From Blastobasis lacticolella (Eukaryota; Arthropoda; Insecta; Lepidoptera; Blastobasidae): DNA of 64,000 nt. Position 1 is the stretch's first letter. The number at the start of each line of letters is the position of its first letter. The stretch is taken from positions 496,001 through 560,000 of the forward strand of contig LR990055.1 of assembly GCA_905147135.1 (NCBI GenBank). The letters run 5' to 3'. The notes beneath the pieces are model-generated. The model saw nothing but the letters and a program-made list of their open reading frames with translations, searched no databases and was not told the DNA's origin. The translations under genes were made by a program, and so were the position numbers. Positions 1 to 64,000 of this stretch are shown here, in pieces.

Positions 1-205
1 TACCTTTCCACTTGCAATCCATAATATTATATATTTATAGGTATTTATTTAGTATTTGTGTTATTTATTATATATGTAGGTAATATTACTATTATATATA
101 TAGATACTTATTTAAGTAATTCAATTATATTATGTATTTGGGTGCACGTCATATCTGCCTCTCTATTCTAGCCCTCTCTCTTCGGTAGGTCTGCTGTAAG
201 ACATT

Positions 206-303
206 TCTTTTTAGAAATAAGCTGTACCTTTTGTGATTGTTATCTTTATGTTCATATTATTGTAACTTTCTTTGTGCACAATAAATGGTTAAATAAATAA
301 ATA
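206..303 (+). repeat. LINE 3' UTR tail, (AAAT)n end
   Basis: This stretch matches 45007-45110 and 19150-19222, sharing the words TTTAGAAATAAGCTGTACCT, TTGTGCACAATAAAT and a terminal TAAATAAATAAA run. The shared, 3'-anchored, polyadenylation-like end with a short tandem tail is typical of a 5'-truncated non-LTR retrotransposon. No coding sequence is left. Confidence 0.6.
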
Positions 304-420
304 CATACGAGTATATAGTTTCATCGATACATCATTCCAATGCGATATATCGATCATAATCGATCTTCAATTCGAAAAATAATGCGTTTATACTGCTTAA
401 AAATTCTGCGCGCGCTCAGA

Positions 421-667
421 AACTAACACTATGTTTATTTACTTGTTTGGTTGCAAAATTTATTAGCACAGACCGTACCTATTACATATCAACGTCCCTA
501 ATCTGTCCCGCAGTCCCACGTTCCGAATCCGGGACATTGTCCAGTAACGTCCCGCATTTGGTTAAGTTAGGGGACAAAGCGGAATTAATTAGTGTCGCTA
601 GTTCAGTGCACTGAAACTTGACTGACACTAATCTTGTTTAAAAAACGATGTCATATTTTATCACATT
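421..667 (-). repeat. Interspersed repeat R1, copy 1
   Basis: The reverse complement matches 14893-15230 almost base for base over about 220 bp, for example GACGTTGATATG, GGGACGTTACTGGA and AACAAGATTAGT. The two copies lie in opposite orientation 14 kb apart. Copy 2 is interrupted by a foreign segment that is absent here, so this copy shows the uninterrupted form. No TIRs or coding potential were seen and the class is unknown. Confidence 0.65.
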
Positions 668-699
668 AGAAAATTAATAGAAACTAGGTATAAACAATA

Positions 700-1135
700 T
701 GAAATAATCATTTTGGAGACAATAACCCTGATTAATGTACTCTCGCTCGGCCTGGGGTCCGTTTGAACCATGATCTGGTTTTTGCAAATCAGGTAATGAT
801 AGTGGAGTGACTGACATCTGCTTGGGTAGGGCTTCCACAAGGTCAACAGACGACTTGGTGGATCGCAGGTACCAGTTGGATGTGAAAGGCGCAGGACCAG
901 CCTTTATGGTGATCTCTGGGGGAGGCCTATGCCCAACAGTTGCGTAAGGCGTGTTTCAGCTGATCAGATGACAACGATGACTAGCGTCTGAACTCCGTGA
1001 CCCTGATACCAGGGGAAACTGACCAGATTCTATAATGATTACTTCATGGATGGAGGTTTTACATCGCCGAAACAGCATCGTTTAGTGTTCAACTAATGTA
1101 CATAACTCATTGATACATGGCGACAGGACGAATTA
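700..1135 (-). repeat. SINE-A copy, split by an RTE LINE fragment
   Basis: The minus strand carries the SINE-A body (compare 52241-52585): words equivalent to ACCATGATC, CCTGGTANCAGGGTCA and the ACATTAGTTGAACAC block. The body is broken at about 820 and resumes at about 981. The tRNA-like head at the right end is degraded. Confidence 0.65.
821..980 (+). mobile_element. RTE-type LINE 3' end inserted in SINE-A
   Basis: Plus-strand translation resembles the extreme C-terminus of RTE-clade reverse transcriptases (a TDDLV-like motif, then a decayed form of the WMRKAQDR stretch seen in other copies), followed by the GGAGGCCTATGCCCA 3' UTR block and GATGA-rich end found again at 9780-9865, 38080-38205 and, inverted, 50317-50409. 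It interrupts SINE-A. The flanks GACTGACATCTG (809-820) and GACTAGCGTCTG (979-990) look like a 12-bp target-site duplication with three differences. Confidence 0.65.
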
Positions 1136-1739
1136 TATATGTGCATTTTGTTGAAATTTTCCATCCTCTAAAAACGAACACTAAAATCCGTAAACAATTC
1201 CAAAATAAACCCCATTCCAATGTAAATTATTATGAACATTATATGGCTTCATATCATCGCACAGCTTTATTACATTACTATAATGGGGCGGCTAACGTTT
1301 ATCATAATGTAGCCATATTACGGTAATATTAGGGCGATAAAACTGCCATAGTGGCGTCACAAATTAGTTAATCTAATATAACCTGTTATAAGCCACGTTG
1401 TGGCGAATGTAACTTGATTATACGTGGCTTATATGAGCAAGTTATTGGATGTAATGACAAATAATAATGTAGGAGCAGAGGATGATAATAATAATGTAGT
1501 TATGAATATTAAAGGTCTGGTCATTAGCGATCCAAAGCAACCATATTACTAACAACGTAGAACTAACGTACATGGGCATCACTAGGCTTCTTACCTTGTA
1601 TGTGCAAGATGTAGAATCAGCTCCCCAAGCCGCAAGAAGCTCCCGAAGAACACAATAACATTGTGTTCTTCAATATATTTACAGGTACCTCAAAGTCCGT
1701 CACTGCATACGCTCCCTTTAGGTTGCAGGTGTCCTGGAC
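1136..1739. other. No gene recognised
   Basis: This is AT-rich sequence with short ORFs only. It has an imperfect recurrence of ACGTGGCTTATA/TAAGCCACGTTG around 1390-1435 and two CATATTAC words. No coding, RNA or transposon signature was recognised. Confidence 0.4.
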
Positions 1740-1930
1740 GACGGTGGCCCATCTCCAGCTGGTAGACCATCTGACTTACTGTAACCTGTTAATAAGTTAC
1801 TGTAACCTGTAGACATTTGAAGCTGTTCACACTCCACGAACCTCGAGAAAACCTCAGCAGGGAGCTGGTTACATAAACCAACGGTACGGTTTTGAGTCTG
1901 TCCATAGCGAACGCTTCATTTTGCGATTTT
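1740..1930 (-). repeat. Probable LINE C-terminal fragment, heavily decayed
   Basis: Minus-strand translation gives a short NQLPAEVFSRF-like stretch. This recalls the WNxLPAEVF motif near the C-terminus of Jockey/CR1-like reverse transcriptases elsewhere in this window. There are stops and frame changes, and no tail was identified. The call is tentative. Confidence 0.3.
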
Positions 1931-2124
1931 GCTCTCTAAAACAAACAATTCCGACTACCTATTTCTAATCCAATTAGTTTATTCATTCGTAAAATTAAAA
2001 TTCATTGAACGTCGCTTTTTAACATCAGCACACAGCCAAGAGCTAGAGGCAGGCCACCATTAGCCACTTGGTGGTCAACTATCGCAAAAGTCCTTAAAAC
2101 CGAAAACCTGGTACCTATGGCAAC

Positions 2125-2930
2125 CCAGGATAGACGTTCCTAGAGCAAATGCACAAGGAGGCTCGACCTATACGTGCTATTTTTGGTTTGAAGCCTACCG
2201 ACTCATGTAGGTCTCTATTTGCAACACACCGCATCATGACCCACTATTCCTTGTATATGGTTGAGGTACTTATGTACGTGAAACGTAACATAAATATGTA
2301 CAGGGATATTAACAGTATGAGAGGAAGACAGACTCGTAACGCAGGTACTCTGAGTATTCAACCCCGTCGTATGGCACTTGCGGAGAAAAACCCACGTATT
2401 ATTGGTCCCACATTCTACAACAAGCTGCCTGCAGACTTGCAGAGTCAACCTTCTGACGAAGCATTTAGGCGCAGGCTCAGAACCCTTTTATGGGATAATC
2501 CTATGTACTCTGTAAAGGAGTATTATGATGTTATGTCAAAATGAATAATAGTTACCATTGAGTTATTGGCGTTTTCATTCGAGTTGACATTATATTGTTA
2601 CATAAGATTTGGTTATTATTTCGATTTTTTTTATTATTGTAGTATTATTTATTGCCACATTTGAATTTTGACATTTCCATCATTTTATTATGACATTCTT
2701 AAATTTACTTTTCAATTTATTGATTTTTTACGTTGACATTTTGATTCTGTAGGTAATTTTGTTCAGATTAATAATATTATTATTATGTTTCAAATAATTA
2801 TATTGTATCGCTAATTATTATTGACGAACCCTAAATGAATGCACATTTTTGTCTGTATTTACTGCTAGGTATATAAATGTACTTGTATTTACTTTGCGCA
2901 ATAAATGAATCTGAAACTGAATCTGAATGT
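2125..2930 (+). pseudogene. 5'-truncated Jockey/CR1-like LINE, RT C-terminus and 3' UTR
   Basis: The open frame runs from about 2137 to 2544 (nominal ATG at 2149). It encodes the C-terminal 'thumb/tail' of a non-LTR reverse transcriptase: RPIRAIFGL, then YNKLPADLQ, then an FRRRLRTLLW-like end, the same order as in the LINE at 39.1-39.8 kb. After the stop comes an AT-rich 3' UTR, an AATAAA at about 2900 and a tandem CTGAATCTGAA tail to about 2928. The polymerase and endonuclease domains are missing, so this is a dead insertion, not a host gene. Confidence 0.75.
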
Positions 2931-4079
2931 GACCCCAGCTAATCTGGGACAAGGGCAGGAGGACGAAGATAAAACACCGCAGCATTTGCTTTTCATACCT
3001 ATAAGTAAATAAAATAGCGCATATCTCGCAAACAATACTCACAAATCCTTGTTGCAACCGTTGTAACATTAGCTCTTACCTGAAAATAAAAGAGAAACAT
3101 ACATAAGTAAACTTTGGTAATATTCAAAGATTAAGTTATTAGACAGTCAATGGTGTTAAATTAACGTACATTTACAAACTTTAATCAAAATTGTTAGGTA
3201 CTAGAAAAATACATAAGTTACTAAAAAATAATTCATTCTATCCATTCGTTTGTGTCGTACATAACCTAATCGACATTTAACCTAACTTATAACATTTGCA
3301 AACCAGGACGAAACGTCTTCGATCGCCGCTGGTTTCATAAGGACGAACTTCTATAAATCGGAACCAGATAGACCACCGAAGGAACTATTTCGGTACAGCA
3401 TTCACATTCCTACAAGCTAAAGATCACCAACAATAACAACCAATTTGAAATACCATGTAATCTCTGTTAGAACAACCCTACCAAGCTCAAGCAATAATGC
3501 GGTTCCCTTTTTAATTAAATCAAATGGCTAGGTAGAGTCCCCAAACGACCCCACTCGCTCATCTGGAGACAGCCGATCGCCCGGGAGTCGAACCCGGGAC
3601 TAGATTCATTACAACTGTCAACTTGACACAGGAGACTATAATGGAAAATGTAGTTTGGGTTTGGGTTAAAAATGTAAAAGATTAGATTGCACTATTTTTG
3701 TTTAAACTTTAGATATTATCAGTTTCATAGTCTTATCAGCGGATCAAATCCTATTATCATTTATCCATACCTATGTAGGATTGTAGATGCCTTTAAAATA
3801 AATTAACAATTATCTTGCATAAAAATTTTAATTTTATAGTATTAAAATTACGTATGGATATGTCAGACTTTAAAAATGTTTTTTTTTTTTAAAGATTTCC
3901 GAAACCGGGTTTTCCTACTCTTTACTCTTACTTACTACTAGATGTTGTGTGCATAAAATGCCACGTAGTTGGCCCTTGTCGTTGATAATTGATGGATGGA
4001 GCTAAGCAACGGGGGCCTGGCATTGTCCTCACATGACGTATAATACTTTTGGAATGTATACCAAAACATGGCACTTTGA
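2931..4079. other. No gene; one tRNA-like SINE remnant
   Basis: Most of this stretch is unrecognised AT-rich DNA. At 3567-3600 the minus strand carries a B-box-like GGTTCGACTCC inside CCCGGG arms, as in tRNA-derived SINE heads. The rest of a tRNA cloverleaf is not evident, so it is read as a SINE remnant. A T10 run lies near 3880. Confidence 0.35.
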
Positions 4080-4560
4080 AATAGCCATGCAGTTTGGACT
4101 GTAGCATTTACATAGGTAAAAGCATCGCCGATTCGTAAGCGCGGAGGTTCGAACCCCAGTTCCACCATATACGAATGACACTTTTCTGAGTAGAACCCTA
4201 ACCGATGTTTTTTTTAATTATCAATTGGCTTGCATTTGACCTCAACTCACCTGATGGAAAGCGACGATGAGGTCGAAGATGTAGCATGCGTGCCTAGAAG
4301 ATACCTATTGACTCCTGATTTGAAGACCCCATGGTTATACTTATCGGGGAACAATGACTTAGGCAGAGAATTTCAGTCCTTTGCAGTGTGCATAAGAAAA
4401 ATATCGTGATGAAAGCTGCAGGAGACTGAATGTGTAACTATGATCCAATCTGTTAGGTTCTTCTGTTAACAAGGTCACGGAAGCTAAATGGCAGTCGCTC
4501 CACTATAATTACCCGATCTGCCAAATCCTGGATAATGGTCAAGGCGGACCCCGTGTCGAT
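4080..4560 (+). repeat. SINE-A copy interrupted by a LINE fragment
   Basis: The head has a tRNA B-box-like GGTTCGAACCC (about 4146-4156). The body runs to CTAACCGATG at about 4207, is interrupted, and resumes at about 4397 with ATCGTGATGAAA through the GGTCACGGAAG and GTCGCTCCAC blocks. Joining the flanks gives the order seen in the uninterrupted copy at 52241-52585. Confidence 0.7.
4208..4396 (-). mobile_element. LINE-J2 3' fragment nested in SINE-A
   Basis: It begins with a T8 run (an inverted poly-A). Its minus strand resembles the 3' coding end and UTR of the family at 27930-28142 and 32255-32440 (GTGCCTAGAAGATACC and CGGGGAACAATGAC against CTAGGAACAGCC and CAGAGAACACA). It lies exactly where the SINE-A sequence is broken. 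Confidence 0.6.
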
Positions 4561-4564
4561 TTTT

Positions 4565-4845
4565 AGTATTTTCTTTAAATTTTTATACCACTGAGGTGGC
4601 AAAAAAGCTTATTAGAATACTTATGGTAAGCATTAACCGTAGCCTTTGGACGTTTGCAATACCAGGGGCATCACCCACGCGTTGCCGATCCGTAAAAACC
4701 ATTTCACCCCTTTCTTGAAAAACTCCATGTTGTATTCTCCAGAGAAAACCTCTCCAGGTAGTTCATTCCACAGCCTTAGTGTGCGTGGGAGAAAGTTCCT
4801 TTGGAACCGCGAAGTTCGCGATCAAATTGAAGCACCAACCTACCG
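4565..4845 (-). pseudogene. LINE-J1-type RT C-terminus and 3' UTR
   Basis: Minus strand from about 4845 downward encodes a RTLRLWNELPGE motif and then an EYNMEFFKKGV motif, with frame changes. The 3' UTR (GATGCCCCTGGTATTGCAAACG as a degenerate block) and a TTGCCACCT end follow. The same 3' end in plus orientation lies at 60400-60615. It is a 5'-truncated Jockey/CR1-like copy. Confidence 0.7.
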
Positions 4846-5896
4846 GCGAACCGTACAAACAGATACAAACTAGTAAGGTCTACCATTAAACCGCCGATGA
4901 TCCATAGAACCTGTTTACCGATAAACCCAAAATGTACGATGGTAATCCTTATGCCCGCGTATCGAGATGGATTCAACGGATCAATCTGAACTGAGACTGA
5001 GATTAGAGGTGGCAGTAAGTGCGAATCCGTGTCGACAATGTTGTCATGGAATACATTGAATAGTAAATAACACCTGGTTCAAAGTACAGCTGACGAGAAT
5101 CGACAAACTGCAATGCAAACTCAATATTTCTCTATTGAGAATATTTCCATTAATCGTCAAAAAGAAGGGAGTATGATAGTAGGAAGGAAACACACAGTGT
5201 CATGTTGGCCGGCGCAGGGCCGTAGCACACACCCCAAACCGAGAACGGCCGTATAGTGTCCGGCAAAGATTGTAAACAAACCTTCAGCGAACTATAACAA
5301 TAAATAGGTAGCGATTCGGTTTTGAGGTCCGGATCCGTTCCCGCGAGAACCATATTGAATTTCGATATAAATTATATTATATTCTGTTATATTCTGGGCT
5401 ATAAACTTCAAAATTTTATCAAAATTAGTTCAGTAGTTTTTCGTGAAGGAGTAAGCAACAAACATCCCTCCATCCTTACAAATGTTCGCTTTGAAATATT
5501 TTATTTCTCGTTAAATTATTATATTTTTGACACTCTTATACAGGTATAAAACAACATAATTCGAAATAGGCTAGTTACGAATAATTGACGTGGAAAACGC
5601 TTCGTCATTATACCTCCAACTACATACACAGCAAATATAATACTACTACGAACAGTGTGTCAACACCCGTGTGTAACTCCACACCGTGCAATGACCTACC
5701 AATATTAGTCGCGTTAATAGTTCACGGAATTCTATATACGGCGCATGGGAGCCTGCGGCTGCGTCCTGAATTATTGAAGAGCGTAAGAGGAGGGTGACAG
5801 AATCTAGTTTGTAATACGCAGTGATGAGAAGAAATAGGGCTAATACAGGTGTGAGGAATATACATTAATTAATTTACAGGGGTGTGGGAAGAGGAG
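4846..5896. other. No gene recognised
   Basis: Several 60-75 codon ORFs lie here on both strands. None has a recognisable domain, compositional bias or neighbouring splice/promoter context, so they are taken as chance ORFs. No repeat family was assigned. Confidence 0.4.
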
Positions 5897-6425
5897 TCTT
5901 TTAACCCACGACGAAAAAAGAGGGGATTTATAAATAATATATGCATTTGGATAATTTACACAGCGCCATTTAGCACCAAAGTAAGCAAAGCTTGTGTTAT
6001 GGGTGTTCGATAACTGATAAACTACTCTTATTATTTATATATATTTTTATATACATACTTATTATACCTACACATAACACCCGTAACAGAAATTAAAATT
6101 CATCAATTCAATTTCGACTCAATCGGGCATCGAGCCCGGGACCTCTGCGTGGCATCTGCTATGTTGACCAACTGAACCACTCAGGTTGTCATTACAAGTT
6201 TGACGTGTGTATTTATGGCTTTGAGGCTTTGTGTACAGTGTGTCTGCTGTGACATCGTAGCTTCTGAACGGATTGTCACCTCATAGAGAGTATTTTAAAG
6301 CCAGTTTAATCGAGGTTGGTCTGAGCTTTGTTCCATTAAAATCGGTTCAGTGGTTTAGAAAATTTTGGAGTAAATGTGAAATTGGTCTCGGGTTATCCGA
6401 CTTTTCTGTCGGTTCAGTTATAAAT
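5897..6425 (+). repeat. Repeat F2 copy, split by SINE-B
   Basis: Family F2 carries the block TTTAACCCACGACGAAAAAAG, then TTTGACGTGTGTAT, GAACGGAT.GACC, AGCCAGTTTAATCGAG and ending near CCGACTTTTTCTGTCGGTT. Here the first block (5897-5932) is separated from the second (from about 6197) by a complete SINE-B. Other copies: 9098-9330, 15310-15510 (minus), 18140-18350, 41925-42108 (minus), 51245-51410. Confidence 0.7.
5936..6194 (-). mobile_element. SINE-B inserted in repeat F2
   Basis: Read on the minus strand it starts with a tRNA-like head (CCTGAGTGGTTCAGTTGGTC as A-box region, a GGGCTCGATGCCC B-box arm), then an AT-rich body with GGTGTTAT.TG.AGG and the CACCCATAACACAAGC block, and ends in the CGCTGTGTAAATT segment. 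It matches 46392-46655. It splits F2 cleanly. Confidence 0.75.
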
Positions 6426-6599
6426 AATCAGCGGATACAATATCTGGAATTGGAATTCTAAAAATTATTTCCTGCATGGAAAACGTTCTGCAAATACGCA
6501 CTCCTTACATTTCAAATGAAACAAGCTTGAACGGATTCATCTATTATACTATTATTCAGCTAAGTAGGCTCAACAATGTCACAGTTCACACACAGAGAG

Positions 6600-6822
6600 C
6601 ATTGGTGGCCTAAATGCCTAATGGCACCATATACCAATGACTTTTTCTGAGTTATGTACATTAGTTTGAACACTAACCGATGCTTTTACGGTGAGGGACA
6701 GTCATGTAACTAATTCAAACTGATAAGGTTGCCCTGTTGCGGATCTCAGATAGTAGTCGCTCCACTGTATATTGAGATATTGACGCCAAGATGATTATTT
6801 AGAAAGAAAGAAAGAAAGAAAA
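6600..6822 (+). repeat. SINE-A copy with (AAAG)n tail
   Basis: The copy contains GGTGGCCTAAATG (decayed head), TTCTGAGTTATGTACATTAG, CTAACCGATGCTTTTACGG and the GTCGCTCCACTGTA and GACGCCAAGATGAT ends of SINE-A. It is followed at 6800-6822 by five AAAG units. The central 3' part is shortened relative to 52241-52585. Confidence 0.7.
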
Positions 6823-7030
6823 TATTTATTACAAAGGACGCCACGACATGATAATTTACATTTAACACAAAAAAAAAGTACATATAACACGGAGACAATT
6901 ATAGGGTACCCAGTGGCATTTTTCGTGGACATCCAGCGTAAATGGACCCTCCTCAGCATAATGCTATGGCCGCTTGCCGCGAACCACAACGCTGGTTTTC
7001 AGTGGGCCCCGTAATATCCCACCGACACTG
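6823..7030 (-). repeat. LINE 3' UTR fragment shared with 45.1 and 62.0 kb
   Basis: The blocks CAGCATAATGCTATGGCCGC and ACAACGCTGGTTTTCAG recur at about 45200-45255 (CAGCATATTGCTGTGAGGGC ... ACAGCGCTGGTTTTCAG) and about 62010-62070. No coding sequence was recognised. It is a moderately old interspersed family. Confidence 0.45.
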
Positions 7031-7451
7031 CACCGTCAAGCAAGCAATACCCACTTCAAATAAATACCTACTATCTAAACAATAAAATGAATTTATAAAT
7101 AACATATTGATATTATAGAACAAACATACTTACTAGCAATCTTCTACTTCAGCTAAACAACCGCCGCCAACCACATCTTTGCGTACGCGCGTTGTGCGTT
7201 CCACTTAGTTATGTACGTACATAATAATTCGAGGTTTCGACTCGAAATATCCACTCGGCTTTATTCAGGAAGACTAAATAAACAAATCCGATACGATCAA
7301 ACGGCGGTAGAGCCGCCATTATCACCTATAAAACGAATGAGCAGGAAGGGAACGCGTCGAGGGCACACTGGGTGCGGAATAAAGGAGAAGTACTAAGAAA
7401 AATTAACATGGCGTAAAGATTTTTCTTTTAATATTAGGGAACACACTCGGA

Positions 7452-7700
7452 TCCCAGTTGTGCTCTCGCGCTCGAGGGCCCGAGATAGGCTCTAACTATG
7501 ATCCAGGATTTTCCAAATTAGGCACTTATAACGAATACTGGGCGAATAAAGTATAAGTGAGAGTTTTAGTCCATCGACTCGATAAGAAGAAGAACGAAGC
7601 GACTGCCATGTGTAATTTGTCCCTTGACCCTGTTAACAGGAGAACCTGACCAGATTGGATCATGGAGTTACCTGAATGTGCAGGTTTCCTCAAGAGAAAT
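7452..7700 (-). repeat. SINE-A fragment with internal insertion
   Basis: Minus-strand SINE-A 3' half (CGAGAGCACAACTGGGATC, GGATCATAGTTAGAG) and middle (CAATCTGGTCAGGTTC, CCTGTTAACAGGGTCA). About 70 bp between 7535 and 7605 do not belong to the family. Confidence 0.5.
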
Positions 7701-9097
7701 TCTATGAAGAGGTAATAAGCCTAGGTTGGTTTGTTTTTTTAGTGAGTGCGATAAAGTAAGGTACGTTTTAGTATCAGCATAAACCGTTTTAATTCATCCT
7801 TTAGGTATAATTTCATAATCGACCTAGCATCTAGATAGTGTGGATGAAATCTACCCCATCGTCGGAGGGTATCGTGGCAAAAAGTTGTTTTACTTAACCA
7901 ATTTCAAAAATTGAGACGTGAGCTTCTTGTACATGTATGTATTTTAAAAATTATTTCTTCAGAAAACTACATTATGAACGAGTAACATAATCTAGTTTTT
8001 ACCGAATTTCAATTTGGTTTCCACGGTAACGGGTCCAGAACCTAGACACCTAATGTTACACAAACGAAGTCGCGGGTAAAAACAACTAGTTCAAATTAAA
8101 CCTAAACAGCCTATAACAGCCCACAACTGGGCTTGAGCCTCCTCAGCATTAGTGCTCCACTAATGTGGTGTAGAATACAATACACTGATATTTTATATCA
8201 AAATAATATCACCCACTACACCACGGGCATCACGAAACACGCGAGCATTTCCTGAAGGCTCCAGCGTTTCCGGTTCCGGCTGTAAAAAGCGAACACAGAT
8301 GACATGCGCCGAAGACGCCGCAACACGGTGCAAAAGCAAAACAGGTTCGAACCCCAGCCAAGCAGAAATTGAATTGATTTTTACAAGTTTTTATATTTTT
8401 ATTTAGTTTCACATGTCCACATGTCTGTTTATATTAAATTTTTGCAAGTTAAATTTGACCCTTTCTGGGTTTCCGATTGACCTGAAATTTTTTCCCTTAA
8501 TGACATGTTTTGATACCTAGAGCTTTCACTGGCGCTTAAATTCCAACAATGTTCTTGTTGTACAATTTTCAACACTGCCATATCCTATCAAGAGACCTAT
8601 AAGTCTGTAAGTTACGAAGAAGTACCACAGGCCAGAGTTCCCTGAAATATTCATAATGGTATAAACAAATATTGTTTTATTTTATTTACTTATTTGCTTA
8701 TTTTGTTTGTTTATTAACATATTACAGCAACATAAATCTTATATCATAAAAATACATTACAAAATAAGCATGTGATAATTAAGATTCATTTAATCACAAA
8801 TTAAAAGAGAGTAAAAAAGGTTAACCATGAACTTAAATGTACAATAATTATCCAGCAGCTCCAACCGTTCTATTTATGAGTTACATTAGACAGCGGTATA
8901 TTTTAGACATTTTCTCCCTGATTCTGCCGCAAATTTATATATGTGACTTCTGACAATGACCGGTCCATGCCAAAGACTTACAGACATAAGTGGTAACGGC
9001 TACAGTCGGCGCGGGGACTGATTTGTGGTCAAGGATGTAATGGCTCCAAATAGGATAGGCGTTAGAAAAATGACCGAACCAAACATTTAACACCCTC
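7701..9097. other. No gene; short hairpin and tRNA-like remnant
   Basis: No coding gene is supported. GTGGTGTAG (8166-8174) pairs with CTACACCAC (8215-8223), enclosing an AT-rich loop that itself contains GATATT/AATATC. A B-box-like GGTTCGAACCCC lies at 8343-8354 and may be a SINE remnant. Confidence 0.4.
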
Positions 9098-9330
9098 TTT
9101 GTAACCCCATAAGAAATAGAGGAACGGTATAAGTGTGTCTGTGGCTCTGTCAGTCCGTATATTTGTCTATCGTTGTTTCCGAACCGATGGACTGGTTTGG
9201 ACACGGTCTCTGTTTGAAAGCAAGTTTAATCAAGATAATTCTTAGCTTTGTTTGATTAAAATCGGTTTAGTAGTATGTTATGTAAACTTTGTCCGGGATT
9301 ATCTGACTTTTTCTGTCGGTCGGTTATTTT
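9098..9330 (+). repeat. Repeat F2 copy
   Basis: Carries GTGTGTCTGTGGCTCTGT, GAACCGATGGACTGG, GCAAGTTTAATCAAGAT, AATCGGTTTAGTAGT and the terminal CTGACTTTTTCTGTCGGT of family F2. It is uninterrupted but decayed. Confidence 0.6.
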
Positions 9331-9524
9331 GTTATAGAAATTTTTGGTGACACCGCCTTGTATGCGTGTTTGGAGCTACAATTGTATCATCTACTGACGG
9401 GCTGAACGGTCCAGCAGTGACCTTTTATAGACTGATGAGCATAAACTTGTTGGCCATGTAATGAATAGCACCAAGGCCGGCGAAGTAAAATAGCATCAAC
9501 CCTTACACTTGGGCGTCTCGTATA

Positions 9525-9866
9525 AGGTATACCAACTTAGACCTTCAAATTATAATGCAAGAATTTTTGCTGCGAACCCACACAGCTTATCGATTTTTTA
9601 AATTCACACAGTGACAAGCGAGAGAACCCACCTGATGTTGGAATAAGATCTGCAAGCGAACTAAGGTCACCGATATAGCCCGAAGGATTGCCAAGCTTAA
9701 CTGGCAGTGGGCACGGCACATAGCTCGTAGAACCGATGGCCGATGACGGACGACCGTGAGATGACCGAAGACGCAGCGTGCGCCCGACAGCGTGCGTAAA
9801 GATCACTGGTACCACCTGGATGCGGAAGGCACAAGACCGGCCTTTGTAATGATGATGATGATGTTA
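9525..9866 (+). repeat. Composite repeat, copy 1, ending in RTE LINE 3' end
   Basis: The first 130 bp (ACTTAGACCTTCAAATTATAATG, TTTTTGCTGCGAACCCA) and the last 210 bp recur in the same order at 11925-12270. From about 9660 the plus strand encodes the RTE-LINE C-terminal signature WQWARHIARRTDGR, followed by DAEGTRPAF and an ATGATGATGATG end. Copy 1 retains about 70 bp of RTE sequence (9735-9800) that copy 2 lacks. Confidence 0.7.
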
Positions 9867-9899
9867 AGCTACAACCGTAGCCAAACGAATCGTAGACTC

Positions 9900-10235
9900 T
9901 ACATTTAGGTCGCAGACAACAATAATGCAGAAACGCAGGTGCGTGGTCACTATGGGGACTAAGATGAAATGCCTTATGCCTGTGATTGCATTGGCTACCT
10001 TATAATTCAAACCGGAACACAACAATGCAAGCATTGTTGCTTGGTGGCCAAAATAGACAGTACTCACCCAGGCGGACTCCTTAGGCTTGACAGAGTCCTA
10101 CTACCTGATAATTCACTTCATATTATCTTCAATGACTTCAAATTTTAAATAGCGTGAAGATAACAGCAATAACCTCCCCTTTCGTGGGAGAGGTCCTAAG
10201 ACATGCACTGCTATGGGTTGTGATGATGTGATGAT
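9900..10235 (+). repeat. Repeat F3 followed by an F4 3' end
   Basis: Positions 9930-10130 share AGATGAAATGCC, TTGGCTACCTTA, ACAACAATGCAAGCATTGTTGCTTGG and AGGCTTGACAGAG with 15885-16095 and 36890-37140. The palindromic AACAATGCAAGCATTGTT is part of the family. At 10165-10235 the F4 end (CAATAACCTCCCCTTTCGTG ... GTGATGATG) follows. Confidence 0.6.
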
Positions 10236-10261
10236 GATCATTATCTATCCATTAGCCGACT

Positions 10262-10545
10262 TCGCTTCTTGGCCTTGGCCATAATGCAGGATTCTGGCAG
10301 ATCAGGTAATTACAGTGGAGCAACTGCCATCGGACCTCCGTGACCCTGTTACCAAGCGAACAAAGTTACATTCAGTCTCTTGAATGTGCAGATTTCATCA
10401 CGATGACCCGTACCGTAAGAGCACCGGTTAATATTCAACGAATGTACATAACTCAGAAAAGAGTCATTGCTACAAGGCGGCAGTGAGACTCGCACCCGGT
10501 ACCCCTCGCTTACGAGTCAGATACCTTTACTACTAGGCCACAGAC
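10262..10545 (-). repeat. SINE-A, near full length
   Basis: Reading the minus strand from 10545: a tRNA-like head with ACTCGTAAGCGAGGGGTACC and a B-box-like GGGTGCGAGTCTC, then the TTCTGAGTTATGTACATT, GGTGCTCTTACGG and GGTAACAGGGTCACGG blocks and the CCTGATCTGCCAGAATCCTG end. The B box is mutated from GGTTCGAATCC, so Pol III activity is unlikely. Confidence 0.7.
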
Positions 10546-11404
10546 GTTTCCCGTTTCTCCATTATTCGTGCGAAAAAAGCGAGCCGCGTGAAAATATCCC
10601 ACATTCCAACATCAGCGGGCGTTCATATCTCTTGAAAAAAGGCGAGATATATTAGGCCCTATCGCCTAATGGTGGGTAGTCGTGCTAATGTGAAATAAAT
10701 TGTTGACTACCGCCTCCCCGCCATTCCCTTCGAACCCCCCTGGGCTCCACGGTTTGCTTTGGATTGTGAGCATGGAACATTATAACGTGGTTTTCGAATT
10801 ACAACACGGTTCCCGCGGGAAAATTCGCCAGCGGATTTTAAGTAGGTAGGTCCGTTTTGGTTCGCAGGCAAAACATTGGCAGAGATTTTCTAATGTACAC
10901 AATCTACATAAGTAGGTACATACATAATTTTACGCTTTTTCCCCGTAGGAGTAGGCAGAGACACGTGTATTTAGTATTTCAAAAATTTTACAAAACTTAT
11001 AAAGAGTACCCAAAGCTTTTCGTTACTGTGAGTAACAAATTAAACCATTACTATTGAAATAAAAAGAGCGAACATGTCAGACAAAAATAAACCCAATTAA
11101 AGTCCCCATACGTCACAAAATAGAGTAACACACACACTCAAAATTGAATTCCCGAATTTCGACATCGAGACAACCCATTCGAGATTTAAACGCTCGTAGC
11201 GATGTCCCGACCGCGGGACATTTCGGGACATCACAGGACAAATTAAGGGGAATTACCTCGTGATTGTGGACGTATGAAATTTTGAACGCACGTTTTTCAC
11301 GTGTAATGAATTCTACGTGTCAAACGCGATTTAATGTTCGTATTACGATGCGATGTGGCGGTTTTGTGTACGGACGGAATGAGTACTTTATAATAATTAT
11401 TATA
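10546..11404. other. No gene recognised
   Basis: No repeat or gene was assigned. Around 11190-11245 the words GATGTCCCGACCGCGGGACAT and TTTCGGGACATCACAGGACA form short GTCCCG/CGGGAC palindromes, recalling but not matching repeat R1. Confidence 0.35.
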
Positions 11405-11512
11405 AAAAGATGGCCTGGGTAGTGAAGGAGTTACAATGCCGGTATGCTATTTGGAACATCCAGAGCGCTAGACCATCATTGCACGACGTTTGCCAATTGG
11501 GACAGCGCCTGA
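11405..11512. repeat. PIF-like MITE M2, decayed copy
   Basis: The right end CCAATTGGGACAGCGCC matches the TIR of the complete element at 19586-19715. TGCACGACG and GACCATCATTG correspond to its palindromic GACCATGGTCG core. The left end is decayed. Confidence 0.5.
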
Positions 11513-11599
11513 CTCCTGCCATAAATAAATATAAAAACCCCCGACTAAGTACAAAGTATACACTCAAATATTTCATAAAGTACTAAACTGATTGTAATT

Positions 11600-11760
11600 A
11601 TACACACCATCTTTGTATAATTACAAAGCTGGCTTTCACAGAAAGAAAACCGCATCGTAATCGGTCCATCTGTTCGAGAGCTACAAAGCCAGACACAGAT
11701 GCAGTTAAACTTGTAGCAACCTTCTTTTTTCGTCGGTGAATAAAAACACATGTAATCGGA
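11600..11760 (-). repeat. Repeat F2 copy, minus strand
   Basis: The words AAAGCTGGCTTTCACAGA, AACCGCATCGTAATCGGTCCATCTGTT, GAGAGCTACAAAG and TTTTTTCGTCGGTGAATAAAA are the reverse complement of the F2 blocks, in family order. Confidence 0.6.
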
Positions 11761-11924
11761 TCTGGATTGTATTTTACCACGTTAAACAAACATGATACAA
11801 GAGACTAGCAACTTCGCTCCATAGCTTATCACTGACATTATTACCCGTCTCCATGTAACTTGCTAACTTCGCGAGGAGCAATATTAAATAACTTTCGCTT
11901 TGACGCAAACCTGACCGCCCGCAG

Positions 11925-12270
11925 TGTGTACCAACTTAGACCTTTAAGTTATAATGCGAAGGAATATGCAAGAATTTTTGCTGCGAACCCATACAGCTTA
12001 TCGATTTTTTTATTCCATGCAGTGACAAGTAAGCAAAGAAGTCACCTGATGTTGGAATAAGGAGATCTGCAAGCGAACTAAGGTCACCGATATAGCCCGA
12101 AGGATTGCCAAGCTTAAGTGGCAGTGGGCACGGCACTTAGCTCGTAGAACAGTTGTCCGGTAAAGATCACAGGTACAATCTGGATGCGGAAGGCACAAGA
12201 CTGGCCTTTGTGGAGGTCTCTGGGACCTATGACCAGCAGTGGACGTCTTCCAGCTGATATATGAGTAGAG
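11925..12270 (+). repeat. Composite repeat, copy 2, ending in RTE LINE 3' end
   Basis: Direct repeat of 9525-9866, 2.4 kb away. Same order of blocks: GTACCAACTTAGACCTT, GCTGCGAACCCATACAGC, CACCTGATGTTGGAATAAG, AGCCCGAAGGATTGCCAAGC, then the RTE C-terminal code WQWARHLARRT and the GGATGCGGAAGGCACAAGAC 3' UTR. It lacks an internal segment of copy 1 and carries GGAATATG and GGA insertions. Confidence 0.7.
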
Positions 12271-12386
12271 ATTGTGCGTATTTTCAAAGGCAAATGTTTG
12301 CTTTGCGATTTATTGTGTCCGAAACCATGCTCCACATATTTTCTCCATCTGGGTGAAGTATGGAATATTTCCAGGTCTCCATGCTC

Positions 12387-12599
12387 TATACTCGGAGATG
12401 ATATTTCAGATCAAAAGTGTAAATAAATTGCCACTATAAAAATAAACCTAAGGGGTGGTGTATGTAAAATCATTGAAATTGAAATAAAAATTTCAAAATA
12501 TTAAAAAAAATACAATTTTATATAGTCCACCCCTTGGGTTTATTTTTTATAGTGGCAATTTGTTTCCACTTTTGATCTTGAATTTCAACTCCGAGCATA
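12387..12599. mobile_element. Hairpin MITE, about 213 bp
   Basis: The left arm (TATACTCGGAGATGATATTT, CAGATCAAAAGTG, AATTGCCACTATAAAAATAAA, CCTAAGGGGTGG) is the imperfect reverse complement of the right arm (CCACCCCTTGGGTTTATTTT, TATAGTGGCAATT, CCACTTTTGATCTTGAAATT-like, CCGAGCATA). The arms are about 85 bp with few mismatches around an AT-rich loop (about 12465-12510). It has no coding capacity and the superfamily is not assigned. Confidence 0.75.
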
Positions 12600-13144
12600 A
12601 CTACTATTAAGGACAATTGGGTGCAAAAGTGGTTCATGGGGTTGCGCTAGAAGTATCATTCGCGCAACAAACATTCGCAATGCGAACGTTGCGCGCGCAA
12701 TTGGTAACCCGATGTTTGTTTCAATGTACTCACTAAAACGTGCGCGAACATTGCGCAAGCAAAAATTTACGCAACTTATGCTCGTTCACTTAAAAACGTT
12801 CCCGGTCAGGACAAACCATATAACAGCGTCTTGCTTCTTAAAAAATTACTTCCGAAGACGGCGAACCAGATTAGTTGGCAACAAAAAGCAAAGAGTTTGT
12901 TCTAATTTAATCAGCCTTGGGCGAGTCTGCGGCGGATAGCTGACGCAATTATCCGCAGGGCGATTCTCAACGGAAGGTCCGCGCCGTCTTGCCGAAGTAA
13001 CTAGGATAGAAGTGTTCAGTTTTTAGATGAAGCTGTATGGGAGTAATATTCGTATAATTTTTTTAGACAGCTTTCTGATACTCTTCTAGTTATAAGTACT
13101 GGGTGTAATTTACATTCACGATGCATAGGTATAGTCAGCATTAG
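12600..13144. other. No gene; GCGCAA-rich inverted motif cluster
   Basis: Between 12658 and 12765 the words CGCGCAACAAACATTCGC, GCGAACGTTGCGCGCGCAA and GCGCGAACATTGCGCAAGC form overlapping inverted repeats around CCCGATGTTTG. This may be a small palindromic element. The rest is unassigned. Confidence 0.35.
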
Positions 13145-13465
13145 AAATAGTTAAGTATCGTGACTGACCGCCGTGACCCTGCTACCAGGGGAACCTAACC
13201 AGATTGGATTATGGTTACACATTCAGGCGCCTGAATGTGCAGGTTTCATAATGTTTTCCCTCATCGTAAAAGCATCGGTTTGTATTCAACTAACGTATAG
13301 CTAGTGTCAAATAAGAAGAGACTTGGTGGTTCGACTTGCGCTGCATATGATTACCTGCGCGAAATTCCCTCCACTGCCATTTGACAAGTATCTTCTTTCG
13401 TGACGCGGGTTATACATGACTGTACATGTACATGACTCAGAAAAAGTCATTGTTGGTTCCCCGGT
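13145..13465 (-). repeat. SINE-A copy with a 130-bp insertion
   Basis: Minus-strand SINE-A blocks run from ACCATAATCCAATCTGG to the ACGTTAGTTGAATAC region. They break at about 13297 and resume at about 13428 with CATGACTCAGAAAAAGTCATTG. The inserted segment has no recognised family. Confidence 0.55.
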
Positions 13466-13847
13466 ACCTTTCAGCAACCGACGCTCATTGTACAACAAAG
13501 AATACAGAACAAAAATCCGGATGAGCGCAAAAAGCCGTAGCAGCACTCGCAGGGTTAAATCACAAATCATCGTAAGCGCGGATCAGGGGGCAAGGGGCCC
13601 CGTGATAACTTACGATTTTTAACCCTACGACTGCCAATGGGATCCAACGTGGGCTTTGAATTCATTGCTCCGGATTATCCGCTAATAATTCATTGTTATT
13701 TTTGACTGTCATTGTTCACTGAATGTAGTTTCGCACAATGGGGTAAGGTTTTTATTTCACACACATACACATGCACATACAGTAAGTGACGCACTAGCAA
13801 AATATTTAAAAACGTAAAAGTATAAATAGTATAGAGAAAAGTATAGA

Positions 13848-13970
13848 GGTCTTCTTAGTGGCGGGCAACGCATTGGTAGCGCGCCTGGTGTTGCTGTTGT
13901 CTATAGGCGGCGGTAACTACTTTCCGTCAGGTGGCCTGCATGCCTGTTTTCTGTCGTATTGCATAAAATA
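13848..13970 (+). repeat. LINE-J1 3' end
   Basis: The 3' coding end and UTR of LINE-J1 (GGGCAACGCATTGGTAGCGC, GTTGCTGTTGTCTATAGGCGG, GTCAGGTGGCC, GCCTGTTTTCTG) ends in an A-rich tract. It matches 36120-36340 and 53905-54275. Confidence 0.65.
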
Positions 13971-14232
13971 AATTAACAATTAAAAATATATGATCCATAC
14001 AACATTCCTGTTCACGTTTCACCCTATAATAATTAGTTACAAAAATCACTTGTTATCTGTAGGTACACGAAATTTCAAGTTCAATTTATTGATTTGTTCG
14101 TTTATTACACAGTTTCGCTTAAGTGATATTATAACAAATAAATATAAAAGTATAGGCGCAGTTAGTATATTTCTGCTATATCGAGTTTTTTTGTGAAGAA
14201 AGAGGTTTGAAAGGACCTCAGCAAGTTAATTA

Positions 14233-14467
14233 CTAGTAACAACCGCTCCAATTTGGCTTGAGCCAACCAAGCCGTCGATACTAATAAAATAAAATAAAGT
14301 CGCTTTTGGATTAATTCGGATGCTCGGGTGAGCCGACCTTTTTCAGACGTCCGACCATGTCCCTCGCCCGCACCCAAGAGCGACTTCATTTTATATAACA
14401 TAACGATTAGTGTCAACTGCAACTGACGGTTGGTCGGCTCCAGCTAAAACGGAACTTCTGTTACTAG
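14233..14467. mobile_element. PIF/Harbinger-like MITE M1, complete
   Basis: A 235-bp element with long imperfect TIRs: the left end starts CTAGTAACAACCGCTCCAAT and the right end finishes TTCTGTTACTAG. The arms also pair through GTCGCTTTTGGATT/CCAAGAGCGACTTCATTTTA. It is flanked by TTA on both sides (14230-14232 and 14468-14470), the 3-bp TTA duplication expected of PIF/Harbinger elements. A second copy at 39084-40841 is split by a LINE. No transposase is encoded. Confidence 0.75.
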
Positions 14468-14892
14468 TTAAACGAGCATATTATGGTATCTCCCTATCTG
14501 TAAAGGAAGAATAGTAAGGTTGTACTGATGGAGCCTATTTCTACTTGTAAATACAAGATTAAACTGTACATCTATCCGAGCGTACACGTATGGTCTCCGT
14601 GAATTGGTATCATTATAAACATAAATTATGAATTTTAACGTCCCCTAGTGTCCCCCACGGAACCCTCTGCAGGTCATAAATTCCCCATAGCCGTGCAAAT
14701 TGAAAGCGCTCGTTGTGACGTCGCGAACCCCTTTATGAATGTACTGTTGCGGAACCCTAATTTGGTTTACAGTCCGGGCATTTTTATGCGAAGTACTTTC
14801 GTTGTCTATGTTGTGTCTGGTTTCCATATGATATTTCAGATTCGAAACTCTACTATTGGCGTGTAATAGAAGAGTATAAATAATACCCTAAT

Positions 14893-15230
14893 GTGTAAAA
14901 ATATGACACAGTTTTTTAAACAAGATTAGTTTTAGTCAAGTTTCAGTGAGCTGAACTAGTGACACTAATTAATTCGGCTTTGTCCCCTAATTTAACCAAA
15001 TGCAGGACGTTACTGGATAATGTCCCGGATTCGGGACGTGGAACGGCGGGTCAGATTAGGGACGTTGATATGCAATAGGTACGGTTTGTGCTAATATTTG
15101 ATTTATCTTTTACGGCATATAAATAGGCAAGTGGGCCACCTGACGGAAAGATGTCACCGACGCCTATGGTCATCAGCAACACCAGAGCCACCACCTTGCT
15201 CCGAAACAAGTAAATTAACATAGTGTTAGT
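14893..15230 (+). repeat. Repeat R1, copy 2, interrupted
   Basis: Matches the reverse complement of 421-667. It breaks at about 15097 and resumes at about 15203 (AAACAAGTAAATTAACATAG). The intervening 105 bp include GGGCCACCTGACGGAAAGATG, a LINE 3'-end phrase, so a LINE fragment appears to have inserted here. Confidence 0.65.
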
Positions 15231-15309
15231 TTTTTTATAATTTTAAATTTTAGCAAAATTTTAAAGCAGCTACGTCATGCTGAATCTACATGAAATTCTC
15301 GTTTAGTAT

Positions 15310-15560
15310 CTTAATAACCTAACCTAACCGACAGAAAAAGTCGGATAATACTCTACCAAGTTTACTAAAAATCAAATATATTCTGAACTGCTGAACCGAC
15401 TTTAACGAAACAAAGCAAGAACCATCTCGATTAATCTGGCTTTCAAATAGAGAACCGCATCTAAATCGGTCCATCCGTTTGAGAGCTAGTACGAGAACAT
15501 GTTTCGTCAGTGCTGACCATGTCTCGCAGCCATAGATTATCACAGGTTTAATAATTATAT
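15310..15560 (-). repeat. F2 copy followed by RTE RT fragment
   Basis: Positions 15310-15485 are repeat F2 (minus; TAACCGACAGAAAAAGTCGG, AACCGACTTTAACGAAACAAAG). Minus strand 15485-15545 encodes IIYGCETWSALTKH, the YGxETW motif near the C-terminus of RTE-type reverse transcriptases. Only this short piece remains. Confidence 0.55.
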
Positions 15561-15599
15561 TCTAGTATAAGCCCTTTGAGTTTGACAGGGTTGTTAGGG

Positions 15600-15860
15600 T
15601 TACCGATGGCTGCCGTGTGTTCCCACCATTTGGCTTAAGCTGCAGAGATTCAGGACTTCACATAGGCCGATGTCGCCAGACTCGTGCATCACGTATCGGA
15701 GGTATTTGGATTTATCTGTTCTATTGACAGCACGAAATATCAATGAGCATCCGATATTGCTAAGCACAGCGATATTAGGAAGCACATCAAAAGAGTGGCG
15801 AGCTCGATTCGGTGCTGGTTCGACTAGCCTTAAAGTACGGTCACCCATCCGCTTCCCATC
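15600..15860. other. Overlapping 82-codon ORFs on both strands, not recognised
   Basis: Both strands stay open for about 80 codons (minus 15600-15848, plus 15670-15918). The sequence is less AT-rich than its surroundings. Neither translation has a recognised domain. Opposite-strand mirrored ORFs suggest compositional chance or a decayed repeat. Confidence 0.3.
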
Positions 15861-15884
15861 TGCATGCTTTCCTTTTTTTTATAT

Positions 15885-16095
15885 TACTCAGAGACAAACG
15901 AGCAGACAGTCAATCTGATGGTAAGTAGTATCTGTTGCCCATAACATCTACAATTATACAAAAATGTTGAACCGCAGCTGCGTTGTCACCGTGAGAACTG
16001 AGATGAAATGCCTCTTGCCTGTAACTTCGCTGGCAACCTTATCCTTCAAACCGGAACACAACAACTTTGGCTATCGGTGCCACAAGCAAGCTGGG
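15885..16095 (+). repeat. Repeat F3 copy
   Basis: Starts TATTACTCAGAGACAAACGAGCAGACAG and continues GATGGTAAGTAGTATCTG, GAGATGAAATGCCTCTTGCC, CTGGCAACCTTATCCTTCAAA. The same order is seen at 36890-37140. Confidence 0.6.
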
Positions 16096-16324
16096 CCGCT
16101 GATATATCTATCTAGAAATGTGACTGTTACATAGCATTATCGGTCCGGTACGCTATTTGCAGCAAAAGTCCCATGAATCGGCGGCGATGCAAATGGCACG
16201 GCGTAGCTAATTTACACGCACGTAAATTTGTACCGGACGCCTCGTTGCGGACGCACTCGCGTTCGACTTCAAGTATTTGGTACTACAACAGCTACAATTA
16301 ATAATAAGTATACATTTTTTGTTG

Positions 16325-16557
16325 GCCGTGTGGCGTACGGCAGAGTAAAATAGCACCAACCCCTTACACTCGTGAGTGTCAAAATATCTAGAGTCTCCGC
16401 AGGCTGGAAAATGGGCAGCAGCGTTTTCCATTGTTATATCTATTACATTGCGATCTCCAACCCGCCTGCCAAGTGTGAAGATTGTGGCAATAACTTCCCC
16501 TTTCGTGGGAAAGGCCCTAAGTCCTGCAGTGGGCTGGTTTTGGGTTGTGATAATAAT
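16325..16557 (+). repeat. Repeat F4 copy
   Basis: F4 runs GGCCGTGTGGCGTACGGCAG, AATAGCACCAACCCCTTACACTCGTG, GGCTGGAAAATGGGCAGCAG, CGATCTCCAACCCGCCTGCCAAG, CTTCCCCTTTCGTGGGA and CCTGCAGTGGGCTG to a TGATAATA end. Other copies: 32690-32945, 38508-38735, 48985-49240 and minus 56055-56320. Ending in TGA triplets suggests mobilisation by the RTE LINE machinery (inference). Confidence 0.7.
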
Positions 16558-16589
16558 ATATTTAAAACTATATTAGTAGTTTAGCAGTT

Positions 16590-16850
16590 ACTAGCGGGCC
16601 CGGAGCGACTTCGTTCGCGTGGTGCACTGATAAATTAGGGCATAGCGGGGTATCCCGTTTGAATTGGAACCGCCCGACTGGGGAAGTACCTCCGCCTAAC
16701 AGAATACCGCAGCCAAACAATACATTTGTCTGTGTTTGACGATTGTGTTCCTGTCCGTGAGTAACCGATTGGGAACCGTGGCTTTGGCAGTGGAGAGGCT
16801 TTGACTTTTTGTTGCCAGAGCAACGGGGTGGGCAATGTGGTAGCAATATT
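16590..16850. other. Helitron-like end plus unassigned sequence
   Basis: CGGAGCGACTTCGTTCGCGT (16601-16620) is the inverted form of the GCGAACGAAGTCGC phrase near the end of Helitron-like elements in this window (29073, 33155, 55737-56053). The following 230 bp, open on the minus strand for about 90 codons, have no recognised product. Confidence 0.35.
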
Positions 16851-16853
16851 GCT

Positions 16854-17280
16854 GGTGTTGTAAAGTAGTCAAGTCCGGGACTCCATAATTTAGGAGTCGA
16901 CTCATAATTATGCGACTTGACTCATTATGACAGAGACTCCATTGCCTGAGTTTTCGAATAGACTCGAGTTGGCGATTAGTGCTCGAGTCTTTTATGGGCT
17001 CGAGTCTGTTCATGTAACGAGGTTCGCTCGAGTCTTTAGTATGTAGTTTGCGATGATATGGTATGGTGTGTTAAACTGTAGTATAATTCGCTGTGGTGTC
17101 TTACATTAGGCCTGTGATACTTGAGAGACTTAGTCGTAGTCGCTCGAGTTATGTTTAGACTCAAATCCGTGCTTTAATGACTCGCACTCGACTCGGCTTT
17201 AGACTCAGTGATTGTTTAGGTCACTGGGCCCAGCAAAATTTATAATTTTAACCTCCCGGACTCGAGCATTTTACAACACT
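16854..17280. mobile_element. hAT-like non-autonomous element rich in GACTCGAG motifs
   Basis: The left end GGTGTTGTAAAGTAGTCAAG (then TCCGGGA) is mirrored at the right end (TCCCGGACTCGAGCATTTTA then CAACACT), TIRs of about 27 bp with few mismatches. A CAGTGTTG-like terminus is characteristic of hAT superfamily ends. The interior holds many variants of the palindrome GACTCGAGTC in both orientations. No transposase is encoded. An 8-bp target duplication was not clear. Confidence 0.65.
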
Positions 17281-17469
17281 ACGTCCCACGCTGCGATTGC
17301 GTGATATCGTTACATTTTAGCTTTAGATTTATCTAGTCCACTTCAAGCATTAAGCTTTATCCTCTTCCTTTCTAACATTTACAATAATTTCAGCTTCTAG
17401 GGTCTAACTCCACGTCCTTACCGCGCCGTCACCTCCCCGCCCCGATTCCCGCGGACGTAATGTAATTTT

Positions 17470-17545
17470 CATGCGAAATACGCCGCGTACGCTGCGCACA
17501 CCGCGCAAGCCGCGCACACCGCGCGCACCGAGCACGCCTCGAATA
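17470..17545. repeat. GC-rich degenerate tandem repeat
   Basis: Repeating 10-12 bp words around CCGCGCACACCG (CTGCGCACACCGCGCAAGCC, CGCGCACACCGCGCGCACCG) sit inside AT-rich DNA. It is strikingly CpG-dense. No gene start was recognised beside it. Confidence 0.5.
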
Positions 17546-17639
17546 GCGATTCGATAATGTATAGACACGGACGATGTTCAAAGTGATCTTGAATATCTTT
17601 TCTGCTTGTCGGAGGATCCGGCTGCTTTGCCTACTAAGA

Positions 17640-17745
17640 TATACGTTAGTAGTCGCTCCAAATTACATGATCTGCTTAATCCTGGATTATGGTCAGAGCG
17701 GGCCTCGGCCCTCGTGCGCGAGAGCACAAACGTGACATTAGCGCC
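17640..17745 (+). repeat. SINE-A 3' fragment
   Basis: AGTCGCTCCAAATTACATGATCTG and the phrases up to GCGCGAGAGCACAAACGTG correspond to the last third of SINE-A. Confidence 0.55.
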
Positions 17746-18139
17746 TTAGATGAGTAATACTCGGACGCAGTTATGGCTAGTTTTCATTAACTTGGTGCTG
17801 TGACTTTTTTATTTTTGTAGTTTATGTTCTACCGTCTTCGTGTCACTCTTCCATTTAATCAATACAAAACACCCAACTTCTTACGGGCCCCTAAAATCCC
17901 TTTCATTGCCCTCAGATCTATTTGCATCTAAATAGCCCTTGCCAGTCCAGCGGCAAACGTTGAGAGCGAAACTTTTCATCTCTCCAACAATTATCCCCAT
18001 ACACCCTTTAATTGTTATAATATGCAAATATAATCACATTACGTATTCACCTACGAATGCAATTGTTATATTCAGTGTTTCTATATGTTGATTGAATTGT
18101 CTGAGGGCTTTGTGTTATTATTTTTAGTACCCGACTAAA

Positions 18140-18350
18140 TGTGTATCTGTGGAGGTGTGTGTCTGTTTGTGGAATCGTAGTTCTCGAACGGATTCACCGA
18201 TTTGGATATAGTTTTCTATATTTGAAAACCAGTTTAATCAAGATAGTTTTTAGCTTTGTTTCATTATAATCGGTTCAGTTGTATATAGAATAATTGAGTA
18301 TACGTAAACTTAGTCGGGGGTTATATGACTTTCTGTCGGTTAGGTTACAA
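18140..18350 (+). repeat. Repeat F2 copy
   Basis: GTGTGTCTGTTTGTGGAATCG, CTCGAACGGATTCACCGATTTGG, CCAGTTTAATCAAGATAG, TAATCGGTTCAGTTG and ATATGACTTTCTGTCGGTTAG appear in family order. Confidence 0.65.
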
Positions 18351-18454
18351 TTACTTAACGGTTGTCTATCTGTTTTCTTCTTTCAGTGTACCTTGTACTG
18401 TATGTTATTATGTCATCACTATGTTATGTCATTGTTATCGTCCTAGCGCTTATC

Positions 18455-18700
18455 CCGGCCTCTGCTAGGGTCCACTTCGCACGGTCTTCGGCATCCACGC
18501 GTCGTAGGCCGTTGTCAATCCATTGCTTCTTGGGTCGCCCAGGGGGCTTTTTTCTTGATACCGGCACCGGCACCTATTTCCCACGTATTTCTGAGGCTTA
18601 CGCAAAATGTGACCAAACCAACGCAGACGAGCCTCCTCGATCATATCTGCGATATCTCTCACGCCAAGACTGCCACGGATGTACTCGTGACGTACTCGTC
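18455..18700 (-). pseudogene. RTE-type LINE RT C-terminus
   Basis: Minus strand 18690 to 18465 is open and encodes RDIADMIEEARLRWFGHILR, followed by a basic stretch. This is a signature of the C-terminal end of RTE/BovB-clade reverse transcriptases. The rest of the ORF is absent. The plus-strand 121-codon ORF over the same place is its shadow. Confidence 0.75.
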
Positions 18701-18766
18701 ATCACTATGTCATGTAATATTACATAACGACGAAAGATAACTGAGAACAGATTCTGCCAGCAGGGC

Positions 18767-19140
18767 TTTGATCCTGGTACAGAAATCGTGTTAGTAACAT
18801 TACAATTGAATCGCATGTCAAACGTGTGATTGTTATTCAAATGACAGATGTTGAGTTGCAACTTTCATGAGTTCGAACTTTTCCACAATTCGTTTTCTGG
18901 TACTTTAGTTGCATTATGGTTTTAAATGGCTGTCGGTACTCCAATAAATAAATTACTTAGTTGCATCTTTCTTATTTGTCAAACTGCCTTCAATTCTGTC
19001 AACGATAACGTATCAAAGGTCGAACAATGATTTAACTGCAATTTAACTGGAATGATGCTGGGACTGACTCGATACCTCGACGAATTAGAGTAACATCACA
19101 GTTACATTGCAACATAATAACAATTGCATTGCACACTAGA
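18767..19140. mobile_element. MITE-like element M3, copy 1
   Basis: About 375 bp shared at roughly 90% identity with 53113-53517: AATCGCATGTCAAACGTGTG, TTTCATGAGTTCGAACTTTT, GATGATGCTGGGACTGACTC. The ends are short inverted repeats (CTGGTAC... and ...GCACACTAGAA, better preserved in copy 2). A LINE 3' tail (19150-19222) follows directly. Confidence 0.65.
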
Positions 19141-19149
19141 ACTTGCTAT

Positions 19150-19222
19150 GATTTTTTTCTGTACGTCTATTTTGTATACTATTTATTGTGCACAAGAAAT
19201 GTTAAATAAATAAATAAATAGA
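19150..19222 (+). repeat. LINE 3' UTR tail
   Basis: TCTGTACGTCTATTTTGTAT, TTGTGCACAAGAAATG and a TAAATAAATAAATA tail match 45050-45110. Confidence 0.6.
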
Positions 19223-19582
19223 ATCGGTACCAGATAGTAGATGGCTGACGCGCTTTAATTATTTGTTATCGACACTCGCTTTTAAGGTCTCAGTCCAGTG
19301 CAAAATGCATCAGCCAGCCGTTCGATGCTATTAGGGCGAAAATCGTCAAAGCACACAAAAAGCCCCTACTGTCCCCTTGTGGAGGTTCTAGGGAGGGGGG
19401 GGGCAGAAAGGGGGGTAACAAATCCATTAGCGACTGCATACCTGCATCGCGACAAATATTTGTGTAACAGATTGGGAGTAGGATTAATAAATTGCGTAGG
19501 ACGATGTATGAAGAGCTTTTAGTACAGATTTTAGGTTATCTGGCATGTTGGTTAGGTGTTTTAGAATTGATAGGGTTGATTT
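19223..19582. other. No gene; short poly-G run
   Basis: Includes AGGGAGGGGGGGGG at about 19391-19404. Two overlapping ORFs of about 75 codons show no recognised domain. Confidence 0.35.
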
Positions 19583-19585
19583 TTA

Positions 19586-19715
19586 GGCGCTGTAATATTT
19601 GGCAACGGTCGTGTGACCATGGTCGTAAGACGGACGACGCCCGACCAATAAAAGACCTCAAAACCGCCCGTCGCACAACCATGGTTGTACGACCGTTCCC
19701 AATTAGGACAGCGCC
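19586..19715. mobile_element. PIF/Harbinger-like MITE M2, complete
   Basis: A 130-bp near-palindrome: the left TIR GGCGCTGTAATATTTGGCAA and the right end TTCCCAATTAGGACAGCGCC are reverse complements with a few mismatches. Internally GACCATGGTCGT mirrors ACAACCATGGTTGT. It is flanked on both sides by TTA (19583-19585 and 19716-19718), the PIF/Harbinger target duplication. Other copies are at 31735-31852 and 11405-11512. Confidence 0.75.
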
Positions 19716-19718
19716 TTA

Positions 19719-20345
19719 GAGTGACAGACGGCGGTTTTAAATACAGTCCAATACTAGGCCAACTCCACATTAGTAAAGAATTTGGCCATAATCTCCACGG
19801 ATGGAAGTAATGCCCGTATCAGCTATAGGGATAACTCAGGCGCTCTGAATTATGCTCACACCAAACGTTGAGTGCCTTTTGTACAGGCCGCAGCGACACT
19901 GACAACGCCATGGAGGACTCCATAATAATGGTTTTTTTATAACATAAATTAATACTTAATGATCGTTAGTCGACGGCATACTATAGGCACTATCCTTCCA
20001 AAACGTGTGCGTCCGATTTGGACCGGCCGAAAATCCGTACTCTCTGTCCTTTCACGGACGGATATTGCATTTTCCCCGAGGTAATGTCATTATTGGCCGG
20101 ACTAGGCTGAACGATGATATTTTTTATTCTACGCCGTGACTCTAGGCTTGTACATTTTTGTGATAGAGGGCGGCAAATGAGCTAGCGAGTCTCCTGATCG
20201 AAAGTGATCACCGTTGCCAATAGTCACCCCTTTTTGTAATATAGGGAGGTTAAAGAGCTAGCGAGTCGCCTGATGGAAATGATCACCGTTGCTCATAGAT
20301 ACCCGTACCCGAGGATTCGTGAATACGTTGCCTGCCTTTGATGTG
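19719..20345. other. No gene; tandem LINE 3'-end phrases at the end
   Basis: At 20170-20300 two copies of GAGCTAGCGAGTC(T/G)CCTGAT.GAAA.TGATCACCGTTGC lie about 75 bp apart. They correspond to LINE 3' UTR text, followed by GTGAATACGTTGCCTGCC. The remainder is unassigned. Confidence 0.4.
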
Positions 20346-21299
20346 TGTAGGCCCGTTTCTTAAAGCTTTCAATTATACTAAAAACACATTTTAGCTGTTG
20401 CACTGATACTCGTAATAGTAGATTATGCAACTCGCATATAAAAAGAGATATAAAATAATTATAAAATATTTATCATACGAGGCGTAGCCCATAATGATAA
20501 AAAATTATTTTATCTAGCTCTCATAGCGAAATGTTCCAATTACATATTCGAAAACAGACGTTTAAAGATAAACTTTTTCACACAAAGCAACCTTTAACAC
20601 CAAAAAATACCAACATAACCCCATAACGACGGAACATTCTCCTGAACTCCCATTCTAGTGATTGAAACTAACGCGTTTAACCCCAGCAAACTCAATGAGC
20701 AGGGTTCATACCACGTAATCACGTTAGCTGATACCGCTCCCCGCGCGTAATAAATTAGGCACAAACTTAGATAAGACACCGGAGAGAGTGTGGCAGATTA
20801 AATTTTATTAATTTCAATCCAGCCACGACGCGGGACGCTTCGGAGCGCAACTAATTGTAGTAATGGCGGTAGTTTGATATTAATGTTTGGAGTGTTATGT
20901 TTTTAATTAAAGTAGAATTCATTTGTAAGCACGTCGAATGTTTTAATGACCCAATGGACAGAAAAAGTTGTATCCCTCGAGCAAGTTTATTTTATACTCT
21001 GAAATCGATTTTAATGAAACAAATGTCCATCATTATCAACAAATATTTATGTGTATAGCGTATAAGTGGATGTGTTATAAACAAATAATGACATACCCTC
21101 CGGCAAGTATGCATATACTTCATTACGATTTATGCAATAATGAAAAATTTTTGATACTAAACATTGCAGTGCAATAAACAGTGCTTATACTTTATAGGTC
21201 ATTTATGATGATGATGGTCAAATTAGGATGTTTCTCATACCTATACGGTGTCCACAAGCACCTACAACCCAGACTCAGTTGAGGTTACAGATTTATTAT
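20346..21299. other. No gene recognised, AT-rich
   Basis: Short ORFs only. AT content rises toward the right. An F2-like phrase (GACAGAAAAAGTTGTATCCC, TTTTAATGAAACAAA) lies at 20958-21020. Confidence 0.35.
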
Positions 21300-21868
21300 G
21301 TAACTATTCTATATTATGTCTTATTGTACCATGAGTACAGGTACCTACTATATACACAAAACAGTTTACGAAACTACAAGTTTACCAATACAACATAAAA
21401 TCATGATATAATATGAACAGTCTGGTCAATACTACCCTAATTATTAGATACTTAAATACATTTAATCCATTAGGCATTACATTTCAATCTTTCATCTAAA
21501 GCTGATTGTAATATGTATACTAAATTATAAATATGCCAGGAATATTACAATTACAATATTATAAGAAAGTCAACAATAAAATTAAATTTTAAATAACCTA
21601 ATTATAATTTTCATTTCATACATTAACATTAAATAACAATAAAAATATTCATTTTAGATTTCACAATGTCCCGCAATTTTTAAGTCCAAGGATTATTGTC
21701 TTGAATGTAATCATTTATTTTGTAATATGATTTTTATATCAACTTTTTCTTGATGCAAGACTTAAATTGGATGAAAGGTAAATTCTGAATCTCCTCTGGT
21801 AGCTTGTTAAAGAATGGGACACAATGGCCAACAAAGGAGAATTTAACCTTGGACAGTCGCAAGCGCAT
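21300..21868 (-). pseudogene. LINE-J4 C-terminus and 3' UTR
   Basis: Minus strand 21868 to about 21685 encodes LRLSKVK, GHCVPFFNKLPEEIQNLPF and, after one in-frame stop, YYKINDY, closely matching the LINE at 39.1-39.8 kb. The lower coordinates are its AT-rich 3' UTR; its exact limit is not seen. It marks host repeat DNA just left of the viral island. Confidence 0.7.
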
Positions 21869-21869
21869 C

Positions 21870-21945
21870 GACGATGCTACAGACAGACACAGATACACAC
21901 GTGAAACTTATACTTCCCTTTTTTCGTCGTGGGTTAAAAATAATT
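21870..21945 (-). repeat. Repeat F2 end
   Basis: GACAGACACAGATACACACGTGAAACTTATA and TTTTTTCGTCGTGGGTTAAAAA as degenerate family text is the end of F2 in minus orientation, as at 42030-42108. It is the last recognisable host repeat before the viral island. Confidence 0.65.
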
Positions 21946-21949
21946 CAGT

Positions 21950-23059
21950 AAACAGGAAAGTTTTCGATCTCGAAAGTTAGTGACTTATATAAATATATAT
22001 AAATATATGTGAAGCGAATTTAATTTTTGAATAAATTATTTACTATTTAGATATAAGTGTAAAACAATTTGCGAATAAAGATGATAGTGTATAGCTTTTT
22101 ACGATTAGAATTAAAATTGTGAACAGATGAGGCCCAATTATATTTAATATAAGGGAAAATATTCACAGAACAATAGCAGAGTAGGTAAAGAAAATAAAAA
22201 CTCGTTAAACCCGTATGAAGAGGGAATTTTTTGGGAAATGCAATATATGGGCACAAAATTATCCTTATCGACCGTAACATTTCAGATATAAATAATTTCT
22301 TCGTGTATCGATATTGTAACTTTATACCTAACTATAAGATAAAATAATTATAACTATAAAATAACGAATACTGGGAATTTCAAAGCGATAAGCCCATAAC
22401 CAATTGTTGATTGACGAATGTGTTCTTGATTAAATAAACAATTCTGGAATACCCAGTAATGAGCTCATGATGGTTAATTTCATTTACAATAAGTAATAAA
22501 GATATCGGCACTTGTTCACTTCAAATATCGTTGGTACCTACAAATTTGGATCGACAGTGTGCCTATTTTACTATCGGTCAACATTGACCTGTGAACTGGG
22601 TTTTTCCCAGAATATCACAATAATATTGCCAACGTTTAAAGAATAGCTATTACAGTATGATATAATATGGACCTATTTTACCTAGAGCTATGGTCACTAC
22701 AGGAAAAATAAAATTAATTATTCATACAATACCGTTTTCAAACCACGTCCCGAGCCACAACGACCAATTGTGAGTGAGTAATTTGGTCCTAGTAGCCCAA
22801 GATAAACTATAATGAACTATAAACTCTCCATTAGCTAAATACTTATCAGCTTTTAGGTTTATTATCGTCTTCCTATGTCAATTGCTATCAATTCATTTTA
22901 ATATTTTGAGTTGCAAGGATGATATTAAAAAGTGTGTAGAAGGAGGGAGTAATAAAAAATTATTAATATTTTAATTAAATAACTTTAATTTAAGGTAAAA
23001 CACTTATAATAATTATAAAAATCTCAATACTGAAAAACTAGTCTTAAAAATAAATTACA
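21950..23059. other. Left arm of viral island, no gene
   Basis: Very AT-rich with only short ORFs (longest 77 codons, minus 22047-22280, hydrophobic, unrecognised). The repeated ATATAAATATATATAAATATATG lies near 21990 (given here as pattern). It resembles bracovirus non-coding circle DNA in composition (inference). Confidence 0.4.
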
Positions 23060-23942
23060 TTATGAATACTTCGCTTTTTTAGAAGCTAATTTAACATATT
23101 CTAAAACTGTAAGATAACAAAATACATAATAAGTGGACAAAGATAAGCAGTTGTTTCTTTGCTTGCGGAGATCTCTTACTACTGTTGCTAGATCGATCGT
23201 CGAACTCTCATTGTATCTCGATATGCTGATGTCTAGAGCGCAGAAAGCTCCTGTGCGATTTAATCCAGCAGAGCAGTGGACCACCATAGAAGGAAAGTTG
23301 GAACTCTTGTTATCGAACTCCACATGTGCTTGAGCCTTTCTGACTTTGAGAACAAAGTTAAGAAAGTTTGATCGGCTTTGAGGCATGCTTTTATGAGGCC
23401 AATCGGTGTGTGAGGTCTAATGAGTCTCCACTGTCGTCTGTCATCCGTAGCTTGGTCACTATATGGTCACAAAAGGTCTTTACTTTCTTTGTTTCAATGA
23501 TGAAGTCACCGAACCACACTGTCCTTCCTTTCTTCGGGTTCCAGTACTGGTAACAGACTTCCTGTTCTTCTTCGTGTGTTTTTGTCAACATAACGATGAC
23601 TCTGGATTGATATCCAAACACCATTTTCCAAAAATCTTCGGCTGTTGACTGAAGTGGGCCCTGACAGCACAAATACTTGCCTCGAGTTTTGTACCCGTTG
23701 ACGTGATTGGCGTTGATATAGTCGCTTTCTCCGTTTTCTGCTGGTAAGATCACTCTGTTATGATCAAAACAAGGTAAAAACCAGTATCTATTTTTCAAAA
23801 TATTTTCTTCCTTCATCGATATGCTGCGACTGTACTCAACTTTTTCGTCTAATATTCTCCGTTGTTCTTGTTCGAGGATCTTGATTATTCTTTCTTCATT
23901 GCAACTAACGCCAGATTCTTTTTTCGTAGAAATCGCACCCAT
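23060..23942 (-). pseudogene. Bracovirus-type protein tyrosine phosphatase, frameshifted
   Basis: Classical cytosolic PTP of compact polydnavirus form. On insect cells such proteins are thought to target tyrosine-phosphorylated proteins of the host immune and developmental response. The ATG at 23942 opens 183 codons ending at 23391. They contain the KNRYWFLPCFDHNRV substrate-loop region (family form KNRY..), the SDYINANHVNGY motif, and the CQGPL.ST..DFW and QSRVIVML motifs. The second frame (stop at 23060) resumes with TDWPHKS (the WPD loop) and carries the signature HCSAGLNRTG with the catalytic Cys codon at 23273-23275, then the Q-loop region. A net +1 shift lies near 23404-23416, most simply a small deletion. 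Total length fits the usual 300 or so residues. The general-acid Asp of WPD is His. No intron is evident, as usual for these genes. Confidence 0.9.
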
Positions 23943-23982
23943 TTTAAAAAATATATTTTCACAGGATGAGAGTCCTTGTTTC

Positions 23983-24015
23983 GACTGAAGATCAGTATCG
24001 AATGAAAATATTATA
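23983..24015 (-). promoter_or_regulatory. TATA/Inr core promoter of the PTP
   Basis: On the minus strand TATAATA (24015-24009) precedes CTTCAGTC (23990-23983), an arthropod-type initiator whose A (23986) is 29 bp downstream of the first T of the TATA box. This gives a 5' UTR of about 44 nt before the ATG at 23942. A second TATAAAT at 24035-24029 is only about 18 bp from another TCAGT, less well spaced. Confidence 0.5.
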
Positions 24016-24785
24016 CTGATCGTGACACATTTATACTAATGAATTTCAGCATTAATATTAACTTTTTCCTCCCTGAATGAACAATTTAACCAATATGACG
24101 CACGAGGTTTCAGTCTATTGAGTTTGATATTTATTTCAACATCATTAAAAATTAATTTTATCTATAAAAATTCCCATGTGGTTAATTAACAAGCCAATCA
24201 GTGAGTTCAAATGTTATCATGAACTTCTTTTCCTTTAAAAACCTTACAAATTGCAATTAAAACCCTTTATTTGGAGTTTAGGAAACTAAAGCGATGATAT
24301 GGAGCATCATGTTTCAGTATATGAAATTAACAATTTCTTATATTATTTAACATTACTAATTTTCAAGTATTACTTCCTCTACAGGAAGTGAATCACGATA
24401 ATGTAGTTAACTTTAGGCAGTCAAAGGACCAATATAAATAGGATTTCTCTATGAATTGTATCATAACTTTATTTTTGATTGTACGAACAGTACCTTTGAT
24501 TTTTTTTCTGATTTTTGAAAGAAAAATTTAAAGAGAAAGGGTGTAATTGTATCGAAAGCTCTGAAAAAGGTAAGACAGGTGAACAAAGACTCTATCAGCC
24601 AAGCAGAGAATTATGTTTTTTGTTACAACGTATGACATAAATTCGTTATAAACAATATGAAGTAATGTAGATTGGTAACGTCCCATATGGAGCACGCGGT
24701 AATTCAGACGGCGATAACATTTAACCTATGGGAAAACCCGCGATAGAAACTATTTTTGTTTATGAATCCCTCTATATCAGCCGAC
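24016..24785. other. Intergenic region between divergent viral genes
   Basis: About 0.77 kb of AT-rich DNA between the two promoters. It includes ACTTCCTCTACAGGAAGT (24370-24387), a palindromic ETS-like GGAA motif pair, and a less AT-rich patch (24680-24745). No ORF of note. Confidence 0.35.
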
Positions 24786-24820
24786 TATATAAGAGTCTTC
24801 CAGTAGGAAGCACTATTATT
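24786..24820 (+). promoter_or_regulatory. TATA-type promoter of the vankyrin gene
   Basis: TATATAAG at 24786-24793 is a strong TATA box. Expected transcription start is about 24812-24817 (GCACTATT), leaving a 5' UTR of about 50 nt before the ATG at 24864. An additional TTCAG lies at 24825-24829. Confidence 0.55.
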
Positions 24821-24863
24821 GCGATTCAGGACTTCAAGAAGTGACATCTTACTCTCTCTAAAA

Positions 24864-25397
24864 ATGGATTCTGATAATTTAAACGACACATTCGGTCCAG
24901 ATCCTACAAGCAGAAACTATACGATATTCCATTTGATTGCTAAATCTGACTGTCACGATATTTTGGATAGAATATATAACCATTCTGGAGATAAAGACTT
25001 TCAGCACATACTAAAACTCAAGGATGACGACGGAAACACGTGTCTCCATACTGTCGTAAGGTGCCGAAGTGGAAGTGATGCTGACGATATGATATCGTTG
25101 ATGGTAGCTATGGGAGCAGACTTGAATGCCCAGGATAATGCAGGAGACACTGTTTTGCATAAAGCAGTGAAAAAGGGGGACCACGAGCTGGTAGAAGGAT
25201 TAGTAGAGATACACGCCGATAAAGACATTAATAATGAAGATGGATTGACGGCTTATCAAATTGCTGAGCAAAACAATGATGAAGAAATAATGAAGATGCT
25301 TATAATAAAGATTGAAGAAAATAATAGTTCTGGAGGTTCAGTAAGCTCATTTAACTTAAGTGAAATTCTAGGTTTTCTATCAAATTCAACAGATTAA
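24864..25397 (+). CDS. Vankyrin (bracovirus ankyrin-repeat protein), intact
   Basis: A 177-residue ankyrin-repeat protein resembling the I-kappa-B ankyrin domain. Polydnavirus vankyrins lack the N-terminal degradation signals and C-terminal PEST region of I-kappa-B and are known to bind NF-kappa-B factors and damp the insect immune response. Visible repeats: residues about 18-50 (YTIFHLIAKSD...), 55-91 (DDGNTCLHTVV ... GADLNAQDN), 92-124 (AGDTVLHKAVKKGDHELVEGL) and 125-150 (DGLTAYQIAEQNN). The tail is short, acidic and Ser/Asn-rich, with no signal peptide or membrane segment. The frame is open 15 codons upstream, but the first ATG is at 24864 and sits correctly behind the TATA box. Length is normal for the family and no stop or frameshift is seen, in contrast to both PTPs nearby. 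AATAAA follows 87 nt after the stop. Intactness is consistent with recent arrival or retained function. Confidence 0.9.
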   Translation: MDSDNLNDTFGPDPTSRNYTIFHLIAKSDCHDILDRIYNHSGDKDFQHILKLKDDDGNTCLHTVVRCRSGSDADDMISLMVAMGADLNAQDNAGDTVLHKAVKKGDHELVEGLVEIHADKDINNEDGLTAYQIAEQNNDEEIMKMLIIKIEENNSSGGSVSSFNLSEILGFLSNSTD

Positions 25398-25483
25398 CTA
25401 CTTTTATTTTTGCTTTTGAATTGTGCAAGCTTTGATTTTATAAGCCATAGTTTTTAAGTGTTTTATTAAATAGGTAAATTTAA

Positions 25484-25489
25484 AATAAA
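25484..25489 (+). terminator. Polyadenylation signal of vankyrin
   Basis: Canonical AATAAA 87 nt downstream of the stop codon, followed by a T-rich stretch. Another AATAAA-like site lies near 25734. Confidence 0.5.
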
Positions 25490-25800
25490 GGTAATTTTAT
25501 TTCAAATTAGCAATAGGTTCTGTTACAACTAATTTATTCTATAAGTATTTTATTTAAATAATCTCTCAGTCGTTTGCGTCAATGTTAGTCTATTTTTTGA
25601 AGTCACATTATTAAAAGTATATCAGGAAAATGTACGGCAATGTGTAACAATGTCATGAGTCAAATTTAACTGTACAATATTTAAAGATATGGTTAACATG
25701 TGGTTTTGCTGACGTAATTACATAAAAATACAATAAAATTTGCTACATTTTGTGAGCCTTAACTGATATATTTTACACGTTTGTTTTTGCATTGACAAAT
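25490..25800. other. Vankyrin 3' flank, no gene
   Basis: AT-rich. Ends with TTACACGTTTGTTTTTGCATTGAC (pattern at 25772-25795), whose first part recurs in the spacer of the adjoining palindrome (ACACGTTTGTTTT at 26088-26100). Confidence 0.4.
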
Positions 25801-26396
25801 AAATTGCAGTGACAATTCCTATCAAAAGTACCCTGAATCATAGTTACGGGTTGGTTTCCCTCAGTGTTCGTTGATAAGAACTTTAGGTACTGGTTAACCA
25901 AATGACATCCGTTTATGCCCACGCAAAATTTATACAGATACATTTATAAGGGTAAAAGATTGTAATCATTTAAAACTTATACATTCTAATTACAATTATC
26001 ATATTACTTCAGTACAATATTGGATCAGTTTTTATTACAGAGGCACATTTAAGAATTTAATTACTTTCTAAACTTTATGAAATAATTACACGTTTGTTTT
26101 GTCACTGCAAATTATTTCATAAAGTTTAGAAAGTAATTAAATTCTTAAATGTGCCTCTGTAATAAAAACTGATCCAATATTGTACTGAAGTAATATGATA
26201 ATTGTAATTAGAATGTATAAGTTTTAAATGATTACAATCTTTTACCCTTATAAATGTATCTGTATAAATTTTGCGTGGGCATAAACGGATGTCATTTGGT
26301 TAACCAGTACCTAAAGTTCTTATCAACGAACACTGAGGGAAACCAACCCGTAACTATGATTCAGGGTACTTTTGATAGGAATTGTCACTGCAATTT
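25801..26396. repeat. Perfect long palindrome, 287-bp arms, 22-bp spacer
   Basis: The left arm 25801-26087 is the exact reverse complement of the right arm 26110-26396 at every segment I compared, and both arms are the same length. The spacer 26088-26109 is ACACGTTTGTTTTGTCACTGCA. The arms have no ORF. Spacer parts recur nearby: ACACGTTTGTTTT just left of the palindrome and GTCACTGCAA as the palindrome's own end (TTGTCACTGCAATTT). This looks like an inverted duplication with reused junction sequence, or a fold-back element. Perfect arms imply great youth, gene conversion or an assembly artefact. Confidence 0.85.
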
Positions 26397-26641
26397 TCTC
26401 AAAATAAAACGATGCGCATGTCTCTCGTTTTAGGTCTTTGAAAAAATAAAAACAGGGTTACATATTAAATCCTTAATTTCATTAGGTGATTAAAAATATT
26501 TTTTACAAATTCCTTACATAACTTTGGTATCTTTAGTTTATTTATAAAATACAATCACACTAGAAATTACATAAATCTTATACTAACTTATCTTATGACT
26601 GAATTTATTCTAAAAAAATATTAATAATAATATGCATGTAA

Positions 26642-27004
26642 AAAAATAATAAGCAGCACCAAGAATTTTTCTTCGAAGTATTGACTACCGGGCAATCATC
26701 GATAGGCCCAATTGTTGTCCATGGAATGGCAGGTGTGGGAAGAACTGCAACTTTTTGTGCTGCAGATTGCTGCTTGTATCAACTAGTAAAAACAGCAACC
26801 ATATCAATACCATCAGTCGTGATAAGTATAAGGATGCAGAGATATTTCAGTTTTTTATCTAAAATCCAATATCTTTTTCTAAATTATGTTTTACTTAACT
26901 TTTTAAGTACTATTCGATCTCACAATGAAATGTTCTTAGAACTACGTTTACATTTTACGGGCAAAGACACATACTTAATGAATCTTCAAATTAAACAAAT
27001 TTAG
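26642..27004 (+). pseudogene. C-terminal fragment of a second bracovirus-type PTP
   Basis: The open frame begins right after a stop at 26639-26641 without an ATG, and homology starts at about 26660. It contains IGPIVVHGMAGVGRTATFCA (the PTP signature region), CLYQLVKTATISIPSVV, then a hydrophobic YLFLNYVLLNFLS end, the normal C-terminal layout of bracovirus PTPs. The catalytic Cys of the HCxxGxxRTG signature is Gly (codon 26723-26725) and the Gly after RT is Ala, so it cannot act as a phosphatase by the standard mechanism. About two thirds of the protein is missing at the N-terminus. It differs clearly from the PTP at 23.1 kb, so it is a paralogue, not a duplicate. Confidence 0.85.
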
Positions 27005-27929
27005 TTAATAAAAAAATTCATGTTTTGTTTATTTTAAGTTTACAATAAATATTTTTTTCTGTTTAGATTATTTTATTATTTTTTATTTAACTGTCAAACG
27101 TGATAGTTCCTCCAAATCACTTAGAGCTAACACACATATGAGTAATTAAATTTTTCAAGGATTCTTTGTTCGTAAAAAATGCAAATACGCTCAATATTTC
27201 ATCACTAAATATCAAAAATTTATTTAATACACAACCAGAAGATCACTATTAAAAAAATTAAAATTTTGAGTTAAAATACTATAGATAAAGGTCACAAATC
27301 AATAGTCATAATTTCCGTGAGCCCTTAGTTCAAACATGATATCAATTTTAAAAAACTACAGCAGGAAAAAGACTTTACTAACTTATAAATAGTTCCATTT
27401 ACAAGATCTTATTAGTGAGCAACCGACTGGAGTCAAAAGAAATAAGATTTGACCTGAGCCTGATCCCAGCATTGAAAAACCCGAATGTTAAATAATAGGA
27501 AGATAAAAATATTACTAAGCGGCAAATATCTTGAGGAAATAAGGTTCCAAAAAGAATCACTTTGTAGGGTTTTGAACGTGCTGAATGACACACAATTTTG
27601 CAGTTAAAAAAAAATTTCTTTAAATTTACAAATTTAATTGGTTTGAAATTTTAACTTTCAACATCGAAATTATCCCTGTTAAGTCAATTTCAATGTCAAG
27701 CTTCTTCACATTCATATTAAATTACCCATTAACTCCAAAAACATCTGACACTGCTCACAAGAAAGAATTCGACACCAAGAACTTTTTATTAAAGAAAGTG
27801 TCCGTTTGCCCGGATTTGGGGTAACTAGTTTGCGACAAATCACTGAGCAAGTTCACCCGACGCGAGGTGATGAAATCCGACCACTTTCACAGCGGGCGCA
27901 ATATACAGTAGTTTAAGTCCAGACTCTTT
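27005..27929. other. Right part of viral island and its edge
   Basis: AT-rich to about 27720 with no recognised gene; a 64-codon minus ORF at 27399-27593 is unassigned. From about 27790 the sequence becomes GC-richer (CCGTTTGCCCGGATTTGGGG, CCCGACGCGAGG) and looks like host DNA. The viral/host junction is probably between 27700 and 27850. Confidence 0.4.
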
Positions 27930-28142
27930 CTTTTTTTTATTATTTGACTAGCCAGGCATTAGACCACCACCTCACCTCGCGCTAAGTGACGATGCGGCCG
28001 ATGATGGAGCATGCCTGTCTAGGAACAGCCTACTCACTCTGGCCTTGAAGGCGTCTAGATTATAATGATCAGAGAACACACTCGCGGGTAATGCATTCCA
28101 TTCCTTGGCTGTACGTATTATAAAGGTTGAACTAAAGCGGCT
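27930..28142 (-). pseudogene. LINE-J2 RT C-terminus and 3' end
   Basis: Minus strand from 28142 encodes FIIRTAKEWNALPASVFSDH and then FKARVSRLFLDRHAPSS, the C-terminus of a Jockey/CR1-like reverse transcriptase, followed by a stop and an A-rich end (T run at 27930-27938). It is 5'-truncated. Related copies: 32255-32440 and 55265-55430. Confidence 0.75.
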
Positions 28143-28189
28143 TTATATATAACCGAAATAAATTCAGAAAATAATCATCTCAGCGTTAA

Positions 28190-28500
28190 TGTCCCGGGGT
28201 CCGCCATGACCATGATCCAGGACTTGGCAGATCAAATAATTACAGTAGAGCGACTGCCATCTAACCTCCGTGACCCTGCTAGTAGGCGAAACTGACCAGA
28301 TTGGATCATGGTTACACATTCAGTCGCCTGAATGTGCAGGTTTCATCACGATGTTTTCCCTCATCGTAAGAGCATCGCTTAGCGTTCAACTAATGTACAT
28401 AACTCAGAAAAAGTAATTGATACATGGTCGTAAACACAGTACCTCTCGCTTACGAGTCGGATACCTTAACCATTCGGCCACCAACGTTTCTGTTGATTGG
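28190..28500 (-). repeat. SINE-A, near full length
   Basis: From 28500 leftward: GGTGGCCGAATGGTTAAGG (tRNA A-box region), ACTCGTAAGCGAGAGGTAC, then the TTCTGAGTTATGTACATTAG, GCGATGCTCTTACGATGAGG and TAGCAGGGTCACGGAGG blocks, ending at ATTAACGCTGAGATGATT. The B-box arm is mutated. Confidence 0.75.
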
Positions 28501-29072
28501 TTTGAATAAAAAGCTTCAAGTCCGACCTCTTGCACTGCTCTCACCCGCGCTGTGTCCCCACGTTTGCGGTGTCCGGGATAAAAGTTGGTTATTGCAAGTT
28601 GTCCGGTTACGATCGCTTGTAACGGTAACGAGGTAACTCCGAGCGGTGTTTAAAGGAGTTCCGGGTAAATATTACCCCGGGAGGAGGAAGCAGGTACGTA
28701 GGCTATAGAGGTCTAGGGTAATTGGGGTTCGAACTCGTTCGATGACTGGGTCAACATGTTAATAACTACACTTTCACTATACACATCATTGGGTTTGTTA
28801 CCAGGGTTAGTATTGTTTTTACCACGATATTAGTCGATGTCTAGTGAAACTGTAGTGAGTAACCACGAAAGTCTTAAAACCTATATGTTAATAACTGGAT
28901 TAGAGTGGTGAAAGGTAAGTTAAATTGTTGATTAGGCTTTGAAGATATTTCTTTCATTCAAAGATTTTGATATAGGTACATACATAGAGGGCTGTATTAC
29001 ATGATTTCTTCTGAGGTAAAGAGTAAGGACGATAATAGATTTTCATTATCTCGTTTTATATTACACTGGTAA
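28501..29072. other. No gene recognised
   Basis: A less AT-rich stretch (28500-28730), then AT-rich. Only a 70-codon ORF at 28424-28636, which overlaps the SINE and is not credible. Confidence 0.35.
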
Positions 29073-29179
29073 ACCCGGAGCGACTTCGTTTGCGGACACC
29101 TACTTCACCCCTATCTAGCCTTTTTTTACTTTTAAACCTTGCTCTTGATACACTCTATCTATTGTTGAAAACGGCATTA

Positions 29180-31616
29180 GAGTAGTTTCAGAGGCATCGA
29201 CGTGGAGCGCTTGCGGGCTGATGCGTGTGGTATTGACTGGTCCAGTGTGATTGGCTCGGACTGCTTGGACGAGAAGGTTGCGGAGTTCACGGCCGCCATC
29301 ACTGGTTTGTACGACAAACATGCTCCTGTCAAGCGTGTCCGTGTAAAGCATTTACCGGCGCCATGGTTATCGGACGCTATAAAAAGGATGATGGCGAGGC
29401 GAGACAGGGCCAAGCGTCTCTATGTCAGGGATCGTAGCGAGATCAATCACTCGGTTTATAAGAAGCTTCGTAACCTTTGTGGTCGAATGTGTAGAGATGC
29501 TAAAAGGCACTATATTCACCACTCCATAGAAAGCGTTCACGCCTCTCAGGTATGGAAGTTCCTAAAAACTCTTGGTGTTGGTAAGTCTACCACTGATTCG
29601 CCTATCTCCCTGGATCTTAATCACTTAAACGATCACTTCTCGCAAACTCCGGTCTCCTTGAATGATCCTGTTAAATCAGAAACAATAAATCATCTTCTCC
29701 GTAAACCTCGTCCTGATTGCACTTCTTTCTCTTTTCAGTCGGTCACGGAGGGAGAAGTTAGGAGATCTCTTGAGGCTATTTCCACCAAGGCGATTGGGGA
29801 TGATGGACTCAATATTCAAATGTTTTCCCTACTGTTGGATGAGCTTGTTCCCATTATTACTCATATCCTGAATTTCTCCCTTACAACAGGCTCTTTCCCA
29901 TCATTATGGAAGAAAGCACTTGTCCTTCCTCTGCCTAAGATATCCAACCCTTCTTCCCCGGGAGATTTCCGTCCAATATCAATACTTCCTACTTCCTATC
30001 CAAGGTGCTTGAGAGTTTGGTGCACAAACAGCTTTCTAGGTACCTTAGTGAGAACCATTTGCTCAGTCAGTTCCAATCGGGCTTTCGTCCTGGCTGCAGT
30101 ACTCTTACGGCGCTGCTAAAGGTATCGGAAGACATTCGACTGGCAATAGATAATCAGCAGCTCACCGTGTTGACTTTGTTGGACTTCAGCAGCGCCTTCA
30201 ATTCTGTGGATTTTGATGTGCTGCTCGGAATTATTTCTTCTCTGAATGTTGCGCCATCGGTGACTGACTGGTTTGGGTCATATCTACGGGGACGCTCTCA
30301 GTGTATCCGTTCTGACGAACGCGTGTCAGATTGGTGTGACCTCACGGCGGGAGTGCCACAGGGCGGGGTTCTATCACCGCTATTATTTTCTATTTTTATA
30401 AATGAAATTACTCGGATCATATTGTGTCGCTACCATCTCTACGCAGACGATTTACAGATTTATTGTCACTTCAAAGTCGATGAGGTTCAGCAAGCCATTG
30501 TTTTGTTGAACAATGATTTAAATAGGATCCGGGAGTGGGCGGGTTCTTATGGGCTTCTCGTGAACCCAGCAAAGTCTCAGGCATTAATGATCGGCACGTC
30601 ACTGTTACGAGGTCGTTTGGATCTGGCCTCTTTACCGGCGATCAGTTATGACGGGACGCCCATACAACTTACACCAGATGCTAAGAATCTTGGAGTTATT
30701 TTCGATTCTCATCTATCTTGGGCTGGTCATATAGCGCTGGTAAGTAAAAAAGTGCATTACACGTTTCGATCACTCAAGCGTCTCCAAAAATTTCTGCCTT
30801 TTGAGACTAAAATTGTCTTGGCCCAGTCGCTGCTTCTCCCTCATCTTGACTACGCTGATGTCTGTTTTCTGGACGCCACCGAGGAGCTTCTGAATAAACT
30901 GGAGCGGCTGCAGAACTTGTGCATCCGGTTCATCTTTGGTTTACGTAAGTTTGATCATGTGTCTGAATTTAGAACCCAACTGAAATGGTTGCCGATACGT
31001 CGACGCAGGGAGGCACATGTTCTCAGCACGCTGTTTAATGTTTTAAACAATCCGCGGACTCCTCAGTACCTCAGTGAGCGTTTTGAATATTTGGTGCCCA
31101 AGGATAAGCCTGTGCGTTCTGTTCGATCCTTACTTTTAAAGATACCAGCCCATACATCTAGCCGGTATGGTGGTTCATTTACTGTGCACTCCGCGCGTTT
31201 ATGGAACTCCCTTCCTTATAGCATTCGGAATAGTCCATCGTTGAATGTTTTCAGGAAAAGAGTAAAAGAGCATTATCTCTCCCTTTAGTTTTCCATAGTA
31301 GGTATATATATGTATGTATGTATATATATATGTATATATATAAATATATATAATGTATAGGTATATATAGTAATATGTATGTATTTTTATAGTATTTGTT
31401 TATGTAAGCAACTGTGTTTATCATATCCACCGTACTAAGTTTAAGTGTACACTTTTGGTACCTGCATTTAAGTTAAACCTGTTCCTATGACTCCAAGGTT
31501 TGCTGGTAGAAAACTCAATTAATGAGTTAAGCTCGCGTTTGTACATCTCTGTTACTGTACTGTATAATTATGTCATGTTTGTGTACAATAAAGAATAAAT
31601 AAATAAATAAATAAAT
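29180..31616 (+). mobile_element. 5'-truncated non-LTR retrotransposon LINE-J3
   Basis: A 2.44-kb insertion whose limits are set by the interrupted Helitron-like element. The 3' end has TATG/TATA microsatellite-like UTR (31300-31370), a TGTACAATAAAG phrase and an (AAAT)n tail. The endonuclease and ORF1 regions are missing (5' truncation by incomplete reverse transcription). It is the longest retrotransposon in the window. Confidence 0.85.
29202..31288 (+). pseudogene. Reverse transcriptase ORF2 remnant, one frameshift
   Basis: The first frame (29202-about 30000) covers the linker and the start of the RT domain (DFRPISILP, RT motif 1). The second frame (from about 30005 to the stop at 31286-31288) has SENHLLSQFQSGFRPGCST, LLDFSSAFNSVD (first catalytic Asp), AGVPQGGVLSPLLFSIFINE, HLYADDLQI (catalytic YADD), then the thumb and the WNSLPYSIRNS C-terminus. 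Frames differ by one small indel near 29985-30004. Catalytic residues are intact. It fits the Jockey/CR1-like group. Not autonomous: no endonuclease domain and a broken frame. Confidence 0.9.
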
Positions 31617-31734
31617 AAAATCCGTTGCGTAGTTTAAAAGATCTAAGCGTACATAGGTACATAGGGACAGACGACGGGAAGCGACTTTGTTTTATACTAT
31701 GTATCATATAAAATAATTGACTTTATGCACTTTC

Positions 31735-31852
31735 CTAATTGGCAACGGCCGTTCGACCATGGTCGTGCTCCGGGCGGTTTAGAGGTCTCCTATTGGTCGT
31801 GCGAGCCCGTCCTGCGATCATTGCCAATTCGGTTAGTGCCTTAGGGTTAATA
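31735..31852. mobile_element. PIF-like MITE M2, second copy
   Basis: CCTAATTGGCAACGGCCGTTC, GACCATGGTCGTG, TATTGGTCGTGCG and CCAATTCGGTTAGTGCCTTA follow the order of 19586-19715. The outermost left 10 bp of the TIR are lost. Confidence 0.6.
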
Positions 31853-32254
31853 ATTTAGGCATTTAGCATATCTCAATTTTTAAGTAATGAATGCAGTGAA
31901 AAGGTTTAAAACAGTTAAAACACCAAACTAAGAGCAATTTTCGATACCAACAAATACATCGATCCAATGCACCTACAACGTAAAAACAACTAAAACTGCT
32001 CAGTCAATAACGAGTCCTTGAATATTGTGAACAACATTTTGTTCATAGACCCAAATATAGGCAGTTTTAAAACGTTTGGAGCCAGTTCTGAGTCCTTTAT
32101 TTACATTGGTTTTGAACGTTCGCGAAACTTTAATATCGACTGAAAATGGGTTATACGCTTTGAATACGCAGCACGCGTTGAATACTGTCGATAAAGCTTA
32201 GAATCAATCACTTTACTTGCATAGCGATCCGGGCGAACGCTTCATGTATGTTGT
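31853..32254. other. No gene recognised
   Basis: Nothing assigned in these 400 bp. AT-rich with no ORF above 60 codons belonging here. Confidence 0.35.
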
Positions 32255-32440
32255 GGATCGACCTTTATAATGCGTACGGCTAAGGAATGGAATACGTTGC
32301 CTGCAAGTGTGTTCCGTGATAATTATCACCCTGATAATGATTACGGAACACACAACAGCCTTCACGGCTAGAGTGAATAGGCTGTACCAAGACGTGCATG
32401 CTCCATCTTCGGCCGCCACGGCACTTGCCAACAGTTGAGA
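32255..32440 (+). pseudogene. LINE-J2 RT C-terminus
   Basis: Plus strand encodes IMRTAKEWNTLPASVFRDNYH, then drifts to TTCACGGCTAGAGTGAATAG / CATGCTCCATCTTCGGCCG, parallel to the copy at 27930-28142. An internal inverted repeat GTGTTCCGTGATAATTATCA/TGATAATGATTACGGAACAC (about 32309-32352) is an added feature of this copy. Confidence 0.7.
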
Positions 32441-32689
32441 TGGCGGTCAAATGTCTGTCTCGTCTTAACGATAGGTACAATTATTTATGTCGTACGTGGA
32501 ATAATTGTACTTATCGTTTTAATACATTTAGCAGTCCATCCAGTACACGGTGTCATACACATATAATGTAACACTCTGTATATAAAGAAAGTTTTCTTTT
32601 TTCACAATGGCCTGTTTAGAAATATATAAAGCGGTGGTCGGACTCCAGGCTTGACATAGTCCTATTAGAATATCAGTAAATTATAATAA

Positions 32690-32945
32690 TAGTATACTGT
32701 CAAGCGATGCCAATATCCATATGGGGTCCGTGTCCGGCTGAGTAGAATTCCATTAATGCCGTTTAATGTTTTCGAGGCATAAGATCTAGAGTCTGCGTAG
32801 GCTGGGAATTGGGCAGCTTGGGGTTTTTTTTTAAATTACTGCAATTTCCAACCCACCTGTCATGCGTGGAGATAATGGCAATAACCTCCCTTTTCGTGGG
32901 AGGAGCCCTAAGTCCTGCAGTGGACTGTTATGGCCTGTGATGATG
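32690..32945 (+). repeat. Repeat F4 copy
   Basis: GGGGTCCGTGTCCGGCTGAG, GTAGGCTGGGAATTGGGCAG, CAATTTCCAACCCACCTGTC, TAACCTCCCTTTTCGTGGGA, AGTCCTGCAGTGGACTGTTA and GTGATGATGAA appear in F4 order. The left part is shortened. Confidence 0.65.
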
Positions 32946-33154
32946 AAGTGTTGCTAAACTCTCTAGTCTGTTCGAGTAGTCATTGGCTCAACCTCGCTTC
33001 GCCAACAACATTGGAAGGCTCACTGAACACGTCGCAGTGCTGAAAAAATTAAAATTTCGTACTCACCCCAATCCAATTACTAGAATCGATGTGCTACGCT
33101 TCACTTTTGTTAAGCTCAAGCTGCCACGTTGTCTATAATCACTAATAATTTAAT

Positions 33155-33335
33155 TAGTGAACCCGACGCGACTTCGTTCACGTTCACCTACTTTACCCCT
33201 ACCTATCCATGTTTTCTTACTAAGAAACCTGTCTCTTGAATCACTATTAACTAATGTTGAAAACCGCATTAAAATCCGTTGCGTAGTTTAAAAGATCTAA
33301 GCGCAGACTTTGTTTTATATCATGTATAAAAGAAG
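33155..33335 (-). mobile_element. Helitron-like element, uninterrupted copy
   Basis: Reading the minus strand: AAAGTCTGCGCTTAGATCTT, AACTACGCAACGGATTTTAA, TGCGGTTTTCAACATTAGTT, ACATGGATAGGTAGGGGTAA, then GAACGAAGTCGCGTCGGGTT ending CACTAAT. It provides the empty-site reference for the LINE insertion at 29180-31616. Confidence 0.65.
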
Positions 33336-33954
33336 GCTGTGACGTCAGACTTTAATACAGAGTTGTCGCTTTTGAATTGATTCTTACAATAAATAATTTG
33401 AATAAAACTTCATTACCATTTTCTAATCACAACTAACTCTACACTAAACCTCCATCAGTTTCGGTGGAAGCATTTATCATCCCGCCTAAGCTCGCTATAA
33501 CATAGGCACTGCAAAGAGGAAATTAGGGTTATTTAACCACGGCACTCAAGCAAATTTATGGGAACACGTCGCCAAATTAGACCGATTACGTATACGCTAA
33601 AGGGGCGATCGGCCAAATAGGCCAGAAGGGCTATCGGGATGCCATCGGCAACTGTAGCGAGCGATATTCATAAAAATAAAAATAAACGTGCTCCAATTCG
33701 CCCCAGCCTACCCTCGTACATTCGGCAACACGGCAATCGCAATCGATTCTAACCCATATGGCTATTACTTAAGGCGCATAATACAAAGGGATTCTTCTAT
33801 CAAGGTGACTCGATCATTATCGCAACTGACTTGGGACGACATCCTTTTCGCTAGAAATCTGTTCTGTTTTCAAAATTTGGGGCCTTATCGGCCTACATTA
33901 CATTTCCTTATAAATTAGTCTTTGTGACATGCACGTACTGTTTCCATAATTCTA
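33336..33954. other. No gene recognised
   Basis: A 76-codon plus ORF at 33688-33918 has no recognised domain. Otherwise nothing assigned. Confidence 0.35.
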
Positions 33955-34095
33955 TTGTTTTATACTACTAAGGTGGCAAACAAGCTTACAGCCTGTCTGA
34001 TGGTAAGCAGTCACCGCAGCCTATGGACGTTCACAATACCAGGAGCATCGCTGACCCCGTAAAACCTTTGCACCCCTTTCTGCAATAAGTCCACT
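33955..34095 (-). repeat. LINE-J1-type 3' end
   Basis: AAGGTGGCAAACAAGCTTAC, CTGTCTGATGGTAAGCAGTC, CAGCCTATGGACGTTCACAA and TTTGCACCCCTTTCTGCA mirror 60470-60600 in reverse complement. Confidence 0.65.
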
Positions 34096-34614
34096 AACAA
34101 TTTATTTTTATTCGATTATTTTACATGGGACTTGTCAAACAGGCCTCAAAACTTTCAAATTGCATTGATTGAGGATAGCACAGGTATCTAGCAAATAAGT
34201 TATCAAATGAAAAACTTGATTCATAACAAGTTTTTGTCGTGAAGCATTTGATTGAATATCATAAGGTATAGTACACATCAAAACCATTCCAATGAGTCCA
34301 AACACAATGGGTTATGTTGTTGCTTTCATTCATTACTATAACAATTGCCATATATACTAAATTTAATCTAAATTGAACGCGGGGAAGTGGGCCAAATTAG
34401 GATTGCAAGTTTTGTCTCGAAGATACGAGTACATAGTGTCATACCTACATGCAAAGATGATGCAAAGCCTGTAACAAAGGCAGACCGGCAAAAACCGCAC
34501 CCATCTTTTTTTACACAAAAAATTGTAGCGGCATATTGCATAACATTATTTTTCACATAGGCTGAATTGTTTCTTACCAAAGCATCTCATGTAAGTAGCT
34601 GGTATATCAAAGAC
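34096..34614. other. No gene recognised
   Basis: AT-rich with a 70-codon minus ORF (34368-34580), not recognised. Confidence 0.35.
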
Positions 34615-34765
34615 AAATAAATAAATAAATTATCGTGGACAAATTCACACAGCGCCATCTAGCCCCTAAGTAAGCGAAGCTTGTGTTATGGGTGCTAGAT
34701 AACTGATAAAATACTTATATACTATTAAATACATACTTATTATACATAAATGAGTAGAATGTATG
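34615..34765 (-). repeat. SINE-B, 5'-truncated
   Basis: The AAATAAATAAATAAATT tail, then TCGTGGACAAATTCACACAG, CGCCATCTAGCCCC, GCTTGTGTTATGGGTGCTAG and TAACTGATAAAATACTTAT correspond to the 3' half of SINE-B. The tRNA-like head is absent. Confidence 0.7.
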
Positions 34766-35214
34766 CCGTATTTGGCTCAAACAATGCCTTGTAATAATAA
34801 CAACTAGTCGTAATACTACTATCAAAGTACGAAAATGTAATCAAATCTAATCCTTCCTATACTGAACGACAACCACAAACCCCTTCCAAATACTCATTAG
34901 GTAACCACCAACCGCTAACCACCACCAGTTTTACGGAATTAAACCCGTTACCATCCAAAAGTGACAACCTGCATCCGCGGTCCATAATTTCAATTAATTT
35001 AATTAAATGTACCGCGAACACCTCGCAGCTCGGGTTACCGTAACAGTTGGCTTCATCAAATATTAATTAAATTAAGTTTAGTAATTGTTGGCTTGTCATC
35101 CGAATTACAGAGAGCCATAATTGTGGGTATTATGGAGTGTAAGGGTTTAATTCGTTTAGTTTAAAATGTCTCTTATCTTAAATCTTGGCGAAATTGTTCC
35201 GTTTGTACTCTGCG
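34766..35214. other. No gene recognised
   Basis: Nothing assigned. TTAATTAAAT/ATTTAATTAATT runs around 34993-35070. Confidence 0.3.
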
Positions 35215-35685
35215 CGAGGGTCCGCCTTGACCATGACCCTGGATTTGGCAGATAAGCGGGGCTATTGTCTAACTCAGTTGATAACTGAATTTGACTTCAA
35301 ATAATTCTAGATTACGTCATCTACGTTGGCCACTGGCAATAGCGTCTACCAAATTAGAGTACACTACTCTAAACCTCTTTTTTATGTCATATTCAGTTGT
35401 CTACTGAGATAGAAAATAGCTCCTCAGATAGTTACATTGGAGCGGCTGCCATCTGACTTTCGGACCCTGCTACCTGGGGAGCCTGTCCAGATTAGATCAT
35501 GGTTACACATTGTTCATGGTTTCATCACGATATTTTTCTTCACCGTAAGAGCATCGGTGTTCAACTAATGTACATAACTCCGAAAAGAGTCATTAGTACA
35601 AGGTGGCACTGGGCCTCGAACTCGGTACCTTTCGCTTACGAGTCGTCTTAACCACTAGGCCACCGACGCTCTACGTTGTGTAGTG
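35215..35685 (-). repeat. SINE-A split by a small MITE
   Basis: The minus-strand SINE-A has a readable head at the right end (GTCGGTGGCCTAGTGGTTAA, a GAGTTCGAGGCCC B-box arm) and family blocks to GCCAAATCCAGGGTCATGG. The body is broken at 35254 and resumes at 35431. Confidence 0.75.
35255..35424. mobile_element. MITE inserted in SINE-A
   Basis: The ends GGGGCTATTGTCTAACTCAG (then TTGATAACTGAATTTGAC) and, reverse-complemented from the right, GGAGCTATTTTCTATCTCAG (then TAGACAACTGAATATGAC) form TIRs of about 38 bp. CAGATA occurs on both sides (35249-35254 and 35425-35430), a possible target-site duplication. It is about 170 bp, non-coding, superfamily unassigned. Confidence 0.7.
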
Positions 35686-35884
35686 AATGAAATCGAATAA
35701 TTCAATAACTAACATACCTGAAAAGGAACAATGTATCGCTGAACTCCACGTTGCTTCACCAAATCATAGAGTAACGTGCTTACCTGAAACAAATATATTG
35801 TACTGAATTAGTCAAATACAAAAGATTTTAACGTAATTATGCAACTCAGGAGTGTTTATAACAATTTTTTTTTGTTATTATAAC

Positions 35885-35985
35885 TGGACTATAGAACAAG
35901 GTACGGGTTGCCTGATCTGATCAGTTACCGCAGTCTGTGGACGTTTGCAATATGGGTATCACTAATGCGTTGCCGACCCCAAAAA
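35885..35985 (-). repeat. LINE-J1-type 3' end fragment
   Basis: TTGCCTGATCTGATCAGTTACCGCAGTCTGTGG, GACGTTTGCAATATGGGTATCACTAATGCG and TTGCCGACCCC correspond to reverse-complement text of 60500-60590 (patterns abbreviated). Confidence 0.5.
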
Positions 35986-36119
35986 TTATTATTAAGTAGT
36001 AAACTCGGATTCGAAACAAAACTCAGTTTCTAACAATTATCTGATTGCAATGATTGAAATTGTTACTTTTGCGATTCCGTATCATCGATTTCATGGGTTC
36101 AGTTGCTAACAAAGTTCCA

Positions 36120-36345
36120 ATGGATTCGGATGTGGAATGAGCTCCCAGCCACAGTGTTTCCTTTGGACTATGACATGGGATCGTTCAAGAGGTATATTAG
36201 AGGTCTCTTCAGAGGCGGGCAACGCATCAGTGACTCCCCTGGTGTTGCTGATGTCCATAGGCGGCGGTGACCACTTTCCATCAGGTGGCCCGCTTGCCTG
36301 TTTGTCTGCCGTATTACATAAAAAAAAAAAAAAAAAACAATTTCA
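36120..36345 (+). pseudogene. LINE-J1 3' end with poly-A
   Basis: IRMWNELPATVFPLDYDMGS-like coding text (WNELP ... DYDMGSFKRYIRGLFRGG) runs into GGTGTTGCTGATGTCCATAG, CATCAGGTGGCCCGC and a run of about 17 A (36320-36337). It is very similar to 54060-54260, so both are fairly recent. Confidence 0.75.
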
Positions 36346-36679
36346 AACATTGAAATAAGAGAATTCTTAGCAACAGCGTTACTTAATTAGCTTACAGCAT
36401 CCACTCCCCTTATCCTGTCCTGGATGGTGGCCGCTTTTCATCTGGGACCGTGTGACTTCTTAGGCCCAAGGCGTAAGCGATGACATCCCATTCAGAAGCA
36501 TTACTATGAGGTCTCACAGTACATGAGCTGTCAGGGTTCCGACTGACAATACTTTAGTGGCATTCGGCACTATCGCCATTTCGCAGATAAATTGGTGGCA
36601 CTGTATCTTCTACCTTAGTCTATTGTGAAAAACTACAAGAAACAAATCTCCACTAAATCAGTGCAACATAAGAATTCGT

Positions 36680-37145
36680 AGCACTGCGTAGCGCTACGCT
36701 GGCACGTAGCGTACACAGGGCCAGTGTCCCCGGCGGCGTAGCAAACTTCTACGAAGCCCAACCGTGTGAACTAAAAACGCATTTTGCAGCGCATTTTATA
36801 AAGTTTCGCGGTTTCTCTCAATGCAGGGAGGTGTTTTTATTTTCTGCTTGCTTCCAGAAGCGGACAATTTGTAGTTTTTTTTGTATACTACGCAGTGACA
36901 AACGAGCATACCATAATATCTACGATCCATGAATTTAAGTTAAGCAGGCAAAAACGTCACCAGAACTAAAATGAAATGCCTCATGTCTGTAATTGCGTTA
37001 GCTACCTTATCCTTCAAACAGGAACATATTATCCTTCAAACAGTAACATAACAATGCAAGCATTGTTGCTTGGTGGCAGAAATAGATAAGGCACTGGTAC
37101 TCACTCTAAGCTTACTCCTCAGGCTTGACAGAGCCCTACCTCCTG
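36680..37145 (+). repeat. CGTAGC palindromic patch and repeat F3 copy
   Basis: CTGCGTAGCGCTACGCTGGC with CACGTAGCGTACAC and GGCGTAGCAAACTTCTACGA (36684-36760) is a cluster of CGTAGC/GCTACG inverted words. From 36890 repeat F3 follows (TACGCAGTGACAAACGAGCA, AAATGCCTCATGTCTG, AACAATGCAAGCATTGTTGC, AGGCTTGACAGAGCCCTACC), with a 25-bp local duplication ATTATCCTTCAAACAG.AACATA at 37009-37048. Confidence 0.55.
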
Positions 37146-37999
37146 ATATTACACATTTTTCTTTTTTTAATTTAGAAATAATGGCGAGTATGTTCACTTT
37201 AGTATAACAATGGGTTTGTAGGTACAACCGTTGGCTCTCGCATTCAACTCAGATGTCAATCCATCGCTACTATATATAATATAGTACGATATACAAAATA
37301 GTACTTGCCTAAATAGAGTAGCGTTACTATGCGATTACTATGCTAATGCACTCTCAGGGTCCCCAGCGAAAGACCTTGGTCAACCTAGGCACAATATTAT
37401 AACATCATAAAGTACTTGAAATAAAACTTTTCCATCAGACACCTAAGAGACGGCAGACATCTGATTTTTGCTCAAACACTGTCAATACGCCGACTCCCAG
37501 TCAATATTAGCTCGCGCTAACGAGTTGCCGCACAACCGTTCTAAATCCAACCTTATTCTCTCACGTTATAGTTTAATTTCCCGTGTGCTCGCCACTAATT
37601 ATTTTATTTAAATATTTGCCAATTACGGACGGGAAGGATTTTGTTCGGTGCTACGTATGTAGTAAGGTGAACAGTGGAATAGTTCAATTGTAACCATGTT
37701 ATGGTTCAAACTGAAATATTAGAGTATTTTACTGCAATAATAATGTGTATTCAGTAGAAATTTTAATGTTATTATAAGCTTTAGGTAGTAGGGTTATTTA
37801 TGGCTTTTGTATTGATGTAATTATTGACTTATTATAAAACGTAATTACCTACATAAAAATGACATTATGCTTATGTTGTGGACCAAGGAATGGGTGACCT
37901 TGAGAGGTTATGCCTGGAAACAGTATGGAGCTCATAGAATAGAGTGTAAACAGGTATATCTTATATGATTAAACATAATTGGTTAGAGTCTGATTCAGT
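37146..37999. other. No gene recognised
   Basis: AT-rich. TATATATAATATAGTACGATAT near 37270 is a simple palindromic patch. No coding sequence. Confidence 0.35.
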
Positions 38000-38205
38000 T
38001 TTGCCCCGGGTTCCGATCTCGGCTGGATAGAAACTGATATGATGGCAGTAAAGTTCTCGAGTGGCGACCACGAGGTGGATGGTAAATATCTCAGATACCA
38101 GCTGGATGCGGAAGGCACAAGGCCGGCCTTGGTGGAAATCTCTGGAGGAGGTCTATGCCTTGCAGTGGGCGTCTTTCTGCTGATATGATGACGATGATGA
38201 TGAAT
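38000..38205 (+). repeat. RTE-type LINE 3' end
   Basis: CACGAGGTGGATGG corresponds to the RTE C-terminal code upstream of CAGCTGGATGCGGAAGGCAC, GGAGGAGGTCTATGCC and the terminal ATGATGACGATGATGATGA. Confidence 0.65.
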
Positions 38206-38507
38206 CACGAAACTAAACTTTCGTAATTGTGCTGAATATTCCGCTCATATTTCTAATGTTATCGCATCTATGTTTCTTTACCATTATCACTGGTTATAAC
38301 CGGTTGTAACGAGGACTAGGCTTCCAAAAGCAGTGAGGCATGACCATTTTAATAATCCAACCGTAACCACCGCGCCTCATTAAAATATCAGGATGACGAA
38401 GACGGCCATATTGACGAAGCTACATCGAAATCATTATTATCTATGTTTATAAGAGAGGAAGAAGTTGGAATATAGGTAACAAAAAATTTAATAGCAAATA
38501 TATAAAA

Positions 38508-38735
38508 TTAGGCCATGTGGTGTCCGGCAAAGTAGAATAGCACCATTATGTTTTCGAGACAAAAGATCTAGTCTTGGTAGGCTGGAAAATGGACAACAGC
38601 GTAAACGTGTTATAATTTTGACACTACGATCTCCAACCCGCCTGCTAAGCGTAGAGATTATGGCAATAACCACCCCCCTAGGTAGAAGAGGCCCTAAGTC
38701 CTACAGAGGACTGTTATGGACTGCGAAGAGAATAA
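38508..38735 (+). repeat. Repeat F4 copy
   Basis: GGCCATGTGGTGTCCGGCAA, AGAATAGCACCATTATGTTT, TAGGCTGGAAAATGGACAAC, GATCTCCAACCCGCCTGCTA and AGTCCTACAGAGGACTGTTA. It lacks the block between the first two phrases and the terminal TGA run. Confidence 0.65.
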
Positions 38736-39083
38736 TATTTGAGGAGCTGGCGAACAAACCGGTATAAATACGCTTCTGGTCAAAATCAAAGACTTCTACT
38801 ATATATAGGTACTTTATTTTTAATATGGAGGTTTTATACCCGATGAATACGAACTTCGACTCATTTCCAAACAAAAGTGCCTAAAACGGTGTTAGAATTG
38901 TATCAAAAAATCGTGCTTTCGATCATGACGTCATAATTACTACGTAACTATAACGTTTTTTTTAGCTAAATTATTTCCGTATTTTACTGCTCCTGTAAAA
39001 TTTAATTTTATGTAATTATACAAGTTTGTCCACCAGCTCCTCACTTTTATTAACAACAATATTGTCACCATAGAGACCTTCAG
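38736..39083. other. No gene recognised
   Basis: AT-rich, with a CCAGCTCCTCACT phrase near 39033. Nothing assigned. Confidence 0.3.
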
Positions 39084-40841
39084 CTAGTAACAGACGTCCC
39101 GTTTTGGCTGGAGCTGACCAACCGTCAGTTGCAGTCCAATCCGTCCAATGTAGTTACTGGTAAAATCAACCTTTTTCTTGGCAAAAATAAACTGTCATTT
39201 TCTGAATCCACTTTATTTCTAGGAATATCATTGGACAGAAAATTACAATGGAAGACTCAGTTGGCTGCGTTGGGCAAAAGATTAAGTTCCGCTATCTATG
39301 CCATAAAAAGAATAAAGAGCCTTACAAATATTGAAATAGCCAGAACTGTGTATTTCAGCTACTTCCATAGCATTATGTCCTATGGTCTAATGTTGTGAGG
39401 TACTGCAGCAGAGATTCAAGATATATTTGTGTTACAAAAGCGGGCCATCAGGTCCATTTACAGTTTGGGTCCACGAGTCTCATTAAGAGAACTTTTTAAA
39501 GATATAGGTATTTTAACTGTGGCATCCCAGTATATATATTATAATTTGATGCACACTTACAAAAACATTGATTCCTATTGCAAAAACTCAGACAAACACA
39601 GTTATAACACTCGACACAGGAACAGGCTGGCGGTGGAGCGCTTCCGACTGTCCAAGGTCAAATCCTGCTTCATTGGCCACTGTGTTCCTTTCTTTAATAA
39701 GTTACCAGAGGAGGTTCAGAGTTTGCCTTTCAATGAGTTTAAGTCATTTATTAAGAAAGTATTACTGAAGAAAGCATATTACAAAATAAATGATTATAAT
39801 GAAGACAAAAATCCCTGGGTATAGTTTGAACCTGAACATTATTTTTTCATTAATTTAATTCTAATTTTACATGTTGACATTCATAATTATATTAGTATCT
39901 TGACATTTAATCATAGGTAATTTCGATTTAATCATTTTTATATTATTTATTGTATTGTTTAAGTGAATAAACTATTGACATTTGTAATATTAGATCAATT
40001 GATTCATTGAATCGTGTATTTATAATAATTGTAATAGTAATGTAATTTAGTACGTGAAAACTACCTTACCGTAAATTCCATTATGTTATCCATCATTTGT
40101 TACGGAAGTTTCAAGTCATACGTAAAAGATGTTCATACATTGCAAGACTCATTTCCTCTTAATGTATTTCTTCATAAACGAGCTAAAATGTGAATGCACT
40201 GTTAATTAGGTTACGTTTACTTTAATTGTTGCATATTCACAGGTATGCACTGTGTACCTACTAGAAAATGCGTATGGTTGTGATTTAGCCATTAATTATT
40301 AGGTTTTACAGTTATCACCTTTGATATATAGTTTTTTTTCGTGTTCGTATAATATTTATGTTATATGTGCACAATAACAACGCACGCGGCGCGGCACCGT
40401 GCACCGTTAATTCGGGCGGTAAGTCAAACTGTCAAGGTGACAGTGACAGACAGTGACAGTCAGTCCAATTCTGGGACTAATAATGTCTGGAAGGCACACC
40501 GGCTCAATGTTGCCACGGCCCGCAGCCCTATTTTTCTAAATGTTATTTGTAAACATAATTTTGTGTTTTATGACGTTCATAAGAGTTTTGTAAACCTAAA
40601 TTGAATAAAAATTATTTGACTTTGACTTTGAATTTGACTTTGACTTTGCTACTAATCCTTGCCCGGTACAAAAGAAAGTCGCTTTTGGGCGCGGGGGACG
40701 TGCTCGGACATCCGACCAAGGTCGGTTCACCCGCGGATCCGAATTAATCTAAAAGCGACTTTTTTTGTACATCGTAAAGATTAGCATCGACTGCCACTGG
40801 TGGTTGGTCGTCTCAAGCCAAATCGGAGCGCCTGTTACTAG
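39084..40841. mobile_element. PIF-like MITE M1, split by LINE sequence
   Basis: The left end CTAGTAACAGACGTCCCGTT through GACCAACCGTCAGTTGCAGT (39084-39135) and the right part from ACTAATCCTTGC (about 40650) through GGAGCGCCTGTTACTAG (40841) together reproduce the 235-bp element at 14233-14467. Everything between is inserted. The TTA duplication is no longer recognisable here. Confidence 0.7.
39136..40649 (+). pseudogene. LINE-J4, 5'-truncated, one stop codon
   Basis: One frame from 39136 to 39824 carries FLGKNKLSFSES, TLFLGISLDRKLQWKTQ (LGV.LD..L.W motif), AQ-free thumb, FHSIMSYGLML then TGA (39396-39398, where Trp is usual), FVLQKRAIRSIYSLGPR and GHCVPFFNKLPEEVQSLPF, ending NPWV. This is the C-terminal third of a Jockey/CR1-like RT. 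A long 3' UTR follows, with CTAAATTGAATAAAAATTAT and a (TTTGAC)n tail at 40615-40648, resembling 57105-57190. The stretch 40000-40350 could be a second insertion; it lacks landmarks. Confidence 0.75.
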
Positions 40842-41924
40842 ATTTCCACCTAACTAAACATCCGTTCACACCACATACACTAGATACACCGATCCACATC
40901 GGCCCATACCCAAGCAAATTGGGAGTAAGGCTGTGGTCACAGCAATGATTAAAAGGCGATTACAAGGGTCCCGATGGGGGCCTACATTGTTAATTCAATC
41001 CCGGACGGATTAACTTAGGTAGATCGCGGCTTTAGGATACGTCAGAGTTGAAGTCACTATTTCGGTGTGTATTCGGTTTGTTCCGTTATTTGTTTTTATA
41101 TTTTAAATACTGCAATCTCCAAGCCAGTCAAGCATGGAGATTCAATAAATAAATTATTTATTTACTCAGTAAAGGTATTTAAACATATAAATCCTAGCTT
41201 AAGTAAAACATGCAGAGGCTGGTGCCTAAACTAGGGTCACCTGTGCTTTAGGTCACCACCTCCAGACATAAGGGCTAAACAAAATATAGTAGAAAATAAT
41301 ACGACGGTTTTATGTGTTTGTGTTTCTGTACGAGAGTGTGTTTTCTACCAGTATGTGAACATAAAACAATCTAAATCAAAATAGATTGACACAATACCCT
41401 TCTCTGATGTGAATGAGGCTCAAGTCCAGGACTGTTTTGGGCTGCTGCTCTGTGCTCTAGCGTCGACGTTGAGATAAGTTTTCGTCGAAGTTTTTGTCAA
41501 TTACAACTCTGTGGTACCTACTTAAGATTGATGTTACACCTCCTGCTCAACAATGTTTGATTGTTGTATGATAAAATGTCATCGTAAAGCATGGCCTTGT
41601 TACCCGCAATGAAATATTTTAAAAAATTTCCCTAGAGAATAAATAACTTTAATATTAATTTTAATTTTGAATATGAAATGTTAAAATTCGTATAAAAGCT
41701 ATTAGCACCAGACTTTCTAAAGAGGAATTATTGAAACTCGCACCATTTTCTTTTTTTTTTTCTTTAAAAAAGAAAAGGCGCCATTGCAAACTGTGAATAA
41801 TGACATACTCTTAGCTATGGACTGGGCAGTATGGTTGCAGGACCTTAGACAGCTCAAATTGGGCAAATGAAAACAGTGTGACAAAAAAAAAGAGTTTCGT
41901 GATGTTAATGTTTAATTTAAACAA
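40842..41924. other. No gene; F4 and LINE-tail crumbs
   Basis: At 41095-41145 a 50-bp F4 piece (ACTGCAATCTCCAAGCCAGTCAAGCATGGAGATT, abbreviated) leads into AATAAATAAATTATTTATTT. The rest is unassigned. Confidence 0.35.
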
Positions 41925-42108
41925 AGGTGAGAACTATCTTAATTAACTGGCTTTCACATAGAAGAAACCGCATCCAAATCAGTCTATCCGTTTTGGAGCT
42001 ACGATGCACCAGACAGATACACACCATCACAGATGCACAGAGCCACAAGTACACACATACACACATCAAACTTAACACTCCCCTCTTTTTTCGTCGTGGG
42101 TTAAAAAT
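41925..42108 (-). repeat. Repeat F2 copy, minus strand
   Basis: ATTAACTGGCTTTCACATAG, AACCGCATCCAAATCAGTCT, AGCTACGATGCACCAGACAG and CTTTTTTCGTCGTGGGTTAA. One of the better preserved copies of the CGTCGTGGGTTAAAA end. CACA-rich expansion at 42050-42066. Confidence 0.7.
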
Positions 42109-42524
42109 AACAACCTTGTTGAACTTATAGATTACTTATAGATACAAAACTTAACACCTCTTGGGTGGGGCCAAGACTATGGACCGCCAGTTTGCTCTGT
42201 CCTGACACAACTCCTTATATATAGCTTGATATTTCCACAAATACATCTTCACAGCAATAGAACCACGTCACTGAATCGTAACTGAAGGTCACAACAAAAA
42301 CGAACCAATTTAAACCAAACAATCACCCCAACCGTTATACAATTTAGAATTGGTCGTCGCTGTTACGGCATCGGCATCAAAAACAGATTAGCTAGCTCCC
42401 GGCGGAATGACAAATTTAGTGCCCTATAAACCCTGCTGTGCAACTCATAGTCTAGGCCAGTGGTTCCCTAACTTGGTATCTGCCGTGGCGTGACGTTGTG
42501 TATGTATGTATGTTTATCTCATCT

Positions 42525-42620
42525 TGGCGTTAATGTCCCGGTTATTCTCTCGCGCACGAGGGCCCGGAGTCCGCCTTGACCATGATCCAGGATTTGGCAG
42601 ATCAGGTAATTACAGTGTAT
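42525..42620 (-). repeat. SINE-A 3' fragment
   Basis: TTGGCGTTAATGTCCCGGTT, TCTCGCGCACGAGGGCCCGG, GTCCGCCTTGACCATGATCC and GGATTTGGCAGATCAGGTAA are the reverse complement of the SINE-A end. Confidence 0.65.
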
Positions 42621-43549
42621 GTAATAATATTATGTCACCGGTTAAAAACCGGACAGAAAACGCCTTCGTGTCCGCGTAGTCACTGCGTAGCAACCGAACA
42701 GAAAACGTGCAGTCTTCCTTACTGCGGCTGCGGGCGCTGCCCGTTTGCTGATAGATAATAAAATAATAACTATATATTTTAATTTGCCTTTTTTCTGTCA
42801 GAGCAACGTTTTATATGGTGGGTAACGCATTGGCGATACCCCTTGTGTTTCTAATACCTATAGGCAGCGATGATAGAGCAACCATCTGCAACCTAAGGGG
42901 AGCGCCTTGATGCCAGCTTTTGAGGTACCTGTGTGCTTATGAAGAACCCATGTTATAGTACAAAGGAAAGTCTTCGGGAGTTCATTCCACATCTTCGGGA
43001 AATATGTAAAGTTCTCAAAATGTCATCTATTAAAACTGGCAAGTATTTAATAAAACTCTTATTACACTTGCAATTTTGCGAGCACAATTGAATGTGACAA
43101 TAAAACGGGTGTCCACCACAATGTTGCGTGCGTCCAAGTCGGGAGACTGGAGTCTCTTTATTCTGTGCCATAAAACTTTGAGGGCCAGATGCCAGATGCC
43201 AGTCAAGTTTGTTTTACAGCCGTTATACAGCTGGTCGTTGATGTGGTCCTCCAGTAAGGGGGCTCGTTACGATCGTATAAAGGCTTCGGGTAGGAAAAAA
43301 AAAATTATTCCTCGGTCGAGATGGATTTCAAGGGCCGGAAACGGTTTATTTTGGTTTGCTTTTTTAATAATTAGGCTTAATAGACCTAAGTATCAATTTC
43401 GTGTTTTTAAAAAAACGAACGAATGCTAATGTCTATTTGACTTTTTATTCCGTAAATTAACGAAATACTAAAATATTTTAGATATAATTATTCTAACTGA
43501 TATGAAACTAAAATATTGTTAATGGTACTTACCTACCCTTAGTGGTTTA
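42621..43549. other. No gene; LINE 3' UTR fragment at 42810-42880
   Basis: GGTGGGTAACGCATTGGCGA and CCTATAGGCAGCGATGATAG are LINE-J1-type 3' text. A 117-codon plus ORF (43076-43429) is the longest here but has no domain, is preceded by no promoter-like context and is taken as chance. Confidence 0.35.
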
Positions 43550-43640
43550 GTAGAAAACCCCAACAATTTTAAAGCTACAAAGCTTTAAGTCCACCTTTGT
43601 ACTATTTTGTGCATAAAGTATTAAATAAATAAATAAAAAA
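43550..43640 (+). repeat. LINE 3' UTR tail
   Basis: GTCCACCTTTGTACTATTTTGTGCATAAAGTATTAAATAAAT (abbreviated pattern) recurs at 57445-57505 with the same TAAATAAATAAATAA tail. Confidence 0.55.
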
Positions 43641-44894
43641 CATATCAAAATACTAAACGAAGAAAATTCAATCATAATGTCTTTCTTTTGATTTAGTAGA
43701 AACATTAAACACATTTCGTAAATTTTCATTGAAAATTACGTTACGTTACATTTGCGTTACAAAAAATCTATCATAATTTTGGATTAGAAGCATTGGATCC
43801 AAAGAAACGGTTACTTACATAGTACGATGCTTGGCAACGCTGCCACAAGTTACAAGGTACCGCGGTCTACGATACGGATCAGGATAGGTTTTATTAAGCA
43901 ATAGGAAAGGAAAGAAGTTTTAATGCATTAGTGCCATGATCCGGGAGTCGATTTAACGACGCCGTAAATGCGGCCGGCTCCCGGGCTATAACCGGGTGGC
44001 AGTCGCTGTGAGGTACAGTAACTCAATATGCTTTAAATTGTATAGTACTATAAAATATTTCGACTCATTTTAATAGTAAGTTCCGGATTTCCGACCATGT
44101 ATCTTTGTTGATGAGTAGCCCGATATTTCGACGCAGTGCATGAGTGTGTAGGTTAGCGATAAAGCTACCGAAGTCGATCTGTTTAAAACATTATGTTATA
44201 TTTCAACTGTTTGCTTATATTGGGGTCTAGAGACTACCTACCAGTGCGGATTTTGAAAAAAATATTGGCTTACATCAAATCGAAAGGGAAGGGAAGTGTA
44301 GTGGAATAAAACAATGAAAATGTTATTAGACATACAATCTGGACTCATTCAAGGCCAAGGATGTAGACTGTTTCTTAATAGGTACGCTTTAACAGGTGAG
44401 ACGGTGGAGCTGCCTATATTATAATTTATAATTTGAGTCAGTAAATGAGATGGGATGTTTTAGAGAAAGCTTAAGTCGAGAATATCCTAAGCCGACGAGC
44501 ATGTACCATGAAAATATTGATGAATATGAATCGCTAGTAGCGTGAAAGGTGTGTCAGGAACATAGCAAGTGCCTCTCTCCCAAGACTCTGCCTATATCTA
44601 TGGGAAAAAAGTGTGACGTATGTATTGTATGTACCTAACTACCTATATATAAATTGTAAATTTGTATCTAATAATACAAACAAAGTGCTTTTAAACTTAA
44701 CCTACTGTTTGTCCCATCTTCCCCGGCGGCTAAAGCGGCATCTACATCGGCGATAGTAAAGCGAGATTTGCAGCGCGTCATAAACGCCGCGTAATTGGAT
44801 TGTGAACCCGCCCTAATGAAAAATAGTAATTTCCTTTCTATGTATAAAGAGTTCGTGGCATTCTTTTGGAGGCTACATTAAGTCGAATTAGACA
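43641..44894. other. No gene recognised
   Basis: Includes CGATATTTCGACGCAGTGCA (about 44120), shared inverted with 57222-57240. A less AT-rich patch lies at 44715-44815. No coding sequence recognised. Confidence 0.35.
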
Positions 44895-45110
44895 TAGACA
44901 TAGACATAGACAGCACTTTATTCGATTCCACATTACATCAGTACAGTAAATTTAATTATTTTTACAATTATAATTGACTAAATTTACTAATTTACAGTAA
45001 ATGAAGATATTTCTTTAGAAATAAGCTGTACCTGTTGTGATTTTCTCTGTATGTCTATTTTGTATACTATTTCTTGTGCACAATAAATGATAAATAAATA
45101 AATAAATTAT
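44895..45110. repeat. Two LINE tails, back to back
   Basis: Three GACATA units and AGACAGCACTTTATTCGATT (44895-44930) look like an inverted LINE tail; the same start, ACATAGACATAGATTTTATTG, lies at 61890-61911. From 45007 a plus-strand tail follows (TTTCTTTAGAAATAAGCTGT to TAAATAAATAAATAAATT). Confidence 0.55.
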
Positions 45111-45769
45111 AATTATTTTTTACTGTACTTACCTTAATAATTTATGAAAATTACGTAAGACCAGCCAGTGAAGTAACGGAAAACGAAATTGACCAGTCTC
45201 AGCATATTGCTGTGAGGGCTCATGCGTGCCACAGCGCTGGTTTTCAGAAAAGCCCATGCATCCCACGCGCGTTACGCGATAGGTTAAATATACTATAGAA
45301 TTGATTTTGGACGCCTGACGACAAGCTAATACTGTCTTAGCTCGTCTATTTTCCACTGCATTCGAACAATCCTTCCGCGACTTTCGCTAAGCATCCGCTA
45401 AACAGGGCCACATCTGCGCTACGTGCCCGCAGAAGCGCGGATGTCACGTCGGCGGATGCGGCGATCGGATAATGGCGGCTTTTCCACACTCGTTAAATGT
45501 GAGGATAACTGGAGAGCGCGTTGGAACAGTCGGTGGTGCGCATTTATTTGTAACTTTTAGAGAATGTGGAATAGTGTAGAAGAAACTGGGAAATGTGGGT
45601 TGGAAATGTTGTTTTTTTGTAAAATAGGTGTTCTATCTTGACATAGGCGTGGAAAATATAAATACCTATACATTTGTATACCAAAATTATTGTAAGTTAC
45701 AAAAAGATTGTACAGATATTGAATAAGATACAATTATATCATTGAAAACATTATATTGCTGGTGTTGCT
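45111..45769. other. LINE-family crumb and GC-rich patch
   Basis: 45195-45260 matches 6950-7005 in repeat text (CAGCATATTGCTGTG, CAGCGCTGGTTTTCAG). 45370-45500 is GC-rich (CGCTACGTGCCCGCAGAAGC, GGATGTCACGTCGGCGGATG) with no recognised gene. Confidence 0.35.
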
Positions 45770-45930
45770 CGAATCAAAACTCCCAGGCGCAGTGTTTCTT
45801 TTGAACTATGACATGGGATAGTTCAAGAGTTATATTAGAGGTCTCTTCAGAGGCGGGCAATACTTTAGTAGCGCCCTTGTGTTGCTGATGTCCATAGGCG
45901 GCGGTGACCACTTTCATATAACATAAAAGG
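45770..45930 (+). repeat. LINE-J1 3' end
   Basis: ACTCCCAGGCGCAGTGTTTC, GAACTATGACATGGGATAGT, AGAGGTCTCTTCAGAGGCGG and CATAGGCGGCGGTGACCACT parallel 36135-36280. The 3' poly-A part is lost. Confidence 0.7.
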
Positions 45931-46225
45931 AAACATAAAAAACGGTAGTTTCAATACGTTGTTCTTCTAAAAAGACTAATCCAACTTTCCATATAACAAA
46001 CTCTATGAATATCGTCGAGATTTCAATTAAAATCCCAACGTGGCGAGCATAAATCCAATCAGGACGACTCCGTTCACTTTCGCAACTCATTCGCTCGCGT
46101 CCAAAGCGCTGTCTCAACGCATTTCATCGGTCGACGCCGGGCGACCTATAATCAGTTGCGGTACTTCGCCTCCCACTGAATTATACACTAGAACACATAC
46201 ACATTTGAAATGTGAACAAGAAGAA

Positions 46226-46822
46226 TGTTCCCCGAGCGTGCTCCATACAATCGTAGTTTTATCATATTTTCAATGTTATGCTATCAAAGCCAATGAAATG
46301 TTAGACGTGATCCAGAAACCAAAATCTATGCTTGCAGCTTGTAAGAGTTTCGTTCAAATATATCGTTTCAAAGTCTACAGCAATTTTAAATAAATAAATA
46401 AAATAAATAAATAATCGCGGACAAACTCACACAGCGCCATCTAGCCCCAAAGTAAGCAAAGCTTGTGTTATGGGTGTTAGATAACTGATAAACTACTTAT
46501 ATACTATTAAATACATACTTATGATACATAGAACACCCAGACCCGTAACAGAAATTAAAATTCATCATTTCAATTTCTGCCCAGCCGGGAATCGAACCCG
46601 GGACCTATTGCGTGGCACTGGGATGTTGACCACTGAACCACTCAGGCCGTGAAACTTTGAAAAGACCTCATTATTTTAACAAAAATCTGACAAACTACAA
46701 GCATTGACATTGGTTTCTGGATCACGTTTACAAAATTTCATTGGTTTTGATTGCGCAGTATTGAAAATATGATTAAACTACATACTATATAATTTCATTT
46801 GTATGGAGCGCGCTCGGGGAAA
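46226..46822. mobile_element. Foldback element split by SINE-B
   Basis: The left arm (46226-46391: GTTCCCCGAGCGTGCTCCAT, CCAATGAAATGTTAGACGTG, ATCCAGAAACC) is the imperfect reverse complement of the right arm (46656-46822: GGTTTCTGGATCACGTTTAC, AAAATTTCATTGG, GTATGGAGCGCGCTCGGGGA). The arms are about 165 bp with roughly 15-20% difference, and diverge near the centre, where the SINE sits. It has no coding capacity. Confidence 0.75.
46392..46655 (-). mobile_element. SINE-B, complete copy
   Basis: Minus strand: tRNA-like head with CCTGAGTGGTTCAGTGGTCA, AGGTCCCGGGTTCGATTCCC (intact B box GGTTCGATTCC), body with GAATTTTAATTTCTGTTACG, GGTCTGGGTGTTC, and the 3' end GGCTAGATGGCGCTGTGTGA followed by a (TTTA)n-type tail at 46392-46422. 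It sits at the centre of a foldback element. Confidence 0.8.
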
Positions 46823-47039
46823 ACTAACTTTAAAGTGTTGATTTTATGTTATACGCTTTTACGACGGGCCCCTGGTGTTGCGGATGTCCATTGGCGAATA
46901 ATCTCTTACCACTACGTGACCGGCTTGCTCTTTTGATCTATTAAAAAAAAACATGGGTATGTGCTGTCGAGACAGACGCCTTCTTGATTAGAGAGGGTTG
47001 ACATTGTTAGCTAGAGAATAGGCATTTCACTACGATGAA

Positions 47040-47560
47040 GTGCTTATCAAAGAATAGTGAAAAAGCTCATTAATGAAGATCATAATTCGGATTAGATAAG
47101 GATTCAGATGCGGTCATCATTTGACTTTAAAACAATTCTAAGCCATATAAATGAAATGTTTATAGAACATTGGCATGCCAATATAACCCGATCGCCATTA
47201 TGCTTACCTCTAACGAAGATATAACAGCAAAATTCGTGACAATTGGCTCCACGTTTAAGTACCAGGGTCCCATAATTGAGAGAAGCATCCGAAAGAATGA
47301 CACAAATTAGTTCACAATGGTGAAGGAAGCTCAGTTACAAATATCATAATTCGGGTTAAATAATGATCTACATGCGGTCATCTTTTAACTTTCAAAAATT
47401 CTAAACCATATAGAATGTTTATTGAACATTGGCATGCCAACAAAACCCTAACCTCTACCTCTAATGAAGACACAACAGCAAAATTCGTGACAATTAATTC
47501 TTGACTCCACGTTCAGGTACCAGGGCCCCATAATTGAGAGGAGCGTCCGAAACAATGTCT
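47040..47560. repeat. Diverged tandem duplication, period about 263 bp
   Basis: Unit 1 (about 47040-47302) and unit 2 (about 47303-47560) align throughout: CATAATTCGGATTAGATAAG/CATAATTCGGGTTAAATAAT, GAACATTGGCATGCCAA in both, ACAGCAAAATTCGTGACAAT in both, GTACCAGGG.CCCATAATTGAGAG in both. Differences are substitutions and short indels. No ORF is conserved between the units. Confidence 0.8.
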
Positions 47561-47984
47561 TAAAGCAATTGGTTTTGCGGCGGTGGGACGGCCTGTAATC
47601 AGTTGCGGTTGGGCCTCGCCTCAGTCGAGGAATATTTAGGACGAGGCACTGCTTTGCTATACAACGCCGCGCGAATTAGGTACCCCGCTTTGTTCATTTG
47701 CTGGGAGGCGGTAACAGATTGCGTTCGAGGTGGGATTCGCAATCGCCAGTGTTGTCGGGCTGTATAATATTTCGTCCTAGTATAGTCTATAATAATTGTC
47801 GAGTCAATTGTATGGTTTGATTGAGGTTGGCATAGGCTTGCAGTGAATTATGCTGATGAAAAATATAATTCAAGATAATGTTACAGACAATATATTTACA
47901 CCTTTAACCATAAGAAAATAAGAAATAAATATTAAACAGAAATACAAAATATCACATATTAAATCATTCACCCACACCGCTGTC
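47561..47984. other. No gene; short repeat of 46.1 kb text
   Basis: GGCCTGTAATCAGTTGCGGTTGGGCCTCGCCTC (abbreviated) resembles CGACCTATAATCAGTTGCGG...TTCGCCTCCC at 46143-46172. The stretch is GC-richer than its surroundings (47570-47760). No gene recognised. Confidence 0.35.
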
Positions 47985-48065
47985 CTACGGAACGGTGCCT
48001 CTTGTCCGAGGAACGAGCCAGCTTTTCGGTCACTTGGGGTGTATTGGTGGTAGCTTGGTGCTGAT
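47985..48065 (-). pseudogene. Remnant of an unclassified coding repeat (copy 1)
   Basis: Minus strand encodes TPSDRKAGSFLGQ, matching the TxDxxAGxxxxQR motif of the copies at 49690-49835, 51540-51650 and 58830-59030. Only the motif start survives. Confidence 0.45.
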
Positions 48066-48754
48066 GATGTATAAAGTTTTATCGTATCCTATTCAGTTAT
48101 CTATGTAGAAACTTGCAACACATATCTAAGTATTCTACTACTCCAATAACCTAGCTACTATGTGGTTAGACTAGCAGACTAACAGCGACTGCTGCTTTCA
48201 CTAGCTGCCATAGCTGAGACTCGGATATTTTTTTTATATGTAACTGCTAAAGCGTCACATTTCGGCCTACCTGACGAGAAGCAGTTACCGCCGGTGAACG
48301 AAAATAACAATCACCTAATAGGTGAAAATATATAACAATAGAAAATAGCTACCACAGCTACTTCATTAAGATAAATATAAATCTTCAAATACAGTTATTT
48401 GATAGGCTATTGTGGATCCTCTTACAGTAGCCACAACCCAAACAATCAATTAATGCAATTAACCCGTTGCTTCTATAACCCAATATTCCGGGGCCTGTAA
48501 CGAGTCGAAGATTGCCAATGATCTGACGCAGCTGCCCCGACGATATTCGGCAATATTCGGCCAATCTCGGACTATTTCGGATATTAAAGGGGTCATCCAC
48601 CTATTGCGGTGCATAAATTTCACGTCTGTTGAACCCGAATTATAGAAAACCCGAATTAGAAGACGTTACAAATACAGAATTTTTCTATTAATTTAGTAAT
48701 AGAAAGATCAATCAAGGCTTTGCAAACGCATTTCTGTTTAAAAATGTTTTTCAT
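48066..48754. other. No gene recognised
   Basis: A 71-codon minus ORF (48385-48600) has no recognised domain. TTCGGCAATATTCGGCCAATCTCGG near 48545 is a short repeated word. Confidence 0.3.
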
Positions 48755-48965
48755 AAAATCCTAACATTTTTAATATTATAAATGGGAAAGTAATAATTCT
48801 GTCTGTCTGATACCTTTTCACGGCTAAACTACTAAACAGAATTTGAACAAACTTGGAAGTGACATTCTCGGGAACCCTGGGATGGATACAGAGTTTGTGG
48901 CGTCATCATAAATTCATGGTGGCGGCGACCACGATATAAAATGCGGATGAAGTCGCGAACGGACA
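48755..48965 (+). mobile_element. Helitron-like element fragment
   Basis: TTTTAATATTATAAATGGGA, AATTCTGTCTGTCTGATACC, TTTTCACGGCTAAACTACTA and GCGGATGAAGTCGCGAACGG follow the usual order of short lepidopteran non-autonomous Helitrons. The terminal CTAGT is not preserved. Confidence 0.55.
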
Positions 48966-48984
48966 GAGTAAACAATAATCAGGT

Positions 48985-49240
48985 TAATTTGGCCGTATGG
49001 TGTCCGGCAGAGTGAAATAACACCAACCCCTTACACTCGTGGCTGTCGTACAAAGCGACTAATATTTTCAAGGTAAAAGATCTCGTCTCCGTAGGCTGGA
49101 AAATGGTCAGCAGCATTTTCCATTGTTAAATTTATAACACTGCGATCTCCAACCCGCCTTCCAAGTGTTGAGATTATGGCAATAACCTTTCGTGGAAGAG
49201 GTCCTGCAGTGGACTGTTATGGCCTGTGATGATGAATACT
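48985..49240 (+). repeat. Repeat F4 copy
   Basis: GGCCGTATGGTGTCCGGCAG, TAACACCAACCCCTTACACT, AGATCTCGTCTCCGTAGGCT, ACTGCGATCTCCAACCCGCC, GTGGACTGTTATGGCCTGTG and ATGATGAA. Nearly complete. Confidence 0.75.
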
Positions 49241-49689
49241 TGTGGTATTACAATGTATATATTTCCTTCCCTTTTACCCCTTCTCACAGATGTCCCACTC
49301 ATAAAGTCGTAATAATTGGATGACTCCTAAGACGTTATTCCACTGATCGGCATTCGATTGAATCTATTAATGACGTAATCATCTTTATTATGAAGATAAT
49401 ATAAGACCGGCGTAGAAAATATTATGGTGTGCTGAGAATTGGAATGCTTGGGATACGTTTAGCTTTGTACCAGGAAGATAATAACATAGTTCTGGTACTT
49501 AAGGTAATCAGATTTTTTTATGATATTCAAAAAAGTGGTTCGTGGTAACCTCGACCGGCCATAGGGCTGGTGCCTCTGCTGCTGAGGACCTAAAATATAG
49601 GAAATAATTGAAAACCTAGCCCAGGACTTCGTGTCGAGACCTGGGGACCGTGGGGCTCTAACGCTTTAAATATTTATAAAGAATTAATC
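49241..49689. other. No gene; upstream part of a coding repeat possible
   Basis: GGACTTCGTGTCGAGACCTG and GGCTCTAACGC (49626-49660) may be the upstream part of the coding repeat that follows. Otherwise unassigned. Confidence 0.3.
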
Positions 49690-49835
49690 AAATAGCTAAT
49701 CGACGCCACAGATGACCGAAGAGCTGGCTCGTTCCTCACACAAAGGATAAAAATTGCTATCCAACGAGGCAATGCAGCTACATTTCTGGGCACCATTCCG
49801 GGGGCAGTAGTGTAGATGAATTTTTTAATATGTAA
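49690..49835 (+). pseudogene. Unclassified coding repeat, C-terminus (copy 2)
   Basis: The plus frame reads LIDATDDRRAGSFLTQRI, then KIAIQRGNAATFLGTIPGAV and a stop. Four places in the window share TxDxxAGxxxxQRIxxAxQRGN. It behaves as a dispersed repeat, so probably the conserved C-terminus of a retroelement ORF. I do not recognise the clade. Confidence 0.55.
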
Positions 49836-50084
49836 TAATTTAGTGTAAGTATTAATGATTTATTTCTTACTTTCTCAAGGTCTTTTTAAATATGTTGTCC
49901 TTTAGCAGAGATTAAACAACATTAGGAATATTTGTAACCTAATAATTGTAAACGTTTGAAAAGCTTTAAAGTGGATTTTCTTAGGAAAATAATACTACTA
50001 CTTACTCAGTAACGGAGCGTCGGTGGCGTGAAGGCTTTCGATTCTGATTCTAAAGCGAGAGGTGTCACCACACTGATCGCATTG

Positions 50085-50280
50085 GATCATGGGTACACTT
50101 CCAGACGACTAAATGAGTAACCATGATCCAAACTGGTCAGGTTCACCTGTTTACAGAGGCACGGAAATCAGATGGCAGTCGCTCTACTGCAATAACCTGA
50201 TCTTTCAAATCCTGGATCATGGTCCACACAGCGGGCCATCACGCGTGGCAATACAACAGGGATATTGACGCCAAGATGGT
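50085..50280 (+). repeat. SINE-A 3' half
   Basis: GTAACCATGATCCAAACTGG, TCAGGTTCACCTGTTTACAG, AGATGGCAGTCGCTCTACTG, ATCCTGGATCATGGTC and TATTGACGCCAAGATGG appear in family order. Confidence 0.7.
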
Positions 50281-50316
50281 GGCTTGATGCAGTGTCTCAG
50301 TGAGATTTAGCCTACA

Positions 50317-50409
50317 TCATCATCATCATATCAGCCAGAAGACGCCCACTGCTGGGCATAGGCCTCCCCCGAGATCTCCACAAAGACCGGTCCTGTGCTT
50401 TCCGCATCC
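50317..50409 (-). mobile_element. RTE LINE 3' end with perfect 14-bp TSD
   Basis: A 93-bp extreme 3' fragment (minus strand): TGGATGCGGAAAGCACAGGA, CCGGTCTTTGTGGAGATCTC, GGGGGAGGCCTATGCCCAGC, AGTGGGCGTCTTCTGGCTGA and a (TGATGA)n end. It is flanked by AGATTTAGCCTACA on both sides (50303-50316 and 50410-50423), an exact target-site duplication, so it inserted recently. Confidence 0.85.
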
Positions 50410-50423
50410 AGATTTAGCCTACA

Positions 50424-51244
50424 ACACTAAGAAAATCAATCAAGAAGTTTTTAAGACAAGAATAGTTTATTTATTTCTAGGACAGTTTTGCTTATTAGGA
50501 CGCAATATTACCCGTTTGATTTCCGACAAGTATATTATTACACAAATCCCATCAAGTGTTAGTATCGTAAAAGGTGACAAATAGATTCCGATTTTAGATT
50601 TTATTCATTACTCTTACACAGGACAATATTTGTGAAAAGATATCGTCAAATATAAAGGACTATACAAATTATTAGAAATATATCTCGTAGTAGATAATAT
50701 ACAAGCAATAAACAAGCAACAAACGGCTCCAGGCAGGTTCCCTTCCACCCGACCAACCGCAAACTCTCTTTACATTGATATGTACAAATACATGTTCCTG
50801 ACTACACGCACTACGCTCAAAAACCAACGCAATCCCATCCCAGCACAAAGGTTTGAGATATTAGCTGGAATCTCGGCAACTATTCTGTGCAATCCATTCT
50901 ACGCAGCCTCCGTTGGATAATTAATTTGGCTGTTTGTTTGCGAACTCGTCTGTTCATTTGTCATGTTCTCCTGGTAGCACGCACGTGGGATAGGGCATTT
51001 GTATTGTCGAGAATGTACGGTTTAAAGGGTTTGGTAGCGACGTATGTGTACTGTGTAGCCTTGAAGAGCCTAACCGCAGAACTGAGGGTTCGTTTTCGCA
51101 AGTATGTTCGTTTATTCGTTGTAGTTAATGACGTAATACAAAATAACAACCATGTAGGTATTGGATGTGCTTCTCTTGTTGTCTTGTCCTAGAAGGAGGT
51201 TCGTCGTAATAAAACCACCTCTGTTTTTACTCGCCACGAAGAAC
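50424..51244. other. No gene recognised
   Basis: A 101-codon plus ORF (50887-51192) shows no recognised domain; its antisense is also open. Nothing else assigned. Confidence 0.35.
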
Positions 51245-51410
51245 AGGAATGTTATAAGTTTGACGTGTGTATCTGTGGCTTTGTGTATCTGTCTGTGGCA
51301 TCGTAGCTGCCGAACGGATGGACCGATTTGGATGCGTTTTCTCTATTTCAAGACCAGTTTAATCGAGATGGTCCTAGCTTTGTCAGGTTCAGTCCATTTA
51401 GTTAAGTAGT
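51245..51410 (+). repeat. Repeat F2 copy
   Basis: GGAATGTTATAAGTTTGACGTGTGT, GCATCGTAGCTGCCGAACGG, GGACCGATTTGGATGCGTTT and CCAGTTTAATCGAGATGGTC (patterns). The end of the family (CTATCCGACTTTTTCCGTCTG) is displaced to 51668-51700, so other sequence, including a coding-repeat remnant, lies within it. Confidence 0.65.
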
Positions 51411-51539
51411 TCATATCTAAGTACATAATATAGCATTTATTACGTAGGATAATACATTGATACATACAGAATATACAAACTTAAAGCTACGGAGATACTA
51501 AATTTAAAAAATAAATTAACATAAAAAACAGACTCTAAA

Positions 51540-51650
51540 CCACTGCCAAGCGGAAGCATACCCAGAATGCTGGAGGAGTTACCTCTTTGAATGATTACAC
51601 TAATACGTTGTCCGAGGTACGCGCCAGTATATTCAGAAGTTTCATAAATA
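51540..51650 (-). pseudogene. Unclassified coding repeat, C-terminus (copy 3)
   Basis: The minus frame reads TGAYLGQRISVIIQRGNSSSILGMLPLGSG. This matches the QRIxxAxQRGNxxxxLGxxP pattern of copy 2. Stops and frame loss occur upstream. Confidence 0.55.
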
Positions 51651-51710
51651 GTTTAAATAAACTTGGTCGGTGGCTATCCGACTTTTTCCGTCTGTTAGGT
51701 TATTACGAAG

Positions 51711-52240
51711 GAAATATCTAGGATACCTACAGTAACTGATTTCGTAAAATAGACGCATAGCGAAAGTGAACAAATCGAGAAAGTAGACTAATGATTTTGG
51801 AGGGATTTAAAACATGACGATTTACATTATCTCAATGCTGCAAAAGCCATACAATTCGCTCGCATTACAGCACGATAAATAAAACCGTGAAAATAGAAAG
51901 AGCAAAGCAGAAAACCCCACGATATTGTAAAGTTTAAGAATTCAAACGCGTCACTTTGTGCATAACGCGGGCGCTGTTCCGCGGATGATCCGCATATATT
52001 TCCAATATCCGCGAGTTCCGCGGATGTACGGATGCACCAGAACTTCTCCAATATGCGCCTGAGGCTTTCACCGCATATGTTGGCGGGCTTTTCTGTTTTT
52101 CGCCTAAGGAATGGTTGGGTCTAGATTTTTGTGTTATGTTCTTACGTATGGATATTCGATTCGATGGCAGATTCTTACGGAAAGTTTAGGAGTGAGAAGT
52201 TGTAGATATTATTTCCTGAATTATGCTATTATAAAATTGT
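51711..52240. other. No gene recognised
   Basis: 51955-52075 is GC-richer with repeated CCGCGGATG words (TTCCGCGGATGATCCGCATA, GAGTTCCGCGGATGTACGGA), an irregular inverted cluster. No gene recognised. Confidence 0.35.
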
Positions 52241-52585
52241 GAGCGTTGGTGGCCGACCGGTTAGAGTATCCGACTCATAAGCCAGAGGTCCCGGGTTCGA
52301 ATCCCGCTCCGGCCATGTACCAATGCAAGTTTTCTGAGTACTAACCGATGCTCTTACGGTGAGGGAAAACATCGTGATGAAACCTGCACATTCAGGCGAC
52401 TAGATGTGTAACCATGATCCAATCTGGTCAGGTTCCCCTGGTAGCAGGGTCATGGAGGTCAGATGGCAGTCGCTCCACTATAATTACCTGACCTGCCAAA
52501 TCCTGAATCATGGTCAAGGCGGACCCCGGACCCTCGTGCGCGAGATCACAACCAGGGTATTAACGCCAAGATGATTCTTTTTATT
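52241..52585 (+). mobile_element. SINE-A, reference full-length copy
   Basis: The tRNA-derived head begins GAGCGTTGGTGGCCGACCGG (A box region), has an ACTCATAAG anticodon-loop-like segment and an exact B box GGTTCGAATCC at 52294-52304, then CCGCTCCGGCCATGTAC. The body continues TTCTGAGTACTAACCGATGC, GTGAGGGAAAACATCGTGAT, CAATCTGGTCAGGTTCCCCT, CACTATAATTACCTGACCTG, CCTCGTGCGCGAGATCACAA and ends TTAACGCCAAGATGATTC. The head looks like a Ser/Leu-type tRNA but with a CAT-containing loop; the cloverleaf is not complete, so it is a SINE, not a tRNA gene. At least ten partial copies occur in the window. Confidence 0.85.
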
Positions 52586-53112
52586 TTTCTGCTATTATAC
52601 AAAGCGCAATCCTTTAGCAAACTATTGACACCTGTATAGGAATAGAATGGTTTATTTCATACTTCATGCACACACAGACAACTTAAACAAACATTTGTAT
52701 AGAGGTTGACTTAGTAATTAATTAACTATGTAGGTAGGTAAACACAGCTACCAGTATGACAACCCTGCGTAATGAAGCCGCATGTGTGTGTGTGTGTGTG
52801 TGCAAGCTATATAATCTGTGCTTGGAATCAAAGAGTTGTGTGTTCCTCAAACATTACAATAATGCACAGAGCTGTACCGAACAAACTACTAAATACTCTT
52901 TTTATCTGGCGCTTCGTACGCACGTTTTCATTGGTATAAATGGTAACAACATTTAATTTAGTTCAACTTAGTTGCAGTACGAGAAAAGTAGAAAAGCAGT
53001 AAACAATTTTTCATAAACCTCAGACTTCACTCATTTAAATAGCACATCGCAGTATTCTACATATCGTTAAGAACGCTCTCTCTTGTCTTGTATGTGTCTA
53101 AATGTCCTGGAA
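52586..53112. other. No gene; (TG)n microsatellite
   Basis: TGTGTGTGTGTGTGTG lies at about 52783-52802. The rest is unassigned. Confidence 0.4.
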
Positions 53113-53517
53113 CCTGGGCTTCGATTCTGGTACGGAAATCGTCTCAGTTGCAGTAACATTACAATTGCATCGCATGTCAAACGTGTGATTGTTATTCAAA
53201 TGACAAAATTGTTGGGTTGCAACTTTCATGAGTTCGAACTTTTCCACAATTCGTTTTCTGGTACTTTAGTTGCGTTATGGTTTTATATGGGTGTTGGTAC
53301 GCCAATAAATAAATAAATAACTAAGTTGCATCTTTCTTATTTGTCAAACTTCCTTCAATTCTGTCAACGAAAACTTGTCAAAGGTCGAACAATGATTTAA
53401 CTGCAATTTAATTGGGATGATGCTGGGACTGACTCGATACCTCGACGTAGTTATAGTAACATCAGAGTTACATTGCAACATAATAACAACTGCATTGCAC
53501 ACCAGAATCGGTACCCT
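53113..53517. mobile_element. MITE-like element M3, copy 2
   Basis: Same text as 18767-19140 with better ends: CGATTCTGGTACGGAAATCG on the left and GCATTGCACACCAGAATCGG on the right form short TIRs (CGATTCTGGT/ACCAGAATCG). The AATAAATAAATAAATAA in the middle has one more unit than copy 1. Confidence 0.7.
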
Positions 53518-53904
53518 GTATCCCTTATTACACGTAGGTATACATGCGTAGCGTATGAACCAATTGACTCCATAACTGTCTAACGTAGAGTTTACGACGC
53601 AACAAACAATCTCGGCCGCAGTCTCTGTTAACAGCGCCATCTGTTGACGACGTGCTTGTAATTATAATGTTGGTGGGTAGGAGCGAGATTATGGTGGGAC
53701 ATCATAATATTAAATAAAGCGTACATACAACATGTGGTGTAGAGGAATTAAATTATTCCGATTATTACCAGTCATTATCAGTTAACGGGCACTAGTCAAG
53801 GTTATGTATTTTAAAAGGATACGTATACTGATTGAAATCCTGTATCAAATTAGTAACCTCCTCACTGTTCGAAAGATATAATTGCTTCTAACAACACTAC
53901 ACAA

Positions 53905-54275
53905 TACAACACAATGGGGAATGTTCCAAGGAACTTTTCGATCTGGTGCCGACAGCACAATTCCGCCATCGCACCACCCGCAGTGGGCTTGGTACTCATC
54001 CCCACTACGTACACATCTGTTGGTCACCACGCGAAGGTTCGAAAGAACGTTTCTCGCTCGTACGATTCGGATGTGGAATGAGCTCCCAGCCAAATTTTTT
54101 CCTTTGGACTATGACATGGGATCGTTCAAGAGGTATATTAGAGGTCTTTTTAGAGGCGGGCAACACATTGGTGACTCCCCTGGTGTTGCTGATGTCCATA
54201 GGCGGCGGTGACCACTTTCCATCAGGTGGCCCGCTTGCCTGTTTGGTTACTGTGTAAGACAAAAAAAAACTCAAA
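53905..54275 (+). pseudogene. LINE-J1 RT C-terminus with poly-A
   Basis: The first frame (about 53915-54030) encodes LVPTAQFRHRTTRSGLGTHP. After a frame change the second reads FERTFLARTIRMWNELPAKF and DYDMGSFKRYIRGLFRGG to a stop at 54211. The 3' UTR GATGTCCATAGGCGGCGGTG, CATCAGGTGGCCCGCTTGCC and an A8 run close the element. Most of ORF2 is missing. Confidence 0.8.
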
Positions 54276-55264
54276 CAAAAGAACGAAATACATAATATGG
54301 GGCTCTGTATCAAAAAGTACGTTTGCGAGTCACCAATTTTTATCTCAGTCGACGTATCTATTATATACCGTTTGTCGAAAATATAAAGAAATTTTATTAA
54401 ATTAAATTTTCGACCAACGGTATGGTGATTGTAAAAACCTTTTAACTACAGAAATGGCTACATAGTAAAAGTTACGAAGTAATTGAGCCTTCATTGAAGC
54501 GTACTGTTTATTAGTTCATGTACCACAATCAAAAACACACAAACATGCATACACATTCGCGCACACACACATGCGCGCGCACACATACAAACGCACGCAC
54601 ACACATATACTCGCGAGCAATTTATTTTAATTATGTACCCACTTAACCCCGACAAAAGAAATTCTTCAACTAAAACCAGGTACGAAACTCAGCTACCAAT
54701 GCAGCTGAAATTTAATATCATCGTATTTTTCTACCATAGGTACTTCACAAAACGTTTAATTGTTTTTTATCTGACTGGACCTCTAAATGGTCACTCGCAT
54801 TCCACAACAAACCTCTTCAAGGTTGCCTCTCCCATCCATTCATTTGCCGTCCCTAAACCGGTACGACCCTGACACCTCAAAGCCTACAATCTCGTAAAGC
54901 AGAGCCTTAGGCTTAACCCAGTAACGCATAACTCGGGAACCGTATTAACCCACCACGCGTCGAGTTACGGCCAATTCGGCCCTCGGTAGCAGATGTGCCT
55001 AATGCGATGACTGTGCTGATATACGCTGATGTTAGGCAGCGAGTTATGGGTTAAGATTTCTATTACGGGGAATAATTATTCCTGTGTAAAACAAGCTTTC
55101 CACTCGCGGTTCCGTGAGCGTGGATCATTTATATCATCCGAGGTTGTCAGTGGAGGGGAATAAAAATTGCTTATGTCCATCCTCAGGGGTTAAATTATCT
55201 CCATGTTGAGTTTTATCAAAATCGGTGCAGTGGTTTAGCCGTGAAAGAGTAACGTACATAAAGA
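54276..55264. other. No gene; CA-rich microsatellite and inverted patch
   Basis: 54535-54612 is an irregular (CA/CG)n tract (ACACACACATGCGCGCGCAC). CTTAACCCAGTAACGCATAA (54911-54930) and TTATGGGTTAAG (55043-55054) are inverted words about 110 bp apart. 55195-55265 (TTATCAAAATCGGTGCAGTG, GGTTTAGCCGTGAAAGAGTA) is Helitron-like text. Confidence 0.4.
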
Positions 55265-55432
55265 GGTTTTTTTTTTTCAAATTAGACTCAGGCGTTTGAC
55301 CGCCATCTCACCTAGTGGTAAGTGAAGATGCGGTTGAAGATGCCTGTCTAGGAACAGCCTATTCACTCTAGTCTTGAAGGCATCGAGATTATAGTGATCA
55401 GGGAAGACACTTTCGCGTTAATAATGTTAGTA
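55265..55432 (-). repeat. LINE-J2 3' end
   Basis: The T11 run at 55267-55277 (inverted poly-A), then CCATCTCACCTAGTGGTAAG, ATGCCTGTCTAGGAACAGCC, TATTCACTCTAGTCTTGAAG and ATTATAGTGATCAGGGAAGA parallel 27975-28085. Confidence 0.7.
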
Positions 55433-55736
55433 GGGATGTGTAAGTATAAACCGTAGGATTTTAGACATAATCCGGTTTTCACGATACACCTAGAATTACC
55501 TATTGCATAACACCAACATTTTCGGCCCGTCTGGTAGTGTGACGATGGTATAACAAGTATAACATTAAAAATAATTACAGTAGTGCAAATATCACAGGAA
55601 GACACAACCTACTGCAGACCTAATACAAATAGAAGTAGTGAAGTCAAATCTTAAAAATAGAAGGTAAGCGTTAGATTTTTTAATGGGGAGAGGCAAAACA
55701 AGCGAGCCTCTCATGGTAGGCAATATTATCTTTATA
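55433..55736. other. No gene recognised
   Basis: Nothing assigned in these 300 bp. Confidence 0.3.
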
Positions 55737-56053
55737 TATATAATTCTTCTGTGAGTGTGTATGTCACTGAACTTCTCTCAAACGACTGGACCGATTTTGG
55801 TGACATTTTTTGTGTGTGTTCAAGGGGATCTGGGAATGGTTTAGATTCACAATTTTGTAAAAAAAGTTTGAAATTTTGAACGCACGAACCGATTTCCACG
55901 GGTTTGCATTCGTTGGAAAGGTCTCGGGCTCCGTGAGGTTTATAGCAAAGAAAATTCTGGAAAAATTTGAAAAGAAAAGCGGGAAAATCGTGTAGGGTAG
56001 GTGTAGGGTAGGTTAGAACGCTACGCGAACGAAGTCGCGCCGGGTCCACTAGT
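55737..56053 (+). mobile_element. Helitron-like non-autonomous element
   Basis: Starts TATATATAATTCTTCTGTGA, runs through CTTCTCTCAAACGACTGGAC, CCGATTTTGGTGACATTTTT and GTTTGCATTCGTTGGAAAGG, and ends AACGCTACGCGAACGAAGTC then GCGCCGGGTCCACTAGT. A CTAGT terminus, no TIRs and this phrase order are usual for lepidopteran Helitron derivatives. F4 follows directly. Confidence 0.65.
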
Positions 56054-56054
56054 A

Positions 56055-56322
56055 TATCATCATCACAGCCCGTAACAGTCCACTGCAGGACTAAGGGCCT
56101 CTCCCAAGAAAGGGGAGGTTATTGCCATAATCTCCACGCTTGGCAGGCGGGTTGAAGATCGCAGTGTTTAAATATATCAATGGAAAATGCTGCTGCCCAT
56201 TTTTCAGACTACGGAGACTTTTGATCTTTTGCCTCGAAAACATTAGTCGCCTTGTACGACACCCATGAGCGTAAGGGGTTGGTACCATTCTACTCTGCCG
56301 GTCACCACACGGCCAGCGTATA
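56055..56322 (-). repeat. Repeat F4 copy, minus strand
   Basis: TCATCATCACAGCCCGTAAC, AGTCCACTGCAGGACTAAGG, GGCAGGCGGGTTGAAGATCG, GCCTCGAAAACATTAGTCGC and TCTGCCGGTCACCACACGGC. Complete family order. Confidence 0.75.
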
Positions 56323-57104
56323 TAATAATATAATAATAATAATATAATAAATGATTTATTTCGATTTTAAGTTTACACATCTAATTTAGGTGGAGATCTC
56401 CTATTAAGTATATAAATACTTGTATCAGGAGAATCTCCCTCTTTTACATAATTAAATTTCACTAGATAACATTCGTGACCAAAACAAAGCTTAAATTAAA
56501 TACAAAACTTACAATCAAATTATATTGTTATGTGCGTATGTGCGCACATTGTGTACGTGTATGTGTGTGTGTGTGTGAGTGAGTGTGTGTGTGCGTGTGT
56601 GTGTGTCTGTGTGTGTTTGCTTGCATGTGAATAATATATAGCACTATACTGTCCATATTACCCGGAAGATTCCGATATCACCGATAATGCCCGATCTCTC
56701 ACATCGTGCTCCTCATATTACTTCATTCCTACGAGGTAATATGGGTCAAGGCTATCCTGCCCAAGGCCAGGTGGATTAGGACCTTTTTCCCTTACCACAA
56801 TGAAATTTGTTCTCAAGAAAAAGGGTGCCCGGAAAAGATTGGTCGTAGTGACGAGGACATTTTTGAAACTATGGCCATTCATTCGTTTTGTCATTTTTTT
56901 AAGCATATATTTTATTTTTATATCATTTTCAAGATATTAAAGGTGTATCCCGGGTTTCGTATCGCGGACGTTTGTTGACGAATAGCGTACCGTGTCGTAG
57001 TTATACCGTGACCATGATGCATGTCTTTTTTGTTTTCTTTTTTATATGGCCCAACATACTATCCAAGTAACCGTTGTCCGCTCGATGGTGCTGTGGTGCC
57101 TAGT
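56323..57104. other. No gene; (TG)n microsatellite
   Basis: An AATAATAATAT run at 56325-56350, a hairpin-like GGAGATCTCCTATTAAGTAT / ATACTTGTATCAGGAGAATC pair at 56392-56435, and a long impure (TG)n tract at 56555-56625. A 90-codon plus ORF (56706-56978) has no recognised domain. Confidence 0.4.
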
Positions 57105-57240
57105 ATTCATTTTATATTATAATTGTGACGTTCATAAGTGTTTGTAAAAACCTAAACTGAATAAACGTATTTGAGTTTGAGTTTGAGTTTGAAATGCATC
57201 GACACAGTTGCATGATGAATGCAACTGTGTCGAAATATCG
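57105..57240 (+). repeat. LINE 3' tail followed by a perfect hairpin
   Basis: GTGACGTTCATAAGTGTTTG, AACCTAAACTGAATAAACG and (TTTGAG)n form a LINE tail like that at 40565-40648. Directly after it CGACACAGTTGCAT (57200-57213) pairs perfectly with ATGCAACTGTGTCG (57219-57232) around GATGA. Confidence 0.6.
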
Positions 57241-57444
57241 GGCTACTCGTCAACAAAGGTACGCAGTAGGAAACCCGGAACATACCTTTTTTATGTGTGA
57301 TAATAACCACGATAGTTTAAAATATGATTTCAACATTTCTGTGAAAATGGAAAAATCGTTCACTAGATACTTGAGAAGGCTCTCGATCAAGATGGACTGA
57401 AGGTACTAAGATGACAGGGTTCGAAACAATTTGCATGGGATGAT

Positions 57445-57508
57445 AAAGGGATAAGTCCGCCTTTGTACTATTTTGTGCATGAAGATTTAATAAATAAATA
57501 AATAAGTC
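57445..57508 (+). repeat. LINE 3' UTR tail
   Basis: AAGTCCGCCTTTGTACTATT, TTGTGCATGAAGATTTAATA and the TAAATAAATAAATAAG tail match 43590-43640. Confidence 0.55.
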
Positions 57509-58344
57509 CGAATTGCACGAGTGCGATTAAAACACTACTTTATTTGTCATACCTAAAATAAGTTCTCAAATGAACAATATTTTTTATTTAAATATAACAA
57601 GCTTTTATCGCGAGGTACTCATCAAGACCGTTCCAAAGTGTAATTTTGGCAATGCATAGTATGCAGTTTGTGGCGTTCCGTCGGGCGACGTACAGTCGTA
57701 CGCATAAATTGTGTAAGATACATGTACGTAAACCTGTACAATAAAAGTACAAAGCTGCTTACCCAACCATCACAACCATAAAAAACTATCAACCCTCTCT
57801 ACCATCTACTCCCAAAATAAAACAACAGCCAACTCATAAAGAATGTACCTCATACATTACTCGTTTCCCAATTAAATATTTATCCGTACCGTACTAAAAC
57901 TGCAATGAAGAGGGTAAAGCGTCATAAATAACGAAACCAGAGCTGTTCCTGTGCATATCTAATTTATTTTTATAATATTTACAGTTTCATTTCCCGCGTA
58001 TGGTTTACGAGTTCTCTCTTTTCCCGTAGTTTATGCGGCAAATGTGTTAGCAATAAAGTTCAAAATCGGTACACAAGAACTATAAATGAGAAAACCTACA
58101 GCTATAACGTTAATTTAAATGGTTTGTTGCTTCCATACGTTTTATAATGCTGTTTACTTATTTTAATATTTGCAATAATGTTGAGACATTCGACACACTG
58201 TCATATGATCGTGTCACAGCACTAGTAAGCAAGCGTGCACATCCCTAAATTGTCTCTCTCTCTCTTGTGTGGTTAGCCGAATCAACATGGCGTTATATCT
58301 AATGAATATATTAATTTATATGTTATATGTTAAGTTATATGAAT
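57509..58344. other. No gene recognised
   Basis: AT-rich, short ORFs only. CTCTCTCTCTCTTG near 58253 is a small microsatellite. Confidence 0.35.
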
Positions 58345-58522
58345 TTTAATTTCTGTTACGGGTCTGGGTGTTCTATGTATAATAAGTATGTATTTAAAAG
58401 TATTTAAGTAGTATATCAGTTATCTAGCACCCATAGCACAAGCTTTGCTTAGTTTGGGGCTAGATGGCGCTGTGTGAATTTGTCCACGAATATTTATTTA
58501 TTTTATTTATCTGTATCGCGTG
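58345..58522 (+). repeat. SINE-B, 5'-truncated
   Basis: GAATTTTAATTTCTGTTACG, GGTCTGGGTGTTCTATGTAT, ATCAGTTATCTAGCACCCAT, GGGGCTAGATGGCGCTGTGT and the TATTTATTTATTTTATTTAT tail. The tRNA-like head is missing. Confidence 0.7.
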
Positions 58523-58829
58523 AACTTAAAAAATAAATAATAAAGCGTGTCAAGTAAATTCAATGTTTAATTCCTTACTATCATATTATACACAACGTAA
58601 TATAACACATACTAGTGACTTCTGCTTTCATTGATGTTTATACTTATTTTCCATTGCCGCTTCTAGTGCTACGTTACGTACTCTGTAATGTCTTTACAAA
58701 TGTAAAGTATATTAGATATTTACCAAAAGTGTTTATTAAACATTTACAGATTATAAAAATGATATAAATAGCTACAGACTACTAATTACAAATTTACAAC
58801 TAAACAAATAAAGTAAGTAAAACAAACCT
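58523..58829. other. No gene recognised
   Basis: AT-rich, nothing assigned. Confidence 0.3.
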
Positions 58830-59640
58830 ATAGATAAAAAAATTGTCCCAGGTCCACGGTATTAGGATTGCCCCGCTGGAAGGCGAGGCTAATTCGCTCT
58901 CCGAAGTAGAGGCCAGCCTTCTGGTCTTTAGTAACATCGACGAAACAGAGAGTGTGCGCCTGGTCCCCACGGCTTAAGGGTTTCCACGCCAAATGGCGAA
59001 AATATGTGGTTCTCACCAAGACTCGCGTATTTGCGCTTGCGGCGTTTTTAGCTGAGGCTGCACCGGCCCCAGGATGACACGCGGTTACTGGAAGATGGGG
59101 CTGTGCGAGGGGGGGGGGGGGGGTATCGACACACGTGGCATCTCAGACCAAAGGTCGTCCAGCTTCCAGGGCGTGAGTGTCATCCCGTCGGCCTTCTACC
59201 GTTATTACGAAACCGCTTGGCTGTAGCACCACGGGTGCTCCAGCGGAGGTGAAGGCCCGGCGGATGATATCATTTCGGTCCGCGTGCCGAGGACCGCGCC
59301 CAGCACCCCTGCTGCACGACAGGCCATGGTGGCCAAGATGATCAACAAGATGACCACAATGGCATAGGTGCGGAGCACTGCAAGGCGCAGGGCCGTGACG
59401 ATCCTAAACGTGGCGCGGTCGAGAAATGTGCCAATATTTTTTGAGGGCTTTGCCTGAAGCCAGAGGCCCGATTTCCACTCGCCAGCAGACGGGCACGCTC
59501 TGCAGAGTTGGTTGATGCGCTTAAAAGGTTGTTTCGGGCTGCAGAGAGGCTCGTCCCATAGCCGCTGGAAACAGGAATTTGTCGGGAGCTCGGCCTCTGG
59601 ACAAGCCACGTGCCAAGCGTATTTGGCTTCGGTAGATTAC
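58830..59640 (-). pseudogene. Unclassified coding repeat, longest copy (copy 4)
   Basis: A GC-rich island in AT-rich DNA. The minus frame 59609-59205 encodes 134 residues with a Cys-containing NQLCRACPSAGEW motif, a hydrophobic segment YAIVVILLIILATMACRAAG (possible membrane helix) and a Pro-rich end. After a degraded gap (with a G15 run at about 59109-59123) the frame at 59019-58828 reads VDVTKDQKAGLYFGERISLA and FQRGNPNTVDLG, the motif shared with copies 1-3. Probably one dispersed element, now broken. Function not recognised; retroelement origin is inferred from copy number only. Confidence 0.5.
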
Positions 59641-60399
59641 ACCGTAGTAAAATTCCCTAGTTTAGATAATAATTTCCACACTGCACTGAGGACAGAAAAG
59701 CTGGCAGGGACACACCTGAAACTTTCCTAACTCTAGACCTCTATATCGGATGCCTGATTCCAAGATGAATTATCGAGATTATTAGATATTATAATAATTG
59801 ATCAGAGAGACCCTAAAATTACGCTAGATTTGAATAGCATGTCTCCATATTCCATACTTGTTTCCACAAGATAATTCGTTCAGGAGCTCCAACATAGATA
59901 ACAAGTAAGTAGTACAAAAACTAAAACCCCCGACTGCTATGGAAAACTGAAAACTGTACATATTTAAAAAAAAATCCATTCGAATTTTTTTGTAATTGCT
60001 ATTTTTATTTTGAATGTTTGATACCCCACTCGGTCAGTTTTAGTGAGAAAATATTTTCGAAAGTCACAATATGGCACCTCTTAAAATTAATTTGGTGGTT
60101 AAAATAGATATGTACCTAGATATAGTGAAAAATTTGTATGGCAATTTCTCACCCCTTCTAACCAGAAGTTGAAAATAAAGATGATGAATAACATCAGAAG
60201 GAGGGTGGAAATTACTAAATCTTAAAAACGGCAAAGATAGCGTAGGAGATGATGCCAACCATAACGATAATGTTTATTCTAATTTATGTTGTCCCATGGT
60301 GTCAGGTTACGTGACTCATATGGGGCCCGGAAAATAGCGGTTATTTTGTGCTGTGCAGAACCGCTGAAAAAATAATAATACTGCAATAGAACTTTTTTA
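59641..60399. other. No gene recognised
   Basis: AT-rich with an A9 run near 59975. A 64-codon minus ORF (60064-60258) is unassigned. Confidence 0.35.
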
Positions 60400-60615
60400 T
60401 ACAACTCAGTGACAAACGCACACTAAGGTTGTGGAATGAACTACCCGGAGAGTACAACATGGAGTTCTTCAAGAAAGGGGTTATAAGGTTTTTACGGGGT
60501 CGGCAACGCGTGGGTGATGCCCCTGGTATTGCAAACGTCCATAGGCTGCGGTGACTACTTACCATCAGGCAGACCGTAAGCTTGTTTGCCACCTTTGTGG
60601 TATAAAAAAAAACGA
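60400..60615 (+). pseudogene. LINE-J1-type RT C-terminus with poly-A
   Basis: The plus frame reads RTLRLWNELPGEYNMEFFKK, then GVIRFLRGRQRVGDAPGIAN to VHRLR and a stop, then CCATCAGGCAGACCGTAAGC, TTGTTTGCCACC and an A9 run at 60605-60613. Opening TATACAACTCAGTGACAAAC is F3-like, so the LINE may have landed in F3. Confidence 0.75.
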
Positions 60616-61437
60616 GCAGATAGCCCACCTAATGGTAAGCGGTAAATGTCGCCCGTAACATCTACTCGGTAGGAAACAGTCCCCTTTCATTTTAGCAGGT
60701 GCGTGCAAGAAAATTCAAGAAATTGTGATATCGTCTATCGGTACTAGATAGGAATTTGCAGAAACATACTGAATTTTACGGGTCTGCAACTTACCACAGT
60801 TGTAAAAGAGATAGGCAGCGCACGTGAGAGCTGGAATGGATGCGAGCAGTTTCAAAAACAGGGCCACCGAACCGTAACGCCCATGGCAATTAAGTTTCGC
60901 AACCAGTCAGATTCCCTGTTCAAAAACTATCTTCTAAATAAGAGGGTGAATAAGAGAGTATAGCCAAACCTCCCCTTTCATGGCCCTACAGCACACAGCC
61001 TCCACAGGTCGCCGCACTGGCGCCACTCGTCCAAGCTGACTCATTCACAGTGACGCCATGTTACCTATCCTCGCGAAAATGTTTATTTTGTCTGCACAAG
61101 AACGCTGTTAAATCACAAAGTGAATTTATTTTTTTATTGTCAACGGGGGCACGTGGTCAGACTCTTCCAGGTGATGGAAAGCGTTCACCGTTGTCCAGGA
61201 CATAAGGAACCTAAGAGTAGTGTCTGCGGCCTTCGAGCTACCAGTACACAAACCTCTTGAGAACCCTGAGTTAAAGCGTAAAAAGGTTTGCGATTGTCGT
61301 ACGTTAGCCAGGTGGATGTCAGGTATTTAGACGTTGTGCATCTCTCAAATCCTTCCAATATCCAGGCCATCTCTCCCATAAAAATTGTCAAGCCGCAATT
61401 TAATAACCTATATTCTCCCCGTATTAAATAAATCATC
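60616..61437. other. No gene; LINE 3'-end crumb at 61130-61210
   Basis: TTTTTTTATTGTCAACGGGG and TCCAGGTGATGGAAAGCGTT, CACCGTTGTCCAGGACATAA are LINE 3' text in minus orientation. The rest is unassigned. Confidence 0.35.
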
Positions 61438-61625
61438 TTGTCATTAATGTCCCGGTTGTGCTCTCGTGCATGAGGACCTGGAGTCCGCCTTGACCATGAT
61501 GCAGGACTTGGCGGATCAGGTAATTACAGTAGAGCGACTGCCATCTAAGTTCCGTGACGCTGCTACAAGAGAATCTGACTATATTGGATCATGGTTACAC
61601 ATTCAGTCACCTGATCAAACAAGAC
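61438..61625 (-). repeat. SINE-A fragment
   Basis: TTGTCATTAATGTCCCGGTT, CTCTCGTGCATGAGGACCTG, CCTTGACCATGATGCAGGAC, TAGAGCGACTGCCATCTAAG and GGATCATGGTTACACATTCA. The head-proximal half is absent. Confidence 0.7.
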
Positions 61626-62444
61626 AACAAACCAACACACTAGCTAAGTCAAACTAACGCCACCAAAAAAAGCTTCGTGAAAACAAAGCCATGTTCCTTT
61701 AAATTAAACTACGTTTAAATAAAACACGGCAATTAGCACACCGCAAACATGAAACAGCTTGAAACGCATTTGCCCCAACGACTTTAGAAACGGCGCAATG
61801 TTGTGCACGTAAATTTAAGATCATTTTCTTTAAAGAAGCTGCAGAAGGTTTCTATGGAATCCTGAAGGCACAGGGGGATTCTAAAGTAGACATAGACATA
61901 GATTTTATTGTAACAATATCAACAATTATAGGTACCTATAACATGTTAAAACTAGGATACATTCAATTAAAATTTATGGTGAATATTATAGTGTCATGCC
62001 AAATTAGATCTCAGCTCAGCATATGCTGTAGATAGATATACTATAGCGCTAATTTTCAGCCGAGCCTTCTAGTCTAGTGCGTGCATCACTCGCCAAATTG
62101 TTAAACGAGTACAAATTAAGTAGAATTGTGAGCACAGCGGAAAAAAGAATATCGCTCTAAAAGTATAGAACAGACAGAATACACAAACAAATCCACTTTT
62201 AAAATCAGCTTCCAACCAGTTAAATCCGGTTCAATATCCGGTTCAAACCAGTAAACACTGGTCCACGGCAAGCACTGCGCATAGTTGTCCATAGAGCACG
62301 CGTCGAGTAGCATAGCTCGCATTCTTGCGCCTTCCAAGCTGTGAGAGTAATACAGAAATAGTTTCATTTGCATAAATGTTCGCTGTTTATGTAGTGTTTG
62401 TTCCAGAGATTTAATAAACTAGGTATTGTTGTGTTTTCTGTACC
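61626..62444. other. No gene; inverted LINE tail
   Basis: GACATAGACATAGATTTTAT at 61890-61909 and the family text at 62005-62070 look like an inverted LINE tail, as at 44895 and 6823-7030. An 85-codon minus ORF (62116-62373) is unassigned; CCGGTTCAATATCCGGTTCA is a short tandem word near 62225. Confidence 0.4.
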
Positions 62445-62715
62445 AGAACGGAAAGCCTTGACCACGATCCAGAGTTTTGTCAGATCAGGAAATTACAATG
62501 GAGGGACTGCCATCTGACCTCCGTGACCGTGTTAACAGGGAAACCTGACTAGATTGGATAATGGTTACACATTGCGTCGCCTGAATGTGCAGATTTCATC
62601 ACAATTTTTTGCCAAGCTCATCAGTTACTGTCAGAAAAGGTACATGGCGGCACCGGCCGCTTGCTCACAAGTCGGACTAGTTAACCGTTAGACCACCGGC
62701 ACTAACTAAAAGTAC
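62445..62715 (-). repeat. SINE-A, near full length
   Basis: From 62715 leftward: GTGCCGGTGGTCTAACGGTT, AACTAGTCCGACTTGTGAGC, then the CTGATGAGCTTGGC, TAACCATTATCCAATCTAGT, GTTAACACGGTCACGGAGGT and CTGATCTGACAAAACTCTGG blocks. The B box is destroyed. Confidence 0.65.
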
Positions 62716-63744
62716 TGCAGGTAAATAATACCGATGGTAAATAATGCCTTCTATTTATTGCAAGTACTACGAATCACTTTTCCAGTGTGACCTCAACCGT
62801 TGACATTGCTGCAAATAACAGAGAAAATAGCCTTTAGGAACGTGTAGTATTTTTATTTGCAGCCTCTATTGCTTGCCGCCGCCAGTGGTTTTCAACATGA
62901 GATTTCTTAACCCTCCCCCAGCTTCACATAATGCATAAAACTTTCCACTTTTTATACAAGTTCGAATCTCTCTGAAAAATGTAATTAAAGATATAGGTAA
63001 CAAGTACATTTAAATTGATGAACCTAATTAAATGTTTTCAGACCAAAAATTTCCATAAAACAAAAGCTTCAAACTGTCCTAGCACTACAGAATATTATAC
63101 AATTAATCTACACTTTACATAGGGCATAAACCAATAGGTCGAACGCACTTGTCAGAAAAGACAGTACTTAAGCCAGACAAAGTCAACTAAGAATATTTGA
63201 ATTCTCATACTGTGCTAAAAATGCACAAAGCACGCCGGGACTACAGCAAAAACACTCTGCTTCCCCATTAAAAGCCAAGACTAAACTCGCAGGGGGGCAC
63301 AAGTAACATCGTTTTAAAGTTTGAGCACCTCTGCAAATGTCCCTCTGGCGCTGTATTATTTCCATCGGTGCGATCTGAAGCGGTGGATAACTAGTTTTTA
63401 ACTTGCAAGATGAAATGTTTCTTCCCGGCAAATATTTCTTCTAGAAAATACTTAGTATTTTTTTTTATTATACTCCCTCCTTGGGTAAGTGCATTAGGTC
63501 CTATTCAGAGTTGACGGCGGAGTTTTCCATCGGAGTTGCAATGAAAGGACTAAGCGAACAAATTAGGAGGTATTTTTGAGGCCAAGAAGTAGAAATATTT
63601 AAAAATGATTGCTGAAAGAAACGAGAAAAAATACAAGCAACATGACAAAAATAACGCAAGGTTAATTAATAAAATATTATAAAATATGCCCGTTTTTTAG
63701 TCTTTGCTTACAGATTCGGAGGAATAGTAATAAGAGTACATTAA
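62716..63744. other. No gene recognised
   Basis: AT-rich. GGTAAATAATACCGATGGTAAATAAT (62720-62745) is a short direct repeat. An 82-codon minus ORF (63183-63431) has no recognised domain. Confidence 0.35.
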
Positions 63745-64000
63745 GAGCGTCGGTGGCCGAGCGGTTAGAGTATGCAACTCATAAGCCATAGGTCCCGGGT
63801 TCGAATCCCGCTCCGGCCATGTACCTATAACTGTTTTCTGAGTTATGTACATTAGTTGATACTAACCGATGCTCTTACGGTGAGGGAAAACATCGTGATG
63901 AAACCTGCACATTCAGGCGATTGGATGTGTAACCATGATCCAATCTGGTCAGGTTTCCCTGGTAGCAGGGTCATGGAGGTCAGATGGCAGTCGCTCCACT
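63745..64000 (+). mobile_element. SINE-A, cut by window end
   Basis: The head GAGCGTCGGTGGCCGAGCGG with GTTAGAGTATGCAACTCATA and an intact GGTTCGAATCC B box, then the full body as far as GGCAGTCGCTCCACT. Very close to 52241-52585, so among the youngest copies. Its 3' end lies beyond the window. Confidence 0.85.

What the first reader, a model, noticed from the sequence alone, without database searches (positions are those of the whole stretch)
21950..27800. Bracovirus-type gene island inside a moth/butterfly chromosome
Seen: within 4 kb lie a PTP, a vankyrin and a second, different PTP remnant, all intron-free, in AT-rich DNA, bracketed by lepidopteran-type LINE/F2/SINE-A repeats. Known: these two families define bracovirus circles delivered by braconid wasps, and circles can integrate in caterpillar genomes. 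Inferred: an old germline integration (two genes decayed) that kept one intact gene.
Basis: partly seen in the sequence, partly recalled or inferred. Interest (0 to 1): 0.95.

Follow-up and report, generated by a model that had tools for sequence, protein, structure and literature searches.

The report
Wasp-virus circle multiplied across moth genome
A small DNA circle of the kind that parasitic wasps inject into caterpillars became part of this moth's inherited DNA and sits there in dozens of nearly identical copies on many chromosomes, and the copies examined are flanked by a three-letter duplication that shows how they were pasted in.

Summary
The island is an insertion at 21,952-27,679 (5,728 bp). 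It carries a bracovirus-type PTP gene (frameshifted), an intact vankyrin and a remnant of a second bracovirus PTP. It also has signals of a bracovirus circle: inverted ends like a host integration motif, and an AGCT site 142 nt inside one end that lies in the best-conserved non-coding stretch between two copy families. It is not a single old integration. The same assembly (577 Mb, 45 contigs) holds 104 matches to its left end (read-backwards control 0), the 85 exact ones on 27 contigs, and 33 vankyrin copies, the window's included, at 95% identity or more without stops. A second family (6.9 kb) and a 14.9-kb version share its ends. An exact 3-bp target-site duplication flanks 20 of the 20 copies whose two ends I saw (21 examined), which implies a staggered cut as made by transposase- or integrase-like enzymes. 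Genes and the AGCT block stayed conserved while the families diverged, so the circles evolved in a wasp virus first. Whether they then multiplied inside the moth or were delivered repeatedly by wasps is not settled; two insertions at unrelated sites sharing one premature stop lean towards the former.

The parts
21949..21951 (.). left copy of the 3-bp target-site duplication (TAA)
   Evidence: identical 3-mers flank 20 of 20 two-ended copies
21952..27679 (+). the insertion (bracovirus circle-derived element, family A), ACAGG...CCTGT, 5,728 bp
   Evidence: ends shared by sister copies; host repeats end at 21,943
21952..21979 (+). left inverted terminus, HIM J-like (GAAAGTTA box 7 of 8; border box 4 of 5, its first base lying in the duplication)
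   Evidence: box sequences from PMC8460044
22066..22125 (+). putative DRJ/WIM with AGCT at 22,093-22,096, the circle junction site used in wasps
   Evidence: best-conserved 60-nt window of 2,833 between the window copy and one family B copy, 97%; 142 nt from the end; CvBV WIM-HIM distances
23060..23942 (-). PTP1, bracovirus protein tyrosine phosphatase, frameshifted at about 23,406-23,413
24784..24860 (+). TATA-like promoter region and leader of the vankyrin
   Evidence: read from the sequence; inference
24864..25397 (+). vankyrin (ankyrin-repeat protein), 177 aa, intact
25480..26194 (.). stretch private to this copy among 15 compared, containing the inverted duplication (left arm 25801-26087, loop 26088-26109, start of the right arm)
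   Evidence: 14 of 14 sister loci join 25,479 or 25,480 to 26,195 directly or with about 10 nt between
26645..26953 (+). remnant of a second bracovirus PTP (C-terminal part only)
27652..27679 (-). right inverted terminus, HIM J-like
27680..27682 (.). right copy of the 3-bp target-site duplication (TAA)

Best explanation
Shown: the island is one insertion of a multi-copy family of bracovirus-type elements with fixed inverted ends and a 3-bp target-site duplication. Strongly supported: the two families A and B diverged as virulence circles in a wasp bracovirus, since two genes and the AGCT block stayed conserved. Inferred: the circles were linearised at their host integration motif and joined to moth chromosomes by a staggered 3-bp cut, which points to a DDE-type enzyme and away from a tyrosine recombinase. 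Inferred and least certain: after a few such germline entries the integrated copies were moved on inside the moth germline by an enzyme supplied in trans (I noticed no transposase among the element's open frames, without a domain search of them), giving dozens of copies. In this reading the genes are cargo, and the window copy is an older, partly broken member. The confidence is for the whole chain; for the part before the last step it is about 0.9.
For: PTP nests in bracovirus PTPs, split from six cellular PTPs at 100/99. Same gene order PTP1(-), vankyrin(+), PTP2(+) in family B. 104 left ends against 0 in the control. 3-bp duplication in 20 of 20, 4 bp in 0 of 20; mismatched pairings of the first 17 give 34 of 272. 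Conserved AGCT block. dN/dS of A versus B 0.28 (N part of PTP1) and 0.22 (vankyrin). Shorter and longer versions with the same ends, 14.9, 6.9 and 5.7 kb. Two copies at unrelated sites on C17 and C21 with different duplications (TCC, TAA) share one premature stop in PTP1 and differ at 0 of up to 1,964 compared columns.
Against: No transposase was found or searched for, in the element or genome-wide. Direct integration of circles could give the same ends and perhaps the same duplication. Broken circle variants could also exist in a wasp. The vankyrin's best viral structure match is an ichnovirus protein (34%), the first named bracovirus one being rank 9 at 27%. Interior pairs of the island reach the ends' inverted-repeat score in 2 of 802 trials. 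The species of the assembly was not tested directly. The DNA lost between the two motif halves cannot be seen.
Confidence: 0.6

Rival explanations
1. Every copy is a separate germline integration of a wasp-delivered circle through its host integration motif, in one or a few episodes of massive integration in caterpillars that survived parasitism; nothing moves inside the moth.
For: Ends resemble the HIM layout. Parasitised host tissues receive 12-85 integrations per haploid genome (PMC8549517 abstract passage). In CvBV 31 of 33 PTP and 5 of 5 vankyrin genes lie on HIM circles (PMC8460044 passage). Genes are intact in most copies.
Against: About a hundred germline events would be needed in one lineage. 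A broken variant recurs at unrelated sites. Versions of different length with the same ends.
Confidence: 0.33
2. One reading: one old integration that decayed except for one useful gene (domestication of the vankyrin).
For: Intact 177-aa frame beside a broken PTP; a 78% relative in Cydia pomonella.
Against: 33 near-identical copies; no sign of purifying selection between the window copy and 14 sisters.
Confidence: 0.02
3. Banchine ichnovirus origin (wasps of leaf-roller moths, recalled, whose virus carries both gene families).
For: The vankyrin's viral matches begin with ichnovirus proteins. Glypta virus has PTPs.
Against: PTP1 pieces are 44-67% identical to Cotesia and Glyptapanteles PTPs; in the viral structure library banchine PTPs match P0003 at 12-27% and the best bracovirus one at 44%, others down to 18% (a low-confidence model). 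Tree. AGCT junction block.
Confidence: 0.02
4. Artefact: wasp contamination, a wasp genome taken for a moth, or somatic integrations in a parasitised specimen.
For: Moth identity rests on kinship and contig sizes only; the Lepidoptera-specific control did not complete, nor was the wasp-virus control.
Against: Copies on 27 contigs, those examined in different DNA with their own duplication. Closest proteins are from Cydia pomonella, on contigs of 0.5-38 Mb. A consensus assembly would hardly hold dozens of somatic events (inference).
Confidence: 0.03

Closest known systems
Bracovirus circles integrated through the host integration motif (MdBV, CcBV, CvBV, CtBV)
   Same: PTP and vankyrin cargo, inverted-repeat ends, AGCT junction site close to one end
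   Different: in the assembly in dozens of near-identical copies with a uniform 3-bp target-site duplication; the main texts of PMC8549517 and PMC8460044 hold no 'target site', and I saw passages and one section of them
Bracovirus insertions in Lepidoptera (Danaus, Spodoptera, Bombyx; PMC4574769, PMC4190172, passages)
   Same: wasp-virus genes in moth chromosomes flanked by moth DNA; one retained a DRJ
   Different: PMC4574769 states that complete circles were not found; here both ends, the AGCT block and the gene order are kept, in dozens of copies
Non-autonomous DNA transposons with 3-bp target-site duplications (CACTA- or Harbinger-like; recalled)
   Same: short inverted ends, constant 3-bp duplication, versions of different length, dispersed copies
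   Different: the ends were not compared with any transposon library here; cargo and AGCT block are those of a bracovirus

Membership tests
Bracovirus virulence circle (integrated form) | bracovirus-specific virulence genes | tested here: met
   PTP with bracovirus PTPs, 100/99 against six cellular ones; second PTP nearest to Cotesia glomerata and Glyptapanteles proteins, 57 and 50%
Bracovirus virulence circle (integrated form) | ends at the two halves of a HIM (8+5 boxes) | tested here: met
   29-nt inverted ends, 23 of 29; 0 of 1000 shuffles but 2 of 802 interior pairs reach it; boxes 7 of 8 and 4 of 5; the 16-nt spacing was taken from the find itself, and 5 sites of the window fit it with 2 mismatches, two of them the ends
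Bracovirus virulence circle (integrated form) | one DRJ/WIM with AGCT inside | tested here: met
   conserved block with AGCT, rank 1 of 2,833 windows; judged by position and conservation, not by match to a known DRJ; the island holds 15 AGCT in all
Bracovirus virulence circle (integrated form) | occurs as a circle in wasp virions | not testable with these tools
   no relative in IMG/VR for single-protein queries or the AGCT block; no wasp genome searched
DNA transposon (non-autonomous) | terminal inverted repeats | tested here: met
   weaker in family B
DNA transposon (non-autonomous) | constant-length target-site duplication | tested here: met
   3 bp in 20 of 20, 4 bp in 0 of 20
DNA transposon (non-autonomous) | dispersed copies of different length with the same ends | tested here: met
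DNA transposon (non-autonomous) | a partner transposase acting on these ends | not tested
   no search for an enzyme was made
Ichnovirus segment | PTP and vankyrin nearest to banchine ichnovirus ones | tested here: not met
   PTP 12-27% to banchine, best bracovirus 44% (low-confidence model); the vankyrin alone favours ichnovirus
Domesticated moth gene | selection on the gene after integration | tested here: inconclusive
   window against 14 sisters: 1 synonymous, 5-6 non-synonymous; sisters were chosen by vankyrin similarity

The most novel reading that the evidence does not exclude
A bracovirus circle has turned into a self-spreading repeat of a moth genome: the virus's host integration motif works as a transposon terminus, cut and pasted with a 3-bp stagger by a DDE-type enzyme, so that virulence genes made to disarm caterpillars are now multiplied in a caterpillar's own germline.
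Probability: 0.5. Interest if true: 0.93.

Novelty: new variant of a known kind. Interest (0 to 1): 0.83.

Why it matters
Which enzyme joins bracovirus circles to caterpillar chromosomes is open: viral tyrosine recombinases (PMC8549517) or also host retroviral integrases (PMC8460044). Copies with both ends visible give the target-site footprint that single-junction reads cannot. A constant 3-bp duplication argues for a staggered-cut enzyme. If copies also move inside the moth, gene transfer from wasps to moths has an amplifier, and immune-suppressing genes would accumulate in the host's own genome.

Tried and rejected
Ichnovirus donor: suggested by the vankyrin's viral matches and by Glypta PTPs; rejected on the PTP. 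Reference circles in IMG/VR: none with single proteins or the AGCT block; a looser vankyrin profile found five ankyrin loci at 29-38%, not examined further. Empty site for the window insertion: the two host flanks joined gave no place in the window that spans the junction. The PTP structure model was poor (pLDDT 48), so only identities of its matches were used. The perfect inverted repeat was first thought a possible HIM or MITE; 14 of 14 sister copies lack the duplication. tRNA and Rfam scans were empty. Rows dropped: the 89 'post' columns, misaligned at a deletion edge; L046/L036, whose right end was not in the fetched DNA, from the duplication count (20 of 21 counted). One search stopped with an error after printing the window comparisons, because the 14 sisters have no synonymous difference among themselves.
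Full report
What is there. Within 21,952-27,679 lie a bracovirus-type protein tyrosine phosphatase gene on the minus strand in two frames (PTP1), an intact vankyrin on the plus strand, and the C-terminal part of a second PTP. Host DNA with copies elsewhere in the window flanks it; to the right lies a reverse-transcriptase ORF (PF00078). The insertion is AT-rich.

Bracovirus origin. The closest proteins found are from the codling moth Cydia pomonella: PTPs at 80-83% (P0006) and 74-75% (P0003) to the two pieces, and the vankyrin at 78%. Among named relatives Glyptapanteles and Cotesia PTPs follow (44-67% to the two pieces), with one stick-insect record noted below; cellular PTPs are about 27-41% identical to P0003 in the listed rows. 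In trees of the N piece (28 rows) and the C piece (24 rows), built apart, the bracovirus-plus-moth set is split from six cellular PTPs at 100/99. The window sequence groups with Cydia copies at 94/92 and 92/92, below the tool's threshold for a firm fork, while Euphydryas (both trees) and Colias (N tree) PTPs sit in the Cotesia clade; the tree forces several changes of the moth label, so moths probably acquired such genes more than once. The second remnant is closest to another bracovirus PTP group (Cotesia glomerata 57%, Glyptapanteles 50%). Against this, the vankyrin's best viral structure match is an ichnovirus protein at 34%, the first named bracovirus one being rank 9 at 27% and another rank 20 at 33%. 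Banchine ichnovirus PTPs match P0003 at 12-27%, bracovirus ones at 18-44% (a low-confidence model).

Circle anatomy. PMC8460044 (passages and section 9) describes CvBV host integration motifs as two inverted sites with an 8-nt and a 5-nt box; in its Table 1, 16 of 19 circles have the AGCT-containing junction (WIM/DRJ) 128-472 nt from the motif. The island's ends form a 29-nt inverted repeat (23 of 29) with boxes 7 of 8 and 4 of 5 like those; 0 of 1000 shuffles but 2 of 802 interior pairs reach 23. An AGCT lies 142 nt from the left end, followed by 29 nt identical in families A and B. A 60-nt window covering it is the best conserved (97%) of 2,833 non-coding windows; the three regions average 55-70%. 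PMC4169385 (passages) reports 31 conserved nt after the AGCT in MdBV. According to PMC8460044 this site plays no role in host integration; its job is in the wasp, so A and B most likely diverged there.

A multi-copy family. The window is G000:C16:496001-560000 of a 577-Mb assembly in 45 contigs. The left-end pattern with up to 2 mismatches occurs 104 times (66 forward, 38 reverse; control 0); 100 places are listed, and by my count 85 are exact, 42 of window type and 43 of family B/C type, on 27 contigs. The vankyrin search lists 33 full-length copies, the window included, at 95% or more, none with a stop, on 18 contigs, and about 40 rows at 46-49% (family B); 150 of 394 candidates were scored. 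The PTP family search scored 150 of 962 candidates; eight of the listed rows carry stops, and the first two hits are host receptor-type PTPs by their look. The best alignment blocks of fourteen sister copies (the 14 best of the vankyrin search after the window) are 98.5-100% identical to each other and 97.5-98.3% to the window. Outside the vankyrin they differ by 0.00-0.93%, the window by 1.63-1.94%. Of 48 variable positions in the five kept regions 38 are singletons, about 0.1% per copy, which at a recalled moth mutation rate near 3e-9 per generation is some hundred thousands of generations. Since the sisters were picked by vankyrin similarity, low vankyrin variation is partly ascertainment.

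Family B (C10:7,928,378-7,935,252 and four more sites read) has PTP1(-) 294 aa, vankyrin(+) 157 aa, PTP2(+) 318 aa and a second ankyrin-like ORF(+) 151 aa in the C10 copy; blocks of the other four sites are 99.5-99.9% identical to C10. Other family B loci have two PTP2 copies in tandem. A 14.9-kb version at C13:1,838,619-1,853,492 has further PTP and ankyrin ORFs and the same ends; I noticed no transposase among its ORFs of 90 aa or more, without a domain search. A against B: dN/dS 0.28 for the N part of PTP1 (dS 0.44) and 0.22 for the vankyrin (dS 1.8), so both were under purifying selection between the families. Between the window and its sisters there is no such sign.

Insertion footprint. 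For 21 copies (15 A including the window, 5 B, 1 long) both ends were seen in 20; all 20 have an identical 3-mer directly outside ACAGG...CCTGT (TAA in 8, else CAA, GGA, TCC, AAA, TGA, ACA, ATA, TAT, GTA, TTA), none has 4; mismatched pairings of the first 17 agree in 34 of 272. Of eleven left flanks compared, one pair 37 kb apart on C17 is alike (a segmental duplicate; only one of the two is in the 20) and these two share a 73-nt repeat with L051; the rest are unrelated. A constant 3-bp duplication means a staggered cut. The main texts of PMC8549517 and PMC8460044 hold no 'target site', so I could not compare with fresh integrations.

Amplified in the moth or delivered many times? L028 (C21) and L033 (C17) lie in unrelated DNA with different duplications, share a premature stop in PTP1 and show no difference in the compared columns; the window and L031 (C4) end their PTP1 frame in the same five residues; L027 has a stop of its own. 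A broken variant thus recurs at different sites. Together with versions of different length this favours movement inside the moth, but broken circles in a wasp cannot be excluded. I put the former at about 0.6.

This copy's own history. Among 15 compared it alone carries 25,480-26,194, with a perfect 287-nt inverted duplication, and it alone keeps 26,633-26,805; 13 of 14 sisters resume at 26,806, and L036 lacks the rest.

Known and new. Bracovirus insertions in Lepidoptera are in print (PMC4574769, PMC4190172, PMC5704228; passages). From memory, a 2023 study reported HIM-mediated germline transfers in over a hundred moth species; it is not held, and it may treat copy number. None of my ten library searches asked for amplified copies or target-site duplications, so I make no claim that these are unpublished; the titles listed show none. 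'Vankyrin' with 'Cydia' gave 0 papers.

Limits. The Lepidoptera and wasp-virus control searches did not complete.

Noticed in passing
G000:C8:16,525,530-16,564,070: A tandem array of PTP matches at spacings of about 1.4 kb and multiples, open frames of 343 aa: local amplification of what looks like the family B PTP2 type.
   Followed up: no
P0007: A bracovirus-type PTP, 57% identical to the Cydia one, is recorded in the stick insect Bacillus rossius on a 54-Mb contig, next to the Glyptapanteles group in the tree.
   Followed up: partly
P0013, P0014, P0061: Euphydryas editha and Colias eurytheme carry PTPs inside the Cotesia bracovirus clade: probably separate transfers into butterflies.
   Followed up: partly
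window 25801-26396: A perfect 287-nt inverted repeat private to this copy among 15; its transcript would be a long hairpin that could feed small-RNA silencing (inference).
   Followed up: partly
G000:C17:3.243 and 3.280 Mb (L046, L047): Two copies with 96% identical left flanks: a segmental duplication that includes the insertion.
   Followed up: partly
G000 C8, C2, C11 and others: Further ankyrin ORFs, many of 181-226 aa, at 29-36% identity to the vankyrin, many on C8: possibly more circle families.
   Followed up: no
P0006 N-terminus against window 23942-24035: The leader upstream of the PTP1 start is conserved in Cydia P0006, in frame, which suggests nucleotide homology beyond the gene.
   Followed up: no
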